Shown one piece after another: positions 1-64,000 of a stretch of DNA of 64,000 nt (its first letter is position 1; each line of letters starts with the position of its first letter). Source of the DNA: Panopea generosa (taxonomy: Eukaryota; Mollusca; Bivalvia; Adapedonta; Hiatellidae). The DNA lies in the NCBI GenBank assembly GCA_029582155.1, contig CM055895.1, forward strand, positions 53,597,250-53,661,249, written 5' to 3'. The notes beneath the pieces are model-generated. The model saw nothing but the letters and a program-made list of their open reading frames with translations. It searched no databases and was not told where the DNA came from. A program made the translations under genes and the position numbers.

Positions 1-275
1 TTATTTTATAATACAATTTGAGATTTCAATGAAGTTTTGCTATAATTTGCTGCACACTGCCCAGTATCTCAGTCATGTAATTCATCTAGGGTGTGAAACA
101 CGGTAGACAATAATAACTAAAAATTTAACCAGACCAAATGTTCCGATGCTTGAAGGCATTTATGGAATTAAATATTTCTCTGTTTGATACAAAGTAATTT
201 AATTTAAAAGTAAAATGTAGATTTAAAGGGTGTTGTGGCAGTGTTGAAATAAATTTTAATATGTTCATTTTTTAA

Positions 276-1712
276 GGGTCTGCACACATACTGGGGTGGT
301 TCATTTCTAAGGGTATGCACACATACTGGGGCGGTTCATTTCTAAGGATCTGCACACATACTGGGGTGGTTCATTCTAAGGGTCTGCACACATACTGGGG
401 CGATTCATTTTTAAGGATCTGCACACATACTGGGGTGGTTCATTTCTAAGGGTCTGCACACATACTAGGGCAATTCATTTTTAAGGATCTGCACACATAT
501 TGGGGTGGTTCATTTCTAAGGGTCTGCACACATACTGGGGCAATTCATTTTTAAGGATCCGCACACATACTGGGGTGGTTCATTTCTAAGGGTCTGCACA
601 CATACTGGGACAGTTCATTTCTAAGATTCTGCACACTTACTGGGGCAGTTCATTTCTAAGGGTCTGCACACATACTGAGACCTTTCATTTCTAAGGGTCT
701 GCACACATACTGGGGCGGTTCATTTCTAAGGATCTGCACACATACTGGGGTGGTTCATTTCTAAGGATCTGCACGTGAAACATACTGGGATGGTTCATTT
801 CTAAGAGTCTGCACACTTACTGGGGCAGTTCATTGCTAAGGGTCTGCACACATACTGAGACCTTTCATTTGTAAGGGTCTGCACACATACTGGGGCGGTT
901 CATTTCTAAGGATTTGCACACATACTGGGGTGGTTCATTTCTAAGGGTCTGCACACATACTGAGACCTTTCATTTCTAAGGATCTGCACACATACTGGGA
1001 CAGTTCATTTCAAAGAGTCTGCACACTTACTGGGGCAGTTCATTTCTAAGAGTTTGCACACATACTGAGTCCTTTCATTTCTAAGGGTCTGCACACATAC
1101 TGGGGCGGTTCATTTCTAAGGATTTGCACACATACTGTGGTGGTTCATTTCTAAGGGTCTGCACACATACTGGGGCAATTCATTTTTAAGGATCTGCACA
1201 CATACTGGGGCGGTGGTTCATTTCTAAGGGTCTGCACACATACTTGGGATGTTCATTTCTAAAGGTCTGCACACATACTGGGGCCTTTCATTTCTAAGGG
1301 TCTGCACACATACTGGGGCGGCTCATTTCTAAGAGTCTGCACACATACTGGGGCGGTTCATTTCTAAGGGTTTGCACACATACTGGGGCCGTTCATTTCT
1401 AAGGGTGTGCACACATACTGGGGTGATTCATTTTAAGGGTCTGCACACATTCGGGGGCCTTTCATTTCTAAGGGTCTGCACACATACTGGAGCTGTTCAT
1501 TTCTAAGGGTCTGCACACATACTGGGGCGGTTCATTTCTAAGGGTCTGCACACATACTGAGGCCGTTCATTTCTAAAGGTCTGCACACTTACTGGGGCAG
1601 TTCATTTCTAAGAGTCTGCACACATACTGGGGTGGTTCATTTCTAAGGGTCTGCACACATACTGGGGCGGTTCATTTCTAAGGGTCTGCACACATACTGG
1701 GGCAGTTCATTT
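276..1712. repeat. 35-bp minisatellite, about 41 copies
   Basis: The unit contains GGTCTGCACACATACTGGGG followed by a variable pair of bases and TTCATTTCTAA, giving 35 bp. Copies differ mainly at the GGGGCGG/GGGGTGG/GAGACCT position, and these subtypes recur in blocks, which suggests that groups of units were copied together. It is intronic and non-coding. Confidence 0.95.
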
Positions 1713-2320
1713 CATATTTGTATGAGGTAAATATGATATTTTTTTCAAAACTTGAAAATTGCAACGAGTCCCTTTAAATATTATAACATTTTGCTATAAA
1801 GTTCTGTAATTGATTTACAAAATTAGTCGATGATGTATCTGTAAATTGTGAGGACATAATTGGCTTTTCAGACATTTGCCTTCAAGCTTAATGGAAACAT
1901 TTCATAAACAAAGTTGTTGCACTCTTTAAGATATATTTACAATGAAAGATATGAAATGGAAGTAAAATTTATGATGTAAGAAAATGTTAACAAAATTAAA
2001 AGTAATTTAAAGTTTACAATTAAAATATGTTGTACTGAAATATATTTAAATTTATGATTAATAACATATAAAGACTAACCATTAAACATAATCCGAACTA
2101 TGGATTTAAAATTTACAAATAAAAAATAACAAAATCAAAATGAAAACAAATGGGAAAAAAAGTAATAAAATGGAAATGTATTTTGATTGTTTGTTACAAA
2201 TGTTTGTCCTGTTTTTTCTTCCTGCACCCTGCCTGACAGGCAATAGTACCCTGTCGAGAGGTAAAATGTTTGTTGTATTGTTCTTCCTTGTAACTAGCTG
2301 CTTTATGTACAGAATATTAA

Positions 2321-2425
2321 AGCGGGGCGGTAGTGCAGTGGCTAGAGTGTTGGCCGCTCCCGACCTGGGAGCCTCTCGAAAAACAACACTCAGTACTAGT
2401 TCTACCCAGGATGCAGATTCGTGAG
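2321..2425 (+). repeat. tRNA-derived SINE fragment (third type)
   Basis: The segment starts GCGGGGCGG and has a box-A-like TAGTGCAGTGG, then a weak box-B-like AGATTCG about 80 bp later. This resembles the tRNA-related head of a SINE. It differs from the two better-defined SINE families in the window and no tail is evident. A 94-residue open frame overlapping it has no recognisable domain. Confidence 0.4.
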
Positions 2426-2568
2426 CGGTCCATATAAGCTCTGAGCTTTCTTAGCAATTGTGCTGAAATAACTTAGTATAAACCAATATATCAGACGACA
2501 TAGCAGATGCATAGCACACCGACACTCTGTTATTTCACTTTAAAGCTGCGAGTCATCATATTTAGTCA

Positions 2569-2646
2569 AGTTCTCCTCAAATCAATCAGGTCTTAGTCCA
2601 TGTTACAAAGCAAGGCATCCACTGGTTGATTTGAGGATGAACTCGA
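2569..2646. repeat. Short foldback element
   Basis: CCTCAAATCAATCAGG near 2574 is matched by the inverted CTGGTTGATTTGAGGAT near 2620, giving arms of about 20 bp with few mismatches around a loop of about 40 bp. It looks like a small MITE or MITE remnant. No target duplication was identified. Confidence 0.5.
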
Positions 2647-3003
2647 GGGTATATATAATCTTGGCGCTTGTGGATAGTCAATGTGCTATTTTAAATGACG
2701 TTTTCTGATAGGGTTGGGAAATACTGTGAAATTGGAAAGTCTAATTTGAAGTTTTATGCTTTTATGCAAGAAAAACAACAATACTAAGTATCAAAAAAAA
2801 AAAAGAATTGAGTTGTCAATGATTTTGACATCTTTATACACGACTAAAAGTGAGGCATATATAACTTTATATTGCCAAGATGCACACAGAATATGACACA
2901 TGTAGTTCTGTATCTCCCCAGCTCCGATAATCTTGCTTCTGTACAAAGTTATCAATAAATAATGACTTTAATCTTGTAGTGTAATTAAGAAATACAATAT
3001 AAC

Positions 3004-3184
3004 ACAGTCAAATCTGCGTAAGCAGTCACTTCTATTAAACAGCCACCTGTCTTAAGCAACCATTTTTTTTTTTTTCCATTTCTATGTTTTCCGAGTAAAT
3101 TAACCTGTTTTAAGTAACCACCTGTCTTAAAAGACCACTTTTACTCCTTCCCTTGACTGGCTGCTTAAGACAGGTTTGACTGTA
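3004..3184. mobile_element. MITE-like inverted-repeat element
   Basis: The left end ACAGTCAAATCTGCGTAAGC is matched by an inverted right end reading, on the opposite strand, ACAGTCAAACCTGTCTTAAG. The interior repeats the phrase ACCTGTCTTAA several times. It is about 180 bp long, has no coding and lies in an intron. The CAGT start is compatible with a Tc1/mariner-type non-autonomous element, but that family assignment is inference. Confidence 0.65.
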
Positions 3185-3475
3185 TACACCTCTATTTGCT
3201 GTTTAGCTTCTTAGTTATATACAAGTAATTGTATTTAAATGACGCCTTTCTGTGTACAGATATTTAATTACACCTTTTGTGGCAGTACATATTTTTGAAT
3301 TGCATTTTATATGTTTATATATACATACATGTATTCACATGTTTATATACATCCTACTGTAGGTATGATGTACATATATTTAAACTTAATGATACTCTTA
3401 TTTGTAGCATAGGTACACATTATTTAATAAAATTACACCTTTGTATGTCGCACATATATCTAAATTACACATGTA

Positions 3476-3650
3476 TAGATTCGAGTCTTGCTTGCACCAA
3501 ACTCTTTATGTAAGAAAGTTGGCCAGTTATTTGCGGAAGGACAGTGGTTCTACTCATATTATTCTGAGGTCTTCCTCCACCAATAAAACTGGATATGCCA
3601 TATATAACCTAAAATGTGTTACAAAATGGTGTTAAACCCTGTTTAAAAAA
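3476..3650 (+). mobile_element. tRNA-derived SINE, family B, 5'-truncated
   Basis: Begins near the box-B-like GATTCGAGTCTTGC and continues with the family body (AAGGACAGTGGTTCTACTCA, CTGAGGTCTTCCTCCACCA) and the conserved 3' end GGTGTTAAACCCTGTTTAAA. The same order of blocks recurs at 5086, 6955, 13362 and 30655, which defines the family. The tRNA-like head is missing here. Confidence 0.75.
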
Positions 3651-3849
3651 AACTAAACATTTATGTGTAGCATATAATTATATTTAAAGTACAGCATAGT
3701 TTCGAAGTGTGTGGCACATGTATATAAAAATTACACATTTATATGCAGCAAAGGTGTAAATTTAAAACATACCTTTATGTGTAGCATATATATTTGGATC
3801 AAACTTTTGCTCAATAAGAGTATATATAAATTTATTATATCATAGTAAT

Positions 3850-5062
3850 GATAAAGTCTAGTAATGGGATATTAGTCATTTGTATGCATAGCAATGGAAT
3901 ATAAAAGATACATTTATCATAGCAATATGATATGAGAGCTACTTACATGTATAGCAATGGGATATAAGAGTTACTTGTATGTATAGCAATGGGATATAAG
4001 AGTTACTTACATGCATAGCAATGGGATATAAGAGCTACTTATATGCATAGTAATGGGATATAAGAGTTAACTTAAAATATGCATAGCAATGGGATATATA
4101 GAGTTGCTTACATGCATAGCAATGGGATATAAGAGTTACTTATATGCATAGCAATGGGATATAAGAGTTACTTATATGCATAGCAATGGGATAAAAGAGT
4201 TTTTTATGCATAACAAGGGGATATAAATGTTACTTATATGCATAGCAATGGGATATAATAGTTACTTATATGCATAGCAATGGGATATTAGAGTTACTTA
4301 TATGCATATCAATGGGATATAGGAATTATATGCATAGCAATGGGAAATATGCATTATTTATATGCTGGCAATGGATTATAAGAGTTACTTACATGCATAG
4401 CAATGGGATATTATAGTTACTAATATGCATAGCAATGGGATATAATAGTTACTAACATGCATAGCAATGGGATATTATAGTTACTTATATGCATAGCAAT
4501 GGGATATAATAGTTACTTATATGCATATCAATGGGATATTAGAGTTACTTATATGCATATCAATGGGATATAAGAATTATATGCATAGCAATGGGAAATA
4601 TGCATTATTTATATGCATAGCAATGGGATATAAGAGTTACTTAAATGCATAGCAATGGGATATTATAGTTACTTATATGCATAGCAATGGGATATAATAG
4701 TTACTAACATGCATAGCAATGGGATATTATAGTTACTTATATGCATAGCAATGGGATATAATAGTTACTTATATGCATAGCTTTGGGATATAATAGCTAC
4801 GTTCATGCATAGCAAAGGGATATAAGAGTTACTTATATGCATATTAATGGGATATAATAGTTACTTACATGCATAGCAACTGGACATAATAGTTACTCCT
4901 ATGCATATTAATGGGATGTAATAGTTACTTATATGCTAAGCAATGGGTTATGAGTTATTTATATGCATAGCAATGGTATATAAGAGATACTGGTATGCAT
5001 AGCAATGGGATAAAAGAGGAACTTATATCATGACTATGTGATATATAAGTTACTTGTATCAT
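3850..5062. repeat. 32-bp minisatellite with higher-order structure
   Basis: The unit is built from GCATAGCAATGGGATATAAG plus AGTTACTTATAT (32 bp), about 38 copies. Blocks around 4281-4500 and 4532-4750 share the same succession of variant units (shortened GGAATTATAT unit, then GGGAAATATGCATTATTTAT), with a period near 251 bp. This shows duplication of a multi-unit block. Confidence 0.93.
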
Positions 5063-5085
5063 AGCTTTGGAGTATATATTAAGAG

Positions 5086-5268
5086 GGTCGTACATGCCCG
5101 AGTGGTCTAAGGTTCCGTCTCAAAATTACTTACCCCTTACCGCTAATGTTGTAGGTTTGAGTCTTGCTGGCTTCAACCCCCCCCCCCCCCCCCCCCCCAT
5201 CAGTATGCCATAACTATATAACTTGAAATATGTTGAAAATGGCGTTTAACCCTATTAAAAATATATAT
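5086..5268 (+). mobile_element. tRNA-derived SINE, family B
   Basis: The head GTACATGCCCGAGTGGTCTA followed by AGGTTCCG matches a tRNA-like 5' region with box A. Box B is GTAGGTTTGAGTC. After a C run, the copy resumes with the family 3' end GGCGTTTAACCCTATTAAAA. The middle of the family body is absent, so this is an internally deleted copy. Confidence 0.75.
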
Positions 5269-5311
5269 ACATTAAGATCACAATTTCTATTAAAGATGAT
5301 GTTAATTACTC

Positions 5312-5556
5312 CACTTGTATCATAGCTATGAAGTATACATAAAGATTACAACTTGTATTGTTAAGCAAGATGATGTTAATATACTCCACTTGTATCATAG
5401 CTATGAAATATACATAAAGATTACAACTTGTATTGTTAAGCAAGATGATGTTAATATACTCCACTTGTATCATAGCTATGAAATATACATAAAGATTACA
5501 ACTTGTATTGTTAAGCAAGATGATGTTAATATACTCCACTTGTATCATAGCTATTT
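5312..5556. repeat. 75-bp tandem repeat, about 3.3 copies
   Basis: The unit contains TATCATAGCTATGAAATATA, ACAACTTGTATTGTTAAGCA and GATGATGTTAATATACTCCA. Because 75 is divisible by three, both strands stay open in one frame and give periodic open frames. These are repeat artefacts, not genes. Copies are almost identical, so the array is young. Confidence 0.92.
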
Positions 5557-6263
5557 AGTGCTTTATTAATGTTTTGTATCATAGCTGTTGAAAGTAAACA
5601 GTATGGTCTTGGAAGCTTTATGAATTTTTTGTCTTAATACATGTACAATGTTATGTTCTTAAACCATAAATTCTAGAATATGTTACCAGTTGTACAATCT
5701 ATAATCTTCTATAACTGGTATACCAGAGCAATGTTTCTTTTCAAGAGAGTCTCTCTTAAGTCTATTATTATTGGCACCAAAATGCATGACTCCTAGTGAG
5801 AAATTAAAGCTACTTCAACTTTATTTCAATCATATTGGCATATAAACATTTCTTTGTTTCATATTTTTCCATTTCTTTTTTTCCTGTCTTTACTATTTTA
5901 CTTCACATACATTTTTTTATAATTTTTTTTTTTTTTTTTTTTTTTTTTTGAAATAACTAAATTATATTAGAGCAAATTGTTATAAACTGCTCAATAAAAC
6001 AGTTAATATCTTTACGAGAAGTCAGTAAAACAGTTAGTTTTCAAGAACTCAGTAAATAATGTTGAAATAGATTTAACTCATGTTTCAATTTTTATACCTA
6101 TTTATGCAAAACCACATGTGTTTATTTATCTCCAAATGTACTGGTATATATGCTTCAGGAAAATAGTTCAGTGCAGATTTAGCAAACTTTCATAGTGTCC
6201 CTTTCAATTATATCAGCATCAGCAGCATTTTTCAATTAAACTAATTTATTCTTTATTCAACAG

Positions 6264-6360
6264 GGGGAGCCAATGGTGCTGTTTGGGAAGATATCACAGA
6301 AAACAAGAACTTGCAGTTCACCAATGATTGTGTGTCCTTCACTACCACGGTATCAGCCAG
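6264..6360 (+). CDS. ANK: Ankyrin exon 1 of window: start of UPA domain
   Basis: This exon opens the UPA domain of ankyrin, the module that packs against the paired ZU5 domains in the spectrin-binding supermodule at the cytoplasmic face of the membrane. Its frame (two bases to finish a split codon, then 31 codons) includes [19 protein letters not shown] and TTTVSAR, which I recognise as matching the vertebrate ankyrin segment WEDIT...FVNECVSFTTNVSAR. The acceptor is TTCAACAG and the donor is GTGAGT. It leaves two bases (AG) that the next exon completes to Arg. The preceding exon, expected to end in a Thr-Gly context, lies outside the window. Confidence 0.96.
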
Positions 6361-6954
6361 GTGAGTCGTGTTTGTAAACAGGAAGTAGTTGTGGATGGGC
6401 ACATGGCCCATGTGATGAAATACAAATGTCTCTTCACGTCTCATCCGTTACCAGCTTTGTGCGTATTAAAATTTAGAACTATAAAAAAACGAATGTACCT
6501 TTTTTTTTTCAATCAGCATCTCATTTTAGCTTCTGATTTCTTGTATCTACAATTTGAATATCATAGTACTTGAATCTGAACTAAATACACTGAAGTGGTC
6601 AAGAAAAACTGGGTGAATTTCAGCGCCACATTATAAAGTTATTGTTAACGATATTCACAGTTTTAGAATATGTGTGGAAAGGTATTTCATTAATGATTTT
6701 ATCAGTTATAAATAAATAATGATCGTATTAACAAAATCATTAATGTAATCCAATTACATACATATTCTAAATCTGTAAATTGTGCTTACAATAGTTTCAT
6801 AATGTGGCTCTGATATCAAAAACCCTTTCAGTATACTTTTTGTCTGGATAAAGGTCATAAATTGTGCGTACTGTGCCTATCAGTTTTCTTATATAAATAG
6901 GAATGTGGTGTCGGAACATTCTTCTATTGACATTATTAATATTTTGTAAGAAGT

Positions 6955-7208
6955 CAAGTTTCCCTGTAGCCAAGTCGTCTTTGACACCATCTCAAAATGA
7001 CATGCCTCTTAACACTAAGGTCATGGGTTCAGGCCAAGTTATGGCTATATATCTTATTTGAGAAAGTTTGGCTTTTACTTATGGAAGGACAGAGGTTATA
7101 CTCGAGTGTCATCCACTAACACTAGAACTGTATAAGCCATATAATTTATGAACCTGTCAATATATAAGAAATGTCATTCAACCCATTTCCATTCAAACAG
7201 TTTTAAAT
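6955..7208 (+). mobile_element. tRNA-derived SINE, family B, diverged
   Basis: Sits in the intron between UPA exons 1 and 2. Recognisable blocks are GTAGCCAAGTCG near the head, AAGGTCATGGGTTCAGGCC (box B region), GGAAGGACAGAGGTTATACT and the tail GTCATTCAACCC. It is clearly older than the other family B copies and ends about 40 bp before the next exon, close to its acceptor. Confidence 0.65.
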
Positions 7209-7247
7209 AAAAACGCTCATGTCATGGTTCAACTTACTGTATTACAG

Positions 7248-7476
7248 GTTCTGGTTGATGGACTGCCAGGCGACCCAGGAGTCGGCCAGTATGGCCACTG
7301 ACATATATCACGAGGCCGTCAACGTACCATATATGGCACGCTTTGTCGTCTTTGCTAAGCGTACATCTATGGAGGAAGGACAATTGCGCATGTTCTGTAT
7401 GACTGATGATCGTACGGACAAGACACTCGAGAAACAACAAAATTTTACTGAGGTTGCCAGAAGCAGAGATGTGGAG
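7248..7476 (+). CDS. ANK: Ankyrin exon 2 of window: core of UPA domain
   Basis: The first base completes the Arg codon left by the previous exon, then 76 codons follow. The translation starts [20 protein letters not shown] and includes [29 protein letters not shown] and [13 protein letters not shown]. Each has a close vertebrate ankyrin counterpart ([52 protein letters not shown]). The UPA domain is part of the ankyrin surface that organises the spectrin-binding region. Acceptor ATTACAG; donor GAG|GTAAAG. It ends in phase 0 exactly at the junction where the next exon supplies VLEGRP. Confidence 0.97.
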
Positions 7477-7524
7477 GTAAAGGGAGATAACTGACAAATA
7501 TTCCATCATTTGTTAAAAAGATTG

Positions 7525-7800
7525 TGTGACTCAATCCATGGCAGGGGTCATGAGTTTGAATACCTGCCTGGCCACAGACTCTATGACTTGCCTGACCAAG
7601 GTCTCTATGATGAGTGATATTCGACATTATGTCCCATTTTCATATGTCTCCTGCTGCTGATTCAAGTAGGAAAGGTACAATTACTTGAGGTGATGGTATG
7701 TCTCGAGTACTAGTTAATTTTCCAAGATCCCAGGAAAGAGTGGTTATGTAAACTGATCATCTGTTAGCCCTTGATTGCAGAAAAATTTTCAATAATGTTA
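7525..7800 (+). mobile_element. tRNA-derived SINE, family A, old copy
   Basis: Box-B-like CATGAGTTTGAATACCTGCC is followed by the family A body: GATGAGTGATATTCGACATT, CTGCTGCTGATTCAAGTAGG, GATCCCAGGAAAGAGTGGTT, AACTGATCATCTGTTAGCCC. The 5' tRNA-like head is truncated or diverged. It starts about 50 bp after UPA exon 2. Confidence 0.8.
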
Positions 7801-7963
7801 TTGCTGTTACTGGACACACTTATTCTTTTAAAAGTAATATTAAATTTATAGAAAATTTCTCAAACAAACTAAGAAGTATATATAATGTTAAAAAGCAGTT
7901 TATTGGCAAATTATTGGTTGTTTTTTGAATTTCAAAGACATGTAAACAACTTCTCACTTACAG

Positions 7964-8215
7964 GTCCTAGAAGGAAGGCCCCAATTTGTGGAGATGGCAG
8001 GCAACCTCATTCCTGTCACAAAATCTGGTGACCAGCTCTTTATCGATTTCAAAGCTTTTCGAGAGAATCGCCTACCGTGCACGGTACGCATTCGTGACCT
8101 AGATCAAGAGCAAGCTGCCAGGGTGGCGTTCATGAAAGAACCAAAAGTGGCTCGCGGAGAGCTTCCACAAATACCAATCTGTAATCTCAACATCACGCTT
8201 CCAGGATGGTCGAAA
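7964..8215 (+). CDS. ANK: Ankyrin exon 3 of window: end of UPA domain
   Basis: Phase 0 to phase 0, 84 codons, acceptor TCACTTACAG and donor AAA|GTAAGT. The translation runs from VLEGRPQFVEMAGN through LIPVTKSGDQLFIDFKAF, RENRLPCTVRIRDL and VAFMKEPK to ICNLNITLPGWSK. Vertebrate ankyrins read GNLVPLTKSGQ, FKENRLPLFVKVRD, SFMKEPK and AICNLNITLPIYTK in the same order, so the domain call and the exon limits are firm. The phase 0 end means it can join in frame to any acceptor in phase 0; in this window those are at 9458, 12904 and 17902. The first gives the standard DD-containing form. Confidence 0.97.
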
Positions 8216-9457
8216 GTAAGTTATTCTGGAAAATTCTTTTTATGAATGGGTCCAGGGTAGAGGGATATTGTTTTGGTGTCGTCCATCTGTCATTCTGTCT
8301 GTCCATCCATCCAGGACATAAACTTTGTAATTATAAGTTGACCACATTATAATAACAATTGGTACAAGTGTTTATTGACTTCCGACAAAAATAATCAAAA
8401 TTGTCACAGTAGATCCAGAGTACTCACTGCCCTTGAATTAATGACTATTGACATTTTTATCAGACTAGTCATAGTGTCTTAGAGTTACTGCACATGAATT
8501 AATGACAATTGACATTTTTGTCAGAATAGTCAGTGTCTTGGAGTTACTGCCCTTGAAGTGATGACAATTGACATTTTTGTCAGAATAGACGAAGTGTTTT
8601 GGAGTTATTGCCCTTGAATTGATGACAATTGACTTTGTCAGACTAGCCATAGTGTCTTGGATTTTTTGCCCTTGAATTGATGACAATTGACTTTGTCAGA
8701 CTAGCCATAGTGTTTTTGAGTTTCTGCCCTTGAAGTGATGACAATTAACATTTTTGTCAGACTAGTCATAGTGTCTTGGAGCTAAAAAACTTAGAATGAT
8801 GAACATTTACAGGAATTAGTGATTAGTACTTTGTAAGTAATTTAAATACTATTCAATGGTTAAATAATGTGTAACTCTACATAACTAATTTTTTTAATTT
8901 CCATCCTATTAAACTCCTCAATGCCCAGAAAAACAACAACAACCAACCAAACGAATATAGCAACAACCAACCTACCAACATAGCTTAAGTACTCAATACA
9001 TACTTCAGCTGTTACCCCATCAGTGTAAAATGGTGCTAAATGACTTCATATTCTTTAGTATTTTTTCACCTTTAAAGCAATATGTTAAAGATGCCCCACT
9101 CAGCTTCTACACACAGCATGTAATACAATAGTCATGAAACATTCTTTGTTTCTTTACATGCTCCAATAATAGTACTTGAATTTAACTTCCTTATTGGTAT
9201 ATGTTGTTTTATTTGATAGCAATGCTAGATTCATAATTATGCCCCCCACCCACCCACTCACTGGGAGATAATTATGTTGTTTATGTTAAAAACATGTTTC
9301 ATAACTGTTTATTATTGTAGCCATTTCTTGAGTATCAGAAGGTAATTGTAAACATATACAGTTGTCATATACTTTTACCTATTATGTTTTACAGTGATTG
9401 GATAGTCATGTATGATGTATAATATTTCTATAGTAACTGTATCTACATTATTTTCAG
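8216..9457. other. Intron between UPA and linker exon
   Basis: Holds a ~61-bp tandem repeat (8405-8785) and otherwise AT-rich sequence. No further coding, SINE or foldback element was recognised in 8790-9457. Confidence 0.7.
8405..8785. repeat. ~61-bp tandem repeat, about 6 copies
   Basis: The unit contains CATAGTGTCTTGGAGTTACT, GCCCTTGAATTGATGACAAT and TGACATTTTTGTCAGAC. Unit length varies slightly through a short indel in the TGACATTTTTGTCAG part. Intronic. Confidence 0.88.
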
Positions 9458-9536
9458 TCGTCATCTATGGAACTTGATGCTGATGCCTCCCTGGAGGTGA
9501 GGAAGAGACATTCATTACTCAGAGAACATGGTATAG
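9458..9536 (+). CDS. ANK: Ankyrin exon 4 of window: UPA-DD linker
   Basis: Phase 0 in, one base out (26 codons plus one base). Acceptor ACATTATTTTCAG, donor ATAG|GTATGT. It encodes SSSMELDADASLEVRKRHSL followed by LREHGI, a short linker between UPA and the death domain. In vertebrates a far longer, alternatively spliced region, including the giant exon, lies at this point; here only this short exon separates the two domains. A GTGAGG at 9497 could serve as an internal donor but would change the phase, so the 9536 end is preferred. Confidence 0.9.
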
Positions 9537-9559
9537 GTATGTACACATCTTTTATGAAG

Positions 9560-10236
9560 TGTTAGAAGAGTCTTATCAGCTATGAATTATTTTCTCTTGC
9601 AGTGTTTGAAAACATGCTATCAGTTATAAAGTATTTCCCCTTGCAGTGTTAGAAGATTCTATCAGTTATAAATTATTTCCCCTTGCAGTATTAGAAAATG
9701 CTATCAGTTATAAAGTATTTCCTCTTGCAGTGTTAAGAAAAGTCTATCAGTTATGCATTATTTTCCCTTGCAGTGTTAGAAGATTCTATCAGTTATGCAT
9801 TATTCCCCCTTGCAGTGTTAGAAGAGTCGATCAGTTATAAAGTGTTTCCCCTTGCAGTGTTAGAAGAGTCTATCAGTTATGCATTATTCCCCCTTGCAAT
9901 GTTAGAAGAGTCTATCAGTTATAAAGTATTTCCCCTTGCAGTGTTAGAAGAGTCTATCAATTATAAATTATTTCCCCTTGCAGTGTTAGAAGATTCTATC
10001 AGTTATAAATTATTTCCCCTTGCAGTGTTAGAAGATTCTATCAGTTATGCATTATTCCCCCTTGCAGTGTTAGAAGAGTCTATCAGTTATAAAGTATTTC
10101 CCCTTGCAGTGTTAGAAGAGTCTATCAATTATAAATTATTTCCCCTTGCAGTGTTAGAAGATTCTATCAGTTATAAAATTATTTCCCCTTGCAGTGTTAG
10201 AAAAGTCTATCAGTTATAAATTATTTCCCCTTGCAG
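9560..10236. repeat. 42-bp array made of copies of a 3' splice site
   Basis: About 16 tandem units with the core TGTTAGAAGATTCTATCAG, then TTATAAATTATTTCCCCTTGCAG. The array ends exactly at the acceptor of the death-domain exon, whose first bases are TGTTGGAAGATTCTATCAG. Each unit therefore carries a pyrimidine tract, a CAG and a copy of the first ~19 coding bases of that exon. Most units are 42 bp and so frame-preserving; the unit at 10152-10194 is 43 bp. The periodic open frame across 9773-10219 follows from this and is not a separate gene. Confidence 0.95.
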
Positions 10237-10440
10237 TGTTGGAAGATTCTATCAGCCGGGCCCAGATAAAGCTTACAGATGTGGCTGACACACTACAGGG
10301 TGACTGGGTAATCCTCGCCCAGCAACTAGACATCACCGGTGGTGAGATTAACCAGATCAAGTCAGACTACAACACAGTAAATGATCAAGCTCTGGCAATG
10401 TTACAACTCTGGGTCTCGAAAAAGGGAGATGAAGCAACAG
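10237..10440 (+). CDS. ANK: Ankyrin exon 5 of window: death domain, first part
   Basis: Encodes the N-terminal two thirds of the ankyrin death domain: (V)LEDSISRAQIKLTDVADTL, then GDWVILAQQLDITGGEINQI, KSDYNTVNDQALAMLQLWV and SKKGDEAT. This lines up with the vertebrate pattern [26 protein letters not shown]...LLKYWLERDGKHAT, including the Trp in helix 2 and the Gln-Ile of helix 3. Phase 1 in and out, 204 nt, donor ACAG|GTACAC. The acceptor CCTTGCAG is the last of about 17 near-identical acceptors in tandem. Use of the one just upstream (start 10195) would insert 14 residues, VLEKSISYKLFPLA, in frame. Confidence 0.96.
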
Positions 10441-10978
10441 GTACACATCACAATAAATTAACTGATATTTTTAACAGGTCATCATCTCTTATGATTTAAA
10501 CTTATTTATTTTACTTCAGTTGCGAAACAAGTTATTACAACTTAGACAAATTATGCTCCAAGTATTTTTGGAGAACCATTAATGCTCATAGTTATACAGA
10601 TGAAGTGTCTTGCTCAAGGACACCCCAAGTGACCGTCTGATCCTGGGTATTTTGCTCTGCCACTGGACGACGCTCCGATTTCATGAAATTCTCTCTTATA
10701 CCCTATTTATCTTACATTGACTCACTTTAGTTTATGCTTGAATTGACATTCAAACCATCATAAACTACCACTGTAATTATATAACCTTATAAAATAATTA
10801 GATATTTCTCTTTATAAAATTATTAGTTATTTCTCCCCCTCTCATCGAGACATAATTTCGTGTTGTCTGTCTGTCACAGGTCATTTAATTCCCTTGCATT
10901 TTATGCCATAATATACTGTCACAATTTTTTGATACAAAAGGATTTGTCTTTTGATTAAAATGTACCTTACATTGTCAG

Positions 10979-11107
10979 GCAATGCTCTAGAAAACGGATT
11001 AAGGCAGGTGGGTAGGGAGGATGTAGTGAAGAAGACCATGTATAATGTAGAAGAAGTAGTAGATGAGCTTGAGGCTGCTGCAGCAAGAGCAACAATGGAC
11101 CAATCAG
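10979..11107 (+). CDS. ANK: Ankyrin exon 6 of window: death domain, end
   Basis: Phase 1 to phase 1, 129 nt. Translation: (G)NALENGLRQVGREDVVKK, then TMYNVEEVVDELEAAAARA and TMDQSG. The first part completes the death domain (compare vertebrate TNLVECLTKINRMDIVHLME). The Glu/Ala-rich end starts the regulatory region. Acceptor ACATTGTCAG; donor CAATCAG|GTAAGC. The donor is repeated at 11140 and 11172 within a 32-bp tandem duplication; using either would change the reading frame, because 32 is not divisible by three. Confidence 0.95.
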
Positions 11108-11176
11108 GTAAGCCCTTACAAAAGTTAACAACCAATCAGGTAAACCCTTACAAAAGTTGGCAACCATTCAGGTAAA
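11101..11176. repeat. 32-bp duplication of a 5' splice site
   Basis: CAATCAGGTAAGCCCTTACA and AAAGTT plus CAAC recur at 32-bp spacing: CAATCAGGTAAG at 11101, CAATCAGGTAAA at 11133, CATTCAGGTAAA at 11165. Each copy includes the exon end and its donor, so three candidate 5' splice sites follow the second death-domain exon. Only the first keeps the frame. Confidence 0.92.
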
Positions 11177-11642
11177 CTTTTCGAGAATGATGGTTTAATA
11201 GAGTTAAGTCTTACAGAAACTTTTTTTAACAATCCTTGCGTAAAAAATAACTAAATTTGACATAACAAAAAAAATCAAAGCAGTTACAAGGTACTTTTGT
11301 TGAACATAGTTCTATTATTTTAATAGCAGTTTAAACCGTATGACAGAAATGCTGCTGATATTTCTTTGGGGGGAAGTAAATGACATTTGTTGCAAAATAT
11401 GTACAAATAGAATTGCCAATAAATTATTGGAAATAATTGATCTATATTATGTTTGTTTGTCTGTTTGTCACCTCTCTGACTTCAGATCATATGCATTACT
11501 TATTCATGAAAATCTTGCAATAATTCCATACAATGTTACATATGTGTTAACCTACAGGGTTGTCAGTCTAGTCATAGTAACGTGTGTACTTCTCTATGAT
11601 AACATTTTTGAGATAAATATAATTTTATGACGTGTGTTTCAG

Positions 11643-11743
11643 GTTTTGACAATTTCGCAGAAGAAGTCGGCATATCTAGGGAATCGTCCTTAAAGAAAGG
11701 AATGTCTCTAGATGTACAATATGATGAAGAGGATATGTTGAAG
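11643..11743 (+). CDS. ANK: Ankyrin exon 7 of window: post-DD acidic segment
   Basis: Phase 1 in, phase 0 out, 101 nt, acceptor GTGTTTCAG and donor AAG|GTATAT. It encodes (G)FDNFAEEVGISRESSLKK, then GMSLDVQYDEEDMLK. Vertebrate ankyrins have a short Ser-rich, acidic stretch after the DD as well, but I see no residue-level match, so the call rests on phase continuity, clean splice sites and codon-like composition. It converts the reading phase from 1 to 0, which restricts the next exon to 12904 or 17902 among those seen. Confidence 0.88.
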
Positions 11744-12903
11744 GTATATATATCTAACAAACTCTTCTTTTTTTTCTCTTTTTTTTTCTTTGTTTCATAA
11801 TTTGTTTTATCTCGGACCATATCTATTTGTATCGCCGAGAATCTCTAATATTTATGTACATATTTCCTTTTTATCAAGTTCATGGTATTGAACCAGCTTT
11901 CATAGTAAAAACTTCTCCAATTCGTATTTTATTTACCCTGTAAACCTAATCACAATTCTTCCCCCTCCAGTGTTCCCTGCTATTTCTACACAGGCAGAGA
12001 ATACAAACCTGTTTAGAAATGAATTGTAATAAGAGATTGTTTTTTTTTTTTTACAATATATATATATTAGAACAACAGGCAAGTTCTTATATTTATCATT
12101 ACAAAACTATTCAAAAAGGAGTTTAACTGTTGCTGTAAAAGTTACCATTTGGTGACACTTTCCTTAGATAAGACCGCATCCGTCGTGTTGATAAAACAAT
12201 ATTATGAGTATTGAAATGTATTTAATTAACTTTGGCAACCTATTAATGCATGAACCAAAACGGTTTTATTGCAAAAAGGGAAATTGGCATTTAATGGACA
12301 AATTGACATTTAATAAAAAAAAATTTGATGGACAAATTTGGCATATAATGGACAAATTGGCATTCAATAAACACATTTTTGATGGACAAATTTTGCAAAT
12401 AATGGACAAATTGACATATAATGGCATTCAGTGAACAAACTTTTGATGGACAAATTTGGCATTTAATGGACAAATTGGCATTTAAAATAAAACAAATGTA
12501 TTCATAAAAGCTGATCATAGGTAATAAATACTTTTAAGGGGATGACACAACAATTTACTATTAAATAGCAAATGGTTATGAAAAGAAGAATATGATTTTG
12601 AAGTTGCATATTTAGATTAAATCCTAATTTAAAATGATGCTACCGAGACCACATTAATTTATTTTAAAAAAAAAAAATAAATCTTAGGTACTGTATTTTA
12701 AGTTTTATTGTTTTTTTTTGGTAAATAAGAGATCGCAAAGTTGAAAGTTGAAAGTTGAAAGTTTAAATAATTTAAAAAATATGTTACCCCAACTTAAAAT
12801 GTTTGTGAGTTTGGTCTCCCTGCATAGCTTTGTTTGCCAACTAACCAATGTAATGTATCCCAGAGTTCCCTTAGACTCATTTGCATGTTCTCTTACCCTA
12901 TAG
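11744..12903. other. Intron after exon 7
   Basis: Contains a pyrimidine-rich stretch just after the donor (11766-11790), an AT-rich tandem repeat (12283-12490) and a short GTTGAAA triplication near 12740-12760. Nothing else recognised. Confidence 0.7.
12283..12490. repeat. AT-rich tandem repeat with ATGGACAAATT core
   Basis: GGCATTTAATGGACAAATT and GATGGACAAATTTGGCAT alternate with CATTCAATAAAC-type spacers, giving diverged units that combine two related sub-repeats. Intronic; the short open frames on both strands are periodicity effects. Confidence 0.8.
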
Positions 12904-12921
12904 ATCCATGAAGACTTGGAG
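12904..12921 (+). CDS. ANK: Candidate 18-nt ankyrin microexon (IHEDLE)
   Basis: CTTACCCTATAG|ATCCATGAAGACTTGGAG|GTGAGA would encode IHEDLE in phase 0 to 0. That fits between exon 7 (ends phase 0) and the 17902 exon (starts phase 0) without disturbing the frame. The acceptor has a pyrimidine-rich tract and the donor is a good match. The residues suit the acidic context. Short matches of this kind can arise by chance in an intron, so it is a candidate only. Confidence 0.55.
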
Positions 12922-13361
12922 GTGAGAGTTATTCCCCTTTCATTCTTTGTCTTTCATCTGTAAGCCTGTTTTATGCCATGTTAGAGATTTAATGCATCAT
13001 TTTTGTTAGTCTTGTGATGATTAAAGTAATAAGTCATATGTGTGATTCTCATACAGTCATTCAATCATACCTGCAAAAATGTATATGATATACGAAGCAA
13101 TTTGTCAGTCTTAAAGCTCTGAAAGGGATTAACTCCATTTTCAACACATTACAGGTTATATCCTTTTAATGGCACAAAGTTTTTATTGATTGAGGAAGAC
13201 CTCTGAATAGATCAACTGTCCTATGGCAAGTCACTATTAAACTTTCTTATATAAAATTATATTGTTCTTTTATGCTGACATGGGCTCCAACCCACTCCAA
13301 AAGACCACCTTAGGTCACTCTGTCACAAAAGATCATATAACTGTAACTGGTGGCAGACAGT

Positions 13362-13588
13362 GATATAAGGCACAGTCTCCAGGTACTTACATCTCAATGC
13401 CTAAGTTTTAAGTTCCAGTCCCACTCGGTCCAAAAATTTCATGTAAGAAGCTTTGCCAATTACTTGAGGAAGGACAGTGGTTATACTCAGATTCATTCTG
13501 AGGTCTTCTTCCACCAATAAATCTTGGTATTTCATATATAACCTGAAATAGGTTGAAAATGGTGTTAAACCGTATTAAAAAAATATAT
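13362..13588 (+). mobile_element. tRNA-derived SINE, family B
   Basis: The best-preserved body of this family in the window: AGTTCCAGTCCCACTCGG (box B region), AAGCTTTGCCAATTACTTGA, GGAAGGACAGTGGTTATACT, CTGAGGTCTTCTTCCACCA and the 3' end GGTGTTAAACCGTATTAAAA followed by an A/T tail. Confidence 0.82.
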
Positions 13589-13904
13589 AAAAATATATAT
13601 CAAGCAATGACTTTTGGTTTCATATGAAAAAAAAAAAATCAAGAATATTTGCATCAAATTTAAGTTCAGGCTGGTCATTCTACAGTTATTCAGCCACTTG
13701 TAATTTTTTTTAACCAAATTCTGATTTTCCTGCTAATCAGTTAACAATATCAAAAATAATTACTGGTACTTTTCAACTCTTCTATAAATAATTACGGGTA
13801 CTTTTCCATAAATAATTACAGATTCCATAAATGATTGTGGATACTTTATATGCTGCCTCAAAGTGGGGGAAGCATATAGTCGCCACTTAGTCTGTGCGTT
13901 TGTG

Positions 13905-14725
13905 CGTCCCCAAGTTCTTGTCCGAGCTATTTCTCTACAACCTCTAGTTGGAATTTTATGAAACTTGCTAGGATGCATCATTAAAAAGTGCAGATGTGCA
14001 TATTGTCTTTGTGTTCCAGTGTGATGCTTTTTCACAGAGTTATGGCCCTTTGATTCTGTTGGTGACCAAATTCTTGTCCTCTCTATTTCTCTACAATCCC
14101 ATGTTGGAATTTTATGAAACTTACTAGGATGCATCACTACCAAGTGGAGATGCGCATATTGTTTTTGTGTTTTGGTTCGATGATCTTTCATGGAGTTATG
14201 GCCCTTTAATTGAGTCTGACCAAATTATTGTCCACGCTATTTCTCTACAACCCTATGTTGGAATTTTACTTACTAGGATGCAGCACTACCAACTGGAGAT
14301 GCGCATATTGTCTTGTGTTCCGGTTCAATAATTTTTCACACAATTATAGCCCTTTCATTGAGTCTGTTGGACTTCTCAGGTTGTAATTTTATGAAATTTG
14401 TTTAACATGCTTGTCATACATAGCCATGTTCATCCGTCTGTCCCCAATTTCTTATCCAGGCTATTTCTCTAGAACCATTGATTGGAATTGTATGAAACTA
14501 GCTATGATGTATCATTACCAAGAGGAGATATTTACGTTTGATGATTTTTTACAGAGTTGTGGCCCTTAGATTGTGTCTGTTACCAAATTATTTCTCATTC
14601 TAGTAGCTGGAATTTTATGAAACTTGTCAGGAAGCATCACAATCAAGAGGAGAGTGTGTATTGTGTTTTATTTCTATGATTTTTCACAGAATTATGGCCC
14701 TTTGATTCTGTCCATTACCACACAC
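13905..14725. repeat. ~150-bp tandem repeat, about 5 diverged copies
   Basis: Each unit contains TATTTCTCTACAAC, TTGGAATTTTATGAAACTTG, a GATGCATCA block, a GATGCGCATATTG block and AGTTATGGCCCTTTGATT. Units start near 13914, 14071, 14225, 14441 and 14589. The phrase set resembles repeats that I associate with mollusc genomes; the copies differ at many positions, so the expansion is old. Confidence 0.8.
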
Positions 14726-15399
14726 CATTGTTTTGATCTTAAAGAACATTGGAAGTTCAATGAGACTTGGAACATGAATAATGCAGTAGAGGTCAATGTG
14801 TGGTGGTTACATCCATTTCCCTTTACAAACAATGCAGCTACTACTCAATCAAGCACTTGTTCAGGGAGCATCCATCGGTTCCATCGATATTTTGTCCATA
14901 AATAATTATGGGTACATTTCGATAAATAATTATGGTTACTTTTCCATATCATGGATGCAAATCTGAGCTTCTGTACCTTATTTGTTTCTATGCATATAAA
15001 TAGTTAATTCAACTGTTGGTGCAAAAATTTATTACAAACCTTGAAATTTTTCATGTTATAAAATTTAGAAAATGTTTTTAAGAATAATTTGGAAGTAACT
15101 GTATTTTGACTTCAGCAAGTAGTTTTGTTTAGTGCACTCTTGAGTGCAACTAGTAACAATTTTCTCTCTATTGTTTTCTGTTCTGCTTCACATGTTTATA
15201 AATTAGTTTATTATTATTCCAAAGATCAAATTTGCAGTTCTTTAACTTGGTTTAGAAAAAAATATTGTGGAAAAATGTGGAAATTGCTCAGCTGTTTTTC
15301 AACTTTGGATTTTGACAAAAATTGAAGAACTGAAAAAATATTTGGCTCATCCTGATCACGTCATGTTTTTTTTTCAATGTTTTGTTTATTTTTTTAATG

Positions 15400-15960
15400 T
15401 CCAAACTTTAGTGTAAGCTTACGGTTTGTTTTCTTGTCCAATGTTTTGTCAGCTATAATTTTGTTAACCAATATTATGGTAACTAGAGGTTTTGTTAGCC
15501 ATAATTTTGTTAAACAATGTTGTGGTAACTAATGGTTTGTTAGCCATAATCTTGTTAACCAATGTTTGGTAACTAGCAGTTAGTTAGCCATAATTTTGTT
15601 AACCAATGTTTGGTAACTAGCAGTAGTTAGCCATACTTTTGTGATTTATTAGCCTAACATTTGTTAACCAATGTTTTGGTGTAAGCCATATTTTTGTTAA
15701 CCAATGTTTTGGTATTAGCCATACTTTTGTTAACCAATGTTTTGGTGTTAGCCATACTTTTGTTAACTAGTTATTTTGTTAGCCATATTCTGTTAACGAA
15801 TCTTTGAGTGACTAGTGTTTTGTTTGCCATTATTTTGGTTACAAATGTTTCATTAGTCATCGTTTAGGTAGAGAGTGTTTTGATAGCCACTGTTTGATAA
15901 CCAGTTGTCTGTTAATCAATGTTTTGTGAACCTGTATTATTTTAATTAGTGTATGCCACT
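15400..15960. repeat. Diverged tandem repeat with TTGTTAACCAATG core
   Basis: Repeats of GTTAGCCATAATTTTGTTAA followed by CCAATGTTTTGGTAACTAG, with units from about 30 to 60 bp and increasing divergence toward 15900. The core TTGTTAACCAA is nearly palindromic. Confidence 0.8.
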
Positions 15961-16398
15961 TGTATTTTGCTATTCTGCAGCTTGTGATTGATGCATGGGA
16001 GACCAAATAAATTTTCTTCTGCCATGACATGTTTCATGTTATTTGTTAAAATCAATTTATTCATTGTATCAGAAAGCATCATCAGTTACATGTATTTGTT
16101 TGTGGATTTGTATATATGAATTTTAATGTTTCTGTCAATAACCTTGCACAAACACCAAATGCACATACACGTTTGTTTCAGTATAGTAATCATATGGCAT
16201 GTCAAGTCATAATACAAGTAAACAAATAAAATATAGTCATTCATATTTGATTGGTTCAGTTATTTCTGTGAGAAGTTTCTTAGAAATTTTAACCAATCAG
16301 AAAGCATTGTTTACCCTCGAAGCTATATTGAATTTCAAAAGGAATGAAATGTTAAAATACTCATATATTTGAAACCTAGCCTGTGATTGAATCAAATT

Positions 16399-17395
16399 TA
16401 TGTCTTTGGTCATTTAATCTTCCCAAGGCCTGTTATAGCCTTTGATTGCTCATTTAATATACCCAAGGCCTGTTATAGCCTTTGATTGCTCATTTAATAT
16501 ACCCAAGGCCTGTAATAGCCTTTGATTGCTCATTTAATATACCCAAGGCTTGTTGTAGCCTTTGTTTGCTCATTTAATCTACCCAAGACCTGTTATAGCC
16601 TTTGATTGCTCATTTAATATACCCAAGGCCTGTTATAGCCTTTGGTTGCATATCTAATATACCCAAGGCCTGTTATAGCCTTTGTTTGCTCATTCAATAT
16701 ACCGAAGGCCTGTTATAGCTTTTGATTGCTCATTAATTGTTAATCTACCCAAGGCCTGTTATAGCCTTTGATTGCTCATTTAATATACCCAAGGCCTGTT
16801 ATAGCTTTTGATTGCTCATTTAATATACCTAAGGCCTGTTATAGCCTATGATTGCTCATTTAATCTACCGAAGGCCTGTTTTAGCCTTTTATTGCTCATT
16901 TAATCTACCAAGGCCTGTTATAGCCTTTTATTGCTCATTTAATATACCCAAGGCCTGTTATAGCCTTTTATTGCTCATTTAATATACTCAAGGCCCATTA
17001 TAGCCTTTGATTGCTCATTTAATCTACCCAAGGCCTGTTATAGCCTTTGTTTGCTCATTCAATCTACCCAAGACCTGTTATAGCCTTTGATTGCTCATTT
17101 AATCTACCCAAGGCCTGTTATAGCCTTCGTTTGCTCATTCAATCTACCCAAGGCCTGTTATAGCTTTGATTGCTCATTTAATCTACCAAAGGCCTGTTAT
17201 AGTCTTTGTTTGCTCATTCAATCTACCCAAGGCCTGTTATAGCCTTTGATTGCTCATTCAATATATCCAAGGCCTGTTATAGCCTTTGATTGCTCATTCA
17301 ATATATCCAAGGCCTGTTATTGTCTTTGATTGCACATCTCATATACTCAAGGCCTGTTATAGCCTTTAATTGCACATCTCATATACCCAAGGCTT
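16399..17395. repeat. 40-bp minisatellite, about 24 copies
   Basis: The unit reads CATTTAATATACCCAAGGCC then TGTTATAGCCTTTGATTGCT, exactly 40 bp. Variants ATAT/ATCT and GATTGCT/GTTTGCT alternate in a pattern suggestive of multi-unit copying. A SINE of family A abuts its 3' end. Confidence 0.95.
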
Positions 17396-17402
17396 GATAA
17401 AT

Positions 17403-17672
17403 TGTCTGGTTTGCTCAGTCAGTAGCTCGTCTGATTATCATCCGGGGTTGTGGTCAAGAATCCCTGCCTTGCCACAGTCTCTGTGATGATTGATATACAA
17501 CATTGTGTCTCATTATCATTTGTGTCTCACTGCTGATTCAAGTGGGAAAGTTATTAGTTACTTCTGGAAATAGGAGTGCTCAAGTACTGGTTAACTGTCC
17601 AGGATCTCAGGAAAGTGTGGTTAGGGTAACTGATTACATGGTGGCATTAAATGACACTAAATATTCAAAAAG
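17403..17672 (+). mobile_element. tRNA-derived SINE, family A
   Basis: The head TTGCTCAGTCAGTAGCTCGT corresponds to box A of the intact copy at 26379. The body has GATGATTGATATACAACATT, GATTCAAGTGGGAAAGTTAT and CTCAAGTACTGGTTAAC, and the 3' end is GACACTAAATATTCAAAAAG. Moderately diverged and without the ATCA tail. Confidence 0.85.
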
Positions 17673-17901
17673 CACAACCATTCAGGGAAACGGAAAGTGC
17701 ACAGTTCTAAGGACAAAATTAAAGTACTTCACATCCACCAAAGTACTTATCCCAATGTCTCATTATCCATGCCCACCAAGAACCTTGATGTAAAATGTTA
17801 AGAAAACTACAGCATTATGGGTAATCATATTGCCTGGAATACAACCATGGTAACTGATTCTGACAACATTGTGTAATTGTAAGTTTTACATATTTTTCAA
17901 G

Positions 17902-17992
17902 GAATCTGAATCAGCCAATGAGGAATCAGGTTCTATTTCGAGTGAGGGGGAGAGAAAAGAGATCAGAGTCGCACCACAAGCTCCAGCTGAAG
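17902..17992 (+). CDS. ANK: Ankyrin exon 9 of window: ESES acidic exon
   Basis: Phase 0 in, one base out (30 codons plus one base). Translation: ESESANEESGSISSEGERKE then IRVAPQAPAE. Acceptor TATTTTTCAAG, donor GAAG|GTAAGC. Its start phase suits exon 7 or the microexon. It is also compatible with exon 3, which ends in phase 0 with WSK. In vertebrate ankyrins, as I recall them, the residues right after UPA are KESESDQEQEEE, so this exon may be the counterpart of that segment in a new place. The identity is inferred from four residues and composition; the exon itself is better supported by splice sites and phase. Confidence 0.75.
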
Positions 17993-19269
17993 GTAAGCAG
18001 AATTTTATAATATTTATTAAATTTGGTATCATAATGAAACACAGAATAGATGAATTTGATATCATAATGAAAACAAATTAGATGAAGTTGTGTAGGTTAG
18101 TAGCTTCTAATCCAACTTAGATGTTGATCTACTTTCTGGTTCCTGGAGCAATTTCATTGGTTGAGGAAGAAGGTTAACATCTACTGATTGGTCATGGCAT
18201 TCTATGTAAAATGGAATGTTATATTTTGAAAAATCTGAGTGATTTTATTGGCTGAGAAAGTAGGACAACATGTTGGGGAATAAACCTTATTAAATTTAAA
18301 ACAGACGGCTGTGTAGGTGGGAAAGTTATATTGTGGATATTATTGTTTAGGAAAACTTCACTCTGATTTTTTTTTATCTGTTTTATTGGGTAATGAAATT
18401 AACAAAAATAAATTTGTTGTGGAGAATAAATCATGATCTCTTCAGAATAATCAAAACGTTACAAGTACTGACAACAGGGCTCCATTAAATATTCATACGC
18501 TTTCCTAATTTCTTTAATATTATTGTAGTGTTTGGTTAATTATATGCAACATTTTTTAAAAAGAACATAGAACAATGTCCAAAATATATTTTATTCTTTT
18601 ATTTGTTGCATATATAAAAATGAAATTCAATTAACAAAATGTAGTCCCTGCAGCGTATGATTTTTTTTGTGTGATATTGATCATATTTACATAGCATGGC
18701 TGTGCCTGACTGCAAATAAAAGTAAAATCCATATGGAGATACTTTTTAAACGTTATCGTAGTTAAGCATAGCCTTTTAGGCCAAGCATACCTTGGTGCTG
18801 GACATTGTTTTTCTGTAAACGTAAGCTAAGTCTGCAAATAAATGTTAGCGCCACGTTGTGTTACAAACATTGTCTTGTTTTTTGTTTTGAATATTTATAC
18901 TCTGTAAGCCTACTCTATATAACATCTATGCTTTGATCGCCAAATATGTTACATGTTATATGCTGCAATGTGTCAGTACAAGTTTGAACTGTATCTGTGT
19001 CACAAAAATGTAGTTCCTAAAGTCTTTAACTGCAGCATGGCTGTTGTACAAATAATTCTATTATTGGGAATGGATGATAACAGATGTTATGTTTTAATTG
19101 TTTATGAATATTGATGACTAGGCATTATTATGGCATTTTATCAAGTAAAGCATAAAGCTGACAACATAATTTCTTATGTTCATAAAAGCTTCAAGCTGTG
19201 CATGCAGTTTATTTGAATTAAATTCAATTATATCTAAATACTGATTGAGTCATCACAATTATCTAGGAT

Positions 19270-19610
19270 TATCAAATTAAATATCCAGGTGTGTCATGTA
19301 TGTTATCTAGAATAGTCCAGTATATCATGAGTTGATTGTTTAGGAGTTGTGGTTTATCATGTGAGTGTTCAGGTTTATCATCTACAATGTCAGGTTTATC
19401 ATTTAGGTTTGTTATGTTTATCATCCATGATTTCGGGCATATCAGGTAGCTTTGCCAGGAATATCATCAAGAATTCAGATTCATCATGTATGTTTGCCAG
19501 GTTTCATTACCTGAAGTTTAAAGTTTATCATCTAAAAAAATTTGGATTTATCATGTAGGTTTGCTTTGTATATCATCTAGAATTTCAGGTTTATCATTAT
19601 ATTCATCGAT
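19270..19610. repeat. Diverged ~40-bp repeat around GTTTATCAT
   Basis: Recurrent AGGTTTATCATCTA and ATCATGTAGGTTTGC phrases at irregular spacing. An old, decayed tandem array. Confidence 0.6.
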
Positions 19611-19854
19611 CATTCGGTATCACTATAGATATATTGTGGTTAATTGTACATTGTACATTGGACACTTTATTTGAACATATTTGCATGTTTGTATGTTTTA
19701 TAAGAACTACTTATTTAAGGATATAGGATGTTGAATGTTTGTAACTATCCTTCTGGTAATGTGTTAGATAAATTTAACTCTTACATGTTATAATATATAC
19801 TGACTTTTATTATTTGAAAATGTATTGATATATTTGATTATAAGTCACATTTTC

Positions 19855-20010
19855 TCCATTTTGGTAAATCATTAAAAAGACACAAATTATTTCCCTTTTA
19901 GTATATCATTTTTAGTCACAAATTATCTCCCTTTTAATATATCATTTTTTTAGTAAAAAATTATCTCCCTTTCAATATATCATTTAGTCACAAATTTTCT
20001 CTCATTTGAT
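19855..20010. repeat. ~36-bp tandem repeat, about 4 copies
   Basis: CACAAATTATCTCCCTTTTA followed by ATATATCATTTTTTAGT recurs four times with small indels. Confidence 0.75.
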
Positions 20011-20244
20011 AAATCATATATATCATTTGCAGTGCATAATTGTTCAGTTTATTACATCTAGTCTGTATAAACTGTTTTCTGTTATTTATTTCTCCTTGAA
20101 TGTTACCTGTTTGTCTCTTGTTGAATTATCATTTTATTATTTTTTTTTGTATTTCATCTTGTCTGTTGTTCAGGTAGTAACTGTTAGAGTAGTGTTTCAA
20201 AATGAATAGATGTGTGCTGTGTTGCTACTGGTATTTGTGGTAAT

Positions 20245-20760
20245 CCATTAAGTAACCATCTTCATTGTATGACATCACTTGTGACACCATCATTGGGCAT
20301 TTCTGCAGAATAGTTTATAGTCAGCTGTAATGATAACATCACTAAAAAGTCTTGTGACATCATCATTGGGTATTTCTGCAGAATAGTTTATAGTCAGCTG
20401 TGACATCATCATAGGGCATTTCTGCAGAATAGTTTGTAGTCAGCTGTAATGATTTCATCACCTGCGACAACAACATTGGATGTTTCTGCAGAATAGTTTA
20501 TAGTCATCTGTTATGCTGGCATCACTTATGACATTGTCATTTGGCATTTCTGCGTAATCATCATTGTCATCTGTAATGATGACATCACCAGTCCTGTGAC
20601 ATCATCATTGGGCATTTCTGCAGAATCATCAGTGTCATCTGTAATGATGACATCACCTGTGACATCATCATTGGGCATTTCTGCAGAATAGTTTATAGTA
20701 ATCTGTAATGATGACATCACTTGTGACATTGTCATTTGTCATTTCTATCGAATAGTCATA
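20245..20760. repeat. ~65-bp tandem repeat, about 8 copies
   Basis: Units contain TGTGACATCATCATTGGGCA, TTTCTGCAGAATAGTTTATA and GTCATCTGTAATGATGACAT. The repeated TGACATCA is one base from the cAMP-response element core TGACGTCA. A regulatory role is not shown by the sequence. Confidence 0.88.
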
Positions 20761-20978
20761 TTCATCTTTATTGATCATCTACTCCTCTAATCCTTATGGG
20801 GACAGGGGAGGGGTGGGAATAGTGGGGATTTTACAGTGGACTGAATGATAATACAAGTAAAACTTAAGAAGCATTATGGGTAATGAATGATAAGCAAAAT
20901 ATGATAAGATAGAAAATGAATGATTAAAAATCAATATGAAGTTAAAATTGAATATTAACATCTATTTACGCAAACCAG

Positions 20979-21164
20979 GAGACAATATGTCAATTTCGGA
21001 AGACATGATTGCCGAGATCGACGAGCGACGAAAAGTCGCCCAGCAATCAGACGAAGAAATGGAACTTACTGATAAAAAGAAAGAGGCTTATCTCGATCTA
21101 ATAATGCAAATGGATAGATATGAGGATGACCGAGAAAGTCGTTACGCTCAGAATAAACAAGAAG
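20979..21164 (+). CDS. ANK: Ankyrin exon 10 of window: charged helical segment
   Basis: Phase 1 to phase 1, 186 nt. Translation includes GDNMSISEDMIAEIDERRKV, AQQSDEEMELTDKKKEAYLD and LIMQMDRYEDDRESRYAQ. The high Glu/Asp/Lys/Arg content with regularly spaced hydrophobics suggests a helix. Acceptor AAACCAG has a weak pyrimidine tract; donor GAAG|GTATTG is moderate. If the donor is not used, the frame runs on for 21 codons to a stop at 21227-21229, so this could also be an alternative last exon. I do not recognise a vertebrate counterpart. Confidence 0.75.
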
Positions 21165-21487
21165 GTATTGATTTGAGAGCAAAAGGCAGTCATGTTGAAA
21201 AATTGGCAGCCATTTGTAAAACTGCATGATGGGATGGTTGTTTACTAACTGTTGTGTATTACCTTGCTAACGTGTTGTGGTTTTATTAATTTTAAATGTT
21301 TTAACCTGATATATTGAATTATATCACATATTAAAATTGTATAGACTTTTGTTACAAAGTATGGTTGACTTGTAGGATTCACTTTTGATGGTTGTCTCAC
21401 AATAATATACATCTTACAGTTCTTACATACTTTATCAGGCCTAGAAAATCACCTAAACAACAAATAATTGTTAAGTTAGAATTTGTC

Positions 21488-21682
21488 TTAACCCTTTACT
21501 TCATATAGACGCCTTTGGACACTTAATATAAAAGCTTTTTAACACCTCAAATATAGAAGGCTTTTGAATTATTTGGTGAATTATGTTTATATTAACTGAC
21601 AGAGTGGAAAACAGTTTAGGAACTCTTCCTGCACTGTTTTCAAAGGCCTTCTGTGATTGATATCTATGGATTAAAGTGTTAA
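21488..21682 (+). mobile_element. piggyBac-like MITE, copy 1
   Basis: Bounded by TTAA on both sides, with ends TTAACCCTTTACTT and TTAAAGTGTTAA. The interior GAATTATGTTTATATTAACT and GACAGAGTGGAAAACAGTTT matches, in opposite orientation, the element at 33961. TTAA target choice with CCC-starting terminal inverted repeats is characteristic of piggyBac-type transposons. At 195 bp it is non-autonomous. Confidence 0.75.
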
Positions 21683-21840
21683 GACAAATACGAGGTAAAA
21701 ATGAAGTTATTTGTGGAACAACAAATTTGTGAAGTATTTTAAATTTTTAGAACTCTTTATCTCAATTGTTTGTAAAAATCAAATACATTTTTTCTTCTTA
21801 AGTTTATGTTGATGAGTAAAAAATACAATGCGTCACTACA

Positions 21841-22297
21841 CGTCTCACACACCAATTAATTTTGTACTGTTCTACATATAGAGACATGCACTTCTGGAAC
21901 ACTGGATACATTACCAATGGTTCTAAAAGTGCCTTATTCCCATAGATAGTCCTCTGTTGGTCCAAATATGCAGAAAAAAACATGGGGTTGACCAGGTTGC
22001 TTTTTCACAATTTCGATGGTTTGATGGCACCCCTTCATTTTTGACAATTCTGCCCATTTGTTGCAGTGTATCACTACGCATCTTTAAACTGTTATAGCAT
22101 CATCAAACAGTTCCCAGGGTCACCCAAACTTTGCAGAAATCATGAAAATGTTCCAATGTTCCCATATGCACAAAGAAATATGACATTTTATGCATTTTTA
22201 AAAAAAAAATTACCCAACCGCTTTACACAGCTCTAATTTCTTGGGCGTAATAATCTTGCTACCGTCATGTAAGGGAGGTAATTGTTCACTGAGACCT
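21841..22297 (+). repeat. 457-bp direct repeat, copy 1
   Basis: Runs from CGTCTCACACACCAATTAAT to TTGTTCACTGAGACCT and is matched over its whole length, without gaps, by 24471-24927, with about one difference on reading. There is no coding. Flanking sequence diverges abruptly at both edges. The pair could bound one inserted element or be a segment duplicated by itself. Confidence 0.93.
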
Positions 22298-24470
22298 TGA
22301 AGAGTAGAAATTGTCACGACATTTGACTGAAATTTTTGTCGAACAAACCTTTACCATTTCTAAATATGAAAATACGCCTTTTGAATTCATCGCGCAACTG
22401 TTTTCGAATTCATGCACCAAAATAAGATGGCGGTCACACATGCATTAATCAGTTTCGGACGACTCGAAAACAGGAAAAACTGCCAAAATTTTTTAGCCAT
22501 TGTACCTTAATAAAAATAATTCTAGAAAAAGAAATACTTTGAAAATGTCCTTGTATTGGCTCCTATAGTGTATCTATCTGACTGCATATTCATTTTATTG
22601 TATATGCAACATTACATAACTTAAGTGTCAAAATACATGACCATATATGGATAATTAGTTGTTTTTGCTTCAAATAATGCTCTGTTTTGTTGCAAAACTA
22701 TATATTTGACTTTTTTTTATATTTATAACAAACAAATATTAATGTTTGAAGGTGCCCAGCAATAATTTGCATGTCACTGACACTAACCATGCCCCCTTTT
22801 TCAATACATGAATGAATAACATACTTGTGTACATGCATTAGATTCATTATCAACTATGAATATTTCCCTTACCAATTGAGGTATCTATTAGGCATATATT
22901 AAATTCCAATACTATTTTGTTTATTTTATCAATAAAAATAGCAAATGAAAGTAAAGTGTGCATGAAAGTCACTTTAAAGCAAGAAAATGAAATGATGAAT
23001 GAAAATGAGACAAAATATGGATACAGCATATTTGGCTGGACCGATAAGCTCATTGCAAAAAGACGGTTTGCTAAAGCGCATCTCTTTACCACAAGTTAGT
23101 TTGAAATAAATATATCAAAGAATATCGCGATAAGAAATACTTGTCGCGAGATGACTCGTTACTTTACAGATTTTCCAAAACTGGCATTAAAAATGGGCAG
23201 TTAAAATAGAGTTGTTGCAATAATTATATGAAAATTAGAAATTGTCATATAGGAGAATGCTAAACTGTTGAATGTGGAGAAAAATATTATACACATTCAA
23301 CAACAGACAGCGAAAAAACATCATCTTCAATGAGAAAAATCTATATTCTATAGCAAGCATCATGTATTTTTATTTGAAAAAAAAGTAAGAAGAACAACCA
23401 AAAGAAATCAGATGATGGTACAAAAGTTTCAAGCACAGGTTAACTAAACGCTGAGAAATTATTACGCGATTCTGTTTCGCGTCATTTCAAAGAAGTCGCA
23501 TTTTACAATTTAACTGAATGTCCAAGAGTAGGTAAATACTGTGTATAAGCCAGACCCAGCCGCATAAATATCAACACTGAGGAGAAAAAAATGACAGTAA
23601 AACAAAAATGGCAGTCATACGCCATACCATTAAACTGAAACGCGACAGTTTGGCGGTCGGTATATCGAAAACTGGATACAGAGCTGTTGATAACAAATAT
23701 CAATGACAAAATAATGAAACAGGAGATGTCTCCATAATTCATGATCAATATAATATTAATTGATAAACAGCGACATAAAAACAATATTGCTCATACGCGA
23801 GCAAACCGTATTGTCAAAAAGCATGCGCTAAAGAGTGGAAACAGTATCGCGACAAATGTTACCATTTTTATGTGGGTGGGGTATGAATTATACACAAATA
23901 ATGAGTTTCTAACACAAAAAAATGGCTTAACTTACATGAATCATGAAATCTGGATGCAGTGAATGCTCTAGACATGCTTTTGTTGTGATATATTAGCATC
24001 ACTGTCTCTCTGTGTGACTTTCAAGTGTTTTTAAGTGCAAACTTCTATTCATTTTAGCCAGGATTTTGAGACAGATGGCTAAAATCAAGTCTTATCACAT
24101 GATGAAGCAAAGCATATTTGCATACATGATCATTTCTTTTTCAGTTAAATAGATGATCTCACTTTGTGTTCCTTCCATTGAATTGAATAAATCCTGATTC
24201 CAACATTTCCATGACAAATTTTCAGCTGCTCAGTCTCATTGCCCTATTTGCTTTACTGTTTTAGCTTCAAGTTTGGTTTTGCCTGTGTGACACTTCTCTA
24301 TTTCACTCAAAGTCATCCATTTTTCACAAAAAAACATTTATTTTTCCATTTAGAGGTTTCAAATACAGTATTTCCCATAGAAAGTGACATATTTTGAAAA
24401 AGAAAGTAAATCTGAATCACAAAGATGCAGTTTCCTCCCAGCGTCTACCGAAAATGATCTGGTTCTTGAA
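22298..24470. other. 2.17-kb spacer between direct repeats
   Basis: Richer in CG dinucleotides than the surrounding intron (for example CGCGATAAGAAATACTTGTC and TTACGCGATTCTGTTTCGCG). No domain is recognisable in any frame, and no tRNA-primer-like site or purine tract was noticed next to the repeats. It may be the interior of a non-autonomous mobile element. Confidence 0.5.
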
Positions 24471-24927
24471 CGTCTCACACACCAATTAATTTTGTACTGT
24501 TCTACATATAGAGACATGCACTTCTGGAACACTGGATACATTACCAATGGTTCTAAAAGTGCCTTATTCCCATAGATAGTCCTCTGTTGGTCCAAATATG
24601 CAGAAAAAAACATGGGGTTGACCAGGTTGCTTTTTCACAATTTCGATGGTTTGATGGCACCCCTTCATTTTTGACAATTCTGCCCATTTGTTGCAGTGTA
24701 TCACTACGCATCTTTAAACTGTTATAGCATCCTCAAACAGTTCCCAGGGTCACCCAAACTTTGCAGAAATCATGAAAATGTTCCAATGTTCCCATATGCA
24801 CAAAGAAATATGACATTTTATGCATTTTTAAAAAAAAAATTACCCAACCGCTTTACACAGCTCTAATTTCTTGGGCGTAATAATCTTGCTACCGTCATGT
24901 AAGGGAGGTAATTGTTCACTGAGACCT
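24471..24927 (+). repeat. 457-bp direct repeat, copy 2
   Basis: Second copy of 21841-22297, offset by exactly 2630 bp and in the same orientation. Immediately outside the pair, the left flank ends ACA and the right flank begins ACA, which might be a 3-bp target duplication of the whole 21841-24927 unit, but three bases match easily by chance. Confidence 0.93.
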
Positions 24928-25539
24928 ACAATTCCATTTAAAAAGCATAAACTGTCCACATTGTTAAATAAAGGACATCTTGTAAATGCTCAGAAGTAAA
25001 AATAATCATGTCTTCTCTATTTGTGTGGCAAAATGGGGGTGGGGGATGGTGCATATACAGTTGTATTAATGTTGCAACTGAAAATGGTAATTCTTTAAAA
25101 AGGAAATAATCTCCAATACCAAATTGTGAAGTTTGTAGCCACAAATTTATTGGCAGTATACTTTGTTATTTTGTGAATTTTCTAGGCCTGTGTGTAAGTG
25201 ATGGGGCTGACCTTAAGTTATCTTAAGTAATAAGTTGTGTTAAGTTCACACTGATTGAACATCCATATTTACTTGTATGTTTTACCACATGTATTTAACT
25301 GATTAACATGTCTCACTTTGTTAACCTCTATGTATCAGTGTGTAACAAGTTTATATTTAATAAATTTGGCAGCTGTATTAGTTATAAGTTTAACTATTAT
25401 AGTAAATACTTCAACCATATCCTCCTCCCTGTATGTGCCCCACCTCATAAAGCGTTGCTACATTATTTCTAAAAAGACTGATCTCTGACCTTCTGTTTTG
25501 TCATATGTAGGATTAAAAAAAAATCGTTATTAGTTTAAA

Positions 25540-25626
25540 AAACAAAACCAATTGATTTAATTCACAACTGAAACAAAACCAATTGATTTAATTCACAACT
25601 GAAACAATCAATTTAATTCACAATTT
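25540..25626. repeat. 31-bp repeat, about 3 copies
   Basis: AAACAAAACCAATTGATTTA plus ATTCACAACTG is repeated, the last copy partly diverged. Confidence 0.8.
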
Positions 25627-26378
25627 CTACATGTCAACAAAATCTAATTTCATCAAGGAATTATATAGAGAAGGAAAGGCAACTGATTGATATTTTGTGA
25701 ATGCTTGTGTATTCACACAAAATCTCACAATATCTCGTTTTCTATTATCTTAACTTCCATTCTTCTCAGGAACACAACTCAAAATTCTTACACTGCAGAA
25801 TGAAATTCTTATCAAAACAATACCATTCCCGGCAATTTCTGTTTAAAATTGTTGAAGTACTTCTGATTTCAAAATTCGTATACTGCAGCTAAATTAATAA
25901 CAAATTATGAGAAATTTTATTTCAAACCTCAATATTATTAATTCAAGATGATTTTTTGTGAGCAAAATATTTTAAATCATCTAAAATTATATAAAACTTT
26001 CATTATATTTACAAGATTTGAGTTGCCTGTAAATTATAAATGATTATTTACCAAATAATAATTAATCCTTTGTGTCAAGATATGCAAGTTTCCTATCCTT
26101 TTGTATAAGTCCAAGATTTCATGTAGTAACAACACCAACAAAAAATATATATATATTTAAGGCATACCGGTACTTATTTTTCAAGAAAATCAGTTTCAGA
26201 ATAAAGTTGAAATATGCTGAGGCACTTACAAGGAGGATTACAATATCTTTTAACTTCTTGTATATTATGGCTGATTAAAGTTGCAGAGATTGAAAATTTA
26301 ATTTCGTAAAAAATCTTACTTTCCTTTAGTGGAAAAATAATGGATTAAGTCGATCTAATCCAACTTTAGAAACAGAGG

Positions 26379-26664
26379 CAGGGCCCGATTAGCTCAGTCG
26401 GTTACGCGTCTGACTATCAATCCAGGGGTCGTAAGTTTGAATCCCCCGCCCGGCAACAGTCTCCGTGATGATTGATATACGATATTGTGTCTCATTATCA
26501 TTCGTCTCTCACCACTGATTTAAGTGGGAAAGTTATCAGTTACTTGCAGAGATGGGGTGTGCTCGAGTACTGGTTAATCCCAGGAAAAAGTGGTTAGGTT
26601 AACTGATCGTCTGTTAGCCCTCGATGGCATAAAAATGAAGCTAAATATTCAATCAATCAATCAA
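26379..26664 (+). mobile_element. Intact tRNA-derived SINE, family A, with TSD
   Basis: The tRNA-like head GCCCGATTAGCTCAGTCGGT contains a textbook box A (TAGCTCAGTCGG), and AAGTTTGAATCCC gives box B. The body includes GATGATTGATATACGATATT and AACTGATCGTCTGTTAGCCC, and the 3' end is an ATCA-type simple tail. A perfect 13-bp target duplication, TTAGAAACAGAGG, lies at 26366-26378 and 26665-26677. That fixes the insertion boundaries and indicates a recent, LINE-mobilised insertion. Confidence 0.95.
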
Positions 26665-28027
26665 TTAGAAACAGAGGATTTGAGACATTTGGACATAAAG
26701 CCATAATATGCATGAAGGGATATGGTGTAGATAGTAATCTCTCATTATTCTTAATTGATATAATTATAGAGAATTGTATTTAAAATACAAAGCTGAAGGT
26801 AAATTTCGAAGTTTGCCTTATTTTAATTTCTTAATTAGATATTTCTATTTTATAGTAATGTATGTCCAGATCTCACATGATTGACATTATTTTATTCAAC
26901 TATTTTATTACAGATGTTCTGTAATTAGAATATTTAGGTTTGCTACTTTTGTAAGCTTGTTTTAGCCTATAAATAATATAGAAAAGTAATGAAAATCTGC
27001 CATTATTTTGTTTGAAATTATTTGCATGATTTTTTTCTATCTGAAATTTGCATGTGGTTCGATGCCATTGCCAATTGAAAGAAAAAAAAAGCATTTCTAC
27101 CATTTTTGTAATTGTATTTAGTTCTATTTAATATGGTTCGTCATTTTTTGTCTAAATGAATTTTAAAAGTGATGCATATTTATCTACAAATACTTAAATC
27201 TCATGTTTCTTTTGGTATGTATTGGGCCCTTTTAGTTTACTCAACAGCACATCTGACTATCAATCCAAATGAATGACAAAATTTTAATAAAGAGCAATCT
27301 AGAATGTAAATTTTAACAAGTGACATGTTTTAAATGATTTGGTATCAGGAGCCCTTTTGACTAACCTTCATAAGTTTTGTTCATATGAACAAATTGTGAC
27401 ACCTAGGAATGTTCCATTCGCCCAGTATTTTTTTTTTTTTTTTTTTTTTCAAATTTTAAAAAAAGTGCTATTTACAAGTTTAGCGAAACTTCATAAAATG
27501 ATTTAAGAACTAAACTTACTAAAGCGACAATTTTTCAATTATACAATTCAAAATTAATTGCTATGTCTCAGTTTTTTGTCCAAATTATTGGGCCCCAGTT
27601 TCACTTGACAACAGTCTTCACTTCCAATTTTCCTCAACTCAAATTTTTGAAATTCTATAACTTCATAATATAATTAAATACTGATCATTTTATAGGTTAA
27701 CCTTTATCAACAAGTAAAGATTCGTAACGACTTTATTTCTGTGTGATTATTTTTAATGTGTAATTGTTCAAGTAATCATTTGGAGAAATATTTGAGTTAA
27801 GTAAAATTTCAGTTCAACATGTTAAGAGAGATTACGCTTAGAAATGGGAGGCATCATCAGATCATTTAATATGCTTTATTGTGCTTTTATTTTTGTGTCT
27901 CATTCGGTGACGTTCCCAAACTGCTTTATAAGTTTGAAATGTTTCCTCGTTCATTTCCAGTGTTAGTATACAAGTGAGATGTTATTGTAAATATCAGTGT
28001 TTAATTGATGTTGCAAACAAATTGTAG

Positions 28028-28222
28028 AGCTTGACGATACAGCCTCAGTTGGTGAGGATGCAATTGTCGAAGAAAAAAAGAAGACAGAGGAATCTGCTTT
28101 AGTTCGTATTGAGGCTTTTGGGGTGGAGGCAGAATTGCGCCAGGCACCCTCGGCTCCTTCTACAGAGCCGGCTCAGAGAGAACCATCACCTGAGTCACAG
28201 GTTGAGTCACAGCCTAGTGAAG
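28028..28222 (+). CDS. ANK: Ankyrin exon 11 of window: regulatory cassette
   Basis: Phase 1 to phase 1, 195 nt. The split codon gives Glu, then LDDTASVGEDAIVEEKKKTE, ESALVRIEAFGVEAELRQAP and SAPSTEPAQREPSPESQVES. Acidic at first, then Pro/Ser-rich, with SP and TEP sites typical of disordered phosphorylated tails. Acceptor AATTGTAG, donor GAAG|GTAAAC. No vertebrate match was recognised; support comes from phase, splice sites and GC/codon texture against the AT-rich intron. Confidence 0.85.
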
Positions 28223-30296
28223 GTAAACACTTGCACGTGTTTACACTTGAGTGTATTTTGTACATGCATATCGTGTTGTGTACCCGCACGGTTGTTTACC
28301 TGTAAATGCTTGTAGATTAATAAATGCATGTTCTTGTACGTGTATATTTCATGATACATATTTCAGGGAGAGATGAGCTGATCCAGAGAATAATATAAAA
28401 TAGATATGTGTAATCAGAACAAGACTGCGATCATTAATACATGCATGTTGTATATTTTGTATAATATTATATTCTGCATGTTAACATTATAATATCATGC
28501 CTTACTAACTGCTTTATATTTTAATAAAATATTGGCACTCTGTCTTGTCAGGAATAATTGCCCTCCGGGTAAGACAAGGTACACTACATCTTTATTTAAA
28601 AAAAGGAGGCTGTGATAATAACCAATCATATTTTCAGAATTCTGAATTTGAAAATTATCCAATGAAATTTCAGAAATTTATTAGTTATCTAATCAAATTT
28701 CAGAAAATTATGCGTTGACCAATCAAATTTGAAAACTGTTTTAATTATCCAATTTGAAATTAAAAGATGAAAGAATGTGACGATTATGAGTATTATATGT
28801 TGTTAGTTGACAGCATGTATTATTTTTTAAAAAAATAACTGTTATGTTAGTTTAGTGGTTTATGATAAATTATAATTTGTATTGTGTTGTAGATATTTAA
28901 TTTTGTCTCCCCCTCATCTCTGGGAAACATAATGTTTTTGTGCTTTCCATCTGTCAATTCATCTTTCTGTCATTGCTCCTGTCAGAAGATCTGTCAGACA
29001 TTTGTGATCCGATATTGCTGAAACTGCATCTTGCTTAGAACCAACTGTTGGATTTCAATGAAACTTACTGGCAAAGATCAGTATGAAATAAGTTTTGAAC
29101 AATTATCAACAAAACAATTGTATGAGGGGGAGACAGAAGTTTTCAGAAAAAAACAACAACAAATTTTAGTTATTTTAGATTTTTGTTGAAATATTTGATA
29201 GTAGATATTGTAAATGAATCTGTAAAAATCAGAGAATTGCCTGTTTTAACAGATGTGCTGCATGATATATCTTTTAATGTCGTTTAAACATTGAAATTAT
29301 GAGTGGGCATTAATGTAGAATTATAACATATTTTTTATATTTTTGGATAAATATTTGTTAATTTATTTGAGAATATTTGGTGTTTAATATTTCAGTGTTA
29401 ATTGTATTTGAGATAAATTGGCCTTTTATTCTTAATTACTCTTAAGATAAATTGATGTAACACTTAATAGCAGTCTGTTTTAATCTTTATATTGTAAATT
29501 ACTCTTTAGATAAATTGATTGAACCAGAAATTACACTTAAAAATTATCATTTTTAAACTGAATATCTAAAACAGCGGTACATAAGAGTAGGTAAGATAGC
29601 CCTATATGGGTTGGGCAATCTTTGACAGTTCCTAATAATGTAAATTTAAAATATTTTATCACTGCATGACATTAAAACAAATTAATCCAGAAAGAGTGTA
29701 AGCTAACTACCCTTTTCATATAATTATATACATACAATACTATTCACAAATTGATACCTTTGATTTGTTTATATTTATCAAAAAACGACACTGAGATAAA
29801 TGGATTCAATTAATTTATCCATTTGTTATGTACGTTTCTTTAGAAATTCTATAATAAACACGATATTAATATAAGATTTTGTGCATATGGCTATTGACAC
29901 TAACATTTTATAGACATTTTGCTGATTTCTACACATTCATGAAATGGCTCCACCTAGATAATCTGAGCCCCTGGGTCCGAAACTCGTTAATTCATTGAAA
30001 ATGTTTATCATTCGATCATTAAAAGTTAGTTAATAAGGAAGTATTGAATCACTTTTCAAAATTTACACTGATATAATTGATAGTTATATGAAGTATATTG
30101 CAATATTGGACACAACCAGGTGACCAGCTTATTGGACACAAACAGGGGCCCAGCTTATTGCTAAAAAGGCTGTACACCATGTCATATACACATAGTTTGT
30201 AGAGATTTTCATTCTTCCGACATTTTGCATGTTTTGATTTTTTATTCATCTGTGTCTTGTGGATGTTTTGTAAGCACTTTTGTTCCATGATTGCAG
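28223..30296. other. Intron with small inverted-repeat element
   Basis: Contains the 28905-29134 inverted-repeat element and otherwise AT-rich sequence. Three CCAATCAAATTT-type phrases recur near 28620-28750. Nothing else recognised. Confidence 0.65.
28905..29134. mobile_element. 230-bp MITE-like element, GTCTCCCCCTCAT ends
   Basis: GTCTCCCCCTCAT at 28905-28917 is matched by its exact reverse complement ATGAGGGGGAGAC at 29122-29134. The interior is pyrimidine-biased and includes TTGGATTTCAATGAAACTTA, a phrase also resembling the 13905 repeat. Related scraps appear near 10840-10880 and 36985-37080. Confidence 0.7.
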
Positions 30297-30365
30297 ACCT
30301 CGAAGCTGACGAAGAAGAAGGAGTAAAAACTCCTCCCCCCAGTCCCGAAGAAAAATTTGTACAAG
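30297..30365 (+). CDS. ANK: Ankyrin exon 12 of window: short acidic PPPSP exon
   Basis: Phase 1 to phase 1, 69 nt: DLEADEEEGVKTPPPSPEEK then FVQ. Acceptor CATGATTGCAG is strong; donor CAAG|GTATAA is moderate. TPPPSP is a likely proline-directed kinase site. It sits in the run of frame-neutral exons and can be included or skipped freely. Confidence 0.87.
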
Positions 30366-32649
30366 GTATAACAACCATGCACCTAATACATAGTCTGCCA
30401 GTGTTGTACAATGTAGAGTTTCACGCTATTATCTAACATGTGACAGTGTGTAGAGGGGTCATGACCTTTTTAACATGTGGTGTCTCTTGTTATGGTGATC
30501 ACGCTTTTCTAACAGTCATGTTTCACTTTACTAACTTGCTACTTGTCTCGTCGTAGAACACTTTTCTAGTTATTTACAGTGAAATAAGCTCTAATGTTTC
30601 TCAGTTTTGACACTGAAATTATTAAAAATGATTTATTGTCTCCTATTCATTAAGTTGGTGGATTCAAGCCTAACAATTTCCTAAAAACACTTTGCATGAG
30701 GATAGTGATTCTACTCAGATTCAGTTATATTCATGTGGGGCCTGCCTCCACCAGTCAATCTGGATATATAACCCTGTAATGTGTTGAGAATGTCATTAAA
30801 CCAAATTTAAAAAAAAATCTCTTACAAAATTATAATGCTGTAGCTTACTGTTAATTGTAGCAGTACAATGTAAATTGATTGACTTCGAGCATGATTTGTC
30901 TGAGTTTGTTTCACAATTGATGTAAAATAAATAAGTTGATTGCCACTGAAATGCTAGTTTGGAAGGAAAAAAAAGTTTTTTATTTGCATCCTTTTTCATC
31001 TTCCGTTACATATCTGATTGACAGTTGAGTAATTTTAGATCTATGAATAAGAATATTAATAACTCAGTGTGAACTGTTTAAGAAGTTTGTTAATGGTAAA
31101 TATAACAGCTGGGTTTTACGACTGTTCGAGAATATCTGTAACTTCTTTAAATTTGTGTGTGTGTGTTTTGTTGATTTCTGATTTTCTTTTTTCATTTTGC
31201 ATAGCCATTTTGAGAATTTCAAAACAAAAAACTGGGATTTCTTTTATGGGGAATAATTACAATATAGAAAATGTTTTCATCCAAGAAACTTTTTAAATTT
31301 TACAAAACACCATAAAGAAGCAAATAACTAATAAAACTTTTAATCATTTAGTAAAAACATCATAATATAAATGGTTGTAATGAATGTACACCATCTTCTA
31401 CTAATTACTGTAAACTGGTAGCACCTCCATTATCAATTTCTATACCATCACACGTATCTTTAACTATTACTTTCACATTTCTGCCAAACTCATCCCATCC
31501 ATAACATCATGTCATCTTCCATCTATACCATGTTACATGTTTGCTTCATCAATTCTTTGTGAGAGTTATTTCTTTATTGTGTACTATTGTTGTGATTTAT
31601 ATATAATATTATTTACTACTTATTTTGAATTTTATCAAGTAACCATGAACTGGTAAAATTAAAAAAAAATTTTTTTTATCTATTGTACAATGCCCAACAT
31701 GACATGTTATCATATTATAATTATGTAAGGGATGTAATTTGAATTCTATTTTAAAAATATTTCAAAATGTCAATGTAGTTTAAAGGATTTTATAAATAAA
31801 ATTAACATTTAAGCGAAATGTTCATACTTTTTAGGTAATTTAATCACAGTTTTGTGTAAAGACCAAAATTGATATCCTTTCTATCAAATCCATCTTTGAT
31901 AGTTAAAGATTAAATATACCTTCTTACTGTTTCATCTTTGGTTTTGAGAGCAAATAACCTTCAAACAGATTCATCTTTGGTTTTAATCCAAATATCCATT
32001 CTTAGACAGTGCTGCTGATAAGCTTTTTTTCAGCATGAAGTTCAAATGAGTATTTTACTTCTAAAATTTGTATGCAATGCTTTTAATTCAAAATGTTAAG
32101 GGTAAAATGAACATTTTAATCAAAATTGCTACCTAAAATAAACCAATCAATGCTGAAATTGTCAATATCCAATGCTCATTTTACCACTAACTTTAAATTC
32201 CAATGCTTTTTTCAGAAATTCAGTGTTTTAATTTCCCTGCAAATCAAGCTTATCTGGTGCACTGCTTATAGGTTCAACTTTCGTTTTAAGACCAAATCTC
32301 AACCTCGTTATAATTGTTTCACTTCTTTTTTTCATAAATGTGCGATGTTTCACGAAATCTTGATTATTTCCTTACCTTTGAGAGTCGGTCTCTCTATTTG
32401 ACATGAACCACCATAAGTTGTTGTGGCTGATCCTTAAACATCTGAATCGGGTTTTGTTGAAACATAATTCTAAAGAACAAAACAATCGCAAGTTTCATAA
32501 GCTTCCTGAAGAGATTTTTGTATGAAGTATAAACATCTCATTGCATATTTAGTCACCATTTAGACAGTTTGTAAGTCATTTTCATTATTAGTATTAGTCT
32601 TTAATGTTAAATTATTTCTAACCATGCTTCACAACTTCTGACCAATCAG
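30366..32649. other. AT-rich intron
   Basis: Holds a family B SINE (30655-30812); otherwise AT-rich, with A/T runs near 31662-31678. No other structure recognised. Confidence 0.65.
30655..30812 (+). mobile_element. tRNA-derived SINE, family B, diverged
   Basis: GTGGATTCAAGCC (box B region), GATAGTGATTCTACTCAGAT, GGCCTGCCTCCACCAGTCAA and a GTCATTAAACCAAATTTAAA tail follow the family B block order. The 5' head is missing. Confidence 0.7.
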
Positions 32650-33024
32650 AAGTGAGGGAGGATAAAATCAAGGAAGCAATAGAACAGGAAGCTCTTCGTG
32701 AAGAAATAGAAAATGCCCGGTCTCGTTCTCCTCCACGAATAGAAATCGCAGAATCGGAAACACCAACTGGTGAGGCATTTGATGAAGTCCATGAAACACA
32801 GCCGGACAAACTAAAAGAGGAGGAGGGCGATGAGGTCTTTGATGGGCAGATACCTGACAATGAGGTGCAGGTAGATGAAAAGAAAGAGGAAGAAATATCT
32901 GAATCTATAACCGAAATTGAGGAGATTTTTCAAGTTTCTGAGGATGGGATAACATGGAAAACAGTGAAGAAGATAACAACAATTACGCCGCGTGGAACTA
33001 ATGAGAGAGTTATCGTTCTTGGAG
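32650..33024 (+). CDS. ANK: Ankyrin exon 13 of window: C-terminal regulatory exon
   Basis: Phase 1 to phase 1, 375 nt, acceptor TTCTGACCAATCAG, donor GGAG|GTATTT. It begins (E)VREDKIKEAIEQEALREE, with a helical, charged profile. The middle is acidic (DKLKEEEGDEVFDGQ). The end reads QVSEDGITWKTVKKITTITP then RGTNERVIV. That last part resembles the vertebrate ankyrin C-terminal segment YIDEHGHTVVKKVTRKIIRR, a family hallmark of the regulatory tail. If the donor is ignored the frame stops eight bases later, so retention would end the protein. Confidence 0.92.
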
Positions 33025-33960
33025 GTATTTAATTGATAGCAATGCTTAAATGTTTAGTGCGCTGTTTCTCACTTTTATCCTGAGTCTGTCCTTGTAAAGC
33101 TGTTGTAAAATGAACCAGAATCGAGTTTGTCAAAATTTAAAAAAGAAAATGAAAACCAAAATGTGAAATAATTAAATTGCCCATACTCTCAATAACTAAA
33201 TACATGTACAATCATTGATTGAAAATGTAGTTTTGAACTGTACTTTGGTACATCTTGATCAATATTTTCGAAATTTTGGAGCATTCAACTGCAGATATAC
33301 CATCTGAAAAAGTAAAAAAAAAAAGAATTATTCTTTGTTAACTAATCTGCAATAAACTTGACAATTCTGAACTGGTCCATTGCTTGTACCTTCTGAAGTG
33401 AGTCTTTGTTTTGTCAGACTGTTCAACATTTTGGGTACAAGACTTTTTACTGCTGCCTATAGCATCTCCAAACCTCTTCTGAAAGGCCTCTACAGGCAAT
33501 TATTTAGTCCATTTTTTATTAATGGTTTCCACGGTAATTTAACTTTAACAGTATGTTGCTGGTGTCACAGTGCTTTTTAAGGCTGTTTAAATTATTGTAT
33601 TTCATCTTGAAAGCCTTCGATTTTGTTATGAGATTATTTTTTTTTTTTACATATTTACTTTAAAATGATTTTTATTTCAAGGCTTTCGAGTTTCTTAGCT
33701 ATAATTTTCAAACATATTGCTTTAAATTTTTTCTTTTTTTAATGGAATGTATTTTTTTGTATCTATAGACGATTTGGCACAATTTATTTTGTATAATTTA
33801 CACCTTTAAATATATATTTGTGGATTTTTATAGTATATATAATTACATATTAATATATATATATATATATATTACTTTTTAGCTATTCTGAACAAAGATG
33901 AGCTTAGTTATTTATTTCAGGGTCTCTGTCATCAACACTGGCCATCATCATCCAGTTTCT

Positions 33961-34189
33961 TTAACCCTTTATTCCATAGATACATGTTTTCCCGCATTAA
34001 TCACAGAGGCCTTTGAAAACAGTGTAGGAGTAGTTCAGATTACTTGTAACGAGCAATCTGAACACTTCCTGCACTGTTTTCCACTCTGTCAGTTTATATA
34101 AACATAATTCACCCATTGCTGATAGGTGGTGAATTAATACTTTCTATATTAGAGGTGTCCAAAGGAGTCTATATAAAGTAAAGGGCTAA
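33961..34189 (-). mobile_element. piggyBac-like MITE, copy 2 (inverted)
   Basis: Left end TTAACCCTTTATTCC; right end AGTAAAGGGCTAA. Read on the opposite strand it follows copy 1: CTTTATATAGACTCCTTTGG, GAATTATGTTTATATAAACT, GACAGAGTGGAAAACAGTGC. The 7-bp CCCTTTA/TAAAGGG ends are perfect; the right-hand TTAA has decayed to CTAA. A scrap of the same interior lies at 61173-61215. Confidence 0.75.
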
Positions 34190-34767
34190 CTCTTAGCTTC
34201 AAAATTTGGCAAAATCTCGCATCTATTGAGTATGCGCTCATGACATATTCTGAAAACACTGAACAGATTTCATTGAAACTTATTTGCAGTGTTCCTTGGT
34301 GGTGCACTATTGCCCTCCTCAATTACAACATAGCTAATGTTACTAAAAAAGACAAAAATTTCAAACATAGTCTCCTTTGAAATCTTTCATTCAATGCCAA
34401 TCAAATTTATGTGCACGGTCCATGTGTCAACAACCTTCATGAAGTTTTATTTTTGTCATCATGTAAAATAAAAGATGGCAGCTATAGTGCCACAAAGAGT
34501 TATATAGGGGAAAAGTATAAAAATTAGTGCTTGGAAATCATCAGGGTCATTTCAATGTAATGAAAAATTAAGATTCACTGTTTGTCCTGATTGAAAATAA
34601 AAACTACATTCAAACCAAAAACAACAGAGGACCAGTTTTATTTCTGTGTTTTTATAAAAATTATACATGAGTAGAATAAAAACAAAACAAATAAGGAGCA
34701 TTGACTGGTATTCTTCTTTCAATAGCATTCGGGTTGTCCGAGATTTTGAATACAAGAGTGATTTTTA

Positions 34768-36255
34768 GCTCTACTGGCCAAAGGCCAGAAGTGCTTATGA
34801 GATGGCGTGTTGTCTGTCGTCCGTCGTCTGTCGTCTGTTAGCAGCACTTTCTCTGAAACCACTAGGCCAATTAAACTGAAACTTCACATGCATGTTTCTG
34901 TTGCATAGGAGACTATACAGAAGATTTTTTTTTTTTCGATCTGAAATCTTTATCTATATCGATCTATATCTTCACAGAAGCATTGTTTGGTGAAGGAGAT
35001 TCAGATTTGTAAAAATGAATGGGTTCCACTGTCTTAAGGGGTCAGGAGGGGCCCCAATAGGGTACAAATTTGGATTTACTAAAATCGTTTTCTTAACAAC
35101 CGGTATGTCAGATTTGTTCATATTTGGCATAAATTATCCCTATGTTTAGGGGTTTGATTGTAGATAAGAATTTAGGAGCTAAAATTTATAGGGGTCCTGT
35201 AAGGGGACTTAGAATTTTACATAAGGATACTATGGGAAAACAGAAAATTCTCTTTTTCTTTCATCTATTCTGAAACCACAAGGCCAATTAAACTGAAACT
35301 TCACATGCATGTTTCTGTTGCATAGAAGACTATACAGAAGATTTTTTTTTTTTATCTGAAATCCAAGATGGCCACCGTTACTAAAAATAGTCCAAAATTA
35401 AAAAAATCTGCTTCTCATGAACAGCCCAGCATATTTTCAAAATTTATGTAGTAATGATGACCAACTATAGTATTGTTAGATTTGTTCAAATGGTGTCCCT
35501 CAGGTTAAAAATGACCCCGCCCCGAGGGTTCAATTATGGGACACATGTTATAATTTTTTTTTTTTTTTTTTTTTTTTTAAATGGAAATGATTTTGCCTAT
35601 ATCTTCACAGAAGCATTGTTTGGTGAAGGAAGTTCACATTTGTAAAAATGAATGGGTTCTTCTGTCTTAAGGGGTCAAGAGGGGCCCAAAAAGGGTACAA
35701 ATTTGGATTTACTAAAACCGTTTTCTTAACAACCGGTATGTCAGATTTGCACATATTTGGCATAAATATCCCTATGTGTAGGGGTTTGATTGCAGATGAG
35801 AATTAAGGGGCTAAAATTTATAGGGGCCCTGTAAGGGGACTTAGAATTTTACATAGGATTACTATGGGAAAACAGAAAATTCTCTTTTTCTTTCATCTAT
35901 TCTGAAACCACAAGGCCAGTTAAACTGAAACTTCACATGCATGTTTCTGTTGCATAGAAGACTATACAGATGACTTTTTTTTTTTTCGATCGGATATTCA
36001 AGATGGCCGCCATTACTAAAAATAGTCCAAAACTTACAAAATCTTCTTCTCATGAATGGCCCAGCATATTTTCAAAATGATTATGTAATAATGATGACCA
36101 ACTATAGTTTTGTTACATTTGTTCAAATCGTGTCCCAAGGGTTAAATAAGACCCCCCCCCCCCGATATTTCTATTGCAATGGAGAATTTCAAAAAGTGCT
36201 ATGGCCACTATGAGTCAGTAGAGCGTCCTTAGGCCCTCTTGGGCCTCTTGTTCAT
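34768..36255. mobile_element. Interspersed repeat with TAGCTCTACTGGCC end
   Basis: Starts TAGCTCTACTGGCCAAAGGC and ends near AGTCAGTAGAGCGTCC and CTCTTGGGCCTCTTGTT. The interior contains a tandem duplication with period 633 bp (TTCACAGAAG at 34971 and 35604; the ACCGGTATGTCAGATTTG block twice; three partial copies of CTTCACATGCATGTTTCTGT). No open frame of note. I recognise this end sequence as typical of dispersed mollusc repeats but cannot name the family. Confidence 0.75.
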
Positions 36256-38329
36256 GTGTAAAGCAGAAAAAATGGGTTACTTTTTGACTGGGTTGCATTC
36301 AGCAACGTTAAACTGCAAGCACATTTTACTGCCTAGTTCCCTAAAATTATTGTGTACTGTGTGCTAATTTGAGGTTGAGCCAGTGTTCAGGAAAATGTAT
36401 ACGCAAATGTTTAACTGAACTGAACACAGCCCAGGTAACTTGTTGTCAGTAATGTTCTGTACAGTTTTTAAAATAATATGGAATTCCTTAAGTATATTGT
36501 ACCGTACACATTTGAACTTGTGTTCACATTGTTTGTTTCATCAGTTCGGGTTTCTGCTTTTTGACTGCTGTTAAACAGTGTTCGAGGTAATGCAAGGTTA
36601 ACTTAAAGTTATGTAGTTTTAATGTTTACATAAAATGATTTTGGGGCGGGGACTCAATTTAAATATGAAAGATTCATATAAAATATCTGCCTTTATTTTG
36701 TCTAAAAAAATCTTTGATGTAAGAAGTCTCTTTTAATAAAATGTTTTTATGAAAATGTAATTAATTTTAACTGGCTATGCTTACCAACAGAATGTGTTTC
36801 ACAATGTTAAAATGGAGTTTTGTTGTAAATGTGACAAACAGTTGAATATTAACCCATGGGTCAGTTGTGTGTGATTGTGTACTGTGAGTTACTGTAAATT
36901 GTGCGTTTAGATATCCACTGTAGATGTTGTTAAATGTAAACTTTTTTGAAACCTACCTTCAATTAGGAGCAGATTGCTGCTAATTATGTCTCCCTACCCC
37001 CACACATACAATTTAGGGGAGACATTGTTGTTAGTCTTGAGATCTGACTATCTGTCTGTCTGTCACAAATCATGTCCACATCACAAAATTTTAATGCATG
37101 AAGAGATTTTTGAATACTTTGACACATGTTTGCATATTAAAACAATATGCAGAGTGCAGTTTCCAGCTATGTTGGGTCAAGGTCATATTGAAAGGGAAAA
37201 TAGGCAATATTAATTTTCATGTTCATTTCATTTCTTTTTAACGGCTTGAGGGATTTTATGATAACTTAATTGGCACAAATGTTCTACATATCAAAACGCT
37301 GCACAGATCATCCGTCCATCCTGCCGTACATGCATCCATTCTGCCGTACATCCGTCCACTCCGTAAAGCTTTTTACTTTTTGACTAAGAGCTGGGAGAGA
37401 CATGTATGTTTTTGTGACAAAAAAACAACCATCTGGTTGAATATGTGAGGTTGCTGTGTTATAGTGTTTATTTATCCATGGGCGAATGCCCTGGGGATTT
37501 CTCATGTCACTCATATATTCTGTGTTATATTGTAGGGATCTTTCATGGTTATTAGGTTGAGGTTATATTACTAAGACTACATCATTATCCATGTGGGATA
37601 GAAAAATCTCACCTAAGGGGTCAAAATTACATGCAGGGGTAATACTGTGTAATTTTGACCCAGTGGGGAGATAATTCAAACTCATGATGGATTGTTTTTC
37701 CCATTCATCTCAGTCAAATAATAGATCCTTGATAATGGCCATCATCATAAAAATAGACTTTTTTTATCTTTTTTAAATGCCAAAAATCTCACATATCAAG
37801 TAATCGACATTTTAAAGTACATGCATATACAAAAAGATAAACTTGTTAATCTTCCCGCACATTGTTTGAATACATTTCAAATTTACATTATGTAAGATGT
37901 CATAAAATATAAGATGACGTAACATCTTGTCTTGTGAGAAAACTCACATGGCATGGAAGATAGAGTTTTCCTTCATTTCTATGAGCTGAAATGGAAAAAA
38001 AAGATATTCCAACACAAGGTTTTTTTAATTAATGAGATTGAATCATACATCAAGCTACCAGTGTGACTAGATAGAGCTATTAACCTATATTTCAAATATC
38101 TGGCTGTTCTAGATCTATAGAAGCTGTAGACTTATACACATGTACTGTAGTTGGCTAGATAGAATGTTACGTCTTATACTATATCCAGAATATCTTGTGT
38201 GACTAGATAGAATCTTTAAGCTTATTGTTATTTTCTAAACATTATCAATGTTCTGTGTAACTAGAATGATCTTTGTGTTTCATTACCCATTATTTTAGGT
38301 TATGAAAAACTCTCTGACCCAACCAGGTT

Positions 38330-38640
38330 CAATTCAAACCAACCAATCCAATTCCATGTTACAATGAAAGCAAAGTTTCTATTGGTTGAAATTCCATGTT
38401 TCAATTAAAGCAAGGTTTCTATTGGTGGAAATTCCCAGTTACAATAATTCTTAAGAAAAGTTTCTATTGGTTGCATATGTGTGTTATAATGAAAACTATG
38501 TTTCTATTGTTTGAAATACCGTGTAACAATAATTATTAATAAAAGCTTCTATTGGTTGAATATCAGTGTTATAATGAAAACTATGTTTCTATTCGTTGAA
38601 ATTCAGTGTTACAAAAAATGCAAGGTTTCTCTTTATTGAA
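38330..38640. repeat. ~43-bp tandem repeat, about 7 copies
   Basis: AGTTTCTATTGGTTGAAATT and CCATGTTACAATGAAAGCAA alternate with small changes. Contains repeated ATTGG (inverted CCAAT) phrases. Confidence 0.8.
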
Positions 38641-39167
38641 TTCACGATAATCTCAAGCAAGGATTTATATAGAGAAGGAAAAGCAGCCGATTTGGATTTT
38701 ATGAACGTTCGCATATTTTTGCAAAATCTCCCGAAATCCCGTTTTCTATTATCCTAATTTCTATTCATCTCAGAAATACAAATCAAAATTCTTGCTTTGC
38801 ACAACAAAATTTTCTTGTGCTATTTTATCACCACTTAGTAGGGAGATGCAAGATTCTTGCATACTGGATAAGGACTTCTGCATATATTTATACAGGGTAC
38901 AAAGTTTTCATTCTACACCCCTTACGCATGCTTATCTTAATCTCCTCGTGCTATGACTTAATGCCATTCATGAAATCCTTATGCTATGACAAATTTCACG
39001 TGCCATATAATGTAGTGCCATTAATAAAATCCTCTGTGTGACATGTTCCTTACACAGTAACATGTTCATCAATGAATACTATAGTATCCTTATGCTATTA
39101 TAAAAAAATAAATTTGAATTATCTTAAAAAATCACACAGGGTTGCATACAAGAAAAAGTATATTTTA

Positions 39168-39286
39168 TGGGGTTTTTTTTGGTGCGGATTGAAAACTCCA
39201 TCCCCCGGGATAAATAATTTGGTGGCGATTTACCGACAAAACAGTTATCGCTCGGGACGGAATTTTCAATCCGCACCTCAAACCCA
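39168..39286. mobile_element. Foldback MITE, GGTGCGGATTGAAAA arms
   Basis: GGTGCGGATTGAAAACTCC at 39181 is matched by the inverted GGAATTTTCAATCCGCACC ending near 39277. The match extends outward through GGGTTT/AAACCC and inward through CCCGGG. The arms are about 35 bp around a short loop. GC content is well above the intron average. Confidence 0.8.
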
Positions 39287-39990
39287 TGAATGATACTTAT
39301 TTTCCTATCCGTCTATATAAGTCCTTGACTCAATTGAGCATGAACACATGAAGCAGAGGCAGATACTTTGTTACACTGGCTCTGAAAAGAAACATATAAG
39401 TGTTGGAAGCAGCCATTTTCTTCTCTGCCGAAGTATAGGGTTCCTTTCAATTGTTTGACACAATTTTTCTGTTGTATATCACATGTCCTTACATTTCATA
39501 TTACTAGTATTGCGTGTTTGTAAAATCTTGGCACCGATGTTTTATTACATTTATTGATAATGGTATATACACTTAGTTGAGATTGTCCTTTACATAATTA
39601 GATAAAGGTTTAATTAATTTTATTGTTTTGTGTAATTGTATTATATAACTGCACATCTGTATGTTTTAACTTGTAAGAAATTGTTTGCAAATCAGTTTTA
39701 TTGTGTTTAAATTGAAATTATTAATTTGTATCAATGGAAGGAAGTGAGTTTTAATTGATCTTTTAGCTTTTCTTTGTATTTTCTTTATAATTAAGCAGAA
39801 AAAGAATCATATCAATTTTATAACTTTTTTATAATGTTAATTAATGTAAATTACTTTATTAAAGATTAAAATAGATGTTATTTTGTACTTTTATTTTTAT
39901 GGAACTATTTCTGAAATTAACAGCTTTTCTTTTTCAATACTAGTTTCAGACTGTTGTACTTGTGATAAAGGGATGAATGAAAATGGATGA

Positions 39991-40029
39991 GGGGGGTGGG
40001 GTGGGGGTGGGGGGGTTGGGGTTGGTGGA
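39991..40029 (+). repeat. G-rich tract, potential G-quadruplex
   Basis: Several G runs of three to seven within 40 bp (GGGGGGTGGGGTGGGGGTGG and onward). The spacing permits intramolecular G4 folding in DNA or in the pre-mRNA, since G lies on the sense strand. Confidence 0.8.
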
Positions 40030-40214
40030 GGCTAATAATAAATATATTTTTTTACTTTATAGTTCAGATTGATTATTTTTCTCAGTATGTTATGTAATAC
40101 ATTTAAATACATTCTTTATTTTGGAATTTTTTACCACTTATTAGGAATTGTGAACTATTTTTACTACATGACCTGGAGAGGTGATAAAAAAATATTATAA
40201 TAGGGAACATGTGA

Positions 40215-40715
40215 TTTCATTTTATTCCTTGTTTCTGGCCAAGTTGCCGAACATTTAGAAATGAAGAGTGGAATTAACAATTATTCCTTGATTCAAGCCA
40301 AGTTGTTCCTTAATTCAAGTTAAGTTGTTCCTTGATTTAAGTTAAATGTTTTGAAGTTTGGAAATAAAGAATGGAATTTACATTGTTCCTTGATTCAAGC
40401 CAAGTTGTTCCTTGATTCAAGTTAAGTGTTTTGAAGTTTAGAAATACATTGTTCCTTGATTCAAGCCAAGTTGTACCTTGATTCAAGCTGAGTTGTTCCT
40501 TGATTCAAGTAAAGTGTTTTGAAGTTTGGAAATAAAGAGTGGAACTTACATTGTTCCTTGATTCAAGCCAAGTTGTTCCTTGATTCAAGTTAGGCTGTTC
40601 CTTGATTCAAGCCAAGTTGTTCCTTTATTCAAGTGAAGTGTTTTGAAGTTTGGAAATAAAGAGTGGAATTTACATTGTTCCTTGATTCAAGCCAAGTGGC
40701 CAAACATTTGAAAAT
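40215..40715. repeat. Tandem repeat around TTGTTCCTTGATTCAAG
   Basis: TTGTTCCTTGATTCAAGCCA and GTTTTGAAGTTTGGAAATAA recur in composite units of roughly 80-140 bp, each with one to three copies of the first phrase. Confidence 0.85.
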
Positions 40716-41178
40716 AAAAAGTGACTTTTACATGTTATATTTATTAAAGCATTGATAATTTTGATGTTTCGTATTAAAAAAAAAACGATAGCTATGCAAA
40801 TTAAAGTTTATTATCTTATTATTAATAACAAGCTTACATCTTGATGACAAATTTACATATGAAATTTATATATTTATAAAAAAAATAAGGTTAATGAAAT
40901 TGTCGTAATTATAAAGCCATATATGTTTGTATAAGCTAGTTTTGTATGGTTTACTCAACATATTTAGTAATACTGTACCACGATAAAATTGTGATTGTTT
41001 GTGATTTTAGATAACCACAGAAACACTGTTAAATGAAGAAAAAAAAATCTTCCATGTATATTTCTCTATTAAACACAGCAAATAATGAAAAACTGGATTT
41101 TTCGAAGGGTGACAACCTGTTCTTTTTCAATTTACGTATATGCGTATCTGTAATTTTTTGTTTTTCATGTAATTTCAG

Positions 41179-41271
41179 AAGAAGTTAAAAAGGAATCGGC
41201 AATAGACCAACTTGCAGCCCGCCTCTCGGAGCCTCGGGAGGATGATGTCGACAAACAAGATGGAGAACCTG
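41179..41271 (+). CDS. ANK: Ankyrin exon 14 of window: short acidic cassette
   Basis: Phase 1 to phase 1, 93 nt. The split codon gives Glu, then EVKKESAIDQLAARLSEPRE and DDVDKQDGEP. Acceptor GTAATTTCAG is good; donor CCTG|GTGTGT is acceptable. If unspliced, the frame ends within three codons at TAA (41278-41280). Function is not recognisable; it fits the series of interchangeable regulatory cassettes that precedes the giant exon. Confidence 0.85.
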
Positions 41272-42512
41272 GTGTGTAACTATAAATAGTAACATCACTG
41301 CTGCAACGCCTGTCATGTGATCTGGTCATGTGACCTTATTGTGTGACAAACTTAAAACCCATTCTGGTCATGCAATATTAATAATTCATTTTATTATTTT
41401 TTTCATTTTTTTGTTTTTGTAAAATTGTAAGGAGCATTGTGGTTACATTCAAAACTGTAATGAAAGCAAATTTTTGTAGAGATATTGACATATGAACAAA
41501 AAGGGATTTACAAATCTACTTATTTCAAATTCAGATAGTTTTCAGAAATTGTTAGTTCTCTGCGAAAATTTGTTTTCATTATGCATGTTTACGTATATTT
41601 ATTTTTCATGTCTCATAAGAGTTTGATATTTGTTACCGCAAACTAGATTTGTCTCTTTTATTTATGCTTATACAAAAAATTGTATCGATAATTGGTTTAG
41701 AGAACAGATTTATCTAACACATTGATCAAAAAGAAATAAACCTGAAAATAAACAACCTTAAAAACTGATGGATATAAGTTGAATAAAAATACAGGAATAC
41801 TAATTACAGTATGATTAATCTGACAATGTATTAAGGATAACAAAATTTCAGTATATGAAAATTAAAAAATAAATATAAAGTTCAAGTACCATTGATGATA
41901 TCCATTGCAATATATATCATATGACCACAGTATATAATAGACACACGGGCATTATGTTACCATGGCAACTCAAAATATTAAGTGTAATTTTTCAATAGCC
42001 AATTGATTTCCCAGTCAAGTTTTATTAGTTGAATATTACCAAACTTTGCATGTCTCGTGTTTAACCCAGTCCAGTTTGATGTTTTATTTTATATGTTTAT
42101 GACCTGAGCCCTATTTTACATTTCCTGTATCAGTTTTAAACCAGTTCATTATTTGTATAACTGGCAGAACCCAGTTTGGCCAAGGTAAATTGGACCTATT
42201 AATTGCATGGTTTTGGCATACCCCAGCCAACATAACATTGAATTGAAGGACAAGTGCATGCTGTGGGGTTTGGTTAAAGGACATATTTAATTTCGTTGAT
42301 GGTTTCCCAACCATGTAGCCTAGTTGTGAATTCAGCTCGATAGTTTAATAGTTTTAGCATTGCCCAGTGCAGTGATATTGTATTGGACCAGTTATTTGTT
42401 GACCAGGATGTTGTTCTACTCAATCTCATTGAACCGTATCTTCCTGACTTGGTTTGAACTCCATCATTCAAGCATATAAACATATATAATGTATGTCCTG
42501 GCTGTGGGGCTA

Positions 42513-42774
42513 GGCCTGATTAGCTCAGTCTCTAGCACGTCTGATTATTAATACAGAGGTTGCAAGTTTGAATCCAGCCAGTCTCAGTGATGATTTATAT
42601 ACAACACTGTGTGTCATTATCATTCGTCTCTCACCGCTGATTCAAGTAGGAAAGTTATCAGTTACTTGCGGAGTTGAGTTTGCACAATTACTGGTTAACC
42701 TTCCAGGATCCCAGGAAAGAGTGGTTAGCCCTCAATGGTGTAAAAATGACACTAAAAAATCAATCAATCAATCT
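42513..42774 (+). mobile_element. tRNA-derived SINE, family A
   Basis: GGCCTGATTAGCTCAGTCTC (box A), CAAGTTTGAATCCAGCC (box B), GATGATTTATATACAACACT, GATTCAAGTAGGAAAGTTAT and a tail of CAATCAATCAATC. It lacks the AACTGATCGTCTGTTAGCC part of the body present in the 26379 copy. No clear target duplication. Confidence 0.88.
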
Positions 42775-45258
42775 GACTTTGGGCCGCAGTTGCACCAGTC
42801 ACATGGCAGTGAAAGCGTTACAGAACACAGGTTTTGAACTTATTAGGCTAGCTTACGGACAGGCTTATTTGTATACGCTTTTAATTCATAATCTATTATT
42901 AAGGGTAGTCGGAACAAATAAATGTATAATACTCAACTTTTCTGTACTGTACTGTGGTGGGTTAGGCTGTTGTACGCGTTTGTTATTACGGCATGTTTTG
43001 ATTTATATTCAGGTATCTATGAAATGCTCATTCGTATCAGGAAGTGTCGGAAAAAGTCACGTTCAATTTTGGTCTCGTTTTAACTCCATATTCTATGCAA
43101 AGATGTCACAAATATAAATAGAGCGGAAAGATGCAATTTCAAATATATATCTGAATGGACAAAAAACTTTGAAAATGGGGAAATAACATCATTTTATTAC
43201 CAAAAAGAAAAAAAAGTGAAGCAAAGACAAAAATTAACATCTACGCAAATAATATTTTGACTGTAACAAAATGAATCTATAAAAATTAAAGGTGATGCAA
43301 TTTTCTAGTACCTTTATTTTATTGTTCAAAAATTATGTCCACTTATACACTCGGTATTTAGTTACCGACACAGTTAAGTTTGTATTTTTTACCATTTTAT
43401 GAGAGGCAGCGGTTAATGTTTTGTACTACTAATTTTAAATGCTACTTAAAGTTCAAACTTTTTTTAGTACTTAAATTAATTATATATTGTGCAATGTTGA
43501 ATTGTTGGTAGAGTTTATTCCACTTTAAGAAAGGTACATTTAGTCAGTTTACATTAATTTTTTACATTAAATCTACATTTATTCTTAACACGATTAATTT
43601 TAATGAAAATATACACACAAAAAACTTGCATTAATTTACATTATGAATTATTATTATAATTAAAATATATAAAATTCAATATGTTTCATTAAAATATTTA
43701 AAGTCATTTAATTTACAATATCGTTATATACATGTATTAATATAATTATATATATGTCATATTTTATTTTCATGTATACAATTGAGTAGATCTCAAGTAA
43801 AACAAGACATTTTATATGCTGAAATCGACATTTGACTTAAGTTTTGTGTTCATGACAATTCTACTTTCAGTTTATATTTTATGTTACCATAATTTAGGAT
43901 TTTATTGACAATTGCATAATGTACGGTTTAGGTGTTTATTTTAACGAGTCGTACATGAAAGATGATACGTTTTTTAAACCCATCAATCGGCTAAAGTATG
44001 TCTAAATTTATTGATTTGTCAACATCTTGGCTGGATTGAAAAAGTTTTGAAATATATTGCTTTCGAGGAACGGCTTAGCTTTGAAAATATTCTAGAACAA
44101 AAATTGATTTTTTTGTAAAATCTCTCACACTTATAGGAAAGAAAGCAATCTTTATTGGAATATTTAAATTTTGAAATAATTACCAATGTGTCCTTCTATG
44201 AGAACTGGCAGACTGCTGTAAAAAATACAAGTTAAAACATAAAAAAAAATAGAATGTTTATTCACATAGAATGGTTTGAATAGTCGATGATATGCAAAAC
44301 TAGGAAAATGTCTCCAAAACATCATCGAGATAAGTTATAAAAATATACGTTCCTTTGAAAAAAAATGTTGTAAAGAAAAAGCCCTCTTTGGAAAAAGGCA
44401 ATTCAAAACGGAAGAAAAAAAAGTAGTGCTACTTGTCATAATAGAAAAAAAAACAGTGTACCTTTATTAAAATAATAACACATACGTTGTTCTAGCAATT
44501 AAAAGGGTTCCTTTCACACATGTATTATGCTGTTGATGCAATTGACTATAAACCAGTCTATGTTTTGTGCAAGTACTTCCTGTAGGTGTGAGTGGAGATA
44601 TGATAACTTTGATACCACTGTTCGTGCTTGTATTCATGTTTAAATTGTTTTGCAATAAACTAGCTGCTATTGTACCATACACTGTTTACTGTTTGTTTTA
44701 TTTTTGCAGCCATGTTGGTTGCAAAGCCTGCTGCTCCTTGATTGGTCCTCTGAAAAAAAAGTTAACCAATCCCATGATTCCTAGCCAAGTATCATACATT
44801 CAAATGACATGTTATATATCATACCTCATTATCATGTTTTGCCAAATGGTACAAGTCTTATTTATGGAATTAAATGCTGAAACATAATCTCGGTGCACAA
44901 TTTATTTAAGTTCGACACACAGTTGTGACGTTTGACACATACACAGTTGTAATATTTAAAGACAGTCAATGTACACCATAGAATACATGCTTTTAATTGT
45001 GTTTTTTTTTTATATTCACAAAGCTGTTTGTTGCTTTAAATGTTTTTTGTATCAACCACTAACCAAAAAGAAAATTTGTGCTTGAAAAATAAGTAAAAAA
45101 TCAAAATTTGCTATGTTTGTTGTCATGGGTTTGTTTTAAGAAAGAAATTAATCTGACAGGCGATTAAAAACAAAAATTCAGGATATTAAAAGCATGCATT
45201 CTTCAAGATGAAACACTCTGATTTCAAAGTGGTTAATTCTACCATAGCTGTATAGCAA

Positions 45259-45280
45259 ACACACACACACACACACACAC
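45259..45280. repeat. (CA)n microsatellite
   Basis: About 11 uninterrupted CA/AC dinucleotides. Confidence 0.95.
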
Positions 45281-47569
45281 ATTGATGTTGTCATTATATC
45301 TAGTCACTAGAACCATGCATGGCTGGATAGAAAAAAAACAACTAAACTGTTTTATCTTTTTTTGTGCCATCAGTAAATTAAAACTTTATAAAATTAGAGT
45401 AAAAAAAGTATTTGCTTGAAGTATTTTTTTTTTCAAATTTATTTACAAACCTGTCCTACCAATCAGTTTAATTTTTATTTTGTTTAATACTATATTTTTC
45501 AGTTGTCTTTAAGAAAAAAAAGAAATCTTTCTTTCTGGAGCTTGCTGCTCCGAGCATAAAATATCATCTCTCATTTTCATTTATTGTTAAAGAAACCTTT
45601 CTGACCATATTTGGTGTATCCGATAACAACAGAAGTTAGTCGAGATAAGGAGCAGCAGGCTGGGTTTATTCACGTTTGTTTTCCTGCAACTTTTTACATT
45701 TATTTCTCTGGCTGCTAACCACTCTGGCTTTTGTATTATGTCTTCTATTAAAACTGCATGGCATGTTTGTGTGTAGCTACCCAAGACCTATTTGGAATGT
45801 ACAGTAGTCTGTTTTTTAGCTCTACTAGTCCATTTATAAGCTCACCTGTATCTTCAGTTACTCTTATACTACTAGCATGTGTAACAGTAACATCATCTAC
45901 TTTGACGCCTGATAGCCTTAAAGGAACATCGGCTTTCGTAGTAAGCTCATCGTAAAAATAATCGTCATGATTTAACATCAAGCTTTCTAACAGTCGGCAA
46001 TCCAGACGTGTTTGTACAAAATCATGATCGGTATGTTTGATTAGAAACTAGTTATCAAGATGGAATTATCTGCTGCATTTAATGTATCTAGTAAATAATT
46101 TTATATAATAGCCCATGTGCTTTAAGTGAATACATCTGCACAATAAAGTCTGTCTGCTTATGGAAATCTGTCTGCTTTGAGGTTCTTAAGGAAATTGCTT
46201 AAGGAAAATCACTTTATGACATGTGTCTGCTTAAGAAAAGAATTTATCTGCTACCGGAAGTCTTTACTTCCAAGATGTCTGATTTGGTGGATCCTGTCTG
46301 CTTGAAAATGTCTTTTGTCGGCACTCGGAATGCCTGCTTGACAGAATTTTATATTTCATTTGAATAGTAAACAGTGACAGTGCCCAGTGTGATCACCATA
46401 GATTAGGGGCACAATGATTTAAAGAGTGGAGTGCACTGTAGATAAAACCCTAGATTTTATAGAATGTGTTGGGTCAGACATGAATGTTCTAGGTGCAGTA
46501 GTAGTTTTAGTTTTATGGGTGTGGGTTGTTATAATATGTAAGTTCAAATCATTATCAGGAGTTCAAATTTCGAGTGACATTTTTTTCTCACTTGACAGAA
46601 GATACCACTATGACCATCATAAAACAATTTAATCTTTAAAGCTGAAGTACACTACATTGATATGCATATACCGTCTAAACTCAACAAAGTGTGGCCCTGT
46701 TCACCTATTGCCAATTGATGGTTTCCTAGGTCTTGAACATTTTGCATGTGAATGGTTTTAATTAAATTCTTGCAAGAAAATTTCTGAAATTTTTTGCCTA
46801 AAATGTCTAAATATCTTGCAAAGCGCAACTCTGAAGCAATTTGGACATTGAAAACAAGACTTGCACAAGCTGATACAAACGCAATGCTTGCTTACACCAA
46901 ATATTCCACAAACCATTGATATAGTGGTTTTCTGAAACAAATATCTCTCTTTCAGTTGCATTATGTCTATAGTAAATTATGCATATGGCTTGGACTTTCC
47001 TTACAAAATCCAAAATGGCATGTCAGTTTTTAATAATCTGCCTAAAATGGTTCCCAGCAGTTTGCACATACATATAACAATGCTGCACCTGATTTACAAT
47101 ATTGGGGAAAATGGGATCCAGCACTTGAAACTTATTTTAGAAAAAAACAAGTTTTCAATTCAGTTTTGGTGGTAATTTCATTTTTGTTACATTTCACAAT
47201 TCTGTTTGATACATTATTTACATTGATTAAGTTTGTACTCCCAGGGCCCATTTCACTAAAGTTTATAAGTTTACAAACTTCTAAGTGTCAAATTTTTACT
47301 GCACAAATGAAATGTTCCTAGGTGTCCTAATTTGTTTGTATGAAAATCTTAAGACTTACAAAGGTTAGTGAAATGGAACTCCCATTTCTACAAGTGAAGT
47401 TAAGTAAGTTTTCAGCTGCAACTGTGCTGGATCCATTTTATTGTAAATCACATACAGCACACTGGTTCAGTTTGTTTTCTCTGTTTGATGTTTTATTTGT
47501 CACGCAACACACTACAAAACTAATATCTGGCCATGCATTCACAGCTGTCCATGAACGCATACCTAAATC

Positions 47570-47930
47570 TGCCATGTATCATTGTCAACAATCTTGTATC
47601 TGACCATGCATCCTTGTCAACAATCTTATATCTGACCATGCATCCTTGTCAAACGCACAAACTGATATCTGACCATATGTCGACAAACACAAACTGATAC
47701 CTTACAATGCAACATTGTCACCAAACACAAACTGATATCTTGCCATGCAACATTGTCAACAAACACAAACTGATATCTTACCATGCAACATTGTCAACAA
47801 ACACAAACTGATATCTTGCCATGCAACATTGTCAACAAACACAAACTGATATCTTGCCAAACAACTTTGACAACAAACACAAACTGATATCTTGCCATGC
47901 AACATTGTCATTGTCAAACAAACCCAGGTA
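47570..47930. repeat. 39-bp tandem repeat, about 8 copies
   Basis: CCATGCAACATTGTCAACAA then ACACAAACTGATATCTTG is repeated; early copies near 47570-47680 are more diverged. Confidence 0.9.
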
Positions 47931-48094
47931 AATATATAATGATTAAGCCAACCACATATAGTAATGTTGCATTTATCACTAAATAGACAATAGTATTATG
48001 GTACAATATTAACCAATCGAAATAAGGTTGTAAATTGTAAGGTACTCTCTCTGTATATACATACTAAGTATTGTAGGAGATCAAATGAATGTAC

Positions 48095-48445
48095 AAAAGT
48101 AATGGAGATAAGAATGACATACAGAAGAAAGGGAGATAAGAGCAAGATACAGAAGAAAGGGAGATAAGAGCAAGATATAGAAGAAAGGGAGAGATAAGAG
48201 CAAGATACAGAAGAAAGGGAGATAAGAGCGACATAAGAAAGGGAGATAAGAGCAACATACAGAAGAAAGGGTGTGATATAAAAGTATTACGACTTAAAAG
48301 CAGACGAGAATGAACAACAAAAGTAAGGGAGATAATTGTGAACATGAAAAACGGAAGTAATGGGGATGAGAGCAAAATACAAAAAAAGGGAGATAAGAGC
48401 AAAATACAGAAGAGTGAACGGAGATAATTGTGTGATACAGAAGAG
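48095..48445. repeat. Purine-rich ~28-bp repeat, about 10 copies
   Basis: ACAGAAGAAAGGGAGATAAG followed by AGCAAGAT, with variants. The strand is strongly purine-biased, so the reverse strand gives a long low-complexity open frame that is not a gene. Confidence 0.88.
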
Positions 48446-48929
48446 AAAGGGTGAGACAGCTCCACAAATGGAAGAAGAAGTGAATGTTTACGTCGCTAAA
48501 GGTTATTATATATGGAAGAATTGCATGAAAAATTCTGTGAATTATTCTTTTTGAATTTAAATCATCGAATTTCAAGAAGACATTGAAATAGCAATTCTTT
48601 ATGACATACGGTTATATGAGTATTTTAGTAGTTTTATCAATAAATGGTCATTTTGGGAGGTGTTCAATGAACCAAATAAGAAAGTAAGCATATGGTCCAG
48701 GTCTGACCTAAAGTTGGGTAAATTAGTTATCAGTAAAGCACAAAGAGATTCATTTAAATACTTGGAAAATGTTTAATTAACATTTCCAATTTCCTACATG
48801 GTGCATACTATCAGCATGGGGGTTATAGATTTAATACAAGCAAGTCTTATATATGATAGCATAACCACACATAACTAAATTATGATCAGTCAAATATTGA
48901 ATTTTGGGAGTTCCTATGGTTTCAATTTA

Positions 48930-49500
48930 GCTCACCTGAGCCAAAGGCTCAAGTAGGTTCAGGTGAGTTATTCTCATCACTTTTCAGTCAGTCTTACTTT
49001 TGTCTGTTAATGATTTCTTCAAATGACCTCTCTGGAATTGCAAAAGGTTTTATGTGAAGCATTCTTACATGAAGTTCTCTAAAGTTCATTCAAATCATGA
49101 CCCTGGGGTCAAATTAGTCTCACCCTAGGGGCTTATTTGTTGTTTTTTTTCTTCAAATTTTCAAAAATATACTTCTCTAATTTGCTAGTATGGAGCTTTG
49201 ACATTTCGCATGTAGTGTCACATAATCATTTTCTCTAGGGTTTGTTCAAGCATTGACCCTAGGGTTCAAATTGGTGCTGTCCTACCATAAGAAAATTTCT
49301 TGTCAAGAACTGACCAGTCAATTTTGCTCTTATTAGATATAAATGATCCCCATGAGTAGAGGTTTCATGGTGACCAGGCAGGGGTTAGGGGCCAGTTTCT
49401 AATGAGGGTATTTACAGATTTTTAAGGTTTTTACATAGGAATGCTTTGGGAAAACAGGAGGAAATTTTCCTTTGTTTCATCTAGCCCTTCAATGAGCAAT
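48930..49500 (+). mobile_element. Interspersed repeat with TAGCTCACCTGAGCC end
   Basis: Starts TAGCTCACCTGAGCCAAAGG, then a degenerate repeat of TCAAGTAGGTTCAGGTGAG. The interior shares phrases with the 34768 repeat (ACATAGGAATGCTTTGGGAA compared with TACTATGGGAAAACAGAAAA). Read as a second dispersed mollusc-type element of the same general class. Confidence 0.65.
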
Positions 49501-50713
49501 GGTCCTTTGCCATAATTGTCAAAAATTGCACTTATATACTCTAGCATCAGCATTTTTCATTGGATCTCCACCAAACATTCATAGTACATAATATAACATA
49601 CAATCTCAGACAATTTCTACATGCATAATTTGATTATAATTTGATTTGGCACAGATGCTTGTACCCAGATGAGTGATTTAAATCCATTGTGACTCTCTTC
49701 TTTCATGGTTGATGGCATTGGTCACATTTAAGTGTCAAGTCATTTGAAGTCACACATGCCATTTCATTGGAGAATCATGGGAATCTAGACATTAAGCCCT
49801 AATGGAATCTCTTTTTTACCATCCACATTTTTGATGCTACAGTTATGTTATAAATAACCAAATGAAGTTGATAATGAGTTCAAAATGGTCGAGTCTTAGT
49901 CAATATAAAAAATTTAAAACTGATTTCAGTAAGGTAGATGAAAGAGAGAGTTCGCTAATTAATGGCCTAATTTCATCATTCATTTGCATGCTTACAACAC
50001 ATCAAACCCTGCTCCTCATATCATACAGAAATCTGTAGCATAATAGAAATCATATAAATTCTATTTTATTCACATTGAATATACATGCCTCATATGCAAG
50101 CAAGGTTTTCACCATGAAGAATAAGCAATTTTAATTTCAAAGTCGGTGCACCTTCAGCACTGCTGAACTGCAAACACCGTTTTTTATAAAGGTAAGTAAT
50201 CGTAAAAGTAGAATTCGAAAATCTTGGTTTTGATCATATTATGGCATGCATATCACCTATATTCACCCCTCAGTAAACAGCAACCCTTTCTGCTCATTGA
50301 TCAACTTGTCATACTGTTCTGTCTGGTGATGTGAATTTAAATGTACCATACTTTTAGTGGTATAGCACAGGTAATGGATTTCTTGAATTTTGCCATTTCA
50401 TCTGCAGACGGTCATAGTGGCACACTTTTCCAGACAGTACAAGTTGGTCTAATCATTACCAAGCTCTCCTAATATACAGCTATAGATGCTAGAGCACACA
50501 GTGGTCATTCATTTTACAGTTTTTGCTGTATAGAAGCTTCACCTTTGCAATACATGGAAATAACAAATTTTTATTGCATTAAATTTTAAACTCAACTTGG
50601 CTTGATATACTAATTGCTAACACTGCTTTAGCTGGTTGAAGGAAAATAATCGTGATAATATTGGTGTTGAAAAACATGGGCACCATCATTTACACAGGCC
50701 ACTATTGTTTCAG

Positions 50714-53700
50714 GCCAGTTTGAGACTTCGCTTGACAATTTGGAACGCTTGATACAAACTGACACAGTTAAAGTCGATGAAGCAATCATAGTAGAAACTG
50801 CGACTGTTGTTGAAAGTGGTGCACTTGTTGCACCATTGCCCCCTGTGGAATCTGTTTCCATTGAAGTTGGCTTAGGAGATGTTTATGATGTCAAAACTGT
50901 TGATGGTGAATTAGTCAGTGAAAAACATGTAGAACCATCAGACTTTGAACATTATGATAAACCAGATAAAAGTGCAGATGAGGATAAATCTGGTAGGAAA
51001 TCAGGAAGTGGGAGTAGTTCAAGTTCAGATAGTGAGAGTAAATCTGATGAAGAAACGTATGAAAAAGATAGTAATGACACAAAAAAGCAATTAATTGAAC
51101 AACTTACAAAAGAAAGAGATAGCTCTAGTAAAAGTTCTGATGATGAGGCGAAAGTTTGTGAAATACCAAAAATAGAAATTAATGAAAAAGAAAGTAGTAG
51201 TGGTTCTGAAGATGAGACAACAACAGAAATGAAGGTTGATATAGGAATTGAGGATTCCACAAAAGTTACAATAGATTCAGATAGTAGTAGTAGTAGTAGT
51301 TCAGAAGATGAGGAAAAGGTAAGTGACATTCCAAAACAGAAGTTTGAAATAGATATTCATGACTCCAAAAATGAACAGATGGAAGCAGTTGAAAAAGTTT
51401 CAGAAGGAAAGGATAATAGCAGAAGTAGTTCTGAAGATGAAGCAAAGGTCAGTAAAGTTCGAAAAAAAAAGTTTCAAATAGAAATTGACTCCCAAAATGA
51501 AAAAACGGATATAATTAAGACAGTTTCAGAAGGAAAGGATAGTAGCAGTAGTAGTTCTGAAGATGAAGGTAGACTCCATGAAATACCAGAGATGAAGGTT
51601 GAAGTTAAAGATGATACAAAAATTGAAAATGACTCAAAAGTTGAGAAAGATCTATTAGTGATGAATGTTTTTAAAGCAGAAAGAAAATCGAGTAGTGACA
51701 GTGGTAGCAGTAGTAGTTCAGATGATGAATATTTTGAGACTCTGGCTGAACCTGAAATTAAGAGTGAAACAGATGATACAGTGTCCCGTTATGTTGATAC
51801 TCATTCAGAAACTAGAATTCTGTTGCCTATTGCAAAACCTGAAAATGACATTAAAACAGTTGTAAGTCCAGTAGCAGAACCAGAATTAGATGTAAAAATG
51901 GAATATGCCATTAGAATGGAGTCATCTGATATGTCCACTGACTTGACACCCCTTGACGAGTTTAAGGTTTTAGAATTAAAAGATTCGTCACCTGAGATAT
52001 CTCCAAGAGGTCAATATGTGAGAATGTTTCCAGTACCTGGAATGTCTGACTTAGTAGCTGTTCCAGACAACACTGAAACAGCATCTGAGATTCATGTTGA
52101 AACAGATTATGTGTTATCAAAACCAAATGAACAGTTTGTTAGTGGGTTAAATTTGAAAGACACTGACAGAAAAGACAAAGGTGATAACACAGATAAACCA
52201 AAGAAGGAAATTAAACGCAAGCATGTTACATTTGCAGAAACTGTGAAAGATAATGAGAGACTGACAAGTGATAGTGAAAGTAGTGAGTCGGATAAATGTG
52301 ACTCGATAAGTTCTGAAAGTAGTGATGATGAAACAGAAAATAAATATTGGTTTATCAGAGATGAAGCAAATGTTCTCGACAAAGACAAAGTATCCTCTTC
52401 ATCCAGAAGCGACAGTGATGGTGAAGAAAAGTCTATGAAAGCAAAACAGAACAAAGATTTTGATGTTGATTACGATGCCATTGAAAGAGATGTTATTACC
52501 ACTGATCTTGATGCAGACATAGGGGAGCCTGAAGGAAAGATGGAATCGCCAACATTTATGTCGGAACCAGTCACAATTCCCGATCCACAAACACCCAAAT
52601 TAAGCTACCAAGAAAATCTTTTTAATCTTGACCCAAATGTTGAGTTTATAAGAAAGGTTCCAATTGAGGAGGCCAAAATTAAACTTGATATAGAAAACAA
52701 AGAAAAGGAAACTGATCTTGATGACGATTTTGAATATGAAATAGAAAAGAAAGATGGGTCTTCAACATCATCAAGTGACAGTGAAGATGGTGTCACTTCA
52801 TATGATTTTGGAGTAGCAGAAGGAAGAGAAAAGGAGTCATCATCTGAATCTGACGAAAATTTAAAACAAAATGTTGGGAAGAAAGATAACTCTTCTACAT
52901 CTTCCAGTGACAGTGAAGATGGGGTAACGTCATATGATTTAAGACTTGCCGAAAAATTAAATGATGAAAAATCATCTGTAACTGAGGATGAGAAAGACTT
53001 AGATGATAAGGTTCAGCCAAAACAAGTATATGTTGACACAATAATGGTTGAAACAGCGGTGCAACCGAAGGATTCTTTATCATCCAGTGACTCTGATAAT
53101 GAAAAAGAATATGACATCAAGATTCAGCCAATGGAAACAGACGTTGATCCAATATCGGCTGCTGTACCAAAGGAAAATCAGATTGATATAAGAAAACACT
53201 CATCCTCTTCCTCCAGTGAATCAGATAATGAAAAAGAATCTGATATCAAGGTTCAGCCAAAAGAAACAGATGTTGATGCAATAACGGTGGAAATGATAGC
53301 TGTGCAGCCAAAGGATTCCTCATCATCCAGTGAATCTGATAATGAAAAAGACACTGATAACAAAGTTGAACCAAAAGAAACAGATGTTGATGCAATAATG
53401 GTCGAAACAGTAGTCGTGCAACGGAAGAATTCCTCGTCATCCAGTGAATCTGATAATGAAAAAGAGTCTGATAATATGATTCAGCCAAAAATAAAAGACG
53501 TTGATGCAATTATGGTGGAAACAGTAGTCGCGCAACGGAAGGATTCTTCATCATCCAGTGAATCTGATAATGAAAAAGACACTGATAACAAAGTTGAACC
53601 AAAAGAAACAGATGTTGATGCAATAATGGTCGAAACAGTAGTCGCGCAACGGAAGGATTCCTCATCATCCAGTGAATCTGATAATGAAAAAGACACTGAT

Positions 53701-56700
53701 AACAAAGTTGAACCAAAAGAAACAGATGTTGATGCAATAATGGTCGAAACAGAAGTCGCGCAACGGAAGGATTCCTCATCATCCAGTGAATCTGATAATG
53801 AAAAAGACACTGATAACAAAGTTCAACCAAAAGAAACAGATGTTGATGCAATGTCTGCTGTACCAAAGGATAATCAGATTAAAAAAAGAAAACATTCATC
53901 GTCTTCATCATCATCCTCCAGTGAATCTGATAATGAAAAAGACACTACTGATAAGGTTCGGCAAAAACAGACAGATATTGATGCAATCACGATTGAAACA
54001 GAGGTCACTGAAACAAAAGATTCTTCATCATCCAGTGAATCTGATAATGAAAAAGACACTGATAACAAAGTTAAACCAAAAGAAACAGATGTTGATGCAA
54101 TGTCTGCTGTACCAAAGGATAATCAGATTAAAAAAAGAAAACACTCATCCTCTTCATCATCATCCTCCAGTGAATCTGATAATGAAAAAGACACTACTGA
54201 TAAGGTTCGGCAAAAAGAGACAGATATTGATGCAATCACGATTGAAACAGAGATCACTGAACCAAAAGATTCTTCATCATCCAGTGAATCTGATAATGAA
54301 AAAAACACTGATAACAAAGTTAAACCAAAAGAAACAGATATTGATGCAATAATGGTCCAAAAAGTAGTCGCACAACGGAAGGATTCCTCATCATCCAGTG
54401 AATCTGATAATGAAAAAGACTCTGATAACACAGTTCAACCAAAAGAAGCAGATGTTGATGCAATATCTGCTGTACCAAAGGATAATCATATCGAAAAAAG
54501 AAAATGCTCATCCTCTTCATCATCATCCTCCAATGAATCTGAAAATGAAAACGACACTACTGATAAGGTTCAGCCAAAAGAGACAGATAATGATGATAAA
54601 GTCTCTGATGATAAGGCAAATTTAAAAGATATTGATATTGATGTAAAAGGTATTGAAAAAGAAAAGGATGTTGTACTTAAAGAGACAGATGTAGATGCAG
54701 TTATGATTGAAACGATATCAGCTGTACCTAAGGAAAGTAAAATTGAAAAAAGAAAATACTCATACTCGTCGTCATCCTCTATCGAATCTGATATTGAACA
54801 AGATTCTACTGATAAGGTTCAGCCAAAAGAGACAGATATTGATGCAATCATGATTGAAACAGAAGTCATGAATCCAAAAAGTTACTCATCATCCAGTGAG
54901 TCTGACGATGAAAAATACTCTGATGATAAGGCAAAGTTAAAAGGTAATGATATTGATGTAAAAGATATTGAAAAAGAAAAGGATGTTGTACTGAAAGAGA
55001 CAGATGTAGATGCAGTTATGATTGAAACAATATCAGCTTTACCTAAGGATAGTGAAATTGAAAAAAGGAAACCCACATCCTCAAGTGAATCTGATAATGA
55101 ACAAGATTCTGCTGATAAGGTTCAGCCAAAAGAGACAGATATTGATGCAATCACAATTGAAACAGAAGTGATGAAACCAAGAGATTCCTCATCCAGTGAG
55201 TCTGATGAGAAAAAAAATGAAAAGGCAAAATTAAAAGATACTGACATTGATGTAAAACATATTGAAAAAGAAAAGGATGTTGTACTGAAAGAGACAGATG
55301 TAGATGTAATTATGATTGAAACAATATCAGCTGTACCTGAGGATAGTGAAATTGAAAAAAGGAAATTCCTATCCTCTTCATCGTCATCCTCAAGTGAATC
55401 TGATAATGAACAAGATTCTGCTGATAAGGTTAGGCCAAAAGAGACAAATATTGATGCAATCATGATTGAAACAGAAGCGATGAAACCAAGAGATTCCTCA
55501 TCATCCAGTGAGTCTGACGAGGAAAAAGATGAAAAGGCAAAATTAAAAGATACTGACATTGATGTAAAACATATTGAAAAAGAAAAGGATGGTGTACTGA
55601 AAGAGACAGACGTGGATGCAATTATGATTGAAACCATATCAGCTGTACCCAAGGATAGAGAAATTGAACAAAGGAAACACTCATCCTCTTCTTTATCATC
55701 ATCCTCAAGTGAAACTGATAATGAACACGATTCTGCTGATAAGGTTTGGCCAAAAGAGACGGGTATTGATGCAATCACTATTGAAACAGGCATTGTGAAA
55801 CCAAGAGATTCCTCATCATCAAGTGAATCTGATAATGAAAAAGATGAAAAGGCAAAATTAAAAGATACTGACATTGATGTAAAACATATTGAAAAAGAAA
55901 AGGATGTTGTACTGAAAGAGACAGATGTAGATGCAATTATGATTGAAACCATATCGGCTGTACCCAAGGATAGTGAAATTGAACAAAGAAAATGCTCATC
56001 CTCTTCTTCATCATCAACCAGTGAATCTGATAATGAACAAGATTCTGCTGATAAGGTTCGTCTGATAGAGACAGATATTGATGAAATCACGATTGAAACA
56101 GAAGTCATGAAACCAAAAGATTCCTCATCTTCCAGTGAGTCTGATGATGAAAAATACTCTGATGATAAGGCAAAGTTAAAAGGTACTGATATTGATGTAA
56201 AACATATTGAAAAAGAAAAGGATGTTGTACTGAAAGAGATAGATGTTGATGTAGTTATGATTGACACGATATCTGCTGTTCCAAAAGATAGTAAAATTGA
56301 AAAAAGAAAACGCTCATTCTCTTCTTCTTCTTCTTCTTCATCATCATCAAGTGAATCTGGACAAGAAATATACATGGTTCAGCCAAAAGAGACAGATGTT
56401 GATGCCATAATGATTGAAACTGTAGTTATGCAACCAAAGGAGTCTTCATCATCCAGTGATTCGGATAAAGACGAAGACTCGAAAGATAAGGTTATACCAA
56501 AAGAAACAGAAGTTGATGCAATAATGGTTGAAAATAAAAAGAAAGTGGCACTAAAGGAGACAGGTGTAGATGCAGTTCTTATTGAAACAATATCTACTCT
56601 ACCAAAGGATGCTCAAATTGAAAAAAGAAAACACTCCTCATCTTCATCATCATCCAGTGAATCAGAAAATGAAATGAACCTGGGAGATAACATTCCACCA

Positions 56701-59161
56701 AAACACTCATCATCATCATCCTTCAGTGAATTTAATAATGAAAAAGAATCCAAAGATATAGTAGAATTTAAAGGTACTGATCAGGATATTAAAGTTTTTG
56801 AAAATACGACAGTTCAGTCTACTGTGCTTTCACCATTAAATAAATCAAATACTGATGAAAAGTTACCTGTGGCTACACTCGGGCCAAAGGAAACAGATAT
56901 TGATGCTATTGTGATTGAAACTGTAGTATCAACTAAAGAATTATCACCAGAAAACATTATTTCTGAAGAAAATAAACCATTTAATGCAGTAGAAAGATCA
57001 GAACAATTTGAAATAGTTGAAAGAAGTGTAGAAATAGAACATGGAGGGAGGAAAGAATCAGCATCTTCCAGTTCTAGTGATGATGATCAAATCAATGGTA
57101 AAGAAGGTTTAGATGAAAAGAATGAATGGAAAGAAAGAAAAGTTTCAAATTCTTCCTCCTCTTCATCTTCTGACAATGAAAGTGAAATCAAAACAGAGTC
57201 TCAACATCAGCCAACAGAAACTTACATAATGTCAGTTCAGCATAAACAAAAACAACAAGACACAGTCAAAGATGTTGAAGTTAACACTGGTGTTGGAAAT
57301 GACAGTGAAATGACTGGTTTGACAAGTAAGATTATGACAGATACTCAAATTGAATATAAAACTGTTGATGTCGTTGAGAATATTCCAGAGATTGTTGCAT
57401 ATGATACTACACATACAAATGACGGTGATGAAATGGATATTATTGTTAAAGTTACAGGCCGTACCAGGAAAACATCTTCATCATCCTCATCTAGTGATTC
57501 AGAAAATGAAAAGGACTCGACAGATATGAAAACAGCAATAAGAGAAACTGATGTTGATGCAATTATGGCTAAAGAAAAGAAAGATTCTTCATCGTCACAT
57601 TCAAATGAATCAGACAATGAAAGCAAATTTAATGATAAACACACAGCACATGTAGTAGAGAGATCAGAACAATTTGAGATTCTTGAACAGAAGGAATGTC
57701 TTGAAATAAAAGATGGGAAGAGAAAATACTCTTCATCATCATCCTCAAATTCAAATGATGGAAATCAAAAAATGGAAGAAAGCAAAGATCAGCAAAGAAG
57801 AGATTCCACCTCATCATCATCTTCAGAAAGTGAAAATGAGGAAAAGAAAGAAACATCATACCTGCATCATAAAACTGGCTTGGATACAGTTGAACATGAA
57901 AAGAAACAGCGAGAATTGAAAGCAATTAACATAGGAGAAATGTCTGGTCTTCCTGTTAAAGACAGAGTAGATACAGAAGTTGTAACTGAAACTATTGATG
58001 TTGTTGAGAGCATACCAGAGATGACTGAAACTGATATGAAATTTACAGAAGAAAACACTGAAATGGAAATACTACTTACACGGACCAAGGACGAGAATGT
58101 AAATATTGAAGCAGACAATGAAAAAGCAGACATTCCAGATAATGAAGTATTATGGTCTAGAAAATCATCAACATCAAGTTCTAGCTCATCAGATGATGAT
58201 AAAGAATATGCCATGAATTTGGATCTTGAGAAAGAAACAAATAGGTTTGAATCTTTTGTTGTAAAAGAAGAACCAAAAATATTAGTGGAAAAAAATGTTA
58301 AAACAGATTTTGATACTCCAGCTTCTGTCCAACATACTGTCAGAAAAGAATCATCTTCGTCAATTTCATCTTTTGAAAGTGACACAGAAGAAAGAGATGA
58401 AAACAAAAAGTCAAACTCATCATCATCATCATCATCATCATCATCAGATGAAGGTGATGATAAAGACAGTAAACAAGTTGCACTTGAGACAGACATCGAT
58501 TTTGTCCCAGCTGACACAATTCCTACCACTGATACTGATCTTGAAAAAAGAAAGAAAGATCCAATAGAAACTGACATTGATTCATATCCAGAATATCCTG
58601 CAGGTCCAATGGTTACAGATATAGATACAGTTGAACCAGAATTTGTCACAGAACAGTTTCACAGAACGTACCCTGTTGAAGCCCCAAATGTTGACCAAGG
58701 TGAAGACCACCCGCCTGAAGATGAAGACTACTGCCAGACAACATTGACTGTGATAAGGAGAGTGAAGGTGAAGCAGACCTACGGCAGCAACAAAACTGAA
58801 AGACAGTCCACTACTACTATAGAACAAAATGTTAAACCTGATGAACCAAAAATTGTAGATGTTACACATTTGGAAACTTTACCTTCAAAGAGGCCACGGT
58901 CATCATCTACAAGTTCTAGTGATGATGATCACCCCTCAAAGAAGAGGGAAATGGATGGCAAATATCATTATGGACGAGAAGTAACCCCGCCAAGTAGAGA
59001 ATATGTAGTACTGGAAAGCGTACCACAAATTGACAAAACTAAAACAACAGCGGAAAGGTATATAAAAGAACAACAGTATGTTCCTCAAAAAAGGTCTTCA
59101 ACATCCTCATCTGACTCCGATATGGAAGCTAAGATGTTCAATGTAGAAGAACCAACTGAAG
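50714..59161 (+). CDS. ANK: Giant ankyrin exon (about 2,815 codons)
   Basis: A single open exon of 8,448 nt, phase 1 to phase 1, acceptor ACTATTGTTTCAG, donor GAAG|GTATAA. By analogy with giant ankyrins of vertebrate and fly axons it should produce a long disordered tail linking membrane-bound ankyrin to the axonal cytoskeleton; that role is inferred. Regions: opening GQFETSLDNLERLIQTDTVK; a Ser/acidic part to about 53010 with many SSSSxEDE clusters that suit casein kinase 2; a tandem array (53010-56700) of 38-residue units built on KETDVDAIMVET and DSSSSSESDNEK; two ~115-170-residue related blocks (56989, 57655); and a less repetitive end with YCQTTLTVIRRVKVKQTYGS. Unspliced, the frame stops at 59197-59199. 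The exon alone would add roughly 310 kDa. Confidence 0.96.
50990..53009 (+). other. Giant exon, proximal Ser/acidic region
   Basis: Serine runs followed by Glu/Asp (SSSSSSSEDEEK, SSSSSSDDEYFE) separate basic-hydrophobic phrases such as VSDIPKQKFEIDI and VSKVRKKKFQIEI, which recur loosely with about 55-60 residue spacing. Serines in runs here are mostly AGT/AGC. SDIP at 51322-51333 fits the SxIP class of EB-binding motif. Confidence 0.85.
53010..56700 (+). repeat. Coding tandem array in giant exon
   Basis: Units aligned on KETD start at 53260, 53374, 53488, 53602, 53716 and 53830, an exact 114-bp (38-residue) register. From 53830 two composite units of 249 bp follow (53830, 54079, 54328). From 54679 six copies of a larger unit start at 54679, 54994, 55288, 55600, 55915 and 56233, 294-318 bp each. 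All changes preserve the frame. Neighbouring 114-bp units are nearly identical in DNA, so expansion was recent. Confidence 0.95.
56989..58110 (+). repeat. Older coding duplication in giant exon
   Basis: Two related blocks: VERSEQFEIVER at 56989, a Ser-rich part, MTGLTSK and TVDVVENIPEI (near 57361); and VERSEQFEILEQ at 57655, a Ser-rich part, MSGLPVKDRVDTE and TIDVVESIPEM (near 57991). The order of elements is the same but the DNA is well diverged, so this duplication predates the 114-bp array. Confidence 0.85.
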
Positions 59162-59513
59162 GTATAATTCAAGTTTGCGGCATTGGTTTGCATCTTTGAT
59201 AGTACTCAGTGCTTTTTTCTACTTTTTAAATTTAAAGTGCATCCACTCCTTCAGTGTAGAATTCTAATTGATTCCAAAACTTAAAAATAAGAAATGAAAT
59301 ATTGCAGAAAATGAATTTAAATGTTTTGTAAACTCTGGAGGAGATATCACTTTAGATTGTTGCCTTTAGGCTAGGTGCTTATTCTGTTGACCTGGAAATC
59401 AGGTAGGTTTCTGCATAAACTGCCTCAGAGTTTTTAATTTGTAATGAAATACAAAATACACAATATATTCTTAATTGGCTTTATCATTCACATCTTCAAT
59501 ATATTTGAAAATT

Positions 59514-59519
59514 AATAAA
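59514..59519 (+). promoter_or_regulatory. Possible poly(A) signal after giant exon
   Basis: AATAAA about 315 nt downstream of the stop reached when the giant exon is not spliced (59197-59199). AATAAA hexamers are common by chance in AT-rich introns, so support is weak. Confidence 0.3.
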
Positions 59520-61065
59520 GATAAGAGTCAAATTATTATAATTTCCTTACAAATCTTTTTATTCTGAGATGCAGTTTGTGTTTTTTCTGCAATTCACACT
59601 TTTTCTCTACTTGAGGATTCACTTGCTACTCATTTATCTACTAACAGTTTTAATAGTTGGGTTGCTTGCAGTGGTACAATGTAACAGATATGTAGGGATG
59701 GTGTAACAGGGGAAGGAAGTGACTGACTTGTTGGGTATATTGGAATGACTTGTGGGGTGTTGGAGTGATTGACTTGAGGTGTAGGGTGGTGGGAGATGAA
59801 GTTTAAAAGGGTGTGTGTGGTGTTTACTGATTTTAACATGTGAGAGGTAGTGTGTCTTTTTTGTATCTGTTACTTTTTCTTTCACAAGTTGTGAGTGTAT
59901 GAAAATATGGATGGAAGGAAGAATCAATTTTGTTGACATAAATTTTTTTTGTATATAATGATTTTATTAAAATGATAATTTAATAGAAAATGGATAATTG
60001 ATAGAAAAATGCAATAAATCAAATAAGTGTAATGATAGAAAAAAATTGTAAAATACTGTTACTGCAATTTATACATAAACCTATACATACATGTGAACCT
60101 TTTTGGAAAGCAATCAGGGAGATTGGGTTTTGAAATGAGAGAGATTTGATGCAAATGAGGGAGATTTTTTTTTTCGCACCATAAAATTTGAAAATATTGT
60201 CATTTCGGTACAATTTTACATAATTTTTTAATAATTCAAATATATTAAACCATAAAAGATTGTGTTTTGTCATAATATAATTATAGAGAATATAAATTAA
60301 TAACAACAGTCATATAGAATCATGATTTTTTCATTAAAATTTCCGTTTCTTCATTAAAGCATATAAAAGGAGTGGGGGGTGCTATAGGTCCTATACTGAT
60401 AATTCAATTATATGTAAACACATCTACCAGACATTATATTTTCTTCCTATGTAATATAATACTTACTACTGTCTACAAACACAATACCTAGTTTAACCTT
60501 AAACTACATATATGTTTTATGTAACCATCCTGTTTTCTATAAAAATATACAATGTATAATCTTGACCATAAATCTAACATACTGTACTATTGATGGCATT
60601 TTATCTTGTACATATTATAATAATATGCATGTATAGTTATAACCATTTTACTGTGTATATTATAAAAACAATTAATATATAACAATTTATAGATTATTAT
60701 GTAATTAGTATTATATAGATATGTTAAAATTGATATCATATAATTATATACTCTGTAGTCCAGAAATATAAATAACCCAAAATCTAAAAATTAAATAACC
60801 ATACACTTGTACATTCAATACACTGACTACTCTGTATGCACTAGAAATAAAACACAATGTAGCAAAAAGACGACATATAATCTAGAAAACTTAAAACTAT
60901 ACAATCTAGAAATAAATTTTTTTTACATTACTTAACAATTACAAGTTAAGACACCTACTGTTTAGAAATACATCCCAAAATGAAGAAATATAATTTTAAT
61001 ACTGAATAATTTTCAAATATGAAATACCAGTATATTAAGATAAAAAGAAATGACACTTTCTGATA

Positions 61066-61145
61066 TCATTTGCTATAGATACCATATTATTTGGCATTTG
61101 CTATAGATACCATTTTATTTGGCATTTGCTATAGATACCATATTA
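61066..61145. repeat. 27-bp repeat, 3 copies
   Basis: TTGCTATAGATACCATATTA plus TTTGGCA in tandem. Confidence 0.85.
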
Positions 61146-61664
61146 TTTGGATAACGGAAATTATTAATGGCTCATAACGAGCAATCTGGACACTTCCTGC
61201 ACCGTTTTCCACTGGTTATCTAGGAGTATATATTTGGTATCTTTTTGTTTTGTTTGGCTGGAGTAAAAATCTTAATTACTGGTATCAAAATAATTGGTTC
61301 CCAAGTGACATTTGTCCTACTGTCGAGTGTAATACAACCATCTAACTATCAGATGGAACTGTTCACTGTATATAAAATGTTTCCATTTAAAAAGATTGGA
61401 ATTTCCAAACTTCTTTTTGTATGAAAACTCAAGACTGCTGTTAAAACTACATGCCTGAATCCACATTGAATTTTAGTACTTGTCATATCCGAGTCTTGAG
61501 TTTTCATACACAACATGCAGTTTGATCAGTTGAATTTTGAACTTGGTGTGGGTACCAGACCCAGTATTGCAACAGGGTTGCATCAAATGGTTGCTAGGCT
61601 ACAAGAAGATCATGGGTTACATTAGCTGTAAGCTAGTCTTCTTTTTCATATTTTGTTTCAGTTT

Positions 61665-61835
61665 TTAACTCAAGTGAACATAATTTTACTTTTTCACATT
61701 TTGTGTTTATTTATAGCTCAAGTAAACAATGTTCTACTTTTTCACATTTTGTGTTGATTTTTATGTCAAGTGAACATTGTTCTACTTTTTCACATTTTGT
61801 GTTGATTTTAGCTTGAGTGAACATTGTTCTACTAT
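61665..61835. repeat. ~49-bp repeat, about 4 copies
   Basis: CTCAAGTGAACATTGTTCTA then CTTTTTCACATTTTGTGTTG in tandem, with small indels. Confidence 0.85.
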
Positions 61836-62479
61836 ACAATTCCTATATATATCCAGTTGAACACAACCATTCATCAGTTAATTTTTCATCCCAAGATACC
61901 ATAAAACAAAAGTATGGTTTGCTTAGACATGTAGACAGTCGATAATAAAAGTTGGGTTTCTCTTCGAGACCCCCACAAAAGTAGTTTTCTTCTAGAGATG
62001 CAGCTTCTTTCTTATTTTCAAATATTTATTTGAGTGACAGGTAAAGGAGAACATGCACAGGACAGGAACGCAAATATATAACTATTTGAAATACTACTAG
62101 TGTATCCAAAAACAGATTAAAATTAATATTTTCAGGTTTATACATCATCCATTCCTTATTGACATTATTAGCGGTTTTAGAACTATCCTGTAGGCTGCTA
62201 TATTGTTATAGGCTGCACCTGTTATAATGCACTTTTATGCATCTTGTCATTGTGGACTAGTGGTGTCGGTCCGTCAGTGTATGTTTCTTATTTCTTACCA
62301 TAGTAGTTTGACAGTTTATATAATTTCATAAGTTTGACTGGTGGTATCCGCTCATCAATTTATTTACATACTGAATTAAGGGGTATATATGGTTACAGAG
62401 AGTTAAGGGCAATAATTCACAAATAGAGGGCGAGTGACAAATTCAAATAGCCTCGATCTGATTTCAGAAATTATTCATA

Positions 62480-62690
62480 ATTATTTGAACTGATCCAACA
62501 TTTCTGATGCCTTGATCTAACCTTTATTTAGTTTAACGGATTTTTTGTTGGTTTCACTGATTCATAATTGGTTCAACTGACTTTTTATTGGTTAAACTGA
62601 TCCTGGTTTGTTCTAGTGATTTTTTATTTGTCAAACTAAGCTTTGTTTAACTGATTTCTCATTGCCCAAATTAACCTTTTTATTTATTCC
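62480..62690. repeat. Diverged repeat around TTGGTTCAACTGA
   Basis: Phrases TTTTTATTGGTTAAACTGAT and GGTTCAACTGACTTTTT recur about 5 times with decay. Confidence 0.6.
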
Positions 62691-62954
62691 TTATTAAAGC
62701 TGGATATTTTTTTTATCTAATTGGACTGTGATAAGGATAATGATATCATAAAATATAGTGTTAATTTTTACCAAATTTTGAAAGGAATTTAAAACAACAT
62801 TCTTTGTTTATTAAAAGTATAATAAGCTTGCTTTAATTTTTTTTGAAAACATCAACTTTTTATTGTATGTTTGTACGCTGGTCATATATGTGTGTCTACA
62901 GCTTATACATGTAAATATAAATATATATATTCGCAAATTTGTGGATTTTTTAAG

Positions 62955-63045
62955 ACTAGTTTGCAGTTAATTATGTACCTAGGTTAATGGTTATATGTTT
63001 TGCAGTTAATTATATACCTAGGTTAATGGTTATATGTTTTGTGAT
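62955..63045. repeat. 39-bp direct repeat, 2 copies
   Basis: TTTGCAGTTAATTATGTACC then TAGGTTAATGGTTATATG is duplicated almost exactly. Confidence 0.85.
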
Positions 63046-63114
63046 AATGTTACCAAGTAATTATTATATCTAAACATCTTATTTTACCAAAAGTAGCAAA
63101 TTATGCTTAATAAG

Positions 63115-63340
63115 TATATGAATTATTGCCTCCTAGCATGCAGTCTGTCAGTTGCAGCAAATTGTGCCCTAGTAATAAATGAATTATTACACCCCAACCT
63201 GCATTCTGTCAAATAAAGCAAAATGTCCTTGCGTTTTGCAGATCAATACATCCAAATCTGCATTCTGCCAATTGCAGAAAAATGTGCTTCATTCTATTTA
63301 ACTACAATGTATTGAACTTAGCCTGCATTATACAATTTAC
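63115..63340. repeat. ~60-bp repeat, about 4 diverged copies
   Basis: GCATGCAGTCTGTCAGTTGCAG, CTGCATTCTGTCAAATAAAG, CTGCATTCTGCCAATTGCAG and GCCTGCATTATACAATTTAC introduce successive units, each followed by an AATGTGC-type phrase. Confidence 0.7.
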
Positions 63341-63788
63341 AAAAAATAATGTTTGCTTTTTTAAATTCAGCTTCCTTCTGCTACAAATTCTTTCCACAGT
63401 CTAAAAAGTTGATTTTTAACGACCAAATCTGTTTTTCCACTGACTTGTCAAAGTAACTAATTACAAACACTCTTTGTGCTAATTTAGGCATAAATAATTT
63501 CTTCTGCCTAATCTTAACCATTACATTTTTGTTGTATGTTGTTTAAAAAAAAACACCTCATTTCAGCCATGCAATGCTTTTCTTGCCTCTTTGATTTATC
63601 ATCGTTCGATTCATCCGCACACACATTGTCATATGTTGTATAGCAAGAGCCTGCCATCAATAAGTCTACCAGTGTCACCTATGTGTATTGTAGAGATGTC
63701 CATCTGTATAGCAGCATTTTGAAAAGCTAACATCTAGCATCGTAGTCGTAATGTGAATGAAAACCAACATAACCCATTTGAATTTCAG

Positions 63789-64000
63789 TTTTTGACCCGC
63801 AGTTACAAGGAGGTGAAACCTACTATGAACACAAGAAACCTGATGGTTCCATGATCAAATCTCATCGTATTAAACACCTACCAAGGGGACATGTTAGCTT
63901 TGATCAGACAGAAAATGTCGAACTTTATGAAGAAGAAGGCCCTGTTAGAGAAGAGGTTCAAATTGAAGATGAGGAAGAAGTTATGGAAGATGGAACTGTT
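63789..64000 (+). CDS. ANK: Ankyrin exon 16 of window: C-terminal exon, partial
   Basis: Acceptor GAATTTCAG; the split codon gives Val, then FDPQLQGGETYYEHKKPDGS, MIKSHRIKHLPRGHVSFDQT, ENVELYEEEGPVREEVQIED and EEEVMEDGTV to the window edge (70 full codons). It continues in phase from the giant exon donor and equally from any of exons 5, 6 or 9-14. The PDGSMIKSHRIKHLPRG stretch echoes EDGITWKTVKKITTITPRG in exon 13 and the vertebrate C-terminal HTVVKKVTRKIIRR segment. The final GTV suggests another copy of the same hairpin-like motif may follow. The exon is cut by the window end. Confidence 0.95.

Follow-up and report, generated by a model that had tools for sequence, protein, structure and literature searches.

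Tandem copies of an intron-exon boundary upstream of the death-domain exon of an ankyrin gene in Panopea generosa

How does a gene remain legible to the spliceosome when the acceptor of one of its exons has been copied again and again just upstream of that exon? The question is raised by a stretch of 64,000 nucleotides of Panopea generosa (hereafter the window, to which all positions refer unless another locus is named; negative positions lie upstream of it), where the intron before a death-domain exon is occupied by a 42-bp tandem array. Judged by its encoded domains, the host gene is an ankyrin. The Pfam matches in the window are given with the exons below, and the best solved relative is Ankyrin-2 (1.3e-70). 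Searches by tblastn with ankyrin queries placed ANK-repeat exons upstream of the window, at a distance of about 74-88 kb, and ZU5 exons between these and the window, and the resulting order (ANK repeats, ZU5, UPA, Death) is that of ankyrins. Protein matches taken by themselves make a mollusc host probable: for one muscle-myosin exon the best entry was 3i5f (167.5 bits), followed by 1dfk, 1dfl, 1b7t, 1kk7 and 1qvi (158.7) and by 2ec6 and 2os8 (153.0), whereas the others among the 60 listed of 69 matches had at most 134.7; the leading entries are squid and scallop myosins. A second myosin exon matched non-muscle and smooth-muscle entries, which say nothing about the taxon, and an uninformative search with mollusc-type haemocyanin gave no match. 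An initial annotation made from the sequence had already assigned the exon at 10237 to a death domain, which the Pfam match bears out; its label "exon 5" was a count of its own and does not hold in a gene whose ankyrin-repeat exons lie so far upstream. The exons that matter here are:

7248-7476, forward strand: UPA-domain exon 1 (Pfam UPA_2, 3.9e-22)
7964-8215, forward strand: UPA-domain exon 2 (Pfam UPA_2, 3e-26)
9458-9536, forward strand: preceding coding exon, for the linker that joins UPA to the death domain, with donor GTATGT at 9537 (frame, splice consensus)
10237-10440, forward strand: death-domain exon, true acceptor before 10237 and donor at 10441 (Pfam Death, 6.5e-12; phase with neighbouring exons)
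10979-11107, forward strand: following exon, which completes the death domain, with its true donor at 11108

The intron at 9537-10236 is 700 bases long, with 21 bases on the donor side followed almost entirely by the array. On the window, TRF called the array at 9558-10255 (period 42, 16.5 copies, 88% matches, score 1050), so that it overlaps the start of the exon at 10237 by 19 bases. The feature had initially been drawn from 9560 to 10440; its start stands, at about 9558, and its end has to be moved back to 10255. Each 42-bp unit joins 19 exon-like bases, with the common form TGTTGGAAGATTCTATCAG, to 23 intron bases that form a pyrimidine tract ending CTTGCAG, as the initial annotation had described. 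Units were delimited by cutting at CTTGCA[G/A], which gave 16 acceptor segments (9603 to 10237), namely the true site, 14 AG decoys and one GCAA, in agreement with the roughly sixteenfold copying first noticed. The row of decoy acceptors proposed at that stage is real for the 14 segments, among 15 upstream ones, that retain AG and fails for the one just before 9900, where it is lost. Twelve of the 15 units between segments are exactly 42 bp long; two others, at 9731 and 10152, have 43 bp and one, at 9603, has 44 bp. Across the 12 exact units, changes per column amount to 0.63 in the exon-like part vs 0.70 in the intron part, and nothing in this variation suggests that decoys have been selectively kept or removed. 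A stretch of 110 bp is present in two identical copies, which shows a recent joint duplication of several units; in the alignment the leftmost units look more divergent.

9558-10255, forward strand: tandem array of 42-bp units that span the acceptor, with 16 acceptor segments (TRF, unit cut)
9858-9899, forward strand: unit ending GCAA, lost acceptor (unit cut)
9900-10009, forward strand: 110-bp stretch with an exact copy at 10068-10177, recent multi-unit duplication (sequence identity)
10152-10194, forward strand: 43-bp unit, one extra A, throws upstream acceptors out of frame (unit cut)
10195-10236, forward strand: sole unit whose acceptor preserves the frame, adding VLEKSISYKLFPLA (translation)

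A dispersed satellite or transposon was rejected as the origin of the array. A 31-base unit pattern, searched over 1.47 Gb with up to 3 mismatches, gave 13 forward and no reverse matches, all of them inside the array, and the reversed control pattern gave none in the same 1.47 Gb, which rules out chance. The copy number and unit order were read from one assembly, and arrays are error-prone; an amphioxus array of similar build was apparently assembled aberrantly in a draft genome, according to the available part of that report (PMC3087553). However, individual units carry distinct variants and boundary arrays of other periods occur in the same assembly, and we regard it as highly improbable that the copy number is an artefact of a collapsed or inflated array. 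The number of copies is uncertain, the existence of the array much less so.

The consequences of using a decoy were read from translation. Only the acceptor at 10195, among the 14 AG decoys, is in frame; its product is open and gains 14 residues (VLEKSISYKLFPLA) in the linker, ahead of the segment with good alignment to the ankyrin death domain. From the other 13, which lie beyond the frame-shifting 43-bp unit, reading runs into a stop. Both the insertion and the frame shift had been predicted in the initial annotation, whose observation is confirmed and whose interpretation is supported in part. An open product with its insert in a linker would suit a regulated isoform made through a functional alternative acceptor at 10195. 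Against this, one in-frame site in 14 is no more than the chance expectation, the unit lengths of 42, 43 and 44 are not kept to multiples of three, and the exact 110-bp duplication suggests a quickly changing array, so that a regulated isoform appears quite improbable.

The acceptor sequences themselves offer no ground for preferring 10237, since the decoys score like the true site. With a matrix built from 22 other acceptors of the ankyrin gene, a small set with left-out scores of -2.4 to 12.2, the true site scored 7.1 and the AG decoys 5.3 to 10.9, seven of the 14 equalling or exceeding the true site; a secondary AG before 10256 scored 0.4. A recursive (ratchet) splice site was rejected, as the acceptors read CAG/TGTTAG and lack AG/GT. 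The GT one base past the acceptors has a donor score of 3.7 (5.1 at the GCAA unit) vs a median of about 8 for 20 donors of the gene. An open frame of 160 codons crosses the array (9737-10219) and matches DUF7278 (E 1.4e-8, 35.3 bits, above the cut-off of 27). A coding array was also rejected, because the frame is explained by the stop-free 42-base unit, and the DUF7278 match is presumably an artefact of repetition.

Tandem arrays of this type have been described in amphioxus as "mirages", minisatellite-like duplications of intron-exon boundaries (PMC3087553), in Adh3, the globins BflGb6 and BflGb9, TnC and PGBD5 (PMC3087553, PMC3902484); the PGBD5 and TnC mirages of lancelets were found similar to those described earlier (PMC3902484). 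The array analysed here belongs to this known kind, as its unit spans the boundary and many of its units, not all, keep the AG (14 of 15). Compared with the available portions of the two reports, it shares with amphioxus mirages the boundary-spanning tandem unit, the occurrence of acceptor and donor versions, the retention of AG or GT in many units and probably turnover within the cluster, and differs in its mollusc host and in its 16 acceptor segments vs 6 and 3 units in two BflGb6 haplotypes. Among the matches listed in the literature search, the two lancelet papers, as far as accessible, were the only ones to use "mirage" in the splice-boundary sense, and the present array extends the name to a mollusc. 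New relative to mirages are this host and the recurrence at other exon edges; within the same gene, acceptors of two further exons have arrays, as does one donor, on a small scale.

Other parallels, likewise taken from the accessible parts of the papers, come from human genes and potato. The human CBS 31-bp VNTR, c.1444_1467+7(16_21), is polymorphic with 16 to 21 copies (PMC2630376); its unit, judged by its name, comprises 24 coding and 7 intronic bases and spans a boundary like the 42-bp array, but on the donor side and in another gene and phylum. The 25-bp VNTR of human ABCA7 intron 18 (PMC5954066) also differs in being on the donor side, where the first two bases of the array are the donor GT, and retention of one unit was found in 2 +/- 1% of transcripts. 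Of the two duplicated sites in CBS 844_845ins68, the distal one is strongly preferred (PMC2630376), and in potato RdRp a boundary duplication gave rise to a new intron (PMC4974935). Both resemble the 42-bp array in a junction-crossing duplication that sets up a choice between equivalent splice sites; they differ in being single duplications rather than arrays, and the new intron of potato has no counterpart indicated here.

We consider it probable, at about 0.75, that the array is a mirage, a functionless boundary minisatellite, with splicing mainly from 9536 to 10237 and decay of the decoy products. Tandem copying of the boundary, in a region rich in such arrays, would have produced a minisatellite that still turns over through duplication of unit blocks, and drift of tandem copies that have no function of their own is the most economical reading of the sequence. 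For splicing, the cited parallels lead us to infer that the exon-proximal acceptor is mainly used: the nearest acceptor would be favoured by exon definition, which draws on the donor at 10441 and on the body of the death-domain exon, while the decoys carry only 19 exon bases. A decoy may be used in perhaps a few percent of transcripts, and 13 of the 14 decoy products, with their premature stops, would be removed by nonsense-mediated decay. We propose that the array is tolerated because exon definition picks the nearest acceptor and mis-spliced products mostly carry stops.

The same stops could have a larger effect. If a sizeable share of transcripts used the decoys and was degraded, array length would set the output of ankyrin and vary between individuals; stops from 13 of the 14 decoys, acceptor scores about as high as that of the true site, and the lower expression and increased exon 19 skipping seen with longer ABCA7 repeats (PMC5954066, in part) are in line with such a leak. 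In contrast, splicing was reported to be undisturbed by the mirages of amphioxus (PMC3087553, PMC3902484), and unit retention in ABCA7 was about 2% and unaffected by repeat length (PMC5954066, in part). The death-domain exon has a single strong match across the genome, and a strong leak should thus be costly. On balance an effect on dosage seems unlikely. The genome search yielded no paralogue useful for the ancestral state, as its two other death-domain matches are only distantly related (35% identity with E 0.03, and 29% with E 0.08).

Copying of exon edges was not confined to the death-domain exon. In ankyrin, 24 exons were placed and 45 edges examined, and local copies across the edge were found at four: the acceptors at 10237, -84914 and -6404 and the donor at 11108. 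The array at -84914 precedes an ankyrin-repeat exon (75 bp x 8, 95%). Most of its units (-85480 to -84880, locus L014) hold GCCT/GTAAGAA, a weak donor-like site with a score of 0.2, and therefore resemble 28-base microexons. At the ZU5 exon acceptor, -6404, a decayed array (about -6680 to -6404; about 3320-3596 in locus L022) holds four AG copies; TRF did not call it, and none of 200 shuffles was equally good. Its decoy pyrimidine tracts and CAG appeared better preserved than the exon-like parts in a post hoc comparison. TRF arrays touch three of the 24 ankyrin exons, each time at an edge. Putative edges of two further genes were duplicated at 1 of 60 (spectrin) and 1 of 24 (myosin). The spectrin case (L036, an exon acceptor) has one upstream copy in which AG is lost, a two-copy duplication (1336-1384 vs 1480-1531) that was missed under a stricter test.

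11099-11177, forward strand: donor-spanning duplication in ankyrin, 32 bp x 2.5, use of either decoy donor (11140 or 11172) leads to a stop (TRF, translation)
L066 (G000:C2:55409000-55414000) 666-891, reverse strand: acceptor array at a non-muscle-type myosin exon, 44 bp x 5.2, four AG decoys

In total 6 of 129 edges were duplicated (5 of 128 without the 42-bp array; 2 of 84 outside ankyrin), five among 66 acceptors and one among 63 donors. All six carry their copies on the intron side of the edge, and in three sibling arrays the stretch of exon that was copied codes for conserved protein, indicating that copying ran from exon to intron. No preference of arrays for exon edges was detected: in ankyrin 4 of 45 edges had copies, and among random positions 107 of 599 did, a difference that is not significant (Fisher p 0.15). 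When local alignment was used instead, the counts were 3 of 45 ankyrin edges and 52 of 300 random positions; a pass is impossible here for the donor at 11108, whose copy falls within the excluded 40 bases, and the corresponding comparison, likewise not significant with p 0.19, used four ankyrin edges rather than three. At the spectrin loci, random positions with local copies (22 of 300) likewise exceeded the edge rate. Arrays with a period of at least 10 cover 18.7% of the 204-kb ankyrin region and 20.5% of the window.

The odds are slightly in favour of boundary minisatellites occurring throughout the genome in this mollusc lineage, at a few percent of edges and possibly thousands of sites, with ages that grade from 95% identity to decay. 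If so, they would form a replicated natural experiment on how the spliceosome chooses between acceptors that are almost identical, and new exon ends and introns would be in constant supply. In vitro studies of duplicated splice sites have used two or three copies per minigene. The intron described here has 15 AG acceptors of near-equal sequence, and the genome holds sibling arrays with other periods, so that the rules of proximity, scanning and exon definition could be read from ordinary RNA-seq; the edge-copying arrays in ankyrin, spectrin and myosin are good natural tests of splice-site choice.

Two minor observations concern other parts of the ankyrin region. Large minisatellites lie outside the placed exons at 263-1713, 3883-5065 and 16406-17393 (35, 32 and 40 bp; 25-41 copies; TRF). 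Downstream of the death domain, an open frame of 2842 codons (50671-59199), rich in Ser, Glu, Asp and Lys and containing coding tandem repeats of 114, 126 and 312-315 bp (TRF), is perhaps a giant ankyrin tail exon.
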